The notes beneath the pieces are model-generated. The model was not told the origin of the DNA, did not search any database, and saw only the letters and a list, made by a program, of their open reading frames with translations. Below, one piece after another: positions 1 to 52,505 of a stretch of DNA of 52,505 nt. The stretch covers positions 1-52,505 of the forward strand of contig JAAXPZ010000012.1 of the NCBI GenBank assembly GCA_012329065.1. The letters run 5' to 3'. Each line of letters starts with the position of its first letter. The stretch's first letter is position 1. The position numbers were made by a program, and so were the translations under genes. This DNA is from Sulfurovum sp. Lineage in GTDB: Bacteria; Campylobacterota; Campylobacteria; Campylobacterales; Sulfurovaceae.

Positions 1-405
1 CTATTCCTTGTTGATAGGATAAAACATGAATCAAATTTTGAAATATTTAATTTAAATGAAATATATAGTGAAGAAAGAAATTCTCTTCATTATAATGTTC
101 TTGAAGCCATAAAACAATTAGGTATAGTAGATGATGAAGTATTTAGACTCCTTAAAAAATATGGTCATGAAGAAAAAGAAGTGCTTTCATCTTTAAAAAT
201 ACTTGAGGATAGAACAAATAGTTTAATTGTGCCATTAAGGACTAACGAAAGTATTAGGGGTGAAAGAAGTATTGTAATGGTTACTGAATATGGCATTACA
301 AAAAAAGGAGAAAAATATTTAGAGATGATTGACTTGGATGATGAATGGAAATGTTACAGAGATGTTATTGGTTTGCCTGGAAAAAGTATTAAGGAGTTAT
401 TGTGA
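1..405 (+). CDS. Unrecognised protein, C-terminal 134 residues (5' end outside window)
   Basis: The frame is open from the first base of the window and stops at 403-405, so the start lies upstream. I do not recognise the family. The visible part is mostly helical and charged, beginning with LFLVDRIKHESNFEI and ending in a segment (EYGITKKGEKYLEMIDLDDEW) that resembles the end of a winged-helix or effector domain, but this is only an impression. It overlaps the next gene by 4 nt, with that gene's AAGGAG ribosome site inside its last codons, so the two are translationally coupled. The sequence is far more AT-rich than the core genes right of 6223, which suggests recent transfer. Function unknown. 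Confidence 0.6.
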   Translation, partial: LFLVDRIKHESNFEIFNLNEIYSEERNSLHYNVLEAIKQLGIVDDEVFRLLKKYGHEEKEVLSSLKILEDRTNSLIVPLRTNESIRGERSIVMVTEYGITKKGEKYLEMIDLDDEWKCYRDVIGLPGKSIKELL

Positions 406-743
406 TAGATGAAAAAATGTATTTCAAGCCTAGTGTTGTTTTTGATGTGACTTCAATGTCATTAAGATTAATACCTAGAGGAAAAATAAGAACCTATAGG
501 GACGGGGAGGATCTATATAAATTATTTTCTTCTTTGTATAAAGATATACATCCAGATATGAAATATAATGAATTTATAGATTTATTAAAAATTATATTTC
601 CTGTATATAAAAACCCTAGAAAATTAACCAATGAGTTTAAAATTACAACTTTTGGTTTGGATAAAACTTTAAAATCAATTGGTATTAGACATTTTCCAAT
701 AAAAACTCTTACACAAGAGGAGATACTTCAAATTGAAATGTAA
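402..743 (+). CDS. Unrecognised 113-aa protein, coupled to the preceding gene
   Basis: The GTG start at 402 is chosen because AAGGAG (391-396) sits 5 nt upstream and the start overlaps the previous stop by 4 nt. The protein begins MIDEKMYFKPSVVFDVTSMS and ends with LTQEEILQIEM; it has no membrane segment, signal peptide or cysteine cluster. I do not recognise it. It may be the small middle component of a multi-gene cassette whose large gene lies left of the window. Composition is AT-rich like its neighbour. A role in genome defence is possible given the island setting, but nothing in the sequence shows it. Confidence 0.6.
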   Translation: MIDEKMYFKPSVVFDVTSMSLRLIPRGKIRTYRDGEDLYKLFSSLYKDIHPDMKYNEFIDLLKIIFPVYKNPRKLTNEFKITTFGLDKTLKSIGIRHFPIKTLTQEEILQIEM

Positions 744-840
744 GACATGTTATTTTTACCATGATAAAAAATGTATACTGCATAAACAAACAATAATGCC
801 TGTTTTTTGTTCTACTTATATAAAAAAATTTATGGGATAG
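733..840 (+). CDS. Tiny cysteine-rich (putative zinc-binding) protein, 35 aa
   Basis: A TTG at 733, 10 nt after an AGAGGAGA ribosome-site-like stretch, opens a 35-codon frame overlapping the end of the previous gene by 11 nt. The product starts MKCKTCYFYHDKKCILH and has C3-x2-C6, C14, H17 and C26, spaced like a small single-zinc knuckle. The positions of these residues and the coupled start are the only support. It could be a real accessory subunit of the cassette at the left edge or chance. Function unknown. Confidence 0.4.
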   Translation: MKCKTCYFYHDKKCILHKQTIMPVFCSTYIKKFMG

Positions 841-965
841 ATTCTACAGAGAAATATATAGATATAGTTTATGGTCGAAAGCAAAATTTAAGAGTTTTTA
901 CTATTTCAATAATTTCTTTGTTGATATCTTTATCAGTTCTTATTTTGAAAATTATTGATACTTGA
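807..965 (+). CDS. Possible 52-aa single-membrane-segment protein
   Basis: An open frame can be read from TTG 807 to the stop at 963-965, overlapping the previous small frame. Its C-terminal half (VFTISIISLLISLSVLILKI) is a clear hydrophobic segment preceded by a basic stretch, so if translated it would be a small inner-membrane protein. There is no convincing ribosome site and the start is uncertain. It is the last possible gene of the AT-rich cassette. Low confidence. Confidence 0.25.
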   Translation: MFYLYKKIYGIDSTEKYIDIVYGRKQNLRVFTISIISLLISLSVLILKIIDT

Positions 966-1041
966 GTAGCCTAATGAATTAGATAAAAATTTATGGGTCA
1001 GTCGCCACATTAAAGATACCCTATAATGATACCAATAGTAA

Positions 1042-1985
1042 CGATATTTACGGGGTGATGCTAATGCTATCTCTGCCTTTATGCCCACTGAGGTACTCAT
1101 TAGAGACTCCTCTATTTCTAAAAAGCCCTACGTATGTGACGCAAAAGACTACTGCTGGAAAGTGCAGAGAGGTGTACCTGAGTACTCCATATTTAACATC
1201 TTTAACCTTGGTAGCAAAAAGCAAGTAGAACTGTACGAACAAGGCATCATAAACATACAAGACATACCAAGTACCTTACCATGACAGCCAAACAAAGCCA
1301 AGCCGTACAGAACTACAAGCTAGGCGTAACACACATAGACAAGGAAGCCATAAAAGCATTTCTAGGTACTCTGAGTTACCCTATCTACCATTTAGACTTT
1401 GAGACCTTTCAACAAGCTGTACCAGAGTGGAAAGGCATCAGTCCATTTATGCAGATACCCTTTCAGTATTCACTACACATAGAGCATGAAGACGGTAGGC
1501 TTGAACATAGTGAGTTTTTAGCAGTGGATAGAGTAGACCCTAGAGAAGAGTTAGCACAAAGACTCTGTGCTGACATACCCAGAGATGTAACAGTTTTAGC
1601 ATACAGTATGAGCTTTGAAAAAGGAGTCATCAAAAAACTTGCTTTGGAGTACGAGTATTTGAGTACACACCTCATGGCAATACACGACAACATAAAAGAC
1701 CTCATGACACCATTTCAACAAAAACACTATGTCGCCCCTAGTATGAATGGAAGCTACTCCATCAAGTATGTTTTGCCTGCTTTAGTACCTGACATGAAAG
1801 ATGCATACAAAGAGTTAGATGGTGTACAAAATGGTACAGAAGCCATGAATGCATTTGCAAATATGTCAAAGCTAGAAGATGATGAGAAAGAGAAGGCGAG
1901 AATAGGGTTGTTGTCGTACTGTGAGTTTGATACTTTGGCGATGGTTAGGGTGCTAAATAAATTAAAAGAGGTTATGCATGATTGA
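1042..1985 (+). pseudogene. DUF2779-family protein remnant, 5'-truncated and frameshifted
   Basis: Two adjacent frames together resemble the C-terminal half of DUF2779 proteins. Frame one (1042-1283) contains PYVCDAKDYCWK, the cysteine motif typical of the cluster region in this family; frame two (1281-1985) carries YHLDFETFQQ, an acidic exonuclease-like motif, then LAYSMSFEKGVI, NGSYSIKYVLPALVP and YCEFDTLAMVRV. The join at about 1278-1284 needs a one-base shift, and the stop at 1039-1041 plus the lack of the usual long N-terminal part show truncation. Full-length members are much longer than the roughly 315 codons here. Homology is to a family of unknown function thought to be nuclease-like; I infer a dead gene. 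Confidence 0.7.
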
Positions 1986-2080
1986 TTATACAAAAAAATA
2001 AAAGTTGATAATGGGCATTTCTTACTGACAAATGCACTGACAGTATCGCCTAAACAATGTGCTTTAGAGCTTTAAATGGT

Positions 2081-2096
2081 GATGAGGGGAATTGAA
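2081..2096. repeat. Left end (att-like) copy of the ssrA 3' end
   Basis: The 16 bases GATGAGGGGAATTGAA recur exactly, in the same orientation, at 6230-6245 inside the 3' end of ssrA. The four bases before it (TGGT) also match the tmRNA CCA end if a 3-base gap is allowed. A direct repeat of the tmRNA 3' end at this distance from a P4-type integrase is the classic mark of an integrated element. Attachment-site function is inferred. Confidence 0.75.
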
Positions 2097-2156
2097 GATA
2101 ACGCTATAGCGATACCTACCAATGTACTTGTTAAAAATACCCCCTAAAATTTTTTA

Positions 2157-2261
2157 TTAGTGTGGGTTCTTTGTATGCTTTTCTGTGTAGTGTAGATAAG
2201 CAATAATAGCTAATCCAATAACTGCAAAGATACTACCCACTATAATTATGGCTTCATTCAT
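2157..2261 (-). CDS. 34-aa single-pass membrane protein
   Basis: The product, beginning MNEAIIIVGSIFAVIGLA, has one hydrophobic helix (residues 4-22) followed by a hydrophilic, histidine-containing tail ending HTKNPH. The start codon overlaps the stop of the upstream 60-aa gene by 4 nt (ATGA), indicating translational coupling. No catalytic motif is visible and I cannot assign a function. The intact frame and tight coupling, in a region where most other genes are broken, suggest the pair is still kept. Confidence 0.6.
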   Translation of the reverse strand: MNEAIIIVGSIFAVIGLAIIAYLHYTEKHTKNPH

Positions 2262-2440
2262 TCTTTAGCTCCTTTATTTGTTAGATACATGCCTACACCC
2301 CAAAGTACCATGATCACTAAGATAGCACCAAATGAAAAACTGGTATCTTTCATAATTGGAGATATAAGCGTTAAGGCTATTAATATTTTAGAAACATCTA
2401 AAAAGTATTTACCTAATTCTTTGAGTGTTTCTTTCTTCAT
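2258..2440 (-). CDS. 60-aa membrane protein with two hydrophobic segments
   Basis: Starts MKKETLKELGKYFLDVSK with an amphipathic lead, then two hydrophobic stretches (about residues 17-28 and 35-53) ending LTNKGAKE. It is first in a two-gene unit with the 34-aa protein, sharing an ATGA overlap. It lies just inside the left end of the ssrA island. Function unknown; small paired membrane proteins of this sort can be toxins, subunits or stress proteins, but nothing here discriminates. Confidence 0.55.
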   Translation of the reverse strand: MKKETLKELGKYFLDVSKILIALTLISPIMKDTSFSFGAILVIMVLWGVGMYLTNKGAKE

Positions 2441-2492
2441 AAAGTGATTATAACATAATTAGTGAAACCGTGTTGGACTGCATAAGAGTACA

Positions 2493-2824
2493 TCATAACA
2501 CATACTCCCAACACTGGTACTTCTCAGATATGCTTTTCACATCATCAAACACCCCAACATTGTACTGCTCTTGTGTTGGTGTTTGATGAGGTTGTGGGCT
2601 TGGTGCTGTACTTTGTCCGTATGATGGTTTGGAGTCAAGCATAGTAAGGTTCTCTACACTAACACTATGTTTACTTCTTTTTTGTCCTTGCTTGTCTGTC
2701 CATTGGTCTAGCTTTATCCGTCCGTCTAGTTGGACTTTTGAGCCTTTGCGTAAATACTGGTTGGCTACCTCAGCAGAACGCCCAAAAAAGATACATCAAT
2801 AAAAAGCACCTCTTCCTTTTGCGT
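2493..2824 (-). pseudogene. ssb: Single-stranded DNA-binding protein fragment (ssb-like)
   Basis: Reading the minus strand, EEVLFIDV, then after a one-base shift in the A-run at 2784-2789, GRSAEVANQYLRKGSKVQLDG... and RSKHSVSVENLTMLDSK are the second half of the bacterial SSB OB-fold, followed by a Pro/Gln-rich linker. The N-terminal third of the fold is missing upstream of about 2824, and the tail ends QCWEYVL instead of the acidic DIPF-type tip that binds partner proteins. Plasmids and integrative elements often carry their own SSB. Truncation, frameshift and lost tip make this a non-functional relic of the element. Confidence 0.75.
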
Positions 2825-2865
2825 ACCGTGCTTTCAGAGACTAGGCTCTAAATCGTGTACCAATT

Positions 2866-2885
2866 CATGTACCACTTGGTACATG
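2866..2885. repeat. Perfect inverted repeat, 8-bp arms, 4-base loop
   Basis: CATGTACC and GGTACATG face each other across ACTT, and the GTACCA core occurs again just left at about 2857-2862. It sits between the ssb relic and the toxin remnant, about 45 bp beyond the toxin 3' end. It could be an operator or the hairpin of a terminator (no T-run follows). Function not shown. Confidence 0.4.
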
Positions 2886-2930
2886 GAACTGAATTCAATT
2901 CTACTTATTGGGATTGAAGTATAGCATTTT

Positions 2931-3412
2931 TTACTTGTTTACGAGGTCATTAACAATTTCTTTTGACCACTGAGGTAGAGGTGTGTTGAGGATAATATTT
3001 TGTTCACCTCTTGCCCCAGATTTACGAAGTGAAGCAATAAATTTGTAATGGGTTTGAGAATTATCAAACAGATAGAGACCTTTAGCATTTAAAGCTACCT
3101 CTTTAATCTGCTGCATACTTTTGTGATAGCGTCTTACAACAATACCAGGATCAACGAAATGTCCTTTGTTTTGCACTCTTGTACGTACCCTTTGAACATT
3201 AAGTAAGGGGTCACTTAAAGCGATATAGACAATATAAAGTTCATACCCTTTGATCCATTGGGTAAAAAATCGCCAAAAATCTCTTTGGCTATATCGTCAG
3301 GATTTACAAAAGGTAATTTTGAAAGGGTTTTGTATTTGCCGATAAGTTTTCTATATAAAGTAGATTTCCCAGACCCATTTGGACCGGCAAGTAGGAAAAG
3401 TTTTTTTACCAT
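2931..3412 (-). pseudogene. Zeta-like toxin ATPase/kinase with internal deletion
   Basis: The N-terminal part (from 3412) begins MVKKLFLLAGPNGSGKSTLY, a P-loop at residues 10-18, followed by PFVNPDDIAKE, as in zeta-type kinases. It then runs out of frame at about 3240; the rest, KGYELYIVYIALSDPLLNV... RVRTRVQNKGHFVDPGIVVRRY, is the C-terminal half in another frame. The middle of the fold, including the region expected to hold the second substrate-binding arginines and the conserved ETTLS-type motif, is absent. Zeta toxins phosphorylate UDP-N-acetylglucosamine in characterised systems. Here deletion and frameshift should abolish activity. It starts 3 nt after an antitoxin-like gene. Confidence 0.75.
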
Positions 3413-3415
3413 ATT

Positions 3416-3634
3416 TTAGAGATTTACTACCGTTTCATTAAAGTCTTCATCGATTTGCACAGTTTCTTTTGTGCCATTAGGGTAGAGTTTTGTCATGATG
3501 CCATTTGCCATGCCAGACTCTTTAAAGTATGCAGGTATACCATTATGCAAAAGTTCTTTAGTATTGTCATTCATTTCGATACTATGTATATCTTCAAAAA
3601 TAGTTTCGATATCTAGTTCTATTTTTTTAACCAT
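3416..3634 (-). CDS. Putative antitoxin of the zeta-like toxin, 72 aa
   Basis: An intact, acidic 72-aa protein starting MVKKIELDIETIFEDIHSIE and ending in a strand-rich segment (KLYPNGTKETVQIDEDFNET). It directly precedes the toxin remnant on the same strand with only 3 bases between stop and start, the usual antitoxin-first arrangement. I do not recognise the sequence as classical epsilon; the assignment rests on position and size. If the toxin is dead, this gene is a free antitoxin that could still neutralise related toxins. Confidence 0.5.
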   Translation of the reverse strand: MVKKIELDIETIFEDIHSIEMNDNTKELLHNGIPAYFKESGMANGIMTKLYPNGTKETVQIDEDFNETVVNL

Positions 3635-3851
3635 AATGCCCCCATTTAGTATTTTTATGATTATACCATAAGTAAAATGGCATGAAATATTTTTATTTTG
3701 TCTGACTTGACGCTCCTTAACCTTAAACGAGCGGATAAATAGTATAAATATTTGCCCATAATTTATCTCAAAAGTAGAATTATATATAACTATATATTAT
3801 AATAATGCACAAAACATATCTAGTTTAATATTATTCTAATGTAGAGTATAG

Positions 3852-4220
3852 CGTTTACAACCCCTTAAAATTACAGAGAAAGAGTATCAAGTCATTAAGA
3901 GTAAAGCCAATTATTAGGCATTGAGTACTTCATCGTACCTTAGAACTCTTGGGATGAACTATAGGCTTAAAAGTAAGATAGATGCTATTGCAGTAGATGA
4001 ACTTGTGAAAGCTAAGGCAGATTTATGTCGTGTAGGTGGGTTTTTTAAGTTGTGGCTTGTGCATCATGCTAACGGAAAAGCAAATCTTGGCTCAAAGTCA
4101 TATAGTGAGGTAGAGAGTATCGTTAACGAATTAGAAAAAAAGCAGACGGAACTCTTGTCTAGTGCAAGTTACCTAATGAATGGATGCAAAGGACGTATCT
4201 CTACCACTATAAAATCCTAG
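3852..4220 (+). pseudogene. TraJ/MobC-like relaxosome accessory protein, nonsense-mutated
   Basis: The frame reads PLKITEKEYQVIKSKANY, a TAG stop at 3915-3917, then ALSTSSYLRTLGMNY, LVKAKADLCRVGGFFKLWL and a coiled-coil-like VNELEKKQTELL. The order helix-turn LSxSSYLR, then DLxRxGGxxKLWL, then a C-terminal helix matches TraJ of the IncP plasmids, the oriT-binding relaxosome protein. The internal stop and a C-terminus that runs into unrelated sequence show decay. In IncP plasmids traJ and traK diverge from oriT; here this frame runs toward traK, so part of the region may have been inverted. No relaxase gene is visible. Confidence 0.7.
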
Positions 4221-4533
4221 ATGGGTCTATACCTGCAGTATGCGGATTAAATCTTGCACCTCCACCAAAGTCTGCTCTGGCTATGACAGGACTATCATCG
4301 TGGGTCTCTACTTTTGGTGTTTCTTTTTCTACTACATACTTGACAGTCTTTTTTAGAGGCAGTTCTTCTTTGGCATACTTACAAAAACTCCAGTAAGACA
4401 TCTCCCATCCTCTACGCTTTTTCATCTCTTCATAGAGGATTTTAAGCACCACATACCCACTACTGTAAAGCTCTTTTATCTCATGTAGAGAGGTGTAAAA
4501 CTCTATTTTCTGCATTCCGCGTTGATTTACCAT
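4207..4533 (-). CDS. TraK-like mobilization protein, 108 aa
   Basis: The protein contains IEFYTSLHEIKELYSSGY, MSYWSFCKYAKEE and a C-terminal GARFNPHTAGIDPSRIL, the layout of small TraK proteins of Campylobacterota and IncP-type transfer regions: an N-terminal helix-turn-helix of the 'Y..L/F..Y' type, a Lys/Glu linker and a conserved short tail. TraK wraps oriT DNA in RP4. The start at 4533 (MVNQRGMQK) could also be the internal Met at residue 7. It reads away from the oriT-like hairpin at 4705-4728, as expected. Intact, but without relaxase partners in the window it cannot support transfer alone. Confidence 0.6.
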   Translation of the reverse strand: MVNQRGMQKIEFYTSLHEIKELYSSGYVVLKILYEEMKKRRGWEMSYWSFCKYAKEELPLKKTVKYVVEKETPKVETHDDSPVIARADFGGGARFNPHTAGIDPSRIL

Positions 4534-4704
4534 AGCTAACCTTTTTTAAGCAATATTTGGCAAATTATAGCCAATATAAGCAAGTTTAAGCAAACTATGT
4601 TTGATTATCATTTATAGGGGTTAGTTTTTATACCAATATGCTAAAATATATGAAAATTTATTTCTATTGGTTTATGTAGAAAGGCAGGATGGGTTTTCAG
4701 TGTC

Positions 4705-4728
4705 GTAAAACTGCGTTTTACTATCCTG
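4705..4728 (+). other. Candidate IncP-like origin of transfer (oriT) with nic motif
   Basis: GTAAAAC-TGC-GTTTTAC (4705-4721) is a perfect 7-bp hairpin with a 3-base loop, immediately followed by TATCCTG (4722-4728). The nick region of IncP/P-type oriTs is an inverted repeat followed by a core of the form ATCCTG; the match, the adjacency to traK (172 bp to the left, reading away) and the nearby traJ remnant make an oriT the best reading. Nicking would be expected within TATCCTG. Binding by a relaxase is inferred, not shown. Confidence 0.6.
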
Positions 4729-4908
4729 AAATCGTCCTGAGGCTTATTTGCTACTGTGTAGCTCAACGGAAATTTATAAGAAGGCGTGAAGTATGGAAAC
4801 AATCAAGATATGCATATAAATTTATGCCAAAAGTAACAATATTTAAATCTGAAAGTGGCTACACAATGAAAGTTGAAGGTAGCAGTGGGACTATTGAAGT
4901 TGAAAGAG

Positions 4909-6093
4909 TTAGCTGGTTTCCCTCTCATCCAACCACTCACCCCACCACTCCAAAAGCTCTCTCCTCTGTTCCAAATACTTAGCTCTATTGTACGCTTGTG
5001 CCACTTTAGACCCTATCTTGTGAGCCAACTGTACCTCTGACCTCAGATGAAAAATCACTCTTTTCATGGGCAATGGTAGAGAACATAGCACGGAAGCCAT
5101 GAGGGACTATGCGGTCATTGCTGTAGCCTTATAGTAGTACGCAAGGCTTTACCTAGCGTGACATCGCTCATGGGAGCGTTTAGGTCTCTGTTTGAGTAAA
5201 ATATATATTTACCACCTTTGCTAAAGTGCTTGGCTTGTTTGAGTATCTCCATGAGTTGCTGTGAAAGTGGTACTATATGTTCATCGCCTATTTTCATCTT
5301 CTTCCCAGGGATAGTCCATAGCTTTTGCTCAAAGTTTATCTCGTCCCATTCTGCCAAACGGAAATTGCCGGGGCGAATGGCAGAGTAAGCTAAAAAAAGA
5401 AGCCCAAGCCTAACCATGACCCACCCAGTATAGCAATCTATGGCAGATATGAGTTTGCCTATCTCCTTTGGGTCTGTGATGGTAGGGTAGTTTCTACCCG
5501 TTGATTTTTGTAGTACCATACTCCTGTCTATGTCTGCACATGGGTTTCTCTCTGCTTCTCCATGCGAGACTGCAAACTTGAAAACTTTGCTTATCTGTGT
5601 AAAAAGTCTCTTGCCAGACTCTAACGCACCTCTATCTTGTACAGACTTGATGATAGGGATGATTTGCTTGGCTGTTATCTGGTCAATAGGGAGTTCTCCT
5701 ATGATTGGGTTGGCATCTCTTCTGAAAAGGCTTTCTACACCCTCCCAGTATTTTTCGTTACGGTCTGCTTTGTAGTGAGCTAGATAAAGATGTACCATCT
5801 GCGAAAAAGTCTTTTTTTCTTCTATGGTCTCAGCCTTTTCTTTGATGCGAGGGTCCATGCCATTTGCTATCTGTTCTTTAAGCTCATCTCTCTTGAGCCT
5901 TGCCATTTTGAGACTAATGGCAGGGTACTCACCTATACTAAGTCGTGTACGTTTACCCTCTATGGTACACCGCAACCTCCAAAGTTTTGAACCTGTAGGT
6001 TTGACTTCTAGCTGTAAAGCTTCCACCATCGTTAAGTGTCTTAGTCTTGGTAGATGCTTTTTCTGATCTTACTTTCGTATCGGTCAATAACAT
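4909..6093 (-). pseudogene. int: P4-type tyrosine integrase, broken by three indels
   Basis: The start MLLTDTKVRSEKASTKTKTL (6093) is the DUF4102 N-terminal arm. Frame changes follow: (1) one extra base in the A-run 6016-6018, after which VKPTGSKLWRLR and LSIGEYPAISL continue; (2) one extra base near 5129-5130, just before GYSNDRIVPHGFRAM (the H-x-x-R motif); (3) a 7-bp near-duplication at 5034-5047, before QLAHKIGSKVAQAYNRAKYL with the catalytic Tyr. All catalytic boxes can be found across the three frames, so the gene was intact until recently. It lies with its start 130 bp from the tmRNA 3' end, as for elements that use ssrA as target. Confidence 0.9.
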
Positions 6094-6222
6094 AGTGGTA
6101 CATCCTAAATAAGTGAGTCTTAGAGCAAGTGTATTAATAGTATACATGGGCATATATAGCGTGAATATAGGCATTTTATGAGATGTTTTGATATGAAGTG
6201 ATTTGTTAAGATATGATTGTTT

Positions 6223-6621
6223 TGGTGGAGATGAGGGGAATTGAACCCCTGTCCTAAAATAGCTAGAACTATGACTCTACATGCTTAGTCAGTGTTGTTA
6301 ATTTTAATTAGGTTTTGTACTACACTCAAAACTTTGCCTAACGAGCTAGAATTCTCACACCATGGCATAACTTCCATGGAGCATAGTCACCAGATGTGAT
6401 ACCCAAGGTGCAAGCACCCCCAAATAAATGGGCTCCGATTAAGATGACACTCCTCGGTAGGGCAGTCCTCCGACGAATCGGGGTTAATGACTTACGCTAC
6501 TGCGTAAGCTGGACGGTAATCTGTGTTGTTTGCGTTTAAATGCGTTTGAGCCGCGTAACGGAATTGCTCAGTCCGACATGCACATAGCCCCGACTACTCC
6601 AGTCGAAACCAAGTCATCCCC
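6223..6621 (-). ncRNA. ssrA: Transfer-messenger RNA (tmRNA)
   Basis: The 5' end GGGGATGACTTGGTTTCGACT (6621 downward) pairs with the 3' end TCATCTCCACCA (to 6223) in the tRNA-like acceptor stem, and the T-arm GGTTCAAATTCCCC-like sequence is present with an encoded CCA. The internal reading frame, 6492-6533 on the minus strand, gives the tag ANNTDYRPAYAVA followed by TAA; the preceding sequence supplies the resume codon GCA. tmRNA with SmpB rescues stalled ribosomes and tags nascent proteins for proteolysis. Length, 399 nt, is normal. It has its own promoter at 6710-6738. Its 3' end is the insertion point of the island to the left and is still complete. Confidence 0.96.
6230..6245. repeat. Right end (att) copy in the ssrA 3' end
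   Basis: The second copy of the 16-bp direct repeat also found at 2081-2096. It covers part of the T-arm/acceptor region of the tmRNA, the usual crossover segment for P4-type integrases. The element therefore rebuilt the gene's 3' end on integration, leaving ssrA intact. Confidence 0.75.
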
Positions 6622-6709
6622 ATATATCTATCAATAGGAGTCTGGTGTTGTGATGTTGACCCATAGGGTAAACATTTATACACTTAACCCCACACTGAGT
6701 GAGAGATGG

Positions 6710-6738
6710 ATAATAGCACTTTTGTGTTTCTTTGTCAA
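6710..6738 (-). promoter_or_regulatory. Strong sigma-70 promoter of ssrA
   Basis: On the minus strand TTGACA (6738-6733) is followed after exactly 17 bases by TATTAT (6715-6710). Transcription would start near 6703, about 80 nt before the mature tmRNA 5' end, leaving a leader to be trimmed. The -35 box overlaps the last codons of the lysE-type gene, so ssrA has a promoter of its own inside the end of the preceding operon. A consensus -35 is unusual in Campylobacterota and fits a highly expressed stable RNA. Confidence 0.75.
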
Positions 6739-7334
6739 GAGAACAATCTATACAGCATCCCAAGTGCAAAAAAGGAGAGTAAGGCAGCAGAGACAATAGA
6801 GATAATCGTAACTGCTCTCTGAGATAACAAATGTTTAGTCTTGTGTATCAGTAGTGGCATCAGTGTGATCCATAGCAGTATGCCAGAGAACATTCCCACT
6901 ACAGTAAAGACCGTATCTAGTTGTCTAGTTTGAATATAGACAGATACACTGATCCAGAAAACTATAGTATAAGGGTTTAGCAGAGTTAGAGAAAGTCCCT
7001 TAAAATAGTTTGGCAAAATAGCTGTACGGATCTCCTTGGACAAGTGTATCTCTTCGTGCCTTGCTTTGAAAATCATCCATGCCATGTAGAGCAAAAATAC
7101 TGAACCTACTAAGCCCAAAACAAACATCACTGTGGGATTTTTGACAAATGCCATCATCCCAAACAGTATAGCCAGCAGATAAATAGTATCAGCACTCATC
7201 GCCCCAAAACCTATCGCTACAGCACCTGGATAGTTCCGCAAGGCATTGGACATGATAAGAATATTGATTGGGCCTAGAGGAATCGCTGCTCCTAATCCAA
7301 ATAGGAATCCTTCTACTAGTGAGATCCAAATCAT
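6735..7334 (-). CDS. LysE/RhtB-family exporter
   Basis: A 199-aa inner-membrane protein with about six hydrophobic helices. The N-terminus MIWISLVEGFLFGLGAAIPLGPINILI carries the family signature G...PGP-like motif (AIPLGPINI), and GLSLTLLNPYTIVFWISV is the second conserved half-motif (LNP). The family exports amino acids or related small metabolites by proton antiport; the substrate cannot be read from sequence. It is the last gene of a four-gene operon: its start overlaps the previous stop by 4 nt. Placement after an activase/dehydratase-like pair suggests it may export a product or a toxic intermediate of that pair, which is inference. Confidence 0.85.
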   Translation of the reverse strand: MIWISLVEGFLFGLGAAIPLGPINILIMSNALRNYPGAVAIGFGAMSADTIYLLAILFGMMAFVKNPTVMFVLGLVGSVFLLYMAWMIFKARHEEIHLSKEIRTAILPNYFKGLSLTLLNPYTIVFWISVSVYIQTRQLDTVFTVVGMFSGILLWITLMPLLIHKTKHLLSQRAVTIISIVSAALLSFFALGMLYRLFS

Positions 7335-8842
7335 CGAGATATCTTCAGTGCATCTAGCAACTTTGCAGCTGTACCAGTCTTGTCACTTTTAGGGGCATAT
7401 GAAAAATCATGTGCTTTTTCTGATACGCTTTCGACCATCTCTAGTGATTCAAACTCCTCTTTGGCAGCTTGTTTTGCTTTAAATAGTGCCATCTGCACAC
7501 GGGAATAAAAGTTTGCAGCTCCCTCACCTGATGTTTCAATACTCAGAAAATTGGCTTCTGGATATCTTGATACCACAAGTGACTGAATACCGTCAGAGAT
7601 AGCTGATGAAGGCATACAGCCAAAAGGCTTAACTGATATAACCATATGTGAGAGTTTATGTTTGAGGCTCTCAAGTAGGTGCGAAACCTCCATATGTCCC
7701 TCTCCTCCATCTACATCCAGAGGAAAGTACTCCTTGCCCAATCTAGCAAGCTTCTCAATATCTGGCAGCTTATACCCGCTAAGTCCTATCATTTTGGCAT
7801 ATAGTGCAAACTGAACCTTAAATGCAGTTCGAAACAGCCCCATAAGTATCTTTCTCTTGGGTGTACTAAAATCCAGATACCCTGTGCCAGAATCTGTACT
7901 AAGTCCTGATTTTTGATCCTCAAAATACATATATTCCCACATACTTAACAATAGGCGGTTCATAATCGGCTGAGGAATCACCTCTGCACCTTCTGACTCC
8001 AAAAATCTGTGCAGGTTGTAGTTGCCCTCTCCTTCTGTCATAGCTGCCCAAAATTCACCTATTATCATTACTTTTGGCTTTGGGGTAAGCCTATTGAGCT
8101 TGACTCTCTTGAGTACTTGCCTGCACCTATATAATGCCAATGTAAGACTCTTGCGATTCTCTAGGGCTACACTAAGGATATCATAGCAATCCTGCATGGC
8201 TCTATCTACTGCACCTACCTCTACTTCATAAGGTCTCATCTGATGAGTCAATAGGGTCAGTATATCTCCTGCCATGGCAGCCTTGACTGGTCTAATGAAA
8301 AAAGAGGGAGGGAACTGAAGAGTATCTTCTCCCTCAGTGTTCGTAACCCTATTGTGCTCAAAGCTCATCAGCCTAAAGCCCTTGAAGCCTGCATCGTTGA
8401 GTGCTTTTCTATACTCTGTAATATACATACCAAATCTACAAGGTCCACAACCGCTAGCTGTCACATATACATACTTTTGCACAATCTCTTCAGCGGACAT
8501 TCCACTGTTTTTTTGTACTTCAAGGAGATATTTGACAAGGTTTCCAACTGTAAAATAGGTAGGATTGCACTGCCCTCTGTTACCATATGCCTTTCCTGTA
8601 CGGAATGAATCAAAATCTGGATTAGGAAGTGCTATGTACTGCTCTTTCATTGACTTTACTGCGGACATAAGTAGTTTATCTTGAAGTATTGTCAAGCCAC
8701 CAAATAGTATGATGCTATTTTGACTATCCTCGTATGTAAATTTGCTAGGAATCTCTTCACGCCATTGAGATATCTCAGAATTGATAAAATCTAAATTTCC
8801 ATTGCTTTGAGTTCTTTTTATGTTAGCACAAGATATACTCAT
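7331..8842 (-). CDS. 2-hydroxyacyl-CoA dehydratase-like (HgdB/DUF2229-related) iron-sulfur protein
   Basis: 503 aa, soluble. Cysteines expected to bind a cluster are C92 (RGQCNPTYF), C132 and C135 (TASGCGPCRFGMY) and C409 (VKPFGCMPSS); VMIIGEFWA (about 258-266) resembles the second Rossmann-like half of dehydratase B/C subunits. In many bacteria this segment is fused to the C-terminus of the large activase encoded immediately upstream; here it is a separate gene with a 4-nt overlap at both ends. The family uses an ATP-charged electron from the activase for difficult reductions or dehydrations. No canonical HgdA/HgdB pair, CoA-transferase or substrate enzyme is nearby, so the substrate is unknown. 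The double-cubane-cluster proteins are related alternatives. Confidence 0.75.
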   Translation of the reverse strand: MSISCANIKRTQSNGNLDFINSEISQWREEIPSKFTYEDSQNSIILFGGLTILQDKLLMSAVKSMKEQYIALPNPDFDSFRTGKAYGNRGQCNPTYFTVGNLVKYLLEVQKNSGMSAEEIVQKYVYVTASGCGPCRFGMYITEYRKALNDAGFKGFRLMSFEHNRVTNTEGEDTLQFPPSFFIRPVKAAMAGDILTLLTHQMRPYEVEVGAVDRAMQDCYDILSVALENRKSLTLALYRCRQVLKRVKLNRLTPKPKVMIIGEFWAAMTEGEGNYNLHRFLESEGAEVIPQPIMNRLLLSMWEYMYFEDQKSGLSTDSGTGYLDFSTPKRKILMGLFRTAFKVQFALYAKMIGLSGYKLPDIEKLARLGKEYFPLDVDGGEGHMEVSHLLESLKHKLSHMVISVKPFGCMPSSAISDGIQSLVVSRYPEANFLSIETSGEGAANFYSRVQMALFKAKQAAKEEFESLEMVESVSEKAHDFSYAPKSDKTGTAAKLLDALKISR

Positions 8843-11800
8843 ATTAAAACCTCCTGCTTGTTTTGCTTGAATACTGCACTCTCTTCACTGTGTACTGTAT
8901 CCCAACTAAAAGATTTCTGCCAGCTATTTTTGGATAATTGACCAGAAGCTATCTCTTGTGCATATTGCTCAAGTGCGTATGCAAAGGTTTTGACTCTGAT
9001 CTTTATCGATCCGCTAGGTTTGTTGGCATCTATATCATGTAGTGTCAAGTGCGGGGTTTTGCTGGCTCCCAGTATCTTATCAATAATAGCATAAGTTGGG
9101 GCATCATGTCCACATTTGAATGAACTCAAATCTACAACTGCTATATTTGGATGTCGTGCAGCAAACTTGGCGACCCATACCTTCTGAGCAGAATTGGTAG
9201 AGAAATTCTCTGGCCATACATCCCTGATATCATATACTGACTCAATATGTCCTGCTGCTATATCCTGATGAAAATATCTCATCAAATACTCTTCGTCTTT
9301 GGGTATGGATGCTACAGAAAGTGTTTTAAACCCAAGCGACTGAAACTCATCCAGTATCTCATGATTGATGCCAGGGTCAGAGTGGTATGGGCGACCTAGT
9401 AATAGGAGTACCACCTCGTCCTGCCTCTGTGCGATATCCAATATCTCTCTGCCCTGCTGCATCATCTGCTTTTCGTGTGCCTCTAGATACTCCCATGCCC
9501 TATCTGCTGCCCAGTCATTCTCATCTTTGCTGATTTCTAGCCTTGAAAACCAAGTATCATAAAGCTGCCTCTTAAGAAGTTCGATATTATCAAAATGTAA
9601 AGAGCCATCTAAATACTCGACTCCTTTTTGTGCAAATATGTCTCTTTCCTTGACAAATGCTGACCAAACCACTCTGGGAGTACCCGATATGATAGGACAG
9701 GCGGTTTGCCCTAGCGTATGCTCTAAAAATCCTGGCAAATGAGTCAACGCTGGAAACCAAATATAATCTATAGCTTGTCTGACATATTTTTTATGGTGTA
9801 ACAATGCATAAACATGTGATTGGGCTACCTTGGCAGGATAACATGGATCTACAGAACCGTATTTTGCGCCTTCTAGATACATATCTTCATTGGAGTATCC
9901 AGAAAAGATGATATGTTTGGACTGCACTCCAAGTGCCTCCAGATATGCTCTAAGAAATGGGGCTACAGAATAAATACTCAGTACCTGTGGAATGGCTATC
10001 TTGATCTGCTCTCTTTTACTCCTTGAATCTACTGAACTTGTTTCAAAGCTTCTGCTAACTTCTCTCCTGATAGTAGGTCCCCATCCGCCTAATAATACCT
10101 TGGATTGCCACTCTTTAATAAGTGTATCAGATGTCGGAAATTCAAAACTATCTCCCGTAGAAGAGAATAATGTTTTTGCCTCAAATTTGACTAGATTTGG
10201 TACAGATTTTTGAAGAGCCTTTCTCTTGTTTTTTATTTCTACAAATGCCTCTGGAGACTCCACCGTACCATCTTCACACGAGAAACCAGCAATATATCTA
10301 ACAGTATCTGAAGAAGGTGTTTGTGTATCTATGAATGTTCTAGAGCAGTCCATAGGACAAAAGTGACACCTTGTGCTTTCATCTGTTCTTGAAGTGTAGG
10401 TCATCTGTATCGCCTCTTCTAGACCGACAAAGCTACACTCACCTTTGGCAACAACTGTATCTAGTGCTTCCAGAGCAGCACCTATCGCACCTGCTTCACC
10501 AGGATGCGGATGCACATCAACTCTTGCATCTGGGACTCTCTCTAAGATATAGTCAACTTGTGCTTTTAGTGCTGCTTGATTGTATTGAGTGCCGCCCTGT
10601 AATACAAAATGATTTCCAAAAATAGCTAGATTTGGGGCCTGTACCACATATTGCCATACATTTTTTGGCAGAACCTTGGCAATGCCTGCAAATAGTTCCT
10701 CCTTGGCATAACCCTCTTTTTGGAAATTAACCCTATCTGTATCCAAAAATACTGCACAGCCGTAGTTGAATTTAGGTGCTTGCTTGGCAGCAAATGCCAC
10801 CTCAGCAAAGTTCTCCACTGGCACGCCAAACTGCTTTGCCATGCTTTGCAAAAGTGTGCCATTGCCTGCACTGCATTGATTGGATAGGCGAAAGTTTTTC
10901 ATCATGCCATTTTCCAAAAAGAGCACTTTTATATCCTGTCCACCTATATCACATATGACATTAATGCTCTTGCCAAATATATACTGTGCACTCTTCATAT
11001 GAGCGATTGTCTCTATGATATTGACATCAGCCTTGAGTGCCCCCTTAAGCACATCAGCTGCATATCCAGTCACTCCCAGACCTCTGATATCATAATATCC
11101 ATTGGGGTCTTGGGATTTTATCTGGTTTAGCAGATCTACCGTATCCTCTATTGGGTTTCCTTTGGAGAGGCGATACACCTTCAGCAATAGTTGCCCTCGC
11201 TCATCAACCAAAACTGCTTTTGATGATGTAGAGCCACCATCAATACCCAAAATGCAGGTTGTTTTTTGTCTTAGCTCAGGAGAAACAAAAGAATCAATAG
11301 TATATTTTTTTCTAAACTTCTCTAACTCATCATCTGAGCTGACAAGAGGAGCATCGCTATTGTCATCTTGATTGACACCTTGAGTATCTACTAGCACCTG
11401 TAACTGCTGTAAGCCTATAAAATCATATCCCGATATCTCTTCACCTTTGCCAAATATCACAGCACCTAAGGCTGCATAGTATTGTGCATTGTCTGGTACA
11501 AGTACAAGATTGTCAAGCTCTCTAGCATCATACTCTATCTCTCTCTCGGTCCAAAGTTTAGATATTCTTTCTCTCCATGCCTCTTGCAAAAACGGTAGAT
11601 AAGTATTTGGGCCTCCAAGCAGAAGTACTTTTGGCATGAGTGTATTGCCACGGGTTAGTACTGTAAGGTTTTGCATGACGATTGCGTCTGCTAGAGAATT
11701 CATTATCTCATCACTAGGCACGGAACTTTTGACTAGATTGACGATATCCGTCTCAGCAAATACGCCACATTTTGCAGCAACATGATGTAGTTTATCAGAC

Positions 11801-12282
11801 TTAAATGTCAAGCTTTGAAGCTCTTCTGTCTCCATGCCAACCTTCATAGTACACTTCTCTATCGTGGCTCCTGTGCCTGATGCACACTTATCATTCATGG
11901 AAGTAAGGACTGTTTTTTTGCCCTCTTTATCTTCTTTGAAATGAATGATTTTAGCATCCTGTCCTCCCAATTCTATGACTGACCTAACATCTGGATATAG
12001 ATGCTCAACAGCAAGTACTACAGCATTGACCTCTTGGACAAATCTAGCATTGAGTGCTGGAGCAATTCGCGTAGCACCAGATCCTGTAATATACACTTGA
12101 TCTATGTTTTCAAATTCTTCTGCATTTCTTTGGGAAAGCACTTCAAGTATATTGAGTAATGTGGCGGCTTGCCTGGTGTCATGTGCAGTGTAAGACTTGG
12201 CTATAATGTTGAATTTTTCATCACAGAGCACAAACTTGACTGTAGTAGAGCCTACATCAACCCCTAGAGAGTATTGTGTCAT
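8839..12282 (-). CDS. Large double-ASKHA acyl-CoA dehydratase activase (BcrAD/BadFG + DUF2229)
   Basis: 1147 aa with two tandem BadF/BadG/BcrA/BcrD ATPase domains (about 6-280 and 345-610). Each has the phosphate motif (GVDVGSTTVK at 7-16; GIDGGSTSSK at 347-355), the second (IELGGQDAKI; CDIGGQDIKV) and a cysteine pair 39 residues apart: C133/C172 and C470/C509, the spacing of the cluster ligands in HgdC-type activators, where two monomers share one [4Fe-4S]. The tandem could form this dimer within one chain. A CHFCPMDC motif (639-646) and a DUF2229-type region (about 720-1040) follow. The protein is expected to drive electrons by ATP hydrolysis into its partner, encoded next. Stop and start overlaps with lgt and the partner are 4 nt each. 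Confidence 0.85.
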   Translation of the reverse strand: MTQYSLGVDVGSTTVKFVLCDEKFNIIAKSYTAHDTRQAATLLNILEVLSQRNAEEFENIDQVYITGSGATRIAPALNARFVQEVNAVVLAVEHLYPDVRSVIELGGQDAKIIHFKEDKEGKKTVLTSMNDKCASGTGATIEKCTMKVGMETEELQSLTFKSDKLHHVAAKCGVFAETDIVNLVKSSVPSDEIMNSLADAIVMQNLTVLTRGNTLMPKVLLLGGPNTYLPFLQEAWRERISKLWTEREIEYDARELDNLVLVPDNAQYYAALGAVIFGKGEEISGYDFIGLQQLQVLVDTQGVNQDDNSDAPLVSSDDELEKFRKKYTIDSFVSPELRQKTTCILGIDGGSTSSKAVLVDERGQLLLKVYRLSKGNPIEDTVDLLNQIKSQDPNGYYDIRGLGVTGYAADVLKGALKADVNIIETIAHMKSAQYIFGKSINVICDIGGQDIKVLFLENGMMKNFRLSNQCSAGNGTLLQSMAKQFGVPVENFAEVAFAAKQAPKFNYGCAVFLDTDRVNFQKEGYAKEELFAGIAKVLPKNVWQYVVQAPNLAIFGNHFVLQGGTQYNQAALKAQVDYILERVPDARVDVHPHPGEAGAIGAALEALDTVVAKGECSFVGLEEAIQMTYTSRTDESTRCHFCPMDCSRTFIDTQTPSSDTVRYIAGFSCEDGTVESPEAFVEIKNKRKALQKSVPNLVKFEAKTLFSSTGDSFEFPTSDTLIKEWQSKVLLGGWGPTIRREVSRSFETSSVDSRSKREQIKIAIPQVLSIYSVAPFLRAYLEALGVQSKHIIFSGYSNEDMYLEGAKYGSVDPCYPAKVAQSHVYALLHHKKYVRQAIDYIWFPALTHLPGFLEHTLGQTACPIISGTPRVVWSAFVKERDIFAQKGVEYLDGSLHFDNIELLKRQLYDTWFSRLEISKDENDWAADRAWEYLEAHEKQMMQQGREILDIAQRQDEVVLLLLGRPYHSDPGINHEILDEFQSLGFKTLSVASIPKDEEYLMRYFHQDIAAGHIESVYDIRDVWPENFSTNSAQKVWVAKFAARHPNIAVVDLSSFKCGHDAPTYAIIDKILGASKTPHLTLHDIDANKPSGSIKIRVKTFAYALEQYAQEIASGQLSKNSWQKSFSWDTVHSEESAVFKQNKQEVLI

Positions 12283-13070
12283 CTATTGTCTTTTGAGGAT
12301 AAAAAAATTGCCCATAGAGTCCAGAGTAAACCTAATATCACAAACGGCACACTAAGCATCTGCCCTACTGTCAAAGGTACAATTGTGTTATAGTCTGCCT
12401 GTTCTGTTTTAGTATATTCTATCAAGAACCTAGCACCAAATAACAATAAGAGAAAGACTCCAGGAAGTATCTTTGTAGCAAAATCAAAACTTGCCTTGCG
12501 ATAAATCCACAATAAGATAAGTAAAATTATCAAGTATGCTGATGCCTCGTATAGTTGGACTGGATGCCTAGGCAGATTGTCAACACGAGCAAAGATAACT
12601 GCCCACGGCTTAGTGGTCTCAAGTCCAAGAATTTCTGAATTGAAAAAATTTCCTATTCGCACAAAAGCTGCTGTGACCATGCCTGCTATGGCGACTCTTG
12701 ATAGAAGCCATACAAAATCTTTCTTGTATCTTTTAGAGAACATATAAAGAGCCAAGATAGCACCCAACATACCCCCATGACTTGCCAGTCCTCCTTTCCA
12801 TACATAAAGAATCTCTACGGGGTTACTAAGATAGTAATCAGGCTCATAGGCAAAGCAGTGCATAAGTCTAGCTCCAACCACCACTCCCACAACAATATAG
12901 ATAAGAAAATTGTCCAAGACCTTTGGGTCTTTACCTTCTCTTTTATATATCCATTGCATAATAGCCAGACCTATAAAAAAAGATCCGACAAAGAGTACCC
13001 CATACCATCGAAGCTGCAAGGCACCAAACTTTAAGATATTGGGGTCTATATCCCAGACAAAATATTCCAT
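12279..13070 (-). CDS. lgt: Phosphatidylglycerol-prolipoprotein diacylglyceryl transferase
   Basis: 263-aa polytopic inner-membrane enzyme that attaches diacylglycerol to the lipobox cysteine of prolipoproteins. Visible motifs are LRWYGVLFVG, GGLASHGGMLGA (active-site His region), the Lgt signature VRIGNFFNSEILG and HPVQLYEA; seven hydrophobic segments and normal length. The ATG at 13070 has AAAGG 10 nt upstream. It is the first gene of the operon continuing into the activase, a link with no obvious metabolic logic. Substrate lipoproteins in this window include the PqiC-like protein and the CAP-domain lipoprotein. Confidence 0.95.
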   Translation of the reverse strand: MEYFVWDIDPNILKFGALQLRWYGVLFVGSFFIGLAIMQWIYKREGKDPKVLDNFLIYIVVGVVVGARLMHCFAYEPDYYLSNPVEILYVWKGGLASHGGMLGAILALYMFSKRYKKDFVWLLSRVAIAGMVTAAFVRIGNFFNSEILGLETTKPWAVIFARVDNLPRHPVQLYEASAYLIILLILLWIYRKASFDFATKILPGVFLLLLFGARFLIEYTKTEQADYNTIVPLTVGQMLSVPFVILGLLWTLWAIFLSSKDNR

Positions 13071-13093
13071 TAGCGATAACCTTTATTCAATTA

Positions 13094-13108
13094 AGAGTAT
13101 TATACTCT
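13094..13108 (-). promoter_or_regulatory. -10 box of lgt operon inside a palindrome
   Basis: AGAGTATTATACTCT is a 7-bp inverted repeat about a central base, and on the minus strand it contains TATAAT (13104-13099), 24-30 bp before the lgt start. No -35 hexamer is recognisable, as is common in Campylobacterota. A dimeric repressor site overlapping the -10 is possible. The rest of the 13071-13266 gap holds only a long-spaced AATTGGG/CCCAATT inverted repeat and no gene. Confidence 0.45.
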
Positions 13109-13266
13109 AATATGATTAATTGGGCATCAAATATTTTATAACTCAGGGTCTGTCATTGTTCCCAATTGTGCATTATTTTATTTTTACAATGAGTGCTTTA
13201 TCTCTTTAAAACATAACAATCATACCAGTGTTTACTAATTTTTCTTTTCATGAAAATCCCATAAGC

Positions 13267-14007
13267 CTAGATATTGATTTTCTCTTTGATCTCTCTGGCT
13301 ATACTGGAAATCTTTGATATTTTTTGCATATTGTTTAGGGTATCATCAAGTAATACCTTGACAAATGCAGAACCTACGATTACGCCATCAACGCCTTCTG
13401 CTTTGTCTTTAGCTGTATGTGTATTTACACCAAAACCTACATAGACAGGCGTGTCAGAATACTTTTTGATATTTGCAATGATAGGCTGTAAGTCTTCACT
13501 CTTTCCAGCTCCTGTGATGCCAGCATAGGCTACAAGATAGATGAACTTTTTAGCGTCAGTAACTATCTCTTTGATACGCTCTTTGGTGTCAGTGGGTGCT
13601 ATGAAGTCAATAAGACTAAGACCTGCTGCTTCTATGCTAGGTTTATAAGGTTTTGCTTCTTCTAAGGGAAGGTCTGGGATGATAAAACCATTCACACCTG
13701 TCTCTTTAGCTTTGGCTATGAAGTTGTCCATACCTTTGTGGTAAAAAGGGTTAAAATAACCCATCCATAGTGTGTCTATATGGGGTGCAATCTTGGCTGA
13801 GGCTTCAAAGAGGTGGTCTAGTTTAAAACCAGAGTTTAGTGCCTGAAGATTTGCTTTTTCTATGACAGGTCCATCAGCTACGGGATCAGAAAAAGGCATG
13901 CCAAGCTCTAGAGTGTCTACCCCAGCTTCTGCCATAGCCATAGCCAAATCGATGGTAAAATATCTATCAGGAAAGCCTGTAGTGATATAGCCGACTAATT
14001 TTTTCAT
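13267..14007 (-). CDS. trpA: Tryptophan synthase alpha chain
   Basis: 246 aa, TIM barrel that cleaves indole-3-glycerol phosphate to indole and glyceraldehyde-3-phosphate, passing indole to TrpB. The catalytic acids are E34 in LELGMPFSDP and D45 in VADGPVIEKA; FIYLVAYAGITGAG and VYVGFGVNT (phosphate-binding) follow. I start at MKKLVGYITTGFP (14007), preceded by AAAGAG at a good distance, rather than at an in-frame Met 16 codons earlier. trpB is not adjacent; the gene is alone between two divergently oriented units, so the trp genes are dispersed in this genome. Confidence 0.93.
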   Translation of the reverse strand: MKKLVGYITTGFPDRYFTIDLAMAMAEAGVDTLELGMPFSDPVADGPVIEKANLQALNSGFKLDHLFEASAKIAPHIDTLWMGYFNPFYHKGMDNFIAKAKETGVNGFIIPDLPLEEAKPYKPSIEAAGLSLIDFIAPTDTKERIKEIVTDAKKFIYLVAYAGITGAGKSEDLQPIIANIKKYSDTPVYVGFGVNTHTAKDKAEGVDGVIVGSAFVKVLLDDTLNNMQKISKISSIAREIKEKINI

Positions 14008-14129
14008 ATGGACTCTTTCTAAGAATATCATTAAGATTTTGTCGATATTATACATTTTTTAGATAAAATGAGAAATAAGGGCACATCTAACAATAGGTGA
14101 TGCCCTATAAATTTACAGAGAGTGAAAAC

Positions 14130-14942
14130 ATGAGCATACAAACAGCTAGAATCGAGAAAAAAGTTAGCGTCAGAACAATACAAAAGCTCAAAGGAAAAGA
14201 GCCTATTACCATGGTCACTGCCTATGATGCACTATTTGCACAATTGTTTGATGGCGAGGTAGAGATGATACTTGTAGGTGATAGTCTAAACATGAGCTTT
14301 TTTGGCAAAGATGACACTCTCTCTGCTACCCTAGACCAGATGATATACCATACGCAAGCAGTATGCAACGGTGCTAAGCTTCCTCTCATTGTCTTCGATA
14401 TGCCTTTTGGAACCTATACCAACAAAAAACAAGCACTAGAAAATGCTGTCAGAGTATATAGAGAAACAGATGCACAAGCTATCAAAATAGAAGGTGGGAT
14501 AGAAAAAGTAGGGATTGTAGAGCATCTAACACGCAACGGAATTGCCGTGATTGCCCATATAGGACTGATGCCTCAATCAGTCAGAGCAGAGGGTGGATAC
14601 ATGATCAAGGGCAAGAGCAAAGAGGAAGTACAAAATCTAATTATAGCGGCCAAAGCACTAGAAAAAGCGGGTGCTTTTGCTATGCTTCTTGAGGGTATGA
14701 AAAGTGAAGCTGCCCACAATATCACAAAAGAGCTATCCATACCAACCATAGGTATAGGTGCTGGAGTAGGCTGTGATGGACAAGTGCTTGTTTGGTCTGA
14801 TATGTTTGGATTTTTTGAAGCATTCAAGCCTAAATTTGTCAAGCAATATCTAGATGGTGCTACTTTGATTAGAAATGGTCTAGAGCAATATCGAGACGAA
14901 GTAAAAAATCGCAAGTTTCCAGATGAAAACTATAGCTATTGA
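14130..14942 (+). CDS. panB: 3-methyl-2-oxobutanoate hydroxymethyltransferase
   Basis: 270 aa. First committed enzyme of pantothenate synthesis, adding a one-carbon unit from methylene-tetrahydrofolate to alpha-ketoisovalerate. Motifs: PITMVTAYDALFAQL, ILVGDSLNM (metal-binding Asp), VFDMPFGTY, AIKIEGG, AHIGLMPQS and TIGIGAG. The Met at 14130 has AGAGAGTG just upstream; starts 11 or 12 codons earlier (14097, 14100) are possible but poorer. It heads the plus-strand run panB-ruvB-AI-2E permease, an unrelated set of jobs that probably share transcription. Confidence 0.93.
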   Translation: MSIQTARIEKKVSVRTIQKLKGKEPITMVTAYDALFAQLFDGEVEMILVGDSLNMSFFGKDDTLSATLDQMIYHTQAVCNGAKLPLIVFDMPFGTYTNKKQALENAVRVYRETDAQAIKIEGGIEKVGIVEHLTRNGIAVIAHIGLMPQSVRAEGGYMIKGKSKEEVQNLIIAAKALEKAGAFAMLLEGMKSEAAHNITKELSIPTIGIGAGVGCDGQVLVWSDMFGFFEAFKPKFVKQYLDGATLIRNGLEQYRDEVKNRKFPDENYSY

Positions 14943-14992
14943 ACTGAAAGATACATATACAAAACATGCAGGGTGGCTCTATTTGCCAAAGA

Positions 14993-15019
14993 AGGATTTA
15001 GGGGTGGGGAATAAATCCT
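14993..15019 (+). other. Hairpin in the panB-ruvB gap
   Basis: AGGATTTA (14993-15000) and TAAATCCT (15012-15019) form an 8-bp stem with an 11-base G-rich loop. No U-run follows, so it is more likely an RNA-processing or attenuating structure than a full terminator. It lies 24 bp upstream of the ruvB start, outside the AGAGGGA ribosome site. Confidence 0.35.
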
Positions 15020-15043
15020 CCATACGAGAGGGAATGTGAATCA

Positions 15044-16057
15044 ATGGAAAGAATAGTAGAAATAGAGCGTTTTGATGACGAGGGTAGCTATGAAACATCT
15101 CTGCGTCCTAGTACATGGGATGAGTATATTGGTCAAGAAAAGATCAAAAAAAATCTCAAAGTTTTTATAGAAGCAAGCAGACGAAGAGCTGAGGCACTTG
15201 ACCACATACTTTTCTTTGGGCCACCAGGGCTTGGCAAAACTACTCTAGCTAATATCATATCCACACAGATGGAAGCAAACATCAAAACTACTGCCGCACC
15301 CATGATAGAAAAAGCTGGTGACCTAGCAGCTCTACTAACCAATATCGAGGAGGGAGATATCCTCTTTATAGACGAGATTCACCGTATGAGTCCTGCTATT
15401 GAAGAGATACTCTACCCTGCGATGGAAGACTTTAGACTGGACATCATCATAGGCTCTGGGCCTGCTGCACAAACAGTGAAAATAGATTTGCCTAGATTTA
15501 CTCTCATCGGTGCTACTACTCGAGCGGGCATGCTCTCCAACCCACTCAGAGAACGCTTTGGGATGCATTTTCGTATGCAATTCTATTCACCAAAAGAACT
15601 GGCAACTATCATTAAGCTTGCTTCCAAAAAGCTTGATAAACTCACAGACAATGATGCTGCTGACGAAATATCTAATAGAAGCAGAGGAACACCAAGAATC
15701 GCTCTTAGGCTACTCAAGAGAGTAAGAGATTTTGCAGAAGTTATGGATGAAGATGCCATAGATCTCAAAAGAGCAAAATTTGCACTAGATGAACTGGGTG
15801 TAAATGAGATTGGCTTTGACGAACAGGATATCCGCTTGTTGGAGCTGCTCATATCCGCCAAGGGTAAGCCAATGGGACTCAGTACGATTGGTGCAGCACT
15901 AAGTGAAGATGAGGGTACAATCGAGGATGTGCTTGAGCCATATCTCATCGCCAATGGGTATATAGAGAGAACCGCTAGAGGACGGGTAGCGACTGCAAAA
16001 AGCTATGAACTGTTTCGACTAGCACCACCCAGTGAGAAAGGAGGGCTTTTTGAATAG
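15044..16057 (+). CDS. ruvB: Holliday junction branch migration helicase RuvB
   Basis: 337 aa AAA+ motor that with RuvA drives branch migration and hands junctions to RuvC. Walker A GPPGLGKT at 59-66, Walker B with DEIH at 110-113, sensor-1 region LIGATTRAG (arginine finger zone RFGMHFRM follows), and a C-terminal winged helix ([20 protein letters not shown]). Length is standard. Start ATG 15044 has AGAGGGA about 10 nt before it. ruvA and ruvC are not in the window. The last codons hold the ribosome site of the next gene. Confidence 0.97.
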
Positions 16058-17090
16058 CTCACCCATCTTTGTATTGATTCTATTTGGCTTGGCACTGCTA
16101 GCCGCGTATTCTATCTTCGCACCTTTTCTACTGCCTATCGTAGTAGCTACACTGATGGTTATGGCTACTTTCAATCTTACTAGATATTTTGTGCAGAAGT
16201 TCAGCTCAAAGAAGCTATCGACATTAGTGATGGTCATCCTGCTGATTATGCTCATTTTAGCACCTATATTTTATGCTGCCACATCTGGAGTAGCCTATCT
16301 TAGTCAAATAGATCAGAATACTATTCAAATGATTGTTACCAAGGCAAAGTTACTTGTCAAGGATATACCTTATCTTAGTGTATGGGCAGATGAATACTTA
16401 CGAACTGAAAAAATCACACCATACCTGACAGATATTTCACTATATATAACAAAAATGGGAAGTGCTGGACTTGGCTTTTTGAGAGACCTGCTATTGGTCA
16501 TTGCCTTTTATGCTGCTATCAATTATCACAGTGATAAATTTTTTGAGCTTCTAAAAGCACTAATTCCAGTATCCAGAGTAAAAAGTGCACAAATGCTCAA
16601 CGAAGTCTCCTCTACTATGGAAGTGGTTTTTTATTCTATCATTGTCACAGCTATATTTGAGGGTTTACTTTTTGGATTTTTTGTTAGCTATTTTGGGTTT
16701 AACGGACTTCTTTTTGGCGTGTTATATGGCTTTGCCTCTTTGATCCCGATTATAGGTGGAGCTATACTCTGGATACCATTGTCGCTCTTTGCTTGGAGTG
16801 AACTCGGCTCAAGTACTGCTATTGCCATCGCACTATACTCAATCATCATGATTTCTATCATAGCTGATACATTCATCAAGCCTATCATTATCAAGGTAAT
16901 CAAAGAGGACTTGCTTCATAACAGTAGTAGCATCGGAGAGCTAATCATCTTCTTCTCTATCCTAGCAGGCATGACCAGCTATGGCTTCTGGGGTGCTATC
17001 ATAGGACCAGCCATTACTACTTTTCTGTTCGCTACTAGTAAAATCTATATCGAGTATAATCAAAAACATGCCAAAAATGGTGACCAGTAG
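16050..17090 (+). CDS. AI-2E family (PF01594) inner-membrane permease
   Basis: About 346 aa with N-terminal hydrophobic pairs, a soluble loop (about residues 80-145) and a C-terminal membrane bundle with the family's conserved [14 protein letters not shown] and FIKPIIIKV motifs. Members include the TqsA/YdiK type and Na+/H+-linked exporters; the substrate cannot be read here. I use TTG 16050 because AAGGAGGG lies 5 nt before it; a GTG at 16032 in the same frame has no ribosome site. The gene overlaps ruvB by 8 nt, so translation is coupled. Confidence 0.85.
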
Positions 17091-17100
17091 CCACTAGCTA

Positions 17101-17136
17101 AACCCAAATTATGCAATAGGATTGCCAAAATTTGGG

Positions 17137-17138
<2 letters not shown>
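17101..17138. terminator. Bidirectional terminator-like hairpin
   Basis: AACCCAAATT (17101-17110) and AATTTGGGTT (17129-17138) form a perfect 10-bp stem with an 18-base loop, between the convergent AI-2E permease and gdhA genes; the last bases overlap the gdhA stop codon. It has no long T-run on either side but position and stem strength fit a shared terminator. Confidence 0.6.
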
Positions 17139-18507
<1,369 letters not shown>

Positions 18508-18680
18508 TTATTGTTTACAAGCTTTCCAACTTATTCTATTTTATTTTAGAGCGAATTATATAATAGATTATATCCTAATTAGATACCAAAAATCATCAAT
18601 CTCTTCCTCAATCCATAATTTTGGCTTAACTAGGTATAATTATCAAAATATTTGAATAGAAAAAAATAAAGGAAATTATT

Positions 18681-19259
18681 GTGAGTTTAAAAGATCAGGC
18701 AGGCTTTGTAAAAGAGGTATTGAGTGGGGACGAGAAGATACTTGAGAGTGCATTCAAGCTAGAGCAGCTGTATAAAAAACATAAACTAAAAATATGGAGC
18801 TTGCTCATACTGCTTGTGCTGTTTTTTGCGGGAAGAGCAGGTATGCAGGCATATCAAGAAGCTAATTTGTACGATGCGAACAGTGCATTGTTGGTTTTAC
18901 AAGAGAATCCAAGTGATTCAGTAGCCCTAAGTACACTAAAAGAAAAAAATCCGAAACTTTATGAGCTATTTAGCTATATGAATGCTGTCAAAAATAAAGA
19001 GGGTAGCAAACTTAGTTCGTTGGGTTCAAGCAGCGATGCGTTAATTGCAGATATTAGCAAGTATCACGCGGCAGTAATAGAGTCAAAGGTGGTAGATTCT
19101 ACCTATTACCTTGAGCTTTCACTAGTTCAAGAAGCCTATGAGGCACTGAGGGGTGGCAAAAAGGATCTTGCAAAACAGAAGCTTGCTCTTGTGCCTGAAA
19201 ACTCAGCAGTCAGTGGTATCGCAAGGCTTCTGAGACACTATACGATTGAGGTGAAATAG
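18681..19259 (+). CDS. Membrane-anchored hypothetical protein, Campylobacterota type
   Basis: 192 aa with GTG start preceded by AAGGAAATTATT. One transmembrane helix (about 38-56, IWSLLILLVLFFAGRAGM) after a charged cytoplasmic N-terminus; the remainder is helical, with repeats of the type seen in TPR-like YfgM proteins (ANSALLVLQENP, YEALRGGKKDLAKQKL). Probably a periplasmic scaffold or chaperone-linked protein held at the inner membrane; I cannot say more. It is first in a run with the recombinase (6 nt apart) and the 109-aa gene. A TATAAT at 18635-18640 could be its -10. Confidence 0.7.
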   Translation: MSLKDQAGFVKEVLSGDEKILESAFKLEQLYKKHKLKIWSLLILLVLFFAGRAGMQAYQEANLYDANSALLVLQENPSDSVALSTLKEKNPKLYELFSYMNAVKNKEGSKLSSLGSSSDALIADISKYHAAVIESKVVDSTYYLELSLVQEAYEALRGGKKDLAKQKLALVPENSAVSGIARLLRHYTIEVK

Positions 19260-19265
19260 CACGAA

Positions 19266-20093
19266 GTGAATAATGATCTGCTGGTAGCTTTTGAGGAGCA
19301 TATTGGCATCACAAAAGCACTAGACAAGAGTACCGTCTCTTCCTATATTGCGGACATAAAGCAGCTACATGAACATCTAGGAAAAGAGCTATTGCATATC
19401 GATAGTGAAGATATATTACGATTTTTATCTTCTTTTAAAAATAAGCGAACCCTCAATAGAAAACTCTCTGCCATTAACTCTTTTTTAAATTTTTGCCACA
19501 AATATGACTTCCGTCATAAGAAAATCAAAATACCTATGGCAAAGATACCCAAAAATCTACCCAAATACCTAAGTCTAGAACAAATTATGTCGGGTATAGA
19601 ATTGATAGATAGAAAGAGTTTAATCGGAAAAAGAGACTATGCGTTGATTCTTTTTCTATACGCATCAGGATGCCGTATATCAGAGGCACTATCAGCCAGT
19701 AGAAATGACATAGTAGATGCTTGGCTTAAGATAAGATATGCAAAAGGTGAAAAAGAGAGGATGGTGCCTCTCGCTCCTGTGGCTCTAGATGCATTGAAAG
19801 CCTATCTAGTTGAGTCAGATATTAGAAGTGAACATATATGGCTTAACTACAAAGGTGATATGCTTAGTCGTGTATCTGCTTATAAGATAGTCAAAAAATA
19901 CCTAGGTGTCTCTCCTCATGTGCTTCGCCATTCATTTGCTTCTGCTTTGATTATAGGTGGTGCTGACCTTAGGGTGGTGCAAGAGCTACTAGGACACAGT
20001 TCACTGATCACTACCCAGATATACACACATATAGAGCAAAAAGAGCTCAGCGAAACTGTAAACAGATACCACCCCCTCAGGAGCAAGACATGA
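19266..20093 (+). CDS. Xer-type tyrosine recombinase
   Basis: 275 aa with an N-terminal SAM-like core-binding domain and a C-terminal catalytic domain. The catalytic set is complete: R137 (SGCRISEA), K160 (RYAKGEKER), H218 and R221 (HVLRHSFA), H244 (LLGHSS) and Y253 (TQIYTHI). Size and sequence resemble XerC/XerD, not the longer XerH of Helicobacter/Campylobacter; it may resolve chromosome dimers, or it may act on another site. GTG 19266 is used, with a weak ribosome site. It lies in core sequence with no flanking repeats or cargo, so I do not regard it as a mobile-element integrase. Confidence 0.85.
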   Translation: MNNDLLVAFEEHIGITKALDKSTVSSYIADIKQLHEHLGKELLHIDSEDILRFLSSFKNKRTLNRKLSAINSFLNFCHKYDFRHKKIKIPMAKIPKNLPKYLSLEQIMSGIELIDRKSLIGKRDYALILFLYASGCRISEALSASRNDIVDAWLKIRYAKGEKERMVPLAPVALDALKAYLVESDIRSEHIWLNYKGDMLSRVSAYKIVKKYLGVSPHVLRHSFASALIIGGADLRVVQELLGHSSLITTQIYTHIEQKELSETVNRYHPLRSKT

Positions 20094-20419
20094 AGGAGAT
20101 TGTTGAGTATTTTGGAAAAAAAGGAATAGTATTCAAATCACTAAAAACTATAAAAGTCAAAGACTTAGGTTCTCGCAAAAAAGTTGATATTTATCTCGGA
20201 GTTAATATCAAAGAGTACTTCGTAATGCTTCTCAATATAGAAAAAAAGAGCCGTATCTTAAAAAAAGAGGTAAATGAACTGATAGAGCTTCACCTAAAAC
20301 TGGAATCCTTTATCGGATCAAAGATTGTCAAAAAATATATACTTATAAAAGCCCCTTTGTGCTCAAAAGCTAAAGTAATGCTAGAGGAAAATGGCTGGAA
20401 AGTTGAGTTGCCCGCCTAG
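20090..20419 (+). CDS. Conserved-looking 109-aa protein, function unknown
   Basis: Starts MKEIVEYFGKKGIVFKSLKT, overlapping the recombinase stop by 4 nt (ATGA). Very lysine-rich (about 20 percent) with alternating strands and helices; YVMLLNIEKKSRILKKEV-like helix in the middle and a single CSKAKVMLEENGW segment near the C-terminus. No signal or membrane segment. It looks like a small nucleic-acid- or protein-binding partner of the upstream recombinase, but only gene order suggests this. Unrecognised. Confidence 0.6.
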   Translation: MKEIVEYFGKKGIVFKSLKTIKVKDLGSRKKVDIYLGVNIKEYFVMLLNIEKKSRILKKEVNELIELHLKLESFIGSKIVKKYILIKAPLCSKAKVMLEENGWKVELPA

Positions 20420-20457
20420 TGAAAAGTATCCAAACACATTTCTAATTCTCCTCTACA

Positions 20458-21336
20458 CTACGAATCCAACAGTAGCAGCTTCAATATCGCCATCCTCACA
20501 AAGACTCCATTTTTGACCTGCTCAAGAACTTTACACCTGAGGTCGTCTAACATCTCATCTGAGATATCTATATTACGCATCACAGGTCCTGGATGCATAA
20601 GTAAAATATCTCTGTTATCCATTCTTTCCTTTGTGATACAATATTGTTTGGCATAGGCATCGTAATTTTCAAAATGAGGAATTTCATGTCTTTCAAGCTG
20701 TGCTCTAAGACTCATGACAACATCTACGCTATCAAGCACTTCATCTAGTTTTTCATATTTTGGTAAATCTATCTCTGGCATAAACTGTGATGGTGCTACA
20801 AGCACAACATTCATGCCCATACGGCTAAAGAGCCTGATTCCCGAACTTGCTACTCTAGAGCTGATAACATCACCAACAATCGCGATTGTCTTGCCTTTGA
20901 CATCTCCATCAAAATGCTCTAGCATAGTAAAATAATCTAACAAAGCCTGTGTAGGATGAGCATAATTGCCTGCTCCTGCATTGATCACTGGAGTTACTTG
21001 CATATCTGCTAACATTTGTGGCGTAGAGTTCTCTGAGTGTCTGACTATGACCGCATCAGGCTCCATTGCACAAAGAGTAGTAAAAGTATCTTCTAGCGTC
21101 TCACCTTTACTCGTAGAACTCTTGGAGGGATCAAACAGTACCATTGCAGCTCCAAGCTTCTTGCCAGCTATTTCAAAAGAGCTTCTGGTGCGAGTAGATT
21201 TCTCAAAAAAAAGTGTTACTATGACCTTGTCTCGTAACAAAAGTGGGGGTCTATTGTGCTTGAATGTCTTTGCATCTTCCATTATCTGCTCTATTTGAGA
21301 CAAGGAAAACTGATCGGTATCTACCAAATGCTGCAT
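20458..21336 (-). CDS. pyrB: Aspartate carbamoyltransferase catalytic chain
   Basis: 292 aa. Condenses carbamoyl phosphate and aspartate, the first committed pyrimidine step. The carbamoyl-phosphate loop FEKSTRTRSSFE has STRTR at 47-51; HPTQALLDYF and VMSLRAQLERHE (aspartate loop) and LLMHPGPVMRNIDI follow. No pyrI regulatory chain or pyrC is adjacent, consistent with an unregulated trimer, as in many bacteria. It lies 77 bp downstream of the SulP gene on the same strand, possibly co-transcribed. Confidence 0.95.
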   Translation of the reverse strand: MQHLVDTDQFSLSQIEQIMEDAKTFKHNRPPLLLRDKVIVTLFFEKSTRTRSSFEIAGKKLGAAMVLFDPSKSSTSKGETLEDTFTTLCAMEPDAVIVRHSENSTPQMLADMQVTPVINAGAGNYAHPTQALLDYFTMLEHFDGDVKGKTIAIVGDVISSRVASSGIRLFSRMGMNVVLVAPSQFMPEIDLPKYEKLDEVLDSVDVVMSLRAQLERHEIPHFENYDAYAKQYCITKERMDNRDILLMHPGPVMRNIDISDEMLDDLRCKVLEQVKNGVFVRMAILKLLLLDS

Positions 21337-21413
21337 ATTCTCTCCTGCAATAAATGAACTATTTTACCATATGACAACTGAGCTTGTCGAGGTATTTACT
21401 TAGTGCGGTAATA

Positions 21414-22994
21414 TCAATAGTCTCTAACAATTTTATAAGTAGGATCGTCCTCTTCATAGCTGCAAAACGGGCCTGCTGTTTTGAGCGTCTTTTTACAATC
21501 TTCAGAAAGATGTCTGAGAGTGAGTTTTTTGCCTGATTTTTTGTATTTCATCGTAATGGCGTCTATTGCCTCTACTCCAGAAGAATCTAGCACTCTAGCT
21601 TTTTTAAAATCTATCACAACTGTATCTGGGTCATGCTCTGGATCAAACTGCTCATTGAATGAAGTTACTGAGCCAAAAAATAGTGGTCCATCTAGCTCAT
21701 ATATTTTTTTGCCGTCCTCTTCTATGGTATGAGAAAAAATCTTCGCGTGCTCCCATGCAAACACCAATGCGGAGATAATAACCCCAGCAATCACTGCCAC
21801 AGCAAGATCGTAAAAAACTGTAATAATCGTCACTACAACCAGTACAAATACATCACTTTTGGGCATATGTTTAATGCGTTTGATAGATGAAAATTCAAAA
21901 GTACCTATACTCACCATAAACATAATACCCACTAGCACAGCAACAGGAATGGCAGCAATCACATCAGAAAAGCTCACTACCAAGACAATCAGTAGTACAG
22001 CAGCAGTAAATGATGAGAGCCTACCTAATCCACCAGAGGTAAAGTTTATCACCGACTGCCCTATCATTGCACAGCCAGCCATGCCTCCAAATAGACCTGA
22101 AGTTGTATTTCCTAAGCCAAGAGCGATACACTCTCTGTTGCCTGATCCTCTTTTGCCACCCATCTCATCAAGTACAGAGAGAGTCAGAAGTGATTCGATC
22201 AAACCTACCATTGCCACAATGAATGCTGTAGGCAGTATGATTTTCAGAGATTCCCAACTAAACAGTGATATCTCAGGCATGATGAATACAGGAAAAGAGA
22301 CATTGGATAGATTTGCTAAATCTCCTACGATCTTGGTATTTATATCTCCAAAATAAACCACCAAGGTGACCACTACGATAGCTACAAGTCCTGCTGGAAC
22401 TGCCTTGCTAACTTTTGGTAGAAACTGCATGGTAGTCATGGTCATAAATACGATTACATACATAATATAGTTTTCAGAAAAACTTGCTTTTACAATTTCT
22501 ACCCATGAAGTATATTGCTCGACATTAACTGGTGCGAGAAATGGAAGTTGGGCTAGAGCAATTACAATTGCCAAGCCGTTTACAAATCCAAATAGTGCAG
22601 GCTGTGGTACCAAACGAATAAATTTACCCATCTTTAGCATACCTACTGCTATCTGCATGAAGCCTGCAAAAATGGATGTCAATAAAATATAATGTAGTAT
22701 CAGCATGCTCAATGTTTCTCTGTCAAGCTCAGGATGGAGATGCTTGACAGCTAGTCCAAGTGACACAAACACTACTGCAACTGCACCAGTAGCACCAGAG
22801 ATCATACCTGGTTTTCCGCCCAAAATAGAAGTTATCAGTCCTATGATAAAGGCACCATATAGTCCAACAACAGGAGATACGCCAGCAATAAACGAGAAGG
22901 CTATAGCCTCAGGAACAAGTGCAACTGAAACCAATGCTCCAGAAAGAAGATCATTTTTGATATTTTGTTTTGAATAGTTTTGGATATTAAACAT
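21414..22994 (-). CDS. SulP/SLC26 anion transporter with STAS domain
   Basis: 526 aa: N-terminal membrane region of 12-14 hydrophobic segments with the SulP motifs (ALVSVALVPEAIAFSFIAGVSP, VVGLYGAFIIG, GGMAGCAMIGQSVINFTSGG) and a C-terminal STAS domain (about 440-526, FDPEHDPDTVVIDFKKARVLDSSGVEAI). Members move sulfate, bicarbonate or dicarboxylates with Na+ or H+; no residue seen here fixes the substrate. For an autotrophic Campylobacterota a bicarbonate role is possible, but there is no carbonic anhydrase next to it. Length and domain order are normal. Confidence 0.9.
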   Translation of the reverse strand: MFNIQNYSKQNIKNDLLSGALVSVALVPEAIAFSFIAGVSPVVGLYGAFIIGLITSILGGKPGMISGATGAVAVVFVSLGLAVKHLHPELDRETLSMLILHYILLTSIFAGFMQIAVGMLKMGKFIRLVPQPALFGFVNGLAIVIALAQLPFLAPVNVEQYTSWVEIVKASFSENYIMYVIVFMTMTTMQFLPKVSKAVPAGLVAIVVVTLVVYFGDINTKIVGDLANLSNVSFPVFIMPEISLFSWESLKIILPTAFIVAMVGLIESLLTLSVLDEMGGKRGSGNRECIALGLGNTTSGLFGGMAGCAMIGQSVINFTSGGLGRLSSFTAAVLLIVLVVSFSDVIAAIPVAVLVGIMFMVSIGTFEFSSIKRIKHMPKSDVFVLVVVTIITVFYDLAVAVIAGVIISALVFAWEHAKIFSHTIEEDGKKIYELDGPLFFGSVTSFNEQFDPEHDPDTVVIDFKKARVLDSSGVEAIDAITMKYKKSGKKLTLRHLSEDCKKTLKTAGPFCSYEEDDPTYKIVRDY

Positions 22995-23104
22995 CTGCTT
23001 CCTATATTTTGGGGATAAATAAGATGGAGAATTTTATCTTGTTAGGCTTAAGAGTAGCTCTAAAGATAGCTAATGGTCTCCAGCAAAGTGCTAGAGACTT
23101 GATT

Positions 23105-23317
23105 TTATTTCTTTTTCTTGATTAAAAAAGAAATATTTGCGTTAATTCTGTATTTTACGATTTTGCCATTATCTACTTTAGCACTCATATTGGTGATATT
23201 GATAGATCTGACATTATCTACTGACTTGCTTGCGGCACTTACCGCTTGTGTAGCTGCGTCTTCCCAACTTTTGTCTGATTGAGCCAACACTTCAATTACT
23301 TTTACGATTTTTGACAT
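23105..23317 (-). CDS. Dodecin-family flavin-binding protein
   Basis: 70 aa. KVIEVLAQSDKSWEDAATQAVSAASKSVDNVR, then AKVDNGKIVKYRINANISFLI, is the compact beta-alpha-beta-beta dodecin fold, including the Trp of the flavin-binding aromatic sandwich (W18). Dodecins form 12-mer shells that store or buffer riboflavin/FMN. The C-terminal KKKK is lineage-specific. It is monocistronic with AAAGGAG upstream of the start, between the SulP gene and the Pqi operon. Confidence 0.9.
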   Translation of the reverse strand: MSKIVKVIEVLAQSDKSWEDAATQAVSAASKSVDNVRSINITNMSAKVDNGKIVKYRINANISFLIKKKK

Positions 23318-23372
23318 TATATCTCCTTTTGTAGTTATATAGCTCTATATTATAGCATATATTCACAGGGCT

Positions 23373-23918
23373 CTATATTTTTCTTCCTATCTCTTCGACT
23401 AGCTTTCCAAAGACTATCCCCATTGACTGGACTATTGAAGCACTATCATCTCTGCTGGAAATTTGAGTATTGAATATATAGCTTCTCTTGGATTTGGAAC
23501 CTATGCGTTTGATAAAATATGTTGCTTCTAAATAGACACTTCCATCGCCATAGATAAAGCGGTTGATTGTTACTTTGACCCTAATTCCTCTCTCTCTTTC
23601 TATATCCCACGGGAAGAGATGAACATTTGGATTGGAAAACTTTTTTTGTAGTGCACCAATGAGTGTACTTGTAAGTGCTTTAGGGGTAGGTACAGCCCAT
23701 ATTTCACTGCGGTAGCTTATCTCACCTCCTGCCTTTTGAGTGGCTATCTGGCTCTCCTCCATATACCCTGGAACAGCGACTTTGTCTACACCTATCTGTA
23801 TGTTTCTAGGTGACTTTTTAGAAATATTTTTACTGTCAACTGAGAGTAGATACTGCTTTGAAGCAACAGTACATCCCAGCAAGATAAAAACTACAATCAA
23901 TAGAATACTTTGCTTCAT
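23373..23918 (-). CDS. pqiC: PqiC-like outer-membrane lipoprotein
   Basis: 181 aa with a lipoprotein signal (LLIVVFILLGCTVAS; lipidated Cys at 16) and an ABC-type-transport auxiliary fold (YLLSVDS, IQIGVDKVAVPGYMEESQI, WAVPTPKALTSTLIGALQ). In E. coli PqiC sits at the outer membrane and receives the tip of the PqiB needle. The gene follows pqiB with one base between stop and start, matching that partnership. It is the last gene of the operon. Confidence 0.8.
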   Translation of the reverse strand: MKQSILLIVVFILLGCTVASKQYLLSVDSKNISKKSPRNIQIGVDKVAVPGYMEESQIATQKAGGEISYRSEIWAVPTPKALTSTLIGALQKKFSNPNVHLFPWDIERERGIRVKVTINRFIYGDGSVYLEATYFIKRIGSKSKRSYIFNTQISSRDDSASIVQSMGIVFGKLVEEIGRKI

Positions 23919-23919
23919 T

Positions 23920-25608
23920 CTAATCTCCCAATATCAATGAATTTGGTTTTTTATTTAGTTTTCTCAAGAGTCTTTTACTCTCTTCTGAATTTTTATTAAT
24001 TTCTTTGAGCATCTCGGTAACTCTCTTTCCAAATAGTGAATTGGATCGGTACCCTTTCAGTATTTTCTTTGTGGTTCGGAGTGTTTTTGCCAACTCTTCT
24101 ATGGCTTTGTTGAGTTTTTCAGGCATATTCTTTATAGACTCATCTGCTACAACCCCATCTAAGCTATTTGAAACATCTGTAATAGACGACAGCATCTGCT
24201 TCATAGGCTCCACTAGTCCTCTGAACTCCGTAATAGTTCCCTCCAGTGCTTTCAATGATGATTGTAGAGGTTGTGCGCTGCCGTTTACAAGATTTTGTGC
24301 TGAAGCCAAAAGTTCATTGAGTTCTAGTTGGTTAAGCTTATTGGTAAATTGAGTAAGCTCATCAAGTAGACTACTTTTTTGTACATCCATCACAGGAAAA
24401 ATAGTCCCTCTTTCATAGTTTTTAATCAATGTAGTAGAAGCTGTATTTTCTGCAAATTCCAAATCGATAAAAAGTGTACTAATCAGAGGGTTCACGCTTA
24501 GCAGTTGTGCACGAAGACCGCTCTCAACTGCCTGATTTAGGTTTACAAATCCACTCTTGTTGTCCTCTGCAAAGATTGATAAGTCTATCTCTCCGTGTAC
24601 TAATCCCTCCATAGCATGACTAGTACTGTTGTAGCTCAATGAAACATCCATTACCTCACCGACATCAAATCCATAATACTGTATCGAGGCACCTTTTTTG
24701 AGTCCAGAAATTTTGCCTTTAAAACTAAAAGAAAATAGATGATTTTCCCTAAGCTCATGTCCTATTTTCTTGTTATCTGCATCAAACTGGTTGTTGTAAA
24801 GACGATAGAAATAGTTGGATTCTGCCTTTGGATACCCTTTGTCAAACTTACTTTCAAAGGTGATACCACCAAATGCTAAATATGGAATTATAGGAGCTAG
24901 CTTGATATCTAGTCTGTTGCCGTGAATCCCAATATCAGCAAGGGCCTGAAGCCAAAATTTTGTTGTAATATTTATAAGCTTGCTGTACTCTTCTTGAATA
25001 AATGCTACGATCTCTACACTACTTCCATCTGGGGCGAGTGACATATGTTCTACTTCCCCAACTTGAATATTACGATAATTAATAGGAGTGCCTACTCTTA
25101 TGCCACCTACACTTCTAGAGCTTAGAAGAATATACTCTCCTGAATTGATGTCTCTATAAGGAGCGCTGAGACCTACAAATTCTTGTTTTGATTCATTTCC
25201 ATCTGTGGCATGTAAGGTTATATATGAGCCACTAATCAGTGTCTCAAGCCCGCTCACACCAGAGTATCCAACCTCTGGTTTGACGATCCAGAACTTCGCC
25301 GTCTCATTCATGAAATTTTCAATTTCTCTACTCATTCTGGCTACAACAACAACGCCCTTACCATCCTCTTGTATCTCTATTCTGCTTACTTTCCCAACTG
25401 GCACATTTCTATATTTGAGAATACTTTGCCCTCCTTCAAGTCCGCCACTTGTCTGAAAAAGTATCCTAATCTCTGGTCCTAGTTTGGAAAAATGCTGGTA
25501 TACAAGCCAAAGAGATATAATGAGTGCAACAAAAGGAACAATCCATATAGATGTGAAAAAGCTGAAACTACTGCTATCTTCTATATTGGGCTGTTTAATT
25601 TGAGCCAT
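23920..25608 (-). CDS. pqiB: PqiB-like MCE-domain lipid-transport protein
   Basis: 562 aa from MAQIKQPNIEDSSS; this Met (25608) has AGAGAGA 6 nt upstream and is preferred to an upstream Met at 25656. One N-terminal transmembrane helix (IWIVPFVALIISLWLVYQ), then three MCE repeats (about 40-130, 155-260 and 280-390: IRILFQTSGGLEGGQSILKYRNVPVGKV; SVGGIRVGTPINYRNIQVGEV; KISGLKKGASIQYYGFDVGEV) and a long C-terminal helical segment expected to form the needle. PqiB bridges inner and outer membrane to move phospholipid. The gene overlaps its upstream pqiA-like neighbour by 14 nt. Confidence 0.9.
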   Translation of the reverse strand: MAQIKQPNIEDSSSFSFFTSIWIVPFVALIISLWLVYQHFSKLGPEIRILFQTSGGLEGGQSILKYRNVPVGKVSRIEIQEDGKGVVVVARMSREIENFMNETAKFWIVKPEVGYSGVSGLETLISGSYITLHATDGNESKQEFVGLSAPYRDINSGEYILLSSRSVGGIRVGTPINYRNIQVGEVEHMSLAPDGSSVEIVAFIQEEYSKLINITTKFWLQALADIGIHGNRLDIKLAPIIPYLAFGGITFESKFDKGYPKAESNYFYRLYNNQFDADNKKIGHELRENHLFSFSFKGKISGLKKGASIQYYGFDVGEVMDVSLSYNSTSHAMEGLVHGEIDLSIFAEDNKSGFVNLNQAVESGLRAQLLSVNPLISTLFIDLEFAENTASTTLIKNYERGTIFPVMDVQKSSLLDELTQFTNKLNQLELNELLASAQNLVNGSAQPLQSSLKALEGTITEFRGLVEPMKQMLSSITDVSNSLDGVVADESIKNMPEKLNKAIEELAKTLRTTKKILKGYRSNSLFGKRVTEMLKEINKNSEESKRLLRKLNKKPNSLILGD

Positions 25609-26218
25609 GTGGATCTCTCTCTTTGAATAGTCTCGTATCGATTGACAATGCTGCAAACATAGTAAATAGAACCATTAACACAAATGCTGTAGCTCCTGGA
25701 CCTGCAATCACCCTGATAGTGCCTACATGCACTAGTCCTGTCAATATCGCTACAACAAAGACATCCACCATAGACCAAGGACCTATAATCTCTGTCATAT
25801 AGTGAAGCCTATGCTGATCTAGTTTCGTATATCTATGTTTTTTTAGCTTCACATTTATTAGAAGATATAGTAACACAATAAACTTCAAAATAGGCACCAG
25901 AACAGAGGCTACTAGTATAATCATAGCGATTGGATAAGAGCCTTCTTCCCATAAAAGAATAATACCGCCTATGATAGTGTTTTCTTTTCTTGAGCCAAAT
26001 TGTTCACTTGCCAATATTGGATATAGATTGGCAGGAATATATAGCATAAGAGCTGTAATCAAAAATGCCCATGCTCTAGAAGTAGTTAGTTTCGGATTTC
26101 TAAATATTCTAGAGTCACATCTATGGCAGTAAATATCTCCCTCATGGTCCATGTTGACCGCTTCACATATGGGGCAACGAAGTAGTGTTGACTCGTCTAT
26201 GTGCTTATCTATCATCAT
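25595..26218 (-). CDS. PqiA-like inner-membrane protein, second half
   Basis: 207 aa with an N-terminal zinc ribbon (CPIC at 15-18 and CHRC at 31-34) and four hydrophobic segments. Motif IIPTKFIVLLYLL-like and GPWSMVDVFVVAILTGLV are typical of PqiA. E. coli PqiA is one 417-aa chain with two such modules; here each module is its own gene, and this is the C-terminal one. It overlaps both the previous gene and pqiB by 14 nt. Role: inner-membrane partner of the PqiB conduit. Confidence 0.85.
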   Translation of the reverse strand: MMIDKHIDESTLLRCPICEAVNMDHEGDIYCHRCDSRIFRNPKLTTSRAWAFLITALMLYIPANLYPILASEQFGSRKENTIIGGIILLWEEGSYPIAMIILVASVLVPILKFIVLLYLLINVKLKKHRYTKLDQHRLHYMTEIIGPWSMVDVFVVAILTGLVHVGTIRVIAGPGATAFVLMVLFTMFAALSIDTRLFKERDPHGSN

Positions 26219-26846
26219 ATATCCTATGCCTAAGCTCCCATAGCTCTCCTATACGGATACTTTTGCTAATGTATATATCTAGTAGCACAAATAAAACAAG
26301 CGACCAAAATGATAAACCAAAGTGTATTTGCATATACCCTATTAGCTTGACCAGTGCAACCAATATACTCACCAAATAGATCTCTACCATATTCCAAGGC
26401 AGGAGTTTAGAGAGTAGTACAAGTAGTTCTTTTGTCAGGGTCTTGCCTTTTTTTTGTATCATCAGCCATGATATAGTGACATAAACAAGTAGAATCATAG
26501 TAGGAAAGATAAATACTATAAATGATACCACAACGCCTACCACATAAAATCTATTTTCAAACAGAGAGAGAATCATTGAGATGATAGTCACATGCTGTTC
26601 ATGTCCCAGCATCTCCACCCTGACAAGAGGAAATAGGTTAGACACAAAGAAGAGTATTAATCCAGTTAAACCTAAAGCCAAGCCCTTATCCAGTATTCGT
26701 TCATCATAATGATAAAGTACTTTTTTACAGTTTTTACATACCGCGCTCTTGCCTTTTTCAATCATAACTTTTTCATGAATCGTATGGCACTTAGGACATA
26801 TAATTAATCGATCTAATATTTGATTTTGATTTGCATACTGCTCCAT
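26205..26846 (-). CDS. PqiA-like inner-membrane protein, first half
   Basis: 213 aa with a zinc ribbon (CPKC at 18-21; CKNC at 38-41) and four membrane segments, LPWNMVEIYLVSILVALVKL being the conserved PqiA core. It starts the Pqi unit, 2 nt after truD, and overlaps the second module by 14 nt. The two modules have the same layout, so they are probably an old duplication kept as two chains that associate in the membrane. Confidence 0.85.
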   Translation of the reverse strand: MEQYANQNQILDRLIICPKCHTIHEKVMIEKGKSAVCKNCKKVLYHYDERILDKGLALGLTGLILFFVSNLFPLVRVEMLGHEQHVTIISMILSLFENRFYVVGVVVSFIVFIFPTMILLVYVTISWLMIQKKGKTLTKELLVLLSKLLPWNMVEIYLVSILVALVKLIGYMQIHFGLSFWSLVLFVLLDIYISKSIRIGELWELRHRIYDDR

Positions 26847-26848
26847 TC

Positions 26849-27934
26849 TTATGCTCTGTATCCTCTAAGTATCTCTACGACATTGGTAGCATAGCAGCCT
26901 TTTGGCAAGAAAAATTCTAATTCATAGTGTGCTCTCTCTGGCAGATATTTACTCTTTATGTCTTTTGGAAATATCCATGCGTACCTTCTAGATCCATTTT
27001 CAAAGGTCACGGTGTCGAATTGCTGCTCTATCTCTCTAGCATTGCCCATGGAAAGCTTTACTTTTTTCCCAGAAAGCAATCCAGTAGGAGATATATCTTT
27101 TTGCTCGAATCTCTCAGACTCCTCCAGATGGTTTTGGGCATAAAAAATCCTCCCATGAGGATAATGCATCAACAAATCCCCTTCTATGATTTTAAAAAAC
27201 CCTTTTTGTTTTTTTATATCTTTTAGTGTATCTTTGGGCAGCTCTAGCAACTGTTCTGTCTGAGATTCTGAAAACTCTTCCAATAATCTACATAGCTCTA
27301 TTCTTTTACTTAGCCAATTGTTGAAGAGATAGCTTTGATAGGCAGAGATCAAGAACTCTCGACTCTTTCTGTCTCTCATTCTTAATTCACCTGATATAAT
27401 CCTCTGACCCTCTTCCCAATTGTCGCCATAGTTGCCAAACCTCTGATATCCAAAATAGTTTGGTACTCCATTTTGCTTGATCCACTTAAGTACAGAGTCA
27501 AGCATATCTTTCTGTACTCCAAGCACCTTTTTGAAGCGAAGGTGAAAAAGATTTCCTTTTAGATGTCCTATGCGAATCTTATTGTTATGCCTAATTGTGT
27601 CTAATATCTTTATTTGTGGGTGTGCAAATTCTCCAAGCTTATCCTGATGTATCGCCATAATAGATATATACTGTATAGTCATAGCATGCTTATCTTTGAG
27701 TCCCGCATAACCTATATCTCTTCGCCTTATGCCCAAATGAGAGCTAAAAATTTCCAGCATTTCCCATGTGGTGAGCTCTTTTTTCCTGACCTTCAGTATC
27801 AGATGTTCGCCCTCTGAACTAAATTCATACAGAGGTATCTCCTCAACAGTAAAGTCTCTTGGAGATGGATTGAATATAAATTCATTACGATGTGAAAGAG
27901 GCATAAGCCATTTAGGTAACTTTGGGGAACTCAT
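26849..27934 (-). CDS. truD: tRNA pseudouridine(13) synthase
   Basis: 361 aa. Converts U13 of certain tRNAs to pseudouridine. The N-terminal PSPRDFTVEEIPLYEFSSEG and the catalytic GYAGLKDKHA (D81) are diagnostic; PNYFGYQRFG, SREFLISAYQSYLFNNWLS and the C-terminal strands follow. Length is normal. It overlaps trmA by 4 nt and is followed 2 nt later by the Pqi genes, so tRNA modification and lipid-transport genes share a transcript. Confidence 0.93.
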   Translation of the reverse strand: MSSPKLPKWLMPLSHRNEFIFNPSPRDFTVEEIPLYEFSSEGEHLILKVRKKELTTWEMLEIFSSHLGIRRRDIGYAGLKDKHAMTIQYISIMAIHQDKLGEFAHPQIKILDTIRHNNKIRIGHLKGNLFHLRFKKVLGVQKDMLDSVLKWIKQNGVPNYFGYQRFGNYGDNWEEGQRIISGELRMRDRKSREFLISAYQSYLFNNWLSKRIELCRLLEEFSESQTEQLLELPKDTLKDIKKQKGFFKIIEGDLLMHYPHGRIFYAQNHLEESERFEQKDISPTGLLSGKKVKLSMGNAREIEQQFDTVTFENGSRRYAWIFPKDIKSKYLPERAHYELEFFLPKGCYATNVVEILRGYRA

Positions 27935-29046
27935 CTTTTTCTCCTTAGTATCACGCCACTCTCTATATGCTGAGTATGGGGAAACTGATCAAACAAAGCA
28001 GCATCACTAACCTCATGCGTCATGTTTAGCTCCTCCAAATCTCTTGAGAGTGTTTCGGGATTGCAAGAGATATATGCAATATTGTCAATCTCTGAGATTA
28101 GCTTTTTTGTGTCATCGTCAAGTCCTGCACGAGGTGGATCAACAAGTACATGAGAAAAGTGATAACTTTCCAGATCTACTTCCGCAAGCCTCCTAAACTC
28201 TCTAATGTGATTCAATGCCTGCGTCATCTCCTCTGAGCTAAGTCGCACAAACTCTATATTTTCTATGCTATTTATGACACAATTTTCTTTGGCTGCCTTT
28301 ATAGAGTTCTTACTTATCTCAGTTGCTAGTATCTTTGTAAACTGTTTTGACAACGGAAGTGTAAAATTCCCAAGTCCGCAGTAGCTTTCTAGCAAGTGTC
28401 TTTTGCTATCCTCTTTGATACAAGAGATTACCCACTCTATCATCTTAGTATTGACATATGGGTTTGGTTGAGTAAACCCTCCCTCATATTGACGATAAGT
28501 GTAAAGAGTGTTGTCTATCAAAAGTCTCTCAATAGTAAAGTCTCTAGAGAGTATTATTTTTTGCTTACGACTTCTGCCTATCAAAGAAATATCTAAACTA
28601 TCCTCAAGCCCAGAAGCTGCTTCTATCCATTGATCATCCAACTTTCTATGATAAAGCATAGTTACTAAGCATTCATCTGTTGTACTTGCTAAAAATTCTA
28701 CTCCAAAAAGTTTTCGCGATAGCTCCTGTGAACCGTTAATCGCCTCAAGTAGCCTCCACATCCTATTTTCTATGGGCTTGATGACCTTAAAGCACTCCTC
28801 TATGGTGATAGCAGCATTTTTATCGATATTCCCCATCGCATAACTACATCTAGACCCCTCATGCCAGATGCGAAACTCCGCCCTTGCTCTGTAATGGCTC
28901 TGTGGAGAATCAAATATTATAAGCTCTTCTGTATAAAATGGCTTGAGTAGATTAGAGACACAATCTTTTTTCTGTAAAAGTTGCTTCTCATACGGATCAT
29001 CGAAAAGTCCGCAAGAGCCACATGTGCCCATATGTTCACAATTCAA
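27931..29046 (-). CDS. trmA: tRNA (uracil-5-)-methyltransferase
   Basis: 371 aa. SAM-dependent enzyme that makes 5-methyluridine at tRNA position 54. QPNPYVNTKMIEW, LLESYCGLGNFTLPLS (SAM site), DPPRAGLDD and YISCNPETLSRDL with the nucleophile C328 are all present; E for proton abstraction is at the C-terminal HIESGVI. The N-terminus CEHMGTCGSCGL carries extra cysteines reminiscent of RlmD-type [4Fe-4S] binding. Two paralogous families overlap in sequence; the size and short N-terminus favour TrmA. Starts its operon divergent to glmU. Confidence 0.85.
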   Translation of the reverse strand: MNCEHMGTCGSCGLFDDPYEKQLLQKKDCVSNLLKPFYTEELIIFDSPQSHYRARAEFRIWHEGSRCSYAMGNIDKNAAITIEECFKVIKPIENRMWRLLEAINGSQELSRKLFGVEFLASTTDECLVTMLYHRKLDDQWIEAASGLEDSLDISLIGRSRKQKIILSRDFTIERLLIDNTLYTYRQYEGGFTQPNPYVNTKMIEWVISCIKEDSKRHLLESYCGLGNFTLPLSKQFTKILATEISKNSIKAAKENCVINSIENIEFVRLSSEEMTQALNHIREFRRLAEVDLESYHFSHVLVDPPRAGLDDDTKKLISEIDNIAYISCNPETLSRDLEELNMTHEVSDAALFDQFPHTQHIESGVILRRKR

Positions 29047-29072
29047 ATAATCAACCTTAATTGGAGTTTGGA

Positions 29073-29078
29073 TATAAT
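29073..29078 (+). promoter_or_regulatory. Candidate -10 of the glmU operon
   Basis: TATAAT lies 30 bp before the glmU start in the 61-bp gap to the divergent trmA gene. No -35 hexamer is evident, as usual in this phylum. The ribosome site AAAAGG sits 8-13 bp before ATG 29108. Placement is good, direct proof absent. Confidence 0.45.
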
Positions 29079-29107
29079 TACTGCTATTTTATCAAAAAGG
29101 TACTACG

Positions 29108-30403
29108 ATGGCGTTAAGTGTTGTGATATTGGCAGCAGGACAAGGAACTAGAATGAAATCTGACACTCCAAAGGTACTACATGAAATATCTGGTAAGCCC
29201 ATGCTATTTCATGCCATAGATGCGGCACTTCAACTATCAGATGATATCACCATAGTTTTATATCATAAAGCTGACATGATACAAAAAAAGATATCAAATG
29301 CTTATCAAAATATCAAATTTCACATACAAGATGTTGAAAACTTTCCTGGTACAGGTGGAGCCATGAAAGGTATCAAAACACTGCATGAGCGAACACTTAT
29401 ATTAAACGGGGACATGCCTCTAGTCAGTAAAGGGTCTCTAGAACTACTTTCAAAAGGTAATGATGACATTAATATGAGTATCATAGAGTTGTATGACCCA
29501 TCAGGGTATGGTAGAGTGCTGATCGATAACGACAAGATTCAAAAAATAGTAGAGCAGAAAGATTGCACTCAAAAGCAACTAGAGGTAAATAGTGTAAATG
29601 CGGGTGTCTACTGTGTATCAAAAAGAGTTCTAGATGAGTACATCCCTAGGCTCAATAACCACAATACACAAAAAGAATATTATCTTACCGATATTGTAGA
29701 GATGGCGGTTGCTGATAACAGAGTAGTCTCCCCTATAGTTGTCAAAGAAGAAGAGTTCAAGGGTGTCAACTCCAAACTTGATCTAGCAGAAGCAGAGATA
29801 ATCATGCAAAATCGTATCAAAAAAGAACTTATGATGTCGGGCATAAGCATGAGATTTCCAAGTACTATTTATATCGACTCTAGGGCTACATTCGAGGGAG
29901 AGTGTATGCTTGAAAATGGAGTAACGGTCATCGGAGCGTGCAAAATAATAAAAAGTCATATCAAATCCCACTCTGTTATCGAAGAGAGCCATATAGAGAA
30001 TTCAAGTGCAGGTCCATTTGCTAGAATAAGACCAAGAACAAAACTGATAAATACCCATATAGGTAACTTCGTAGAGCTTAAAAACTCTACACTCTATGGT
30101 GCCAAAGCTGGACATCTCTCATATATAGGTGACAGTGATATAGCCCAAGGTAGCAACATTGGTGCTGGCGTAATCACCTGTAACTATGATGGTAAAGCAA
30201 AATACCAGACTAAGATCGGTAAAAATGTATTTGTAGGATCTGACTCTCAGCTAATCGCACCTGTGACCATAGAAGATGATGTCATCATAGCAGCTGGTAG
30301 TACAGTGACAAAAGATATAAGTAAAGGTTCACTTGCTATATCCAGAGCCCCCATGAAAAGTGTTTCTGGATTTTTTTATAAATTTTTCGGAAAAGGAAAG
30401 TAA
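29108..30403 (+). CDS. glmU: Bifunctional UDP-N-acetylglucosamine pyrophosphorylase / glucosamine-1-phosphate acetyltransferase
   Basis: 431 aa. N-terminal nucleotidyltransferase: VVILAAGQGTRMKSDTPKVLH, MPGTGGAMKG-like GTGGAMKGIK and NGDMPLVSK (metal Asp); C-terminal left-handed beta-helix from about residue 240 with hexapeptide repeats (ENSSAGPFARIRPRT, NFVELKNSTLYGAKAGHLSYIGDSDI, NIGAGVITCNYDG). Makes UDP-GlcNAc for peptidoglycan and lipopolysaccharide. A little shorter than the E. coli enzyme (456 aa), normal for Campylobacterota. First gene of a six-gene unit; its stop overlaps the coaBC start. Confidence 0.96.
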   Translation: MALSVVILAAGQGTRMKSDTPKVLHEISGKPMLFHAIDAALQLSDDITIVLYHKADMIQKKISNAYQNIKFHIQDVENFPGTGGAMKGIKTLHERTLILNGDMPLVSKGSLELLSKGNDDINMSIIELYDPSGYGRVLIDNDKIQKIVEQKDCTQKQLEVNSVNAGVYCVSKRVLDEYIPRLNNHNTQKEYYLTDIVEMAVADNRVVSPIVVKEEEFKGVNSKLDLAEAEIIMQNRIKKELMMSGISMRFPSTIYIDSRATFEGECMLENGVTVIGACKIIKSHIKSHSVIEESHIENSSAGPFARIRPRTKLINTHIGNFVELKNSTLYGAKAGHLSYIGDSDIAQGSNIGAGVITCNYDGKAKYQTKIGKNVFVGSDSQLIAPVTIEDDVIIAAGSTVTKDISKGSLAISRAPMKSVSGFFYKFFGKGK

Positions 30404-31680
30404 TGCTTGTTGATCTTAGTGGGAAAACAGTTCTCCTTGGTGTCACTGGCTCCATTGCAGCATACAAAGCCTGCGATATAGCTAGACTTTTTGTCAAATC
30501 AAGAGCCCAAGTACATGTGATCATGACCACAGCAGCAGAACGATTTGTGTCAGCTCTTACTTTTGAAGCATTGACTAGAAATCCTGTTTTGACAGAAGAT
30601 AGCGAAAGCTGGAGTTCTGAACTCAACCATATAGATATAGGCAAAAAAGCTGATATTTTTCTAATAGCTCCAGCAACAGCAAATACAATAAATAAACTAG
30701 CTAAAGGCATAGCAGACAATATACTGCTTCAAACAGCACTAGCATACAAGAAACAGATACTTATCGCACCTGCTGCCAATACACAAATGATCTCTAGTCA
30801 CTATACGGATGGCTCTTTAAAGATGCTCAAAGTCAATGATGTCAGAGTCATCTCTTCACAAGAGAAACTTTTGGCTTGCGGAGACGAGGGAGATGGTGCA
30901 CTGAGTGAGCCTCAAGAGATATACTATCAAGCCTCTCAAGTACTTCTGGAGGATTCTTTCTGGAAAGATCGCAAAGTTGTCATTACAGGTGGGGGAACCA
31001 GAGAGAAGATAGACGAGGTAAGATACATCAGTAACTACTCCAGTGGAAAAATGGCAAAAGCATTAGCAGTAGCCCTATACTTCAAAGGTGCAGATGTATG
31101 TTATATCTCTACTATGTCTCACGAAGATCTTCCTGAAGAGATTTATACCATCGATGTCGAAGATGCGGAAGAGATGCTAGAATACACAATTGATGCAGTA
31201 AGGGTGGCAAAAAAAGGCAAAATGACCAAACCTAGTCTCAACAACCCTGATGCCATAGGTATGATACAGAAAACTCCATATCTTTTCATGGTGGCAGCTG
31301 TAGCAGATTTTACGCCGACTTACCCTCAAAGTGCTAAGCTTAAAAAGTCCCAACTCGGTGATAGCTGGAATATAGAGCTCAAACAGACAAAAGATATACT
31401 TAAGTCAGTGAACAAAGATGGCATCATTACTGTAGGTTTCAAAGCAGAGATGGATGCCCAAAATGGCATGAAGAGCGCCAAAAGCCTCATCGCTAATAAA
31501 GGAGTAACAGCAGTCTGCTATAATCTTCTCCAAGATAGCCAAAGTTTCGGAAGTGATGAAAATGAAATTACATGGATTACAGTCGATGATACAATAAACT
31601 TTGGTAAAACAGACAAGTTGAAACTCTCATTTAGCATTGCTAAACAGAGCATGAAGCTAGACAAGGGTACAGATGGATAA
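30403..31680 (+). CDS. coaBC: Bifunctional phosphopantothenoylcysteine decarboxylase / phosphopantothenate-cysteine ligase
   Basis: 425 aa. CoaC half: GVTGSIAAYKACDIARLF, LNHIDIGKKADIFLIAPATANT (catalytic His), PAANTQM and ACGDEGDGAL (Cys). CoaB half from about residue 185: VVITGGGTREKIDEVRYISNYSSGKMA, then FMVAAVADFTP and VGFKAE. Two consecutive steps to coenzyme A; panB earlier in the window feeds the same pathway. Starts at TAATG shared with the glmU stop. Confidence 0.95.
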   Translation: MLVDLSGKTVLLGVTGSIAAYKACDIARLFVKSRAQVHVIMTTAAERFVSALTFEALTRNPVLTEDSESWSSELNHIDIGKKADIFLIAPATANTINKLAKGIADNILLQTALAYKKQILIAPAANTQMISSHYTDGSLKMLKVNDVRVISSQEKLLACGDEGDGALSEPQEIYYQASQVLLEDSFWKDRKVVITGGGTREKIDEVRYISNYSSGKMAKALAVALYFKGADVCYISTMSHEDLPEEIYTIDVEDAEEMLEYTIDAVRVAKKGKMTKPSLNNPDAIGMIQKTPYLFMVAAVADFTPTYPQSAKLKKSQLGDSWNIELKQTKDILKSVNKDGIITVGFKAEMDAQNGMKSAKSLIANKGVTAVCYNLLQDSQSFGSDENEITWITVDDTINFGKTDKLKLSFSIAKQSMKLDKGTDG

Positions 31681-32359
31681 AATCAATATACTCAGGCATC
31701 TTGCCATTATTATGGATGGTAATGGCAGATGGGCAAAGATACGGGGTAAAGTTCGCACTGAAGGTCATAAAGTAGGTGCTGAGACAGTAAGAGACATAAC
31801 AACATACTGTGCCAAACAAGAAACTATTGAGACTCTGACTCTCTATGCTTTTAGTACAGAAAATTGGAAAAGACCAAAAATGGAAGTCAACTTCCTCATG
31901 AGACTTCTTGACAACTATCTGAGAAATGAGCTCTCCACATACATGGAGCTTGACACCCGATTTGAAACTATTGGTGACCTCTCGCCATTTTCAAATAGTT
32001 TAAAGCAAACAATAAGTGAAACAAAAGAGCTCACAAAGAACAACAAAAGCCTAGTACAAGTTCTGGCACTCAACTATGGCAGTAGAGATGAGATAGTTAG
32101 GGCTGCCAATAGAGTCATAGCCAAAGACCAAGAGCTTACAGAAGAGAGTCTCACAGCATCACTCGATAGCTCTTATGGTGACATTGACCTGATAGTTCGT
32201 ACTAGCGGGGAACAAAGACTGTCAAACTTTTTACTATGGCAACTTAGCTATAGTGAGATATTTTTTACGGACACTCTCTGGCCTGACTTCACAGCATCTG
32301 AATTAGAAGAGATTATTGAGAACTTTCAGCAGAGAAATAGAAAATACGGAGGCATATGA
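31673..32359 (+). CDS. uppS: Undecaprenyl diphosphate synthase
   Basis: 228 aa. IIMDGNGRWAK (catalytic Asp and the G-N-G-R phosphate site), LTLYAFSTENWKRP, LNYGSRDEI and LIVRTSGEQRLSNFLLWQLSYSE are the cis-prenyltransferase boxes. Makes C55-PP, the lipid carrier for peptidoglycan and O-antigen. It overlaps coaBC by 8 nt and the next gene by 4 nt. Slightly short N-terminally but complete. Confidence 0.95.
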   Translation: MDKINILRHLAIIMDGNGRWAKIRGKVRTEGHKVGAETVRDITTYCAKQETIETLTLYAFSTENWKRPKMEVNFLMRLLDNYLRNELSTYMELDTRFETIGDLSPFSNSLKQTISETKELTKNNKSLVQVLALNYGSRDEIVRAANRVIAKDQELTEESLTASLDSSYGDIDLIVRTSGEQRLSNFLLWQLSYSEIFFTDTLWPDFTASELEEIIENFQQRNRKYGGI

Positions 32360-33111
32360 TGGAACCTTTAATAGCTAATGTGCTTGTCTTTATATTTGGG
32401 ATGATGTTAGGCTCATTTCTGAATGTTGTTATATATAGAACACCTCGCAATGAAAGTATAGCATTCCCATCTTCCCACTGCACAAGTTGCGATACTAAGC
32501 TAAAGTGGTATCACAACATCCCTATATTCTCTTGGTTGTCCCTAGGGGGAAGGTGTGCCTTTTGCAAAAAGTCTATCTCTAAACAATATCCTATTGTTGA
32601 GATACTAACAGCCTTTTTATGGCTGGGGCTGTTTTATAAGTTGGGGGCTGTATGGTATTTTCCATTTGTGGCTGCTTCGTTTACTGCATTGTTGGCATTG
32701 ACTGTGATCGACATCAAGTACTACGCGGTACCTGACTCTATCAATTTTTTCGCCTTATTAATGGCAGTGATTCAGCCAGACATACTAAAACTTGAGTGGA
32801 GCAATCCTTTGGTTAGTGCTATCTTTGCTGCTGGAGGACTATGGCTTCTTGCCAAAATAATTGCTGTACTTATGAAAAAAGAAGCGATGGGTGGAGCTGA
32901 TGTGATAGTAGCAGGAACCATGGCTGCACTTCTAGGGTTTCCTGGCTTCTTCTTGGCTCTGTTTCTGTCTGCTATACTTGCTATCATACCGTCACTATTT
33001 GCCAAAGACACTATGGTTCCTTTTGTGCCATTTCTTGCACTCGCGACGCTGATTGTCTATCTCTTTGATACTCAGACATCAACACTACTGCACTGGATAA
33101 TGTATGGCTAG
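32356..33111 (+). CDS. Prepilin peptidase (type IV leader peptidase, A24)
   Basis: 251 aa. An N-terminal cytoplasmic zinc-binding domain with CTSC (about 37-40) and CAFC (63-66), around seven hydrophobic helices, and the two aspartates of the GxGD-type site: LTVIDIKYYAVPD and MGGADVIVAG. Cuts the leader of type IV pilin or type II secretion pseudopilins and usually N-methylates. PilD-like by length. No pilin gene lies nearby; it sits in the envelope-synthesis operon. The start is one of two tandem ATGs overlapping uppS. Confidence 0.9.
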   Translation: MMEPLIANVLVFIFGMMLGSFLNVVIYRTPRNESIAFPSSHCTSCDTKLKWYHNIPIFSWLSLGGRCAFCKKSISKQYPIVEILTAFLWLGLFYKLGAVWYFPFVAASFTALLALTVIDIKYYAVPDSINFFALLMAVIQPDILKLEWSNPLVSAIFAAGGLWLLAKIIAVLMKKEAMGGADVIVAGTMAALLGFPGFFLALFLSAILAIIPSLFAKDTMVPFVPFLALATLIVYLFDTQTSTLLHWIMYG

Positions 33112-34120
33112 AGTCAGAGGATTTATCCTCTCACAGTTTAGCAAGAACTATCTCCTTCTTTTTTTGCCTCTTTTTTCTATACTATCTATAGTCTATATCA
33201 TTAGAATCTCATCTCTTTCTAAAAAAATCTCTCTTAGTAGTGGGGAGTTTTTTACTCTATTTGGATTTTTTCTCCCTGATATACTTTTTTATACATTACC
33301 GCTATCGTTTATTGCTGCATTGACAGTGACACTTATGAAGCTCTCAGAAGATAACGAGCTGATAGCTCTATTCTCTTTTGGATTGACACCTGCAAAAATT
33401 CTTAATATGTTTATCGTCCCCTCGGTACTGTTTACTATACTGATGCTTGTATTGTCTTTGCACACTATGCCACAAAGTACACTGGCACTTAAACTATTTG
33501 AGAGTAAAAAAACTATAGAAGCCAAATTAGAAATTGTTCCAAATCGCTTAGGTCAAAAGTTTGGAGAGTATATTGTTTTTCTTGGAAACAAACGAGGAGA
33601 TAATTATCAAAACATAGTTCTTTTTGCCACAGATAACAAAGATAAAAGAGTTATTGTCATGGCAGACAAAGCTCAGATGAAACATAATGACTCCAAATTT
33701 ACTCTTATACTATATCAAGGCAGTGGCGATACTTTTCTTCCAAATACAATTGAATCAATCACTTATGACAAAATGCAACTCTATAGTTACCCCCAAAACG
33801 ATACAAATACAGAGTGGCTAAGTCGTGGCTGGAGTAAAATATGGATCAGCGACTATGATATGGCACAATTAATATACCGCATTTTTCTCTCCCTTTCTCC
33901 TGTTCTAGTACTAGCTGGCATTACTGCTTTTTCCATCATTAACCCTAGGTTCCAAGGTAACAATACTTATCTAGTTAGCTTTACTACAGTTATGTCCATA
34001 TACCTAATAGGATCTCTGCTTCGCAAACATGGTACCCCAACCTTACTTATGTTTGCTTCTGGAATTTTTATATTACTTGGTATTATATTGTTCAATAAAA
34101 GAACTAAGGCTCATTTTTGA
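33104..34120 (+). CDS. LptF/LptG-family permease
   Basis: 338 aa. Three N-terminal membrane helices (YLLLFLPLFSILSIVYII, FFTLFGFFLPDILFYTLPLSFIAALTVTL, PAKILNMFIVPSVLFTILML), a periplasmic beta-jellyroll domain (about 140-240) and three C-terminal helices. ELIALFSFGLTPAKIL is the family's conserved coupling motif. LptF and LptG partner LptB to extract lipopolysaccharide from the inner membrane; which of the two cannot be told, and the partner is not next to it. Overlaps the prepilin peptidase by 8 nt. Confidence 0.85.
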   Translation: MARVRGFILSQFSKNYLLLFLPLFSILSIVYIIRISSLSKKISLSSGEFFTLFGFFLPDILFYTLPLSFIAALTVTLMKLSEDNELIALFSFGLTPAKILNMFIVPSVLFTILMLVLSLHTMPQSTLALKLFESKKTIEAKLEIVPNRLGQKFGEYIVFLGNKRGDNYQNIVLFATDNKDKRVIVMADKAQMKHNDSKFTLILYQGSGDTFLPNTIESITYDKMQLYSYPQNDTNTEWLSRGWSKIWISDYDMAQLIYRIFLSLSPVLVLAGITAFSIINPRFQGNNTYLVSFTTVMSIYLIGSLLRKHGTPTLLMFASGIFILLGIILFNKRTKAHF

Positions 34121-34842
34121 TGCGTATAAAAGCTGTCATAGCCTATAACGGTAACAAATTCAAAGGCTTTCAAAAGCAGAGCAGTACTGGCAAGACAGTA
34201 GCTGGCACGCTAGAAAAGGCTCTTGTCTCCCTAGGCATAGAGTGTCAAATCACTAGTTCTGGACGAACAGATGCTGGCGTACACGCTACGGGACAAGTAA
34301 TACATTTCGATATTCCAGATTTTTGGGATGATTTAAGTAAATTAAAAAATCATCTCAATGGAAAATTAGATGGAATTTATATCAAATATATTTCAAAAGT
34401 CAACAATAACTTCCATGCCAGATTTTCTGCCAAAAGGCGTACCTATAGATATATTTTCAAATCCACTACACCATCAATATTTGAAGAAGATTTTATATCT
34501 CATATTCCTATTCAAAATATTTCCAAACTCGAAGAAGCATTACAATGCTTTGTTGGAGAGCATGATTTCGGCTATTTTCTAAAAACTGGATCAAATACCA
34601 AAAACTCTGTCCGTCATATCTATAGGACATACTATATTTGCAGAGGAGACTATCATTTTATATATTTTGAAGCTAATGGATTTTTGAGAGCACAAGTACG
34701 AATGATGATTGATTTTGCTGTTCGCATCGCAAATTATGAATTGGCTATAGCCCAACTACAGGAACAGCTCACTTTAAAAGTGACACACAACCAAAGACTA
34801 GCCTCTCCTCAAGGGCTATATCTTTCACGGGTAATTTATTAA
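34120..34842 (+). CDS. truA: tRNA pseudouridine(38-40) synthase
   Basis: 240 aa. SSGRTDAGVHATGQVIHFD holds the catalytic D51; HARFSAKRRTYRYIF, VGEHDFGYF and RAQVRMMIDF follow. The ATG at 34120 shares a TGATG with the stop of the permease gene and is preferred to a TTG one codon earlier. Last gene of the glmU run. Modifies the anticodon arm of tRNAs. A 77-bp gap with no hairpin separates it from dsbD. Confidence 0.95.
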   Translation: MRIKAVIAYNGNKFKGFQKQSSTGKTVAGTLEKALVSLGIECQITSSGRTDAGVHATGQVIHFDIPDFWDDLSKLKNHLNGKLDGIYIKYISKVNNNFHARFSAKRRTYRYIFKSTTPSIFEEDFISHIPIQNISKLEEALQCFVGEHDFGYFLKTGSNTKNSVRHIYRTYYICRGDYHFIYFEANGFLRAQVRMMIDFAVRIANYELAIAQLQEQLTLKVTHNQRLASPQGLYLSRVIY

Positions 34843-34919
34843 ATACACATATACTGCACAAGAACTATTTATAATTCTTTGCTATAGTTATATAGAAAAT
34901 ATTCAGAAAAGAGTACTTA

Positions 34920-36722
34920 ATGAAATTTAAAAGAATCTTTGTAGGTTTTATAATCATAATATCTACTTTGCTAACAAATGCGGCAGGCTTTGGGAACTTA
35001 ACTCTTCCTCAGCAGTCATTCCTCTCACCAGATGAAGCATTTAAAGCGACTGCTGTCAGAAAAAACGATACTATCGAGGTCGACATCAAGCTGGGTGACA
35101 AGATCTATATATATTCAAAAGATTTACACTTCAAAGTCACCAAGCCTATACAATTAGAGCTAAAACCTAAGCTCCCAAAAGCAGAAAAACATGGAGAGTA
35201 TGACGGATATAGAAGTATCTCTGTTGATATTCCCGCAAAAGATATAGAGTCCAAGCTCAACAGTGACTATACTCTCACAGTAGAAATGACTGGCTGCTCT
35301 GACAGTGGTATCTGCTACCAGCCTCAAACAAGAGAGATCTTGCTCAAGTATCAAGGTGAGCCTGAAGGCTTTTTTGAGAAGATATCTAGATTGACAAAAG
35401 AAGGAAATGCGGCCAAAATCACCGATGTCTTAATCAAAGAAAATCCACTTTTTATACTATTTATCTTTTTTATATTTGGATTACTACTAGCCCTGACTCC
35501 TTGCATATTCCCTATGATTCCTATACTCTCATCCATCATAATCTCTCAAGCAGGGAAAGGTAAAGCTATAAATGCTGGAAAAGCATTTTTTACCTCTTTA
35601 GTATATGTAATTGCTATGGCTCTTACTTATACTGTTGTTGGTGTAGTGGCTGGCTTGGTAGGTGCTGATATTCAAGCTGCAATGGCAATACCATGGGTAA
35701 TCGTACTTTTCGCAGCTATGTTTGTAGCACTTGCATTTTCTCTCTTTGGATTTTACGAGATAGGCTTGCCTGCCAAATGGCAGTCCAAGCTAAATTCAGT
35801 CAGCGACAATGCACAAAGTAAGGGTATCGTAGGCACAGCAATTATGGGGGCACTTTCTGCTCTTATTGTTGGGCCTTGTGTTGCTCCTCCTCTTGGTGGT
35901 GCTATACTATTTATATCTCAAACAGGTGATGCCTTCCTTGGAGGGCTTGCCTTGTTTGTGATGAGTATTGGTATGGGTATGCCACTTTTGCTTGTAGGAT
36001 TAGGGGCTGGCAAATTTATGCCAAAACCAGGTGGTTGGATGATGCGTATCTCTCAAATATTTGGTGTCATGATGCTTTTGATGGCTCTTTATATGATTGA
36101 GAGGCTACTTCCTGGGTGGGTGACATTGATGCTCGCCTCTTTTATTTTTATGGGTTCAGCATTTTATATGGAGGTGTTTGGAAGCTGTCAGTCACGCAAG
36201 GGACTATCCAAGCTCGCAACACTATTTGCCTTTGTGATGCTTATATATGGTGTTATCCTCTTCATAGGTGCTATCAGTGGCTCATCATCAATACTTCACC
36301 CTCTTGATAGATTTACCTCAGCTAGAGGTTCAACTACAAGCAACATCCTCGTATCAGAAAGTGAAGGTTCTCACAGAGGATATTCTGTAGATAGACTACT
36401 CCAAGAAGTAGTAGAAGCCTCAGAAAAGGGCAAAGGAGTTATAGTTGATATCTACAAGGATGGCTGTGTTGCGTGTGTAGAGTTAGAAAATATCACTTTT
36501 CCTGATCCACAAGTACAAGAACAGATGAAAAGATTTGAATTTATCCGCATCGATATAACCGACAATACCCCTGAAGATCAGGCACTATTGAAGAAGTATG
36601 GGCTTTTCGGAGCACCCAATATACTGTTTTTTGATAGTAAGGGCAAGGTATTGCCTGACAAATTCTATACTGGATTTATCCCTCCTGAGCAGTTCGCCAA
36701 GCAGATGAAGAGCATAAAATAA
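34920..36722 (+). CDS. dsbD: Thiol:disulfide interchange protein DsbD
   Basis: 600 aa. Signal peptide (MKFKRIFVGFIIIISTLLTNAAG); periplasmic alpha domain with the cysteine pair in TGCSDSGICYQP; eight-helix membrane domain with LALTPCIFPMIPIL and IVGPCVAPPLGG; periplasmic thioredoxin domain with CVAC (C516/C519). All three cysteine pairs needed to pass electrons from cytoplasmic thioredoxin to the periplasm are present. Clients include DsbC-type isomerases and cytochrome c assembly; the cytochrome at 41277 is a possible indirect client. Confidence 0.95.
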   Translation: MKFKRIFVGFIIIISTLLTNAAGFGNLTLPQQSFLSPDEAFKATAVRKNDTIEVDIKLGDKIYIYSKDLHFKVTKPIQLELKPKLPKAEKHGEYDGYRSISVDIPAKDIESKLNSDYTLTVEMTGCSDSGICYQPQTREILLKYQGEPEGFFEKISRLTKEGNAAKITDVLIKENPLFILFIFFIFGLLLALTPCIFPMIPILSSIIISQAGKGKAINAGKAFFTSLVYVIAMALTYTVVGVVAGLVGADIQAAMAIPWVIVLFAAMFVALAFSLFGFYEIGLPAKWQSKLNSVSDNAQSKGIVGTAIMGALSALIVGPCVAPPLGGAILFISQTGDAFLGGLALFVMSIGMGMPLLLVGLGAGKFMPKPGGWMMRISQIFGVMMLLMALYMIERLLPGWVTLMLASFIFMGSAFYMEVFGSCQSRKGLSKLATLFAFVMLIYGVILFIGAISGSSSILHPLDRFTSARGSTTSNILVSESEGSHRGYSVDRLLQEVVEASEKGKGVIVDIYKDGCVACVELENITFPDPQVQEQMKRFEFIRIDITDNTPEDQALLKKYGLFGAPNILFFDSKGKVLPDKFYTGFIPPEQFAKQMKSIK

Positions 36723-37013
36723 CTATTGCCGTGCCAACCAATACATTACAATCGAAGCTGCGATAGAGACATTGAAGCTCTTAATATTTGGCTCCATCTC
36801 TATCTGTACAATATGATCACACAGTGCTAAAATCTTACTATCCAAGCCTCTCTCCTCATGACCCATGATAACAACCCACTTTTGAGGAATATTTTTCATA
36901 TCCGAAAGATCGATTGCTCCACTTCCTACCTCTGCATCAAAAGCATTGCCACGTATCTTACGATATATTTGAAGTTCAGGCAACTCTAGGCTATCTATCT
37001 CTATTGGTTTCAT
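36723..37013 (-). pseudogene. SPOUT-type RNA 2'-O-methyltransferase, 96-aa C-terminal half
   Basis: From MKPIEIDSLELPELQ the short protein has VVIMGHEERGLDSKIL and IEMEPNIKSFNVSIAASIVMYW, the second and third SpoU/TrmH motifs that build the knotted SAM site. The first motif (N-x-G/A-x2-R) and the whole N-terminal half are absent, and upstream sequence is the nadE promoter with no continuation in any frame. A member of this family normally needs about 150 residues. Either a truncated relic or an unusually small protein with a partner; I favour relic. Ends exactly where dsbD ends, on the opposite strand. Confidence 0.6.
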
Positions 37014-37083
37014 GAGTGGATTATAGCAACTTATGATAAAATATATTTTCAACATAATTAGGGTTCAATCCAAAAGGAGTCTC

Positions 37084-38985
37084 ATGTATGGATATTATCG
37101 AGTAGCAGCAGCAGTCAATCAGACAACAGTAGCTAACCCAGATAAAAACAGTAGCGAAGTACTAAAGCTTATACAAGACGCAAATAGTCAAAATGTAGGA
37201 GTTGTAGTCTTTCCTGAGTTGACACTTACTGGATATACTGCAAGTGATTTATTTTTGAATCAAACTCTAATTCAGATACAAGATCAGTCACTACAAAAGA
37301 TACTAAACCAAACCAAAGATATCTCTATGGTTGTAATCATCGGAATTGTCATTATGGATGCAGATAGACTATATAACTGTGCTGCTATTATCCAAAACGG
37401 CAACATCTTAGGTATAGTTCCAAAAATATACCTGCCTAATAAAAAAGAGTTTTATGAAAAACGACAGTTTAGCACTGGTAGAAGCATTACAAATACGAGT
37501 ATAAATATCTTTGGTAATAAGGTTGATTTTGGAATCGATTTACTTTTTACTGATAGGGCTGACATGACTTTTGGGGTGGAAATTTGTGAAGACTTATGGG
37601 CAATAACTCCTCCTAGTAATCATATGGCTAGCAATGGGGCTAATTTGCTTTTTAATCTCTCTGCTAGTAATGAACTTATAGGCAAACATGAATATCGAGA
37701 AGAGCTGGTACGAACACAGAGTGCTAGGTGTATGGCGACTTATGTCTATAGCTCTGCTGGAGTGGGTGAAAGTAGTACTGATACTGTATTTGGCGGACAT
37801 GCTATCATTGCCGAATATGGCTCTATACTGACTCAGAATGAGAGATTTTGTATGGATAGCCACTTGATCACTGCTGATGTAGATCTTCAGAGACTAAAAT
37901 GGCTGAGACTAAACGAGGGTAGCTATGGTGACAGTAGAAGAAAAAAGGTCAAGCTCATAGAGCTAAATAATCTACCTGTTCTCGATAATATACATAGAAA
38001 TATGGATCCATACCCTTTTGTGCCATCACGATTTGCTGATAAGCAGCATAGGTGTGATGAGATATCAAATATTCAAGCACATGGGCTAATAAAAAGAATG
38101 AGTCATACCAATATCAAAAAGGCTGTCATAGGCATAAGCGGAGGGCTTGATTCTACACTGGCACTCCTGTCTACTTATAGAGCTTTTGCTATCATGGGCT
38201 GGGACAAGAAAGATATCATAGCCATAACAATGCCTAGTTTTGGTACAACCACTAGAACCAAGAACAATGCTTTAAAGCTATGCAATGCATTAAATATGAC
38301 ACTCAAAGAGATAGATATCACAGCTATTTCGAAAAAAGAGTTTGAAGCCATCGATCATAATCCAGATGACTACTCTGTCACTTATGAAAATGTGCAGGCA
38401 AGAGCTAGAACCTCTATTTTGATGAACATAGCAAACAAAGAAGGTGGGCTGGTGATAGGTACAGGAGACCTCAGTGAGATAGCTCTTGGATGGAGTACCT
38501 ACAATGGCGACCATATGAGTATGTACGCTCTAAACTGTGGCATTCCAAAGACACTTATCAAATATGTGATTGAGTATTATAAAAACAATGAGCAGATAGC
38601 AGACATAATCGATGACATATTAGATACCCCCATTAGTCCAGAACTACTGCCACATATTGATGATAAGATAACTCAAGAAACAGAGGAGATAGTTGGGCCA
38701 TACGAACTACACGACTTTTTCCTATATCACTTCATAAAGTATGGTGCAAAGCCTGACAAAATGCACTTTTTAGCCAAGATGGCATTTGAAGATAAGTACA
38801 GCGAAAAGACAATTGCCAAATGGTTGAATCTATTTCTAAAGCGATTTTTTACTCAACAATTCAAACGATCCTGCATACCAGATGGACCAAAAGTAGGAAC
38901 AATTTCACTAAGCCCTAGAGCAGATTGGAAGATGCCAAGTGACGCGGATTTTGAAGCGTGGACAAAAGGTCTTAAGCAAGTTTAA
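37084..38985 (+). CDS. nadE: Glutamine-dependent NAD+ synthetase
   Basis: 633 aa. N-terminal nitrilase-type glutaminase (VVFPELTLTGYTASDLF with Glu, PKIYLPNKKEFYEKRQF with Lys, VEICEDLW with Cys) and C-terminal synthetase with AVIGISGGLDSTLALL P-loop and GTGDLSEIALGWSTYNGDHM. Last step of NAD synthesis with ammonia channelled from glutamine. The start (MYGYYRVAAAVNQ) has AAAGGAG 4 nt before it; an in-frame Met 17 codons upstream lacks one. Two-domain form as in Actinobacteria and some Campylobacterota. Confidence 0.95.
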   Translation: MYGYYRVAAAVNQTTVANPDKNSSEVLKLIQDANSQNVGVVVFPELTLTGYTASDLFLNQTLIQIQDQSLQKILNQTKDISMVVIIGIVIMDADRLYNCAAIIQNGNILGIVPKIYLPNKKEFYEKRQFSTGRSITNTSINIFGNKVDFGIDLLFTDRADMTFGVEICEDLWAITPPSNHMASNGANLLFNLSASNELIGKHEYREELVRTQSARCMATYVYSSAGVGESSTDTVFGGHAIIAEYGSILTQNERFCMDSHLITADVDLQRLKWLRLNEGSYGDSRRKKVKLIELNNLPVLDNIHRNMDPYPFVPSRFADKQHRCDEISNIQAHGLIKRMSHTNIKKAVIGISGGLDSTLALLSTYRAFAIMGWDKKDIIAITMPSFGTTTRTKNNALKLCNALNMTLKEIDITAISKKEFEAIDHNPDDYSVTYENVQARARTSILMNIANKEGGLVIGTGDLSEIALGWSTYNGDHMSMYALNCGIPKTLIKYVIEYYKNNEQIADIIDDILDTPISPELLPHIDDKITQETEEIVGPYELHDFFLYHFIKYGAKPDKMHFLAKMAFEDKYSEKTIAKWLNLFLKRFFTQQFKRSCIPDGPKVGTISLSPRADWKMPSDADFEAWTKGLKQV

Positions 38986-39050
38986 TTTGAATTTATTTTA
39001 TTTTAGGTATTATCGGTAACTTAGCCATATTAATATAAAGGGATGAAGCC

Positions 39051-40502
39051 ATGTACTATGATGAAAACCTAATGAAGAATGTCCTAAAAGAAAAATATGC
39101 CAAAATAGAAAGAAAGATACAAGTCAAAAGAGACGCCACAAGTAGGATATCAGACTTCAAGCCCATTTATAAAGAGTTTACATTTACTGAAGCTAAAGCA
39201 CAAAGTGATAGATGCCTCCAGTGTCCCATCGAGCCTTTTTATGGGCTTCACAGCAACATAGAATTTTGCCGCACGGGTTGTCCTCTACATAACGATACTT
39301 TAGGATGGATAAAGCACACTAGGGAAAATGAGGTCAAAAATGCTTTTGAGCTAAGCAATATATTATCTCCATTTCCAGAAGTTTTAGGCAGGGTCTGTCC
39401 CCAAGATTCCTTATGTCAAGGAAGCTGTACTCTTTCAAAAACTGAATTTGGTAGCGTAACCATAGGTGGCATTGAGGTTTATTTAAACGAAGAGGCATTC
39501 GAAAAAGGCTTAAAGCCATACTATGGAGAAGATAAAGCAAAAAGTGGAAAAAAGGTTGCCATAATAGGTAGTGGCCCTGCAGGAATGAGTTGTGCCACTT
39601 TTTTACTTCGTGAAGGCATTGAAGTTGAAATATTTGAAAAAGCAGATAGGGCTGGTGGACTCTTGACTTATGGTATCCCAAATTTTAAAATCGACAAAGA
39701 TGTAATACAAAGAAGATATGACTGGATGATCGAAGCTGGACTAAAAGTACATTTAAATTCAGAAATTACAGATGAAGAGCAAATGCAAGAACTACTCAAT
39801 AGTTTTGATGTTGTGTTTGTAGGTGTTGGTGCTCCAAGTGGTAGAAAATCTGGCATGAAAAACGAGGAAGCAAAAGGTGTTTATCAGGTAATGGATATTT
39901 TAACTCATATTCAAAAAAATGTCTTTGAGAGTTTTTACGACTCTATTCTTCAGGATAAAAATATAGTTGTAGTGGGTGGTGGAGATTCTGCAATGGACGC
40001 TTTAAGGGCATCTATAAGGATTGGTGCAAAGTCAGTAAAATGCCTCTACAGAAGAGATGAAGAAAATATGCCAGGAAGTAAAAAAGAGTTAGTAAATGCA
40101 AGAGAAGAAGGTGTAGAATTTCAATTTCTTGTATCTCCCAAAGAAATCACCATTGATGATGACGATAATGTCACTGGCATCGTTTGTCAAAAAACTGAAC
40201 TCACTGAGCCTGATAGTAGTGGGAGAAGAAAATTGAATATCATTGAAGGTAGCGAACATACAATACCCTGTGATATCATTGTCTTGGCTCTTGGGTTTGA
40301 CAATGTCAAGTTCCCTTGGTTTGATTCAGCGGGAATTGTAACTGGCAAGTGGAATGACATCAGCGTAGATAAGGATAAGCGAACTTCCAATGCAAAGATA
40401 TTTTCTGGTGGTGACGCTGTAAGGGGTGCTGATCTAGCAGTAACCTCTGCACTTGACGGTAGGACAGCAGCCTATGCGATCATAAAAGATTTTGGGCTAT
40501 AA
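39051..40502 (+). CDS. GltD-like FAD/NAD(P)-dependent oxidoreductase
   Basis: 483 aa. N-terminal [4Fe-4S] region with CLQCP, an insertion (IEPFYGLHSNIEF), CRTGCP and CPQDSLCQGSC, then FAD motif VAIIGSGPAGMSCATFLL, GGLLTYGIPNFKID and NADPH motif VVVGGGDSAMDALR, ending with GGDAVRGADLAVTSALDGRTAA. This is the glutamate-synthase small-subunit fold, which feeds electrons to GltB or to other partners. No gltB is adjacent. The inserted segment between the cysteine pairs sets it apart from E. coli GltD. Start ATG 39051 follows AAGGGATGAAGCC. Confidence 0.88.
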   Translation: MYYDENLMKNVLKEKYAKIERKIQVKRDATSRISDFKPIYKEFTFTEAKAQSDRCLQCPIEPFYGLHSNIEFCRTGCPLHNDTLGWIKHTRENEVKNAFELSNILSPFPEVLGRVCPQDSLCQGSCTLSKTEFGSVTIGGIEVYLNEEAFEKGLKPYYGEDKAKSGKKVAIIGSGPAGMSCATFLLREGIEVEIFEKADRAGGLLTYGIPNFKIDKDVIQRRYDWMIEAGLKVHLNSEITDEEQMQELLNSFDVVFVGVGAPSGRKSGMKNEEAKGVYQVMDILTHIQKNVFESFYDSILQDKNIVVVGGGDSAMDALRASIRIGAKSVKCLYRRDEENMPGSKKELVNAREEGVEFQFLVSPKEITIDDDDNVTGIVCQKTELTEPDSSGRRKLNIIEGSEHTIPCDIIVLALGFDNVKFPWFDSAGIVTGKWNDISVDKDKRTSNAKIFSGGDAVRGADLAVTSALDGRTAAYAIIKDFGL

Positions 40503-40534
40503 TTAGACACAATCATAAATATAATGGGACAAAT

Positions 40535-41188
40535 ATGAATAGTAAACATACAAAGCACTTCATACAAGTAGTTTTGCAAGGATTTTTTGGACTTCTTCCT
40601 GTTGTTATAGTCATAGTTTTGATACTTTGGATATATGGAAAAATAGACGCATTGGTCAACTGGGTTTTTAGCTTTATAGGATTCTCACCTCAAAATAATG
40701 AATTTTTATGGCTTGTTCTGGTCATAGGTCTGTTTTTAGTTCTTCTGTATTTTATTGGGCACTTGATGGAAACTAGACTTGTTGGCTTTTTTGAGAAAAT
40801 ACTCTCAAAAATTCCAGGTTATTCCACTATCAAAGATATCATCGGGATATTCAACTCATCCAAAAAAGGTGAGAATCAAGTATTGGTTGTCGCTATTCGT
40901 GGTTTTGCCAATGAGGGCTACAATATAGGACTCATGTACTCACAAAAGGAAAGCATCATCAAGGATCACTATACAGTCACCTTATCTATGTCCCCCATCC
41001 CAAACGGTGGATATATGTTTGAGGTGCACAAGGACAATATATTTGTGATAGAAGATGCGACTTTTGATGACAACCTGCAGTATCTCCTATCCATGGGTGT
41101 CAAGAGTTTTTCAGAGATAACAAACAGAGAATCCAATACAGTTGAGGATATGACAACTCTGATAAAGTGGCTAGAGCTCAATAAATAG
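40535..41188 (+). CDS. DUF502-family membrane protein
   Basis: 217 aa with two transmembrane helices (FFGLLPVVIVIVLILWIYG; FLWLVLVIGLFLVLLYFIG) and a soluble C-terminal part (PGYSTIKDIIGIF, then a beta-rich domain with SMSPIPNGGYMFEV and the conserved SMGVKS motif). The family is widespread and in plants (COV) affects vascular patterning; bacterial function is not established. It lies 32 nt after the oxidoreductase gene and probably shares its transcript. Confidence 0.85.
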   Translation: MNSKHTKHFIQVVLQGFFGLLPVVIVIVLILWIYGKIDALVNWVFSFIGFSPQNNEFLWLVLVIGLFLVLLYFIGHLMETRLVGFFEKILSKIPGYSTIKDIIGIFNSSKKGENQVLVVAIRGFANEGYNIGLMYSQKESIIKDHYTVTLSMSPIPNGGYMFEVHKDNIFVIEDATFDDNLQYLLSMGVKSFSEITNRESNTVEDMTTLIKWLELNK

Positions 41189-41276
41189 CTCTACACCATT
41201 TTGTTCTATACCAAGCAAACATCATCTAGCCCCAACTTATTTAAAGTATAATTATTAAAAATAATTACTATGGTGA

Positions 41277-41777
41277 ATGATGCAAAAATATATCCCTCTC
41301 CTCGTCCTTATTATCATCGTGAGCTATGCCATATATAATTCCCAATTAAAAACAGAAATAAAAAAAGTAAGCCCAGTAGCAAATCAATATTTGGATCACA
41401 AAAACAAGCACAGTACAATAGATATCCAAGAGGAATTATCTGTCATAGACACAGATGAATACCTCAAGCAGTATATCATTGATGTGATTGTTCATGGGTC
41501 TGTAGGGCTAAGATTCAACAAAGACGAAATCATGGAAGGTGGATTCGCCTCCAAGGAAGATGCGCCAAAAATAGCCTGCTATACCATGGAGTTAGCAGGC
41601 AGGAAATGTCAAGAAGCATATCCTGATGATGCAGCATTGTTTTATACTAGTGTATGTGGCGGATGTCACGGCAATGATGGCAAAGGTATCAATGGAGCTT
41701 ATCCAGATCTGACACTCGAGAAGATGCTTGGCATAAGCAAAAGAAAAGAGTGGCTGAGAAGTAAAGTAGCACAATAA
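41277..41777 (+). CDS. Small membrane-anchored c-type cytochrome
   Basis: 166 aa with an N-terminal anchor (YIPLLVLIIIVSYAIY, uncleaved or signal), a linker and one haem motif CGGCH (C127, C130, H131). Only about 35 residues follow the motif, so the usual C-terminal helix and Met ligand are shortened; KML in TLEKMLGI could supply a ligand. Two further cysteines (C101, C111) are unexplained. It is likely a periplasmic electron carrier of simple type. A TATAAT at 41247-41252 could be its -10. Two start codons at 41277 and 41280. Confidence 0.75.
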   Translation: MMQKYIPLLVLIIIVSYAIYNSQLKTEIKKVSPVANQYLDHKNKHSTIDIQEELSVIDTDEYLKQYIIDVIVHGSVGLRFNKDEIMEGGFASKEDAPKIACYTMELAGRKCQEAYPDDAALFYTSVCGGCHGNDGKGINGAYPDLTLEKMLGISKRKEWLRSKVAQ

Positions 41778-41866
41778 CCTAGCATGTAGCAAAAAGTAGC
41801 ACTTTTATAAACTATTTTGTATTTGGACTGTAGAATATCAAACAACTAGGTTCGACAGGAGTAAAA

Positions 41867-42892
41867 ATGAAACTAGATGCAAAAGCATATTTTTTTAATG
41901 CAAAGATGGACTATCTTCCATATTATAAAAACCTCTCTATTGAACTGGAAAAAAGTGTACCTATCAAAGAACTTCTACCTATGATAAAAAAACAAAGCTC
42001 TGATTTTAGCTATCCAGAGACAAACTTATATTTTAGGCTCAATGGTATGGTGCTAGATGGCACTCAAAGCGTTGAAGAAATTGTTAATAAGTTGGGCACT
42101 GAATTGCAAATCGATCCCATATCAACCTACAGGTCAACCAATGGACTTACAATTAATGATGATGATTTTATGCAGAGCTTTGAATTGCTTGCACCTTATG
42201 CTTCAGAGGAAGACAAGGCGTATTATCAAACTCTATATCCTCTCCATTACGCCTCTGATACTTTCAGCTATAACAACCAATACATAGGTGATGCAATACT
42301 CCTGCTTGCATATAAAATGATTACTGATGGGAACGAAAACAAAGAGGAGATACTTGATGTTACGAGTAGCCACTATGATGGTCTCTGGGAGTGTGAATAC
42401 GAAAACAATCTCTTCCATGCAGAAGATTATAGCACAGAGATAGCCAAGCTAAAAGAGATGGCCAAAGATGCCCCTAACAAATACAAACCTCTATTTGCAA
42501 GGAAGTATAAATCATCAGAAATAAAGCACATAGAGGGAAGGAATGTAGCTTTCTATGCAGGTATCGATCCATTATCTCAAAGTATTATAAGCAATACGCT
42601 GGAACAAATAGAGAGTAAAGGTGCAACAGCAATCAGATATAGTAAAATGTGTAAACTAGCGGGACAGACTCTTCTTGAGACAAATCCCAAAACTGCTTAT
42701 CTAAAAATGGGGATGATGCTCCTAGATGCTATGGATAGTGGAGCGGACTTGCTTATAGTGCACAATGAAGACGATGCAGAACTCTTCAAACAATCTATAG
42801 GATATTGTGAAAAAATAGCTCAAAGAGACATAAGGCTAGATATTATCTCTAGAAGTAAACTTATGGGCATGATTGGCAAGGCAGTAGCTTAG
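41867..42892 (+). CDS. HdrB C-terminal-like / DUF5644-like protein
   Basis: 341 aa, soluble, starting [21 protein letters not shown], an N-terminal ferredoxin-like fold of the type named DUF5644, and ending with [20 protein letters not shown] and [18 protein letters not shown], which resembles the end of HdrB/CCG-domain proteins but with only C-poor motifs. A Campylobacterota lineage-specific family to my knowledge; function unknown, perhaps a redox scaffold. Start ATG 41867 with AGGAGTAAAA. Its stop codon overlaps the convergent alr stop by four bases. Confidence 0.6.
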
Positions 42893-43893
42893 ACAACTAC
42901 TCTATCTATACTCATCGATAACATCGTTGTCATCTCGTAGCTGATGCTGTCATAATGTTTGGCGGCTGTCCTAGCGTCAGTCATGATGCACACTTCGTCA
43001 GCATCACTCTCCAAGGATACAAAATCCATAGAGACTCGACCCAGTATCGGCAATCCCTCCGCTGTCATGTATGGTCTGCTACTGTCTCCTCTCATCCAGC
43101 CATCCCCATAGCCCAAATCATAAGTAGAGGTTGTCATATTTTTCTCTGCTCTAAAGTCGCCCGCATACCCTACTCTCTGCCCTTTTTTAAGCACTCTAGT
43201 AGATATTCGTTTTGCCCAAAGTGATAAAACAGGCTTGAGATTCAACTCTGCATATGCTGAATCCAACTCAAGACCTCCATAGATAGCTATCCCAACTCTT
43301 GCTATATCCTCATCAAAACTTTTGGCTCTAAAAACAGCAGCTGAGTTGTGACTGTGAAATCGCACACCCCCCAAACCACTCTCTTTAGCAATAATCTTCA
43401 CTCTGTTGAAGAGTTGTTTCTGCCAAAAAAGCTCACTACTGAGAATATCTGCAGAACGAAAATGTGTCATTATACCCACAAGATTCATATCTCTAAGCTT
43501 TATAATCCTTAGTGCTTTTTCCAAATCACATATGGCAATACCATTACGATGCATGCCAGTATCTACTTTGAGTTCTATCTTGGCCCTAGTGCCAACACCC
43601 TCCAAAGTTTGCATGTCAGACACTACAAAAGAAAATTTTTTTTCCTCTATTGGCTTGCCCTTCAAGACCAAGATACGACTAAAGTAATCTCTTGCTTGCA
43701 TCGCTTCTTCTGTATCAATGACCACTGCCTGCTTGATACCGAACTCTGCTGATAGTTTTGCCATGATTTCTAGCCCATGGCCATAAGCATTATCTTTAAG
43801 CACTACTGCGATTTTATCTATCGAGCCAGTCTTTAGTGCTATTTGGTTAAGATTATGAAAGAAATTTTCTTTATTGATTTTGATAATTGCCAT
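42889..43893 (-). CDS. alr: Alanine racemase
   Basis: 334 aa. PLP-dependent interconversion of L- and D-alanine for peptidoglycan. The Schiff-base lysine is K33 in [34 protein letters not shown] and the catalytic-tyrosine region [12 protein letters not shown] follow, with [11 protein letters not shown] near the C-terminus. A little shorter than the typical 355-370 aa form. It is convergent with the DUF5644-like gene and divergent from aguA, separated by 61 bp. Confidence 0.9.
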
Positions 43894-43954
43894 AAGGTAT
43901 TATAGTCAAAAACAGAATAATAACAATTGAAAAGAAACAATAAAGACAGCAAAA

Positions 43955-44992
43955 ATGAAGGAAAATATTAATTTGACCAAGCAGTTCACGAGCAATAAAA
44001 GAGTCCCTGCTGAATGGGAAAAACAGAGATGTATACTTATGAGCTTCCCACATGAGGATACCGACTGGGTAGAAGTTTTACAGAGTGCCATAGTAACATT
44101 CATCAATATTGCCCAAGCTATTTCTCACCTCCAGCCAGTTTATATTATCTGTAAAAACAAAGAGTATACCTCTTCACTCTTTTATTCTACAAGCAATATG
44201 TCTTTTATAGAAATACCCACAAATGATACATGGATTCGCGACTATGGCTACATATCTATAGTAGAAAACAGCGAAACCAAATTATTAGACTTCACTTTTG
44301 ATGGCTGGGGTAGAAAATTTGAATCGTCACTAGATAATATGGCAAATAGAATACTTCATCAAAAAGGTTATATGGGCAGCACAATAATGGAGAGTGTTGA
44401 TTTTGTTCTTGAAGGTGGCTCCATAGAGAGTGATGGCAACGGAACTATATTGACAACCACACAATGCCTATGCAACCCCAACAGGAACGGTGGATTGTCA
44501 AAGTCTGAAATAGAATCCAAACTCAATCAATATCTTGGCACAAAGCGTATTTTATGGCTCGACTATGGCTATTTAGCGGGAGATGACACAGATAGCCATA
44601 TCGACACACTGGCAAGACTTGTCAACGAAAAGACAATAGTATATGTCAAGTGTAGTGACAAGAGTGACGAGCACTATACATCACTGAAACTAATGGAAAA
44701 GCAACTAAAGACATTTAGAACTATAGATGGTAAGGCATATAATCTAATACCCTTACCAATGTGCGAAAAAAAAATTGGCAAAAATGGTAATAGGCTACCT
44801 GCTACTTATGCCAATTTCCTCATCATCAATCATGCTCTACTGTATCCTATTTATGATGACAAAAATGACAAAAAAGTGGGAAAGATTTTCAGGGAGTTGT
44901 TTCCAGATAGAGAAATCATAGCTATAGATTGCCTAAAACTCATAGAGCAAGGAGGGAGTTTGCATTGCTCTACGATGCAGGTGACCTCTTAA
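43955..44992 (+). CDS. aguA: Agmatine deiminase
   Basis: 345 aa peptidylarginine-deiminase-fold enzyme: agmatine to N-carbamoylputrescine plus ammonia. NDTWIRDYGYISI, EGGSIESDGNGTIL, DDTDSHIDTLARLV (catalytic His) and the nucleophile C338 in GGSLHCSTMQ are in place. It works with the N-carbamoylputrescine amidase encoded at 45749, one gene away. The start has only a weak AGACAG upstream. Its stop overlaps the CAP-domain gene's stop by four bases. Confidence 0.93.
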   Translation: MKENINLTKQFTSNKRVPAEWEKQRCILMSFPHEDTDWVEVLQSAIVTFINIAQAISHLQPVYIICKNKEYTSSLFYSTSNMSFIEIPTNDTWIRDYGYISIVENSETKLLDFTFDGWGRKFESSLDNMANRILHQKGYMGSTIMESVDFVLEGGSIESDGNGTILTTTQCLCNPNRNGGLSKSEIESKLNQYLGTKRILWLDYGYLAGDDTDSHIDTLARLVNEKTIVYVKCSDKSDEHYTSLKLMEKQLKTFRTIDGKAYNLIPLPMCEKKIGKNGNRLPATYANFLIINHALLYPIYDDKNDKKVGKIFRELFPDREIIAIDCLKLIEQGGSLHCSTMQVTS

Positions 44993-45672
44993 TCGCTGCC
45001 AAAGTTTTGCGTCCAGTAAACTTTATGCCATCCATCTGCATCTATGGCAGCTCTTGATTCATACATTCCAAATTGAGTAAATATAGGATTCATTATATTT
45101 GAGCAGTGCCCTGTTGTACTTTTCATCCATCCTTCCATAATAAATATCCAAGAGTCTGTAGATGGAGAGTTTGGTTTTGAAGCGAACATGGCAATATTTT
45201 CTGATGTAGAAGATCCCAAAAATCCATGCCTGTCAATACGCTCGTAAAATTCACTTGGACGAGCAGGCGTAAAGATTTGTCCAGTAAGATCATTGATGGT
45301 ACCAGAGCCATAATGAGCATAATGAACACTTAATTTCATGTCTTCACTATGCTCTTTTGCTGCATCTTTTAATAGCGTATTCCACACAAGGTCATTATCA
45401 AGCTGACCTTCTAAAGCCAAGGAATCATTGCATTTAATTTCTAGGCTTCTAAGATAATTTATCACTGCCAAGTATTGATCATCTATTGGATCTGTATTGT
45501 TAAAATTATTAATACGGCCGTCATTGATGGCTTTAGTAAGATTTAAATCAATTAAACTGATGGTGCCAGAACCTCCAGAACCTCCAGAACCTCCAGAACC
45601 TCCAGAACCTCCAGAACCTCCACAGCCAATCAGCACAACTAAAATAAAAATATATAAAAATACTTTTTTCAT
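44989..45672 (-). CDS. CAP/SCP-domain lipoprotein with Gly-Gly-Ser repeat linker
   Basis: 227 aa. Lipoprotein signal (VFLYIFILVVLIGC; Cys at 17) followed immediately by GGS repeats (about residues 18-36) and a CAP domain: KEHSEDMKLSVHYAHYGSG (His), SENIAMF (Glu), GHCSNIMNPIFTQFG (His), so the conserved cavity tetrad is intact. CAP proteins bind lipids or act as peptidases in other systems; function here unknown. Probably lipidated by Lgt and held at the outer membrane by the flexible linker. The linker is written by a 9-bp tandem repeat. Confidence 0.8.
   Translation of the reverse strand: MKKVFLYIFILVVLIGCGGSGGSGGSGGSGGSGGSGTISLIDLNLTKAINDGRINNFNNTDPIDDQYLAVINYLRSLEIKCNDSLALEGQLDNDLVWNTLLKDAAKEHSEDMKLSVHYAHYGSGTINDLTGQIFTPARPSEFYERIDRHGFLGSSTSENIAMFASKPNSPSTDSWIFIMEGWMKSTTGHCSNIMNPIFTQFGMYESRAAIDADGWHKVYWTQNFGSD
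45566..45619. repeat. Six tandem 9-bp units encoding the GGS linker
   Basis: CCAGAACCT occurs six times without interruption on the plus strand (minus-strand AGGTTCTGG gives Gly-Gly-Ser). Perfect identity of units shows recent slippage or expansion. Because the unit is nine bases, copy changes alter linker length without shifting the frame. Confidence 0.9.
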
Positions 45673-45748
45673 ATCTATTTCCTCTCTGTTCTTGATACAT
45701 TATAGCAATAAAAAGTCACAAAAAGCAACTTTTAGATAGACTAGTGTT

Positions 45749-46633
45749 ATGAAAGTAGCACTTATCCAACAAAAATATCATCATAGTAAAGCTGACACAA
45801 TTGCTGTCACTGTCGAACTTATAGACAAAGCATCAAGCTGTGGGGCAGAGTTAATTGTCTTGCAGGAACTTCATCAAAATGAATACTTCTGCCAAAGTGA
45901 GGACACAAGGTTCTTTGAGTATGCGGTCTCTTTTGAGGATGATATAAAATTTTGGTCAAATATAGCTAAAGTAAATAGCATAGTGTTGGTCACATCTTTG
46001 TTTGAGCAAAGGGCAGCAGGGCTATATCATAACACCGTAGTGGCTTTTGAAAAAGATGGCTCTATTGCAGGCAAGTATCGTAAAATGCATATCCCTGACG
46101 ATCCTGGATTTTATGAAAAGTTTTACTTCACTCCTGGAGATATGGGCTTTGAACCTATCGATACAAGTGTGGGACGATTAGGAGTACTAGTCTGCTGGGA
46201 TCAGTGGTATCCTGAAGCGGCTCGCATTATGGCACTAAAGGGTGCTGAAGTGCTCATCTATCCAACCGCCATAGGGTGGTTTGACGAGGATAACGATGAT
46301 GAGAAAAAACGACAACTTGACAGCTGGGTCACTATACAAAAATCTCATGCTATAGCCAATGGCATTCCAGTACTTAGCTGCAACAGGGTAGGATTTGAGC
46401 CTGATGACTCGGGAGTGATGAAGGGCATTAGATTTTGGGGCAATAGTTTTGTCTGTGGCGCACAAGGAGAGATGATGACGGAAGCTGACAACAAAAATGA
46501 AAACATACTTTATGCTGACATAAATCACAATCGCAGCAAAGAAGTAAGAGATATCTGGCCATTCTTGAGAGATAGGCGAATCGAAGATTACAAATGCCTG
46601 TTGAAAAGATACTGCGATAATAATGTGCAATAA
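45749..46633 (+). CDS. aguB: N-carbamoylputrescine amidase
   Basis: 294 aa nitrilase-superfamily enzyme with the Glu-Lys-Cys triad: E40 (LQELHQNEYF), K112 (YRKMHIPDDP) and C149 (GVLVCWDQWYPEAAR). Converts N-carbamoylputrescine to putrescine, CO2 and ammonia. YFTPGDMGF and IGWFDEDNDDE are group-typical for the AguB type. Functionally paired with aguA, and the CAP gene sits between them on the other strand. The start ATG 45749 lies 76 bp from the CAP gene's start. Confidence 0.93.
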   Translation: MKVALIQQKYHHSKADTIAVTVELIDKASSCGAELIVLQELHQNEYFCQSEDTRFFEYAVSFEDDIKFWSNIAKVNSIVLVTSLFEQRAAGLYHNTVVAFEKDGSIAGKYRKMHIPDDPGFYEKFYFTPGDMGFEPIDTSVGRLGVLVCWDQWYPEAARIMALKGAEVLIYPTAIGWFDEDNDDEKKRQLDSWVTIQKSHAIANGIPVLSCNRVGFEPDDSGVMKGIRFWGNSFVCGAQGEMMTEADNKNENILYADINHNRSKEVRDIWPFLRDRRIEDYKCLLKRYCDNNVQ

Positions 46634-46700
46634 GCAAAATCAACTCATAAACCCAATATAATTTAGGCTAAAAGCAAAACAATACAAACAAAGGAACCTC

Positions 46701-47198
46701 ATGCCACTAGATATCACTCCAGTCAAGAAAGGTGAAGCAATACATTTTCACAATCCCAATAAAAAGTTCTATGAAGCAGTAGGCGGGGAAGAGGGCATAA
46801 AAAAGTTAATGTATAGCTTTTATGATAAGATATATGAAAGTGATATCGCTCACTTCTTTCCACAGGACGAAGATGAGTTTGAAGCTATAAAAGTACAAAA
46901 TACAAAGTTTTTTGTACAGATATGTGGAGGACCCAAAGTTTACGAAAATGAGACTAGAGGTATGGAACTAAATGAGTATATGATTAGGCTACATGATGAC
47001 TTTTCAGTTACAGAAAAATCCCGTGTTGAGTGGCTAGGCACTATGAGGGAGGCCCTTAATGAATTAGAAGAAGTAGAGCAGAGCCTTATAGATGATTTTT
47101 GGGAGTATCTTGATAGCTTCTCTAAACTTACAGTCAATAGCTTTTCAGACGGTAGCACCTATTTTGCTGCTTTCACTCAAGCCAAAGAGGACAGGTAG
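46701..47198 (+). CDS. Truncated haemoglobin
   Basis: 165 aa. FYEAVGGEEGIKKLMYSFYDKIYESDI is the start of the trHb fold, FVQICGGPKVYE the loop region, and MIRLHDDFSVTEKSRVEWLGTMREAL contains the likely proximal His (LHDDF) and the distal helix. The motifs resemble group II/III trHbs of Campylobacterota, which handle oxygen or NO. Extra residues extend the C-terminus. A TATAAT at 46657-46662, 40 bp upstream of the start, could be its -10; AAAGGAACCTC precedes the ATG. Confidence 0.88.
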   Translation: MPLDITPVKKGEAIHFHNPNKKFYEAVGGEEGIKKLMYSFYDKIYESDIAHFFPQDEDEFEAIKVQNTKFFVQICGGPKVYENETRGMELNEYMIRLHDDFSVTEKSRVEWLGTMREALNELEEVEQSLIDDFWEYLDSFSKLTVNSFSDGSTYFAAFTQAKEDR

Positions 47199-47207
47199 TA
47201 CCTTGGC

Positions 47208-47234
47208 AATTTCTAATTTCTAATTTCTAATTTC
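47208..47234. repeat. Tandem 7-bp repeat (AATTTCT) over the Nudix gene stop codon
   Basis: AATTTCT is repeated three times plus a partial fourth copy. On the minus strand the unit reads AGAAATT and supplies the last residues (EIRN) and the TAG stop of the Nudix gene. Because the stop falls within the first two copies, loss or gain of later units leaves the protein unchanged. Confidence 0.7.
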
Positions 47235-47789
47235 ATCAAACCACCACATAAAAGCAAACATCAAACCTGGTGTTTTTGCGATTGACTCATCGTAGATAAA
47301 ATTTTTTGCTTTTGATAGAGGTAGTTCTATCACCTCTATCAGCTCACCCTCTACTCCTCCGCCTGCGGATACTCTCATGGACTCATCCACTTCTGCATAA
47401 TATAATGTCTGTTTGCTCCCTGCAAATCCAACAGATGTATGGAAGGCTGTTATATATTCCAAAGATTCTACAGAAACATTATAACCGCACTCTTCCAAGA
47501 TTTCCTCTCGAGCTATCTGTCCAAGTGTCAATTTTTTGTCAACCAGTCCTGCACATAGCTCAACTGTCATACCGTCTTGATTGCATAGATACACTGCTGG
47601 CCTGAACTGCTTCACAAGCACAAAATTATTATGCTCTTTGTGATATATTAAGATAGCTACACTGTCATGTGCTTTGACAACTTCCCAGTCTTTCTTAATA
47701 CCATTTTGTTCATATTTTGCCAAAGACGCAGTGATATATTTTGTATCCTCTAATGACTCAAGTCTAAAATTTGTTATCTTGTTTTTCAT
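47220..47789 (-). CDS. Nudix hydrolase (ADP-ribose / nucleotide-sugar pyrophosphatase type)
   Basis: 189 aa. The Nudix box is GLVDKKLTLGQIAREEILEECGY (GX5EX7REUXEEXGU, with a two-residue variant). The rest, FVLVKQFRPAVYL and ELIEVIELPLSKAKNFI, matches ADP-ribose or UDP-sugar pyrophosphatases. I start at MKNKITNFRLESL, preceded by AGGAG at 5 nt; an in-frame Met 5 codons earlier has none. It overlaps the 3' end of the peptidase gene by 26 nt. Likely a housekeeping hydrolase; substrate unproven. Confidence 0.85.
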   Translation of the reverse strand: MKNKITNFRLESLEDTKYITASLAKYEQNGIKKDWEVVKAHDSVAILIYHKEHNNFVLVKQFRPAVYLCNQDGMTVELCAGLVDKKLTLGQIAREEILEECGYNVSVESLEYITAFHTSVGFAGSKQTLYYAEVDESMRVSAGGGVEGELIEVIELPLSKAKNFIYDESIAKTPGLMFAFMWWFDEIRN

Positions 47790-49014
47790 GTTGACTCCTG
47801 TCATTTATGCGATCATACAGATTAGTATAAGTTATCCACCTGAAGGCAGTTGCATCTCTACCTATAGATTTTAATAAAAAAATTTTATTCTCTTTTGCTC
47901 CTACAATCTCCACAATCTTATGTTTTGTGATTTTCTTGACCTCAATTCGTTTTTGACTTAGAGCCTTTTTCTGAACATACTGCATAGGATCAACAGCTTT
48001 TGAGTTTTTATAGAGTCCAAAATGCAGATGAGGACCCGTGCTTCTACCAGTATTGCCCACAAACCCTATCATTTCTCCTCTTTTTACATACTTTCCTTTT
48101 TTGGCTGCCAATCTACTCTGATGTGCATATAGTGAGACAAATCCTCCAGAGTGAGCTATTTTTATCACTTTTCCATACCCACTCATCCATCCAGAATATA
48201 TCACTTTGCCAGCATGTGTAGCATATATAGGTGTACCCTTTCTCCCACCAAAATCTACTCCTAAATGAGGTCTATACCTCTTTAAAATAGGGTGCCATCT
48301 TTTGTATGTAAACTTTGAAGTAATACGCATCTTCCGTAGGGGTCTGGCAAATGGCTTGCCATGCTCAGTTTTAATCCTCTTTTTTACTATGTAGGCAATA
48401 TCTTTGTGCGTATCATCATAAAATATACCTCCCTCATCAGCAAAAATAAACTTATTTTTTCCTCTAGTTTGTATCAATGATGCTTTGATGTTAGCCGAAC
48501 CATATGGCTTACCTAGTCTACTTCTTTGAGTGTATAAAAAAGATACTCTATCTCCTTTTTTTAGTGTTCTAAAGTTAACACTTTTACCATAGTATTTTTT
48601 TAGCAGGTAGCCCAATCTTGGATTTCTAGTCCAACGATTTATGTCCTCACTTAGTCCTTTTTCTACCACAAATGTTACACTATCACTAAGGTGTCTACAG
48701 ACAATAGGTATGATATCAAAATGAAATTTTTCGCCATCCATATCTTTAAAAAGATGGATCTGCATCTCTTCACCTACTGGTATTAATGCTTGCAAAAGCT
48801 TTCCATCTTCCCTGAGTTCACGAAACTGTTCTCCTGCCTGTATCTCTGCAAGATATTGAAGATCCTCCGAAGAGATAGTTTTCAACAGAGATAGAGATAT
48901 GCCATTTCTCTGAAGGTAAGCCGAAAAAACCTCACCCTTTTTCCATCTCTCTTGAGTAGTGTGTGCTGAAAAAAGTGTTGCTGTCATCACAAGCAGTACA
49001 AAAATATATCTCAA
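47764..49014 (-). CDS. M23 metallopeptidase, Csd3/HdpA-like cell-shape enzyme
   Basis: 416 aa with signal peptide (MRYIFVLLVMTATLFSAHT), an N-terminal helical/LysM-like region (about 25-200) and a LytM domain: PHLGVDFGG, PIYATHAGKVIYSGWMSGYG, SLYAHQSRL and GRSTGPHLHFGLY supply the zinc His/Asp ligands (HxxxD and HxH). Domain order and length match Csd3/HdpA of Helicobacter, a D,D-endo/carboxypeptidase that sets helical shape. The C-terminal tail (about 370-416) is lysine-rich. Immediately upstream of the Nudix gene. Confidence 0.85.
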   Translation of the reverse strand: MRYIFVLLVMTATLFSAHTTQERWKKGEVFSAYLQRNGISLSLLKTISSEDLQYLAEIQAGEQFRELREDGKLLQALIPVGEEMQIHLFKDMDGEKFHFDIIPIVCRHLSDSVTFVVEKGLSEDINRWTRNPRLGYLLKKYYGKSVNFRTLKKGDRVSFLYTQRSRLGKPYGSANIKASLIQTRGKNKFIFADEGGIFYDDTHKDIAYIVKKRIKTEHGKPFARPLRKMRITSKFTYKRWHPILKRYRPHLGVDFGGRKGTPIYATHAGKVIYSGWMSGYGKVIKIAHSGGFVSLYAHQSRLAAKKGKYVKRGEMIGFVGNTGRSTGPHLHFGLYKNSKAVDPMQYVQKKALSQKRIEVKKITKHKIVEIVGAKENKIFLLKSIGRDATAFRWITYTNLYDRINDRSQHEKQDNKF

Positions 49015-49115
49015 ATAACCATCTCCTTAATTATTGAGAATATTATACTAAACAATCTCATAATTAAGCTTTTAGAAGTATAATCCAAGCAGGCAATATA
49101 AGAGCAGAGGCAATC

Positions 49116-49931
49116 ATGAAGAAAATTCTACGAAATTATTATATTTTTTTGCGGGATTTTTTCAAGGATCTATTTGATGACCAGATTGGTCATTATGCTT
49201 CAAGTCTGAGCTGGAGTACGCTGTTTTCCATCATACCGCTTATGGTCATCATGCTTTGGGTGTTTACCATGCTTCCCATCTTTGATTCGGTTTACAGTAA
49301 AATAGAAAAGCTAATATTCTCCAACCTCATGCCCACAGACTCAAAAGAGGTAATGACTCACATAAATACATTCATCGAAAACTCAGATAAACTCGGACTT
49401 ATTGGTATTGGCTATGTGCTCTTTGCTGTCTTTATGTTTTTCAAAAACTATGACTATATTGTCAACAGCATATTCAATACACCCAGCAGAACACTGTGGA
49501 GTGCAATCAAAACCTATATATTACTTATCCTTGCGATCCCAACCATGCTGGGAGTATCCTTCTATCTCTCAGCATTCATACAAGGATATCTAGATAGCAA
49601 CAGCATCACCAGCACGATACATATCTTTTATTTCTTACCTTTTTTGGTGATATGGGCAATGTTTTATATAGCCTATCAACTCTCTCCAAACAGCAAAGTA
49701 TCTGCACAGGCTGCAAGCATCAGTTCCTTTATTGCTTCACTGATATGGTATCTCTCAAAGAGTGGATTTGTCTTTTATGTCATGCATAACAAAACTTATA
49801 CCAGTATTTATGGGAGTATCGGTACACTTTTGTTCTTTTTCCTATGGATTTATATCTCATGGGCGATTTTCTTGCATGGTCTCAAGTTTTGCGAGTTACT
49901 TGACAAAGGTGAAGAGATAGAGAGCATATAA
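49116..49931 (+). CDS. YihY/BrkB-family inner-membrane protein
   Basis: 271 aa, around six hydrophobic segments. The start HYASSLSWSTLFSIIPLMVIML is the family signature (polar-aromatic lead before helix 1), and YRIAYQLSPNSKVSAQAASISSFI-like and YGSIGTLLFFFLWIYISWAIFLHG the conserved C-terminal part. Formerly annotated as ribonuclease BN, which is a different gene; real role unknown, perhaps transport or envelope. TATAAT at about 49079 could be its -10. Convergent with comEC, 6 bp apart. Confidence 0.8.
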   Translation: MKKILRNYYIFLRDFFKDLFDDQIGHYASSLSWSTLFSIIPLMVIMLWVFTMLPIFDSVYSKIEKLIFSNLMPTDSKEVMTHINTFIENSDKLGLIGIGYVLFAVFMFFKNYDYIVNSIFNTPSRTLWSAIKTYILLILAIPTMLGVSFYLSAFIQGYLDSNSITSTIHIFYFLPFLVIWAMFYIAYQLSPNSKVSAQAASISSFIASLIWYLSKSGFVFYVMHNKTYTSIYGSIGTLLFFFLWIYISWAIFLHGLKFCELLDKGEEIESI

Positions 49932-49937
49932 GGCAAT

Positions 49938-51200
49938 TCATACGAACAGATATACCAAATAAAGCAAAGCCATGCCAAGTAAAATATAAAAAACTTTTTT
50001 GCTCCAAATTGCCAAAATAGATAATCCTACATACAGTATAAATAGACTTAACGGTAAAATATGCTCCTCTGTTTCGCCAGACAACCCAAATAGCCATAAT
50101 AGCCCATTATCCAAGAGGTCACCTATGCCAACGATATGTAAAAGCATCGCCAATGGATAAAATGGTATAAACAATAATGACAACAGGGGTGACAACAGCT
50201 GATACACCGTTGTTACCCCGAAGATGAAATGCACTACTGGAAGCATGAAAATAAAGATGCCAAAAGGAATCAAGAGAGCGGAAATGATCCATCCTTTAAG
50301 CTCTTTGCTGTATTGGAGTATAAGAAAAATATAAAAAACACCAGCTACAGATAGCCAAAAACCCAATGAAACAAGCAGTGATGGAAAAAGAGCCAACAGT
50401 AATAGTGCTATCGTTGTCAAAAATATAAAGCTGAGTAGTTCCATGCCAAGTAAAACAATTATCCATCCCACAAGAACCATAGCATAAGACCTGACAAGAG
50501 ATGGAGGAAAATCTACAAACCAAACATACACACCCAACAACACAATGGTCAAAAACCCCATATCTATCAGCGTAAATCGATAGGGAAAATATCTCTTTTG
50601 GAACGGTTTATACAGAAATAGCAAAATACCATAAATCAAACCCCATAAAATACCCAAATGAAACCCACTCAAAGCAACTAGATGGCTAATGCCCAAGCCA
50701 GCGATCTTTTCTCTAAGCTCTTTTGATAAAGCGCTTGCAAAAAATATAGCGTTATAAAAAGACGCCATCTCAGAGTTAGAATGCTGTACAGACACTCTCT
50801 TTAGAAGCATGTCCTTGGTGCCTGTCTGCGTGCTCTCTATATTTTTAATTTGGCTTTTGACATAAAAATACCCCAAATAATCAATAAACCCGATCCTATC
50901 GGTAGGATATATTTTTAACCTAATATCTTTACCCAATAATGCATCATTGCGATAAGTACTGGTAAAAAATGTTAGGCCATCACTACGCAATTTGAGCACA
51001 GTGTATGTTTTGCCATTTCGGCTCTTTGGGTAGGCATTGAGTACTTTTGCGGTCGTATAGTAGAATGGCTTAGAGACAAACGATTCATAGGATTGATAAG
51101 TATAAAAAAGCCTAAGAGAAATAACGCAAAACATAAATAACACAAAGAGTACAAAATCTTTTTTCTCTAGAAATAGTTTTGGTTTCTCTATGACCAACAC
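49938..51200 (-). CDS. ComEC/Rec2-family DNA-uptake channel protein
   Basis: 420 aa. Competence-domain signature LVALSGFHLGILWGLIYGILLF (about 180), then a membrane bundle with about nine helices; N-terminal OB-like domain (about 55-140). The C-terminal metallo-beta-lactamase domain of long ComEC proteins is missing, which is common in Campylobacterota. Imports single-stranded DNA across the inner membrane. It is immediately downstream of dnaB on the same strand, 15 nt away. Confidence 0.85.
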   Translation of the reverse strand: MLVIEKPKLFLEKKDFVLFVLFMFCVISLRLFYTYQSYESFVSKPFYYTTAKVLNAYPKSRNGKTYTVLKLRSDGLTFFTSTYRNDALLGKDIRLKIYPTDRIGFIDYLGYFYVKSQIKNIESTQTGTKDMLLKRVSVQHSNSEMASFYNAIFFASALSKELREKIAGLGISHLVALSGFHLGILWGLIYGILLFLYKPFQKRYFPYRFTLIDMGFLTIVLLGVYVWFVDFPPSLVRSYAMVLVGWIIVLLGMELLSFIFLTTIALLLLALFPSLLVSLGFWLSVAGVFYIFLILQYSKELKGWIISALLIPFGIFIFMLPVVHFIFGVTTVYQLLSPLLSLLFIPFYPLAMLLHIVGIGDLLDNGLLWLFGLSGETEEHILPLSLFILYVGLSILAIWSKKVFYILLGMALLYLVYLFV

Positions 51201-51215
51201 CTGCCCCCTGTATTA

Positions 51216-52505
51216 TCAAATCGGTGGTAATTCTATGTTGCCCTCTCGCATATCAATATTACTTTCTTCATATATCACCTGAAAGGGAGCGGTACTACCT
51301 TTGTCTGAATCTACAAAACGGGTATATCGCTTCTGAAATATCAGCTCCACTGTGCCAGTAGGACCATTTCTCTGTTTGCCAATGATCAATTCTGTGTCCT
51401 CTTCGGGTTTATTGCGAAACTCACTCTTGTACTCTTTGCCTTCTGATTTAAGTCGCATTTCTCTCTCTTTTTCGATTGCCTCACGATAAACATCATCACG
51501 ATAGACAAAAAGTATGATATCTGCATCCTGCTCAATCGCACCCGACTCCCTAAGATCACTCAGCATCGGTCTTTTGTTATCTCTGCTCTCCACACCTCTG
51601 TTTAGCTGAGAGAGTGCGACTATGGGCATCTCTAGTTCTCTGGCTAACTGCTTCAATCCTCTAGATATCTCGGATATCTCCTGCTGCCTTCCCTCTCTAC
51701 CACCATCACCGCTCATCAATTGTAAATAATCTATAAATGCGATAGTAATCTCAGGATTTTGTGCCTTGAGTTTACGAAGTTTGCTTCGTACATGGTGTAT
51801 GGTCGCATACCCTCCATCATCGACAAAAAGTTTTTGTCTTGAGACTTCAGATACAGCTGAAGAGAGCTGTGACCACTGCTCATCCCGCAAGTCACCTACC
51901 CTCAAAGCTTGCAAAGGTATAGAAGTTTTAGCGGACAAAATTCTAAGCATCAACTGCTCTGCTGGCATCTCAAGCGAGAAAAAAGCTACCCCTTCACCTC
52001 TCTCTATAGCTTTGAGTGTCATATTGAGCACAAGTGCTGTTTTACCCATCGCTGGTCTGGCTGCTATGATTACTAAATCCCCTTTGCCAAAGCCACTGGT
52101 TTTGTCATTGAGGTTACGAAAGCCTGTATCCACACCTATGAGCTTGGAGTTGCCAAGCTCCTTCATGCGGTTAATGTCATCCATCATAGAGAGGGTAATC
52201 CCAGCAGAGTCTCTGAAGTCATTACTCATGCTTTCCTGAGTAATCTCATAAAGCTTTTTCTCTACTAGGTTCATGACATCTGTAGCCTCTAGATCATCTT
52301 CTATGGTGACTTTTTTGATTTCTGTTGCCAAAGTCACCAGTGATCTCTTGTTTGCCTTTGCCTTGATCTCTTCCAGATAGGCTTTGGTGTTGGTAATAGG
52401 ATTTGAAGATAGAATATCGATCATTGCTACTTCATCATATTTGCCAGCAGCATGAAGCTTTTTGCGTAAAAACTCTTCATCTACTGGCTTCTCTTCTATG
52501 AAAAG
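51216..52505 (-). CDS. dnaB: Replicative DNA helicase DnaB, 5' end outside window
   Basis: About 429 residues visible, open to the window edge (27 codons precede the first Met at 52424). RecA-fold helicase: AARPAMGKTALV (Walker A), FIDYLQLM (Walker B), GREGRQQEISEISRGLK, LSQLNRGVESRDNKRPMLSDLRESGAIEQDADII and GPTGTVELIF (arginine finger region). N-terminal collar domain is partly missing. Drives the replisome at the fork. Followed by comEC on the same strand, a known Campylobacterota order. Confidence 0.95.
   Translation of the reverse strand, partial: LFIEEKPVDEEFLRKKLHAAGKYDEVAMIDILSSNPITNTKAYLEEIKAKANKRSLVTLATEIKKVTIEDDLEATDVMNLVEKKLYEITQESMSNDFRDSAGITLSMMDDINRMKELGNSKLIGVDTGFRNLNDKTSGFGKGDLVIIAARPAMGKTALVLNMTLKAIERGEGVAFFSLEMPAEQLMLRILSAKTSIPLQALRVGDLRDEQWSQLSSAVSEVSRQKLFVDDGGYATIHHVRSKLRKLKAQNPEITIAFIDYLQLMSGDGGREGRQQEISEISRGLKQLARELEMPIVALSQLNRGVESRDNKRPMLSDLRESGAIEQDADIILFVYRDDVYREAIEKEREMRLKSEGKEYKSEFRNKPEEDTELIIGKQRNGPTGTVELIFQKRYTRFVDSDKGSTAPFQVIYEESNIDMREGNIELPPI

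Follow-up and report, generated by a model that had tools for sequence, protein, structure and literature searches.

Do two matching repeats beside ssrA mark the two ends of one integrated island, or ends left by two different islands? The question is raised by a 52,505-nt stretch of DNA (the window), which is an entire contig (C70, JAAXPZ010000012.1) of the 1.94-Mb genome of a Sulfurovum sp. The original prediction had taken a 16-bp direct repeat of the tmRNA 3' end as the bounds of one 4.15-kb element with both ends still visible. The repeat itself is exact, with GATGAGGGGAATTGAA at 2081-2096 and 6230-6245 on the same strand, and the likeness extends to 95% over 20 nt (2077-2096 versus 6226-6245). 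Nor does the 16-mer occur at many unrelated places: the genome holds two exact forward copies and no reverse copy (reversed-pattern control, 0 and 0), and a search of the window allowing up to three mismatches still found just these two sites and no third att core. The target gene has been restored, ssrA being complete by both ARAGORN and Rfam, and everything between the two cores is accessory sequence (Table 1).

Table 1. Features at the ssrA end of the window, in order of position.
Feature	Position	Strand	Details
DUF2779 gene, truncated	1281-1985	+	Pfam E 1.9e-45; accessory flank beyond the outer att, excluded from the islands as defined
Outer att core duplicating the ssrA 3' end, interpreted as attR of island B	2077-2096	+	
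Type-B inner flank	2097-2155	+	GATAACGCTAT; a single arm-like motif (CCCCCTAAA, position 2140)
DUF6722 small membrane-protein-like ORF, 60 aa	2258-2440	-	Pfam 27.9 bits (cut-off 27)
ssb relic	2450-2821	-	Frame-broken; 5' side cut at the junction
Distal end of island A	2825-2918	-	Arm sites 2856, 2868, 2877; core absent
Zeta-type toxin relic	2931-3412	-	Residues 59-102 of relative missing; frame shifts at about 3239-3251
72-aa ORF, open	3416-3634	-	Paired with zeta toxin
TraJ/NikA-like gene	3870-4220	+	5' part lost; stop upstream of 3921
TraK-like ORF, 108 aa, open	4207-4533	-	68% to G113
Putative oriT core	4684-4721	-	CATCCTG/CC and inverted repeat; aligned with G198, G113, G097
P4-type tyrosine integrase, island A	4909-6174	-	Broken into at least 3 frames
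att core within ssrA 3' end, read as attL of island A	6223-6245	+	Repeat match
ssrA (tmRNA), intact	6223-6621	-	ARAGORN; Rfam RF00023 E 2.7e-53

The P4-type integrase that had been proposed beside ssrA is indeed there, in a gene now broken into ORFs 5953-6174, 5115-6029 and 4909-5100. This gene encodes arm-binding, core-binding and catalytic domains, and the piece at 5115-6029 matches Arm-DNA-bind_3, Phage_int_M and Phage_integrase, each above the Pfam cut-off. A related integrase directly adjoins ssrA in at least 10 other genomes of the family (175 searched), which weakens the earlier suggestion that such an element is less usual in Campylobacterota. Close relatives include an open 397-aa gene of G198 (81% DNA identity over 1200 nt) and, at ssrA, the integrases of G152 (70% at the amino acid level) and G142 (69%).

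The distal end of the island that carries this integrase, which we call island A, can be recognised by its recombination arm. The segment 2825-2918 is 98% identical over 53 nt to G113:C46 and 88% over 94 nt to G121:C77, and ends of this type (type A) have an att core followed, 65 nt inward, by paired TGTACCA arm sites. The spacing is 65 nt in eight of nine relatives and 61 nt in the ninth, whose core is shortened; this count excludes G094 (core not visible), G136 (match at a contig end) and G198:C76 (arm pattern unmatched, no core found). Arms also lie at a near-constant distance on the integrase side in G152, G142, G108 and G198, where the window retains a single TGGTACA, at 6096. Only G152 and G142 have a type-A end and a close integrase on one contig, the other relatives being linked via the arm sites. 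In each of the nine aligned rows besides the window's own, TTTTACTTCCCC or CTACCGAAC comes directly after the distal core. In the window a type-A core would be expected at about 2790, and ungapped comparison with the 18-nt core reached at most 9 of 18 nt between 2701 and 2850; the position due for it is occupied by the truncated ssb relic.

The repeat at the far boundary, in turn, carries the flank of another island type, which we call type B. The flank at 2097-2171 aligned to an island end of G123 with a local score of 47, reached by 0 of 2000 mononucleotide shuffles, versus scores of 18 and 22 against type-A ends, reached by 763 and 202 of 2000 such shuffles. Outer core and inner flank together are 87% identical over 39 nt to G123:C112:27906-27944. 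In G123 the island extends 24 kb from ssrA, as far as a copy of the core, and each of its ends bears TTTTAGGGGG-type motifs; a second, weaker relative is found in G017 (score 40). The motif CCCCCTAAA/TTTAGGGGG has one copy in the whole window, at the type-B flank, and TGTACCA is absent near 2077. Neither an integrase of island B nor further B genes were identified in the window, and what we recognise of B would be its outer att core and arm flank (2077-2155) alone. Since the end of A has no core and 2077-2096 has a type-B flank, the two repeats would most likely be attL of A and attR of B, and, as judged from the sequence, they are very probably not the pair of ends of one island. The notion of a single element with both ends visible fares poorly against this mismatch, while the accompanying remark that the copy at 2081 could be an internal boundary is supported.

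Between the two ends lie the ssb relic and the DUF6722 ORF, the latter with no homologue at the relatives' loci compared. The ssb relic is 73% identical at 2646-2821 to G000:C21:26226-26402, and many relatives match similarly; a few ssb matches run beyond 2821 (to 2829, once to 2838), so the junction with the arm of A is not placed to the base. We considered ssb as a type-B island gene and set this aside because the integrases on the ssb-bearing contigs of G125 and G036 lie by tRNA genes and not by ssrA; the origin of 2156-2821 is uncertain.

Outside the outer core, accessory DNA runs leftward from 2077 as far as the contig end. The open frame of the DUF2779 gene is 256 aa, versus about 490-520 aa for most listed relatives, and the gene is patchy, being present in 28 of 175 genomes of the family (Sulfurovaceae, the window's own genome counted); an ORF at 1-402 has a homologue in none of the 174 other family genomes at E 1e-4. 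It is on this patchiness and lack of homologues that we regard the left side of the window as accessory. When 1-6222 was compared as DNA with the genus's four other genomes, one 49-bp stretch was all that matched, and neither this comparison nor the ORF search of the family found a related genome sharing the left flank. The nearest ssrA, that of G004, is followed by 408 nt of flank and then the contig end.

The interior of island A bears out the proposal of relic mobilization genes with an IncP-like oriT, insofar as sequence comparison can tell. The TraJ/NikA-like remnant at 3921-4220 falls just below the Pfam cut-off (25.2 versus 27 bits), and its relative in G156, 82% identical over residues 26-132 (80% at the DNA level), scores 64.1 bits. 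The TraK-like ORF takes its name from its place adjoining oriT; its DUF5338 match is below threshold (18 versus 25.9 bits), as are those of its relatives in G113 and G097, and for the relative in G198, whose TraK-oriT segment is 77% identical in DNA, no family was found at E 0.001 in NCBIfam or Pfam. An inversion of TraJ and TraK in the window was rejected, as G156 and G198 natively have the convergent order. The oriT looks whole, combining a nick motif with an inverted repeat as in IncP-type (MOBP) oriTs: CATCCTG/CC, which we take to be the IncP motif, lies on the minus strand next to a 7-bp inverted repeat (4705-4721), and the nick would be expected between 4685 and 4684 on that strand. In the window, queries with two relaxases of MOBP type and a transfer ORF from G152 found no match at E 1; a genome search for a relaxase, run without a positive control, gave none at E 0.01, and no T4SS genes were recognised within the island stretch. 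The zeta relic is 82-86% identical, in two pieces, to a G152 protein that scores above the cut-off for Pfam Zeta_toxin. The 72-aa ORF beside it is likely the antitoxin, given its position and the identical order of the pair in G152; it has no NCBIfam family, and its G152 counterpart has no Pfam family.

We favor the interpretation that 2077-6222 was probably once a tandem of two integrative islands, which has since collapsed. Islands A and B would have shared one target, the terminal ~20 bp of ssrA, and had different integrases; each enzyme would join its circular island to the 3' end of ssrA by recombination and leave that gene restored. A newcomer would integrate at the core re-formed next to ssrA and displace the older island outward, which is the order of arrival that we infer here. 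Island A, with its integrase, oriT, TraK, TraJ and zeta toxin pair, would be the one adjoining ssrA, ending in the recombination arm at 2825-2918. Deletion of the DNA between the ssb relic and that arm would have removed the shared inner att core, presumably together with the integrase of B, leaving a composite that may have lost its mobility: the outer cores are kept, the integrase is broken and the inner att is gone. In favor of this, the zeta pair of G152 lies just inside a type-A end and a second integrase begins directly outside it, making G152 a live tandem. Type B is nevertheless defined by G123, a good relative, and by the weaker G017. Ends with arms and without a visible core also occur in G094 and G198:C76, so a core may be lost by other routes.

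That a single island is present, with 2077-2096 and 6223-6245 as attR and attL of the integrase's own element and with ssb and DUF6722 inserted later between distal core and arm, would account for cores that are identical over 16 nt, unique in the genome and separated by nothing but accessory DNA. We consider it improbable: the sequence inside the outer core is unlike all aligned type-A ends and like the G123 end, the arm motifs differ between the two places, and ssb is cut at the junction rather than whole. Least credible of all is a chance match of the outer 16-mer. Mismatched copies are not rare, shuffled windows having a mean of 0.58 sites at up to three mismatches and two or more in 13 of 100 shuffles, but sites with mismatches were counted in this control and the two real copies have none; moreover, 1.94 Mb contain one exact 16-mer outside ssrA, and the sequence flanking it matches the end of another ssrA island.

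An exchange of ends is harder to tell from a collapse. Mosaic islands are common, and recombination in or close to the core could have exchanged distal ends between a single island A and a type-B island without the two ever having lain side by side; the final sequence would be identical. Such a swap would not, however, account on its own for the absence of the type-A core or for the truncation of ssb, and G152 demonstrates real tandems in the family; we regard a swap as unlikely. The two outer ends were most likely fused in one of these ways, by loss of the intervening DNA or by an end swap.

The collapsed tandem that we favor has precedents, and the scar is of a known kind, tandem ssrA islands and their decay having been described. 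A study of Dehalococcoides reports tandem ssrA genomic islands, some without integration genes (PMC3146451); those islands use a serine recombinase, whereas the array in the window is fused and has a P4-type tyrosine integrase and an IncP-type oriT. In CIMEs and in IME/ICE accretion, as presented in PMC5704250, one element decays and another integrates in tandem at a common att, giving hybrid boundaries; the window differs in having no inner att and outer cores from different island types. The same source describes a class of elements with solely oriT and relaxosome accessory factors (PMC5704250). The available portion of PMC5495459 holds nothing on ssrA insertion, and a literature search, conducted mostly outside subscription journals, listed no title on ssrA islands of Sulfurovaceae.

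Within our own comparison, the intact type-A island of G198 (MAG Campylobacterales Dive100_bin4.86, JAJRSK010000002.1) has the same arm sites, integrase subfamily and integrase-oriT-TraK-TraJ order as the window, plus 4.5 kb of cargo absent from it. The ssrA islands of the Sulfurovum MAGs G152 and G142 (15.1 and 14.5 kb) have other transfer-type genes, as judged by eye. All three, with integrases 69-81% identical to the window's, differ from it in having an open integrase gene and cargo amounting to several kb. The islands of G152 and G142 end with a core copy and TGTACCA arms; the window's outer flank resembles the G123 end. Among plasmids, the TraJ piece is 37-40% identical to proteins adjoining TraI in C. 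fetus, and the TraK piece matches Campylobacter plasmids (78 records) at 45-47% identity across half of its length; the relaxase and T4SS genes of Campylobacter conjugative plasmids were not recognised in the window stretch.

A composite with a dead integrase, a whole oriT and unlike outer atts might conceivably excise and be carried as a unit if a MOBP relaxase and a related integrase were supplied in trans, although we think this doubtful; were it so, collapsed tandems would be a way to join the genes of unrelated islands. Matching repeats beside ssrA may stem from different islands, and it is the flanks and arm sites that tell them apart, which is relevant to methods that call islands by pairing repeats of ssrA or of tRNA genes; the 65-nt core-arm layout identifies type-A ends even when the core is gone. 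In this family ssrA is a recurrent landing site.

As the original prediction held, the 16-mer at the 3' end of ssrA recurs at 2081-2096; this is its single second exact copy in the whole genome (1.94 Mb in 82 contigs, one of which, C70, is the 52,505-bp window), and the similarity of this outer copy to the gene end reaches as far as 2077. The further claim, that the two copies bracket one island, is not supported, since these two cores carry unlike ends: the outer flank is like that of an island in G123, a genome of the same family, and not like type A, the kind of island whose P4-type integrase, here broken, adjoins ssrA.

Positions of features in the window and in related genomes
Feature	Sequence	Position	Strand
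49-nt sequence	window	995-1042
49-nt sequence, copies	G000:C69; G003:C101	23932-23980; 43-91
Outer core (exact 16-mer)	window	2077-2096 (2081-2096)
DUF6722 ORF	window	2258-2440	minus
Frame-broken ssb relic	window	2450-2821	minus
TGTACCA-type arms	window	2856; 2868
ssrA	window	6223-6621	minus
Alanine racemase gene	window	42895-43893
Second zeta-module copy	G000:C49 (L094)	1128-1409
Type-A cargo	G198:C14 (L193)	7900-12385
Core beside integrase	G198 (L193)	6478
Core beside integrase	G108 (L090)	1314-1332
ssrA 3' end	G123	3969
Island cargo	G123 (L167)	5501-9190

Going outward from ssrA, the type-A island of the window comprises the integrase (split over at least three frames), oriT, a TraK-like ORF, the relic of a TraJ-like gene, an ORF of 72 aa and the broken gene of a zeta toxin. 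The nearest open integrase relative is in G198 (81% at the DNA level over 1200 nt), with others in G108, G152, G142 and G005 (78%, 70%, 69% and 65% amino acid identity, respectively). The order integrase, cargo, oriT, TraK, TraJ is kept in G198, where about 4.5 kb of cargo is absent from the window, and partly in G156, where the TraJ-TraK gap is 1.7 kb and holds a Fic-VbhA pair; the window thus carries a shrunken, colinear copy. The G198 cargo encodes a deoxynucleoside kinase, a dCTP-deaminase-like protein, an adenylosuccinate-synthetase/PurZ-like protein (NF038379, E 1.7e-70, below the family cut-off) and an RNase_H/AAA protein, and looks like a cluster for nucleotide handling, perhaps for defence. 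The second zeta-module copy, in G000, is internally deleted, matches window 2890-3023 and 3409-3543 at 89-92%, and adjoins a RelBE-like pair recognised by eye.

Type-A islands in G152 and G142 run from ssrA to a core copy 15.1 and 14.5 kb away, respectively; in G152 a zeta pair with 79-80% DNA identity to the window's lies just inside the distal end, and a further integrase begins directly outside it. With window 2077-2900 as query against the 175 family genomes, this end sequence was found in 10 besides the window's own (G121, G145, G113, G026, G094, G073, G020, G136, G142 and G138), the remaining matches being mostly to ssb. The arm GTGTACC stands 65 nt from the core start in eight of nine relatives measured and 61 nt in the ninth, whose core is shortened; left out of this count were G094 and G198:C76, with an arm and no visible core, and G136, whose match reaches the contig end. 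The window's type-A end is 98% identical to that of G113 over 53 nt, yet at about 2790 in the window, where the core is expected, the best ungapped match is 9/18. The ssb relic terminates at this place: it resembles ssb on contig C21 no further than 2821, and matches from some relatives extend to 2829, one to 2838. In G198 and G108, cores beside an integrase are followed by a type-A end and by a third kind of sequence, respectively, with no ssrA, which would fit islands in tandem, islands that have moved or circular forms.

The inner flank of the outer core begins GATAACGCTAT and holds one CCCCCTAAAATTTT. The type-B island of G123, whose integrase has 42% identity to that of the window, starts at ssrA; 24 kb away comes a core copy, then GATAACGCTAT and CCCCCTAAA twice, and CCCCCTAAA also occurs twice on the integrase side. 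Directly inside the outer core of the window, a 75-nt stretch scores 47 against the G123 end (reached by none of 2000 shuffles) versus 18 and 22 against type-A ends (763 and 202 of 2000), and G017 provides a second, weaker relative (score 40). Neither TGTACCA nor TGGTACA occurs within 150 nt of the outer core, nor CCCCCTAAA near the 2825 arm. Most simply, two ssrA islands would once have stood in tandem and the middle of the array, inner core included, would then have been lost; the main alternative is an end swap. By eye, the G123 cargo includes a PAPS-reductase-like, an SMC-like and a small ORF side by side, an arrangement that recalls a DNA phosphorothioation cluster.

P4-type integrases join a circular island to the 3' end of the target and rebuild the target gene, and by analogy the type-A integrase would have rebuilt ssrA in this way. 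The window's oriT can be aligned with three relatives, and a MOBP relaxase would nick it at CATCCTG/CC. In IncP, TraJ and TraK help the relaxase to bind oriT, roles that their counterparts here may share. Since the integrase and TraJ are both broken, and searches for a relaxase gave none in the window or, in a search run without a positive control, in the genome, we conclude that the island's own transfer is over; mobilization in trans may be possible. An intact type-A island may also depend on a helper: in G198, inspection by eye from the integrase to the point where the contig stops showed no relaxase.

Accessory sequence does continue left of the outer core, as predicted: left of 2077 lie an ORF with no family homologue and a DUF2779 gene that has been cut, and the window contains no third core. 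The 49-nt sequence recurs at 82-84% in G000, beside a transposase-like ORF seen by eye, and in G003. The alanine racemase gene is near the ssrA 3' side in G017, G034, G113 and G123, but in the window it is found on the opposite side of ssrA, 36 kb away; its differing position indicates that the surroundings of ssrA have been reshuffled between genera. A related integrase stands directly beside ssrA in no fewer than 10 of the 175 genomes apart from this one (G003, G022, G025, G033, G122, G123, G142, G152, G186 and G196), a lower bound because loci were taken for the best matches only. Published work already describes ssrA islands in tandem with ~20-bp repeats, as well as CIMEs and accretion (PMC3146451, PMC5704250), and this locus is thus a well-resolved further example of a known phenomenon.

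Follow-up and report, generated by a model that had tools for sequence, protein, structure and literature searches.

Gene organisation and domain architecture of the locus

The window, a stretch of 52,505 nucleotides from Sulfurovum sp. (contig JAAXPZ010000012.1), carries four minus-strand genes in a row which are joined by successive 4-bp overlaps. The gene lgt (12279..13070), encoding a prolipoprotein diacylglyceryl transferase, overlaps plsA (8839..12282; 1147 aa), which in turn is followed by plsR (7331..8842; 503 aa) and by the gene of a LysE-type exporter (6735..7334). PlsA and PlsR both belong to a group of sequences which we call clade W. The LysE-type exporter was considered as a part of the system and rejected; because lysE adjoins lgt as its native neighbour in relatives without pls genes, it probably stands outside the system.

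A Pfam scan places two BcrAD_BadFG domains (PF01869), both above the curated cut-off, and a DUF2229 domain (PF09989) in the 1147-aa protein, and clade W relatives show the same architecture. ASKHA domain 1 (aa 1-285; 11428..12282) contains the cluster cysteines C133 and C172, and its nearest solved sequences are MbdP/MbdQ, while ASKHA domain 2 (aa 340-612; 10447..11265) contains C470 and C509 and is nearest to HgdC (1hux). They are followed by an invariant motif, C639-x2-C642-x3-C646 and C669 (10276..10368), as a putative extra cluster site, and by DUF2229 (9310..10002) in the reductase half, with C814 and C862 inside the domain and C1057 beyond it. PlsR, the putative second reductase subunit, has C92, C132xxC135 and C409. 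The first-pass annotation of this DNA had described two full ASKHA domains in a single chain, and indeed both open reading frames and both domains are present. Such a chain is the normal architecture of PlsA and Ger proteins and not special to this genome.

In a profile search the whole genome yielded no PF01869 match beyond the window PlsA, no HGD-D protein (PF06050) and no CoA-transferase (PF01144), which extends to the entire genome the earlier remark that neither an HgdA/HgdB-type pair nor a CoA-transferase is located nearby.

Fold of PlsA and PlsR

With the model of PlsA (pLDDT 86, pTM 0.76) the fold search puts HgdC, HadI, MbdP/Q and DCCP-R in the first ten places. PlsA has in common with these activases the ASKHA fold, a motif of the MNDKCA-G-TG type and the cysteine pair 39 residues apart; in the alignment to 1hux the HgdC pair falls on C127/C166, also 39 apart, so that the HgdC-like spacing noticed before is correct. 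In contrast to them PlsA is not a separate homodimeric protein but consists of two non-identical activase halves in one 1147-aa chain, fused to a reductase module.

For the AlphaFold2 model of PlsR (pLDDT 82, pTM 0.84) the 17 best PDB fold matches are all subunits of double-cubane proteins (DCCP), 3-methylbenzoyl-CoA reductase (Mbd), BzdNO or HadBC with E-values of 2e-4 to 6e-3. The next match (E 0.14) is unrelated, and the TM of the superfamily matches is only about 0.4. These matches came from the fold search only, as sequence and profile searches with PlsR and with the C-terminal half of PlsA including DUF2229 found no match to HGD-D (PF06050) or to HAD, BCR and DCCP proteins of solved structure. 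Between the C-terminal half of PlsA and PlsR there is a distant likeness (hhalign E 2e-4, probability 46), in which C814 of PlsA lies opposite C92 of PlsR, a pairing that one would expect if they were the two halves of a HAD/BCR-like reductase. The likeness to HgdAB/HadBC, BcrBC/BzdNO/MbdNO and DCCP thus comprises the fold of PlsR and this distant symmetry, but it does not reach the sequence level, and acyl-CoA genes are absent from the gene context.

A single-chain activase whose two cluster-binding ASKHA halves feed a partner of the dehydratase/reductase type, much as had been proposed from the first inspection, is supported by the domains, the invariant cysteines and the fold. PlsA, however, combines this activase with a C-terminal half that is itself a module of the reductase type.

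Conserved cysteines

In an alignment of 48 PlsA sequences from many phyla all 11 cysteines of catalytic type are invariant. Four of them form the pairs C133/C172 and C470/C509, 39 residues apart, to which the first-pass annotation had already pointed and which, because of their invariance in so many phyla, are not there by chance; the other seven (C639, C642, C646, C669, C814, C862 and C1057) had been missed. Of the four PlsR cysteines named at that time, C92, C135 and C409 do not vary among 46 sequences. C132 occurs in 29 of 30 sequences of the window's clade but in only one of 16 canonical ones, and is therefore a mark of the clade rather than a ligand of the superfamily. At position 474 of PlsA, on the other hand, all canonical sequences (17/17) have a cysteine and clade W has none. 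Clade W is therefore characterized by a cysteine signature of its own, a CxxC in PlsR and the lack of C474 in PlsA.

Relation to known plsA-plsR loci

In Clostridium perfringens, PlsA/PlsR (CPE1194/1195) is the two-gene plasmalogen synthase of anaerobes and has been described as a member of the HAD family that has two modules for activation and two for reduction (PMC12838417; review PMC9702350). Ether lipids are made by this pair and by PlsA from Lactococcus, Enterococcus and Bifidobacterium (PMC12838417). A homologue of PlsA from Thermotoga maritima and Desulfatibacillum alkenivorans, the glycerol ester reductase Ger, converts the sn-1 ester to an alkyl ether in E. coli (PMC11150832, PMC13274423). 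The substrates of PlsA/PlsR and Ger are phospholipids, whose acyl ester becomes a vinyl or alkyl ether (PMC9702350, PMC8788747, PMC11150832), which puts the earlier statement that the reaction is unknown out of date.

Window PlsA aligns with loci in Listeria, Fusobacterium, Acetoanaerobium, Collinsella and Haliovirga in a single piece covering 96-99% (E 1e-95 to 1e-118), and what comes after it at these loci, be it the rest of a fused protein or a neighbouring gene, is matched by window PlsR. The loci are either fused or operonic, so that fusion of the two parts in other organisms, as suggested before, does occur; their choice as references rests on annotation and architecture rather than on activity. 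The window pair is accordingly homologous over its full length to named plsA-plsR loci, with the cluster cysteines kept. With the plasmalogen synthases (C. perfringens CPE1194/1195 and the fused forms of Enterococcus, Lactococcus and Listeria) it has in common the domain order, the two-gene layout, all invariant cysteines of PlsA and an alignment from end to end with named loci of this type. As in the PlsA/PlsR ether-lipid reductases, in which PlsR adjoins or is fused to PlsA, the two genes are adjacent here; clade W loci almost always have plsA and plsR side by side, and either gene may come first.

In comparison to the canonical proteins, clade W has the CxxC at C132/C135 of PlsR, lacks the second cysteine of the canonical CxxxC in ASKHA2, is longer, and includes aerobes among its carriers. 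Ger from T. maritima (Tmari_0479) and D. alkenivorans resembles the window protein in being a PlsA homologue with two activase domains (BB), yet it has no known diagnostic motif, and according to the authors PlsA and Ger can not be separated by sequence (PMC13274423, PMC11868695). Two activation domains were reported to correlate with the production of alkyl ethers (PMC13274423). They are present here as in Ger, but canonical clade B sequences align over both domains too.

Phylogeny and distribution of clade W

A tree of 67 PlsA sequences, which left out the validated ones of C. perfringens, T. maritima and D. alkenivorans, places window PlsA in the deep clade W, apart from clades A and B with a support of 100 and a stem of 0.85. 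Identity is 40-75% inside the clade and about 30% to canonical PlsA. Clade B comprises Listeria, Clostridia and Fusobacterium, and window PlsA lies outside this Clostridia/Listeria-type clade.

The relatives in clade W, which were gathered by a collection scan, belong to Sulfurovaceae, Myxococcota (Nannocystis pusilla, Enhygromyxa salina), Bacillus chungangensis, Acidobacteria (Bryobacterales), Ignavibacteria, Phycisphaerae, Fibrobacter, SAR202 and others. The list contains several aerobes. DUF2229 is found in 225 of 380 genomes of the phylum of Nannocystis and Enhygromyxa, mostly in proteins of clade W size, and in 74 of 150 genomes of one acidobacterial family (that of L095). Of the 60 genomes in the window's own family, 21 encode a clade W PlsA. 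Noteworthy here are the breadth of clade W, its distinct cysteine signature and its link to lgt rather than the chain with two ASKHA domains as such.

Some further PlsA groups were seen. In a second tree Myxococcota have further deep clades, and one of PlsA-like proteins from the phylum of Nannocystis (L153, L154, L155, L158) stands outside A, B and W. Some acidobacterial genomes (G302, G714, G740 and relatives) possess two DUF2229 proteins of about 1030-1060 and 1190-1220 aa. Clade A and clade B PlsAR occur together in one genome in Mediterraneibacter (L126; 7995-12401 and 13366-17613, side by side) and in Collinsella (L057, L058); such genomes offer a natural experiment on whether vinyl ethers are the product of one and alkyl ethers that of the other. 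Other families of Campylobacterota (L003-L022) harbour canonical PlsAR, split or fused, of clades A and B, suggesting that the phylum gained the function several times.

Linkage to lgt

In 18 of 19 clade W loci from Campylobacterota lgt is located directly upstream of plsA (7/8 for the loci L043-L050, L049 being without it). Within one genus of the Sulfurovaceae the genomes lacking pls (L208, L209) have the order trpA-lgt-lysE, whereas those with pls (L210, L211, L043) have trpA-lgt'-plsA-plsR-(orf)-lgt(-lysE). The extra lgt' groups with lgts linked to pls and the native copy with those of genomes lacking pls, which indicates that lgt'-plsA-plsR moved as a block. This transfer may reflect a joint function, which is conceivable because Lgt draws on phosphatidylglycerol, a likely substrate of the reductase. 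Alternatively the lgt of the donor may merely have been carried along by recombination, since some genomes without pls (L194, L187) have the same type of lgt.

Outside the Sulfurovaceae lgt lies within 8 kb of clade W pls genes at one locus only, that from Phycisphaerae, where a gene that looks TetR-like by eye separates lgt from plsR-plsA; a TetR-type regulator beside pls has been described in facultative anaerobes (PMC9702350). A general partnership of lgt with clade W was therefore rejected. Clade W neighbourhoods beyond the Sulfurovaceae have nothing in common but plsA and plsR, and Pfam scans of their flanking genes found no lipid gene.

Proposed function and alternatives

For the window pair the architecture, the homology, the invariant cysteines, the fold of PlsR, the operon and the block transfer with lgt are established. 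From this we consider it quite probable that the pair represents a divergent and widespread branch of the PlsA/PlsR-type, ATP-driven reductases which convert lipid esters to ethers and which belong to the superfamily of 2-hydroxyacyl-CoA dehydratases, benzoyl-CoA reductases and double-cubane proteins. Ester-to-ether activity was shown by others for the relatives, and we infer from them that clade W keeps a phospholipid ester as substrate. It would also explain the absence of acyl-CoA degradation genes nearby, as the relatives' reaction takes place on lipids, and with no other PF01869 protein, HGD-D or CoA-transferase in the genome a lipid enzyme fits better than an acyl-CoA one. Against this reading count the low identity of clade W to canonical proteins (about 30% for PlsA, 20-24% for PlsR), its different cysteine signature, the restriction of the lgt linkage mostly to Sulfurovaceae, and a literature search in which no report of ether lipids or plasmalogens in Sulfurovum was found.

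In the proposed mechanism the two ASKHA domains of PlsA would act jointly like the HgdC homodimer and bind a single [4Fe-4S] cluster between C133/C172 and C470/C509. ATP hydrolysis would then drive low-potential electrons into the reductase, which would consist of PlsR and the DUF2229 half of PlsA, and from there onto the carbonyl of the sn-1 acyl ester in a phospholipid, probably PG or PE. The reduced ester would be protonated and lose water to become a vinyl ether, and if it were reduced further an alkyl ether would result. For PlsA/PlsR a chemistry of two successive reductions, a protonation and a dehydration has been proposed (PMC8788747). As product we slightly prefer the alkyl ether, as in Ger, over the vinyl ether. 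Solibacter usitatus has ether lipids without ElbD and possesses PlsAR homologues (PMC10087280), which, leaving the clade membership of these homologues aside, fits an alkyl-ether role; clade W is common in the acidobacterial group of this organism. The first-pass interpretation is thus partly supported, being right about the machine and outdated on the reaction.

The substrate could be a different one. It is quite unlikely, in our opinion, that clade W acts on another acyl ester, e.g. the diacylglyceryl group attached to lipoproteins by Lgt, or the PG pool of Lgt, to yield ether-linked lipoproteins. The 4-bp overlap of lgt and plsA, the block with its own lgt' where sister genomes have trpA-lgt-lysE only, the clustering of this lgt' with other pls-linked copies and the lgt one gene away from plsR-plsA in Phycisphaerae would all agree with it. 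Yet this Phycisphaerae locus is the only one beyond the Sulfurovaceae with lgt within 8 kb, and as L194 and L187 have the same lgt type without pls, lgt' may be simply the native lgt of the donor. The broader view that clade W is a functionally distinct PlsA/Ger branch, also in aerobes, which works with its own Lgt, provides ether lipids for lipoproteins or makes them directly on these, and has a changed set of Fe-S ligands (CxxC of PlsR), appears unlikely to us as well.

An ATP-driven acyl-CoA dehydratase or reductase of the HgdAB/BcrABCD kind for some CoA ester, as implied by the first-pass annotation, would have the superfamily and the cluster architecture in common with the pair. We give it little chance, however, because CoA-transferase and HGD-D are missing in the whole genome and degradation genes nearby, DUF2229 and PlsR do not match HAD/BCR subunits of known structure by sequence, and the relatives with the same domains use lipids. 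A small-molecule reductase similar to the double-cubane proteins, or a system for protein repair or activation, seems very improbable: a double cubane cluster protein is the best fold match of PlsR, and the CxxC of clade W is absent from canonical PlsR, but with a TM of about 0.4 this match is weak, BCR/HAD subunits come close to it in score, and DCCP uses a single-domain activase.

If the ester-to-ether reading is correct, clade W with its members from Myxococcota, the acidobacterial family and Sulfurovaceae would carry the anaerobic route of ester reduction far past the known anaerobes. Which organisms produce ether lipids, and by which route, bears on the lipid divide, on branched GDGTs as palaeoclimate proxies and on the evolution of plasmalogens. 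The cysteine signature can serve as a marker of the clade, and the lgt block offers a directly testable hypothesis.

A probably decayed element beside the tmRNA gene

Beyond the LysE-type gene the window contains a tmRNA gene (6223-6621, minus strand) and beside it an open reading frame for a tyrosine-type integrase (5115-6029, minus strand), the catalytic domain of which is shortened, covering the profile only to position 119 of 172. Few open reading frames above 100 aa are found between 2.0 and 5.1 kb. Together with the truncated integrase this region looks like a decayed element which was integrated at the tmRNA gene. Within it, a short open reading frame with a Walker-A start (FLLAGPNGSGKST) adjoins one of 72 aa (3215-3412 and 3416-3634, minus strand), and the two look like relics of a zeta-type toxin/antitoxin pair.
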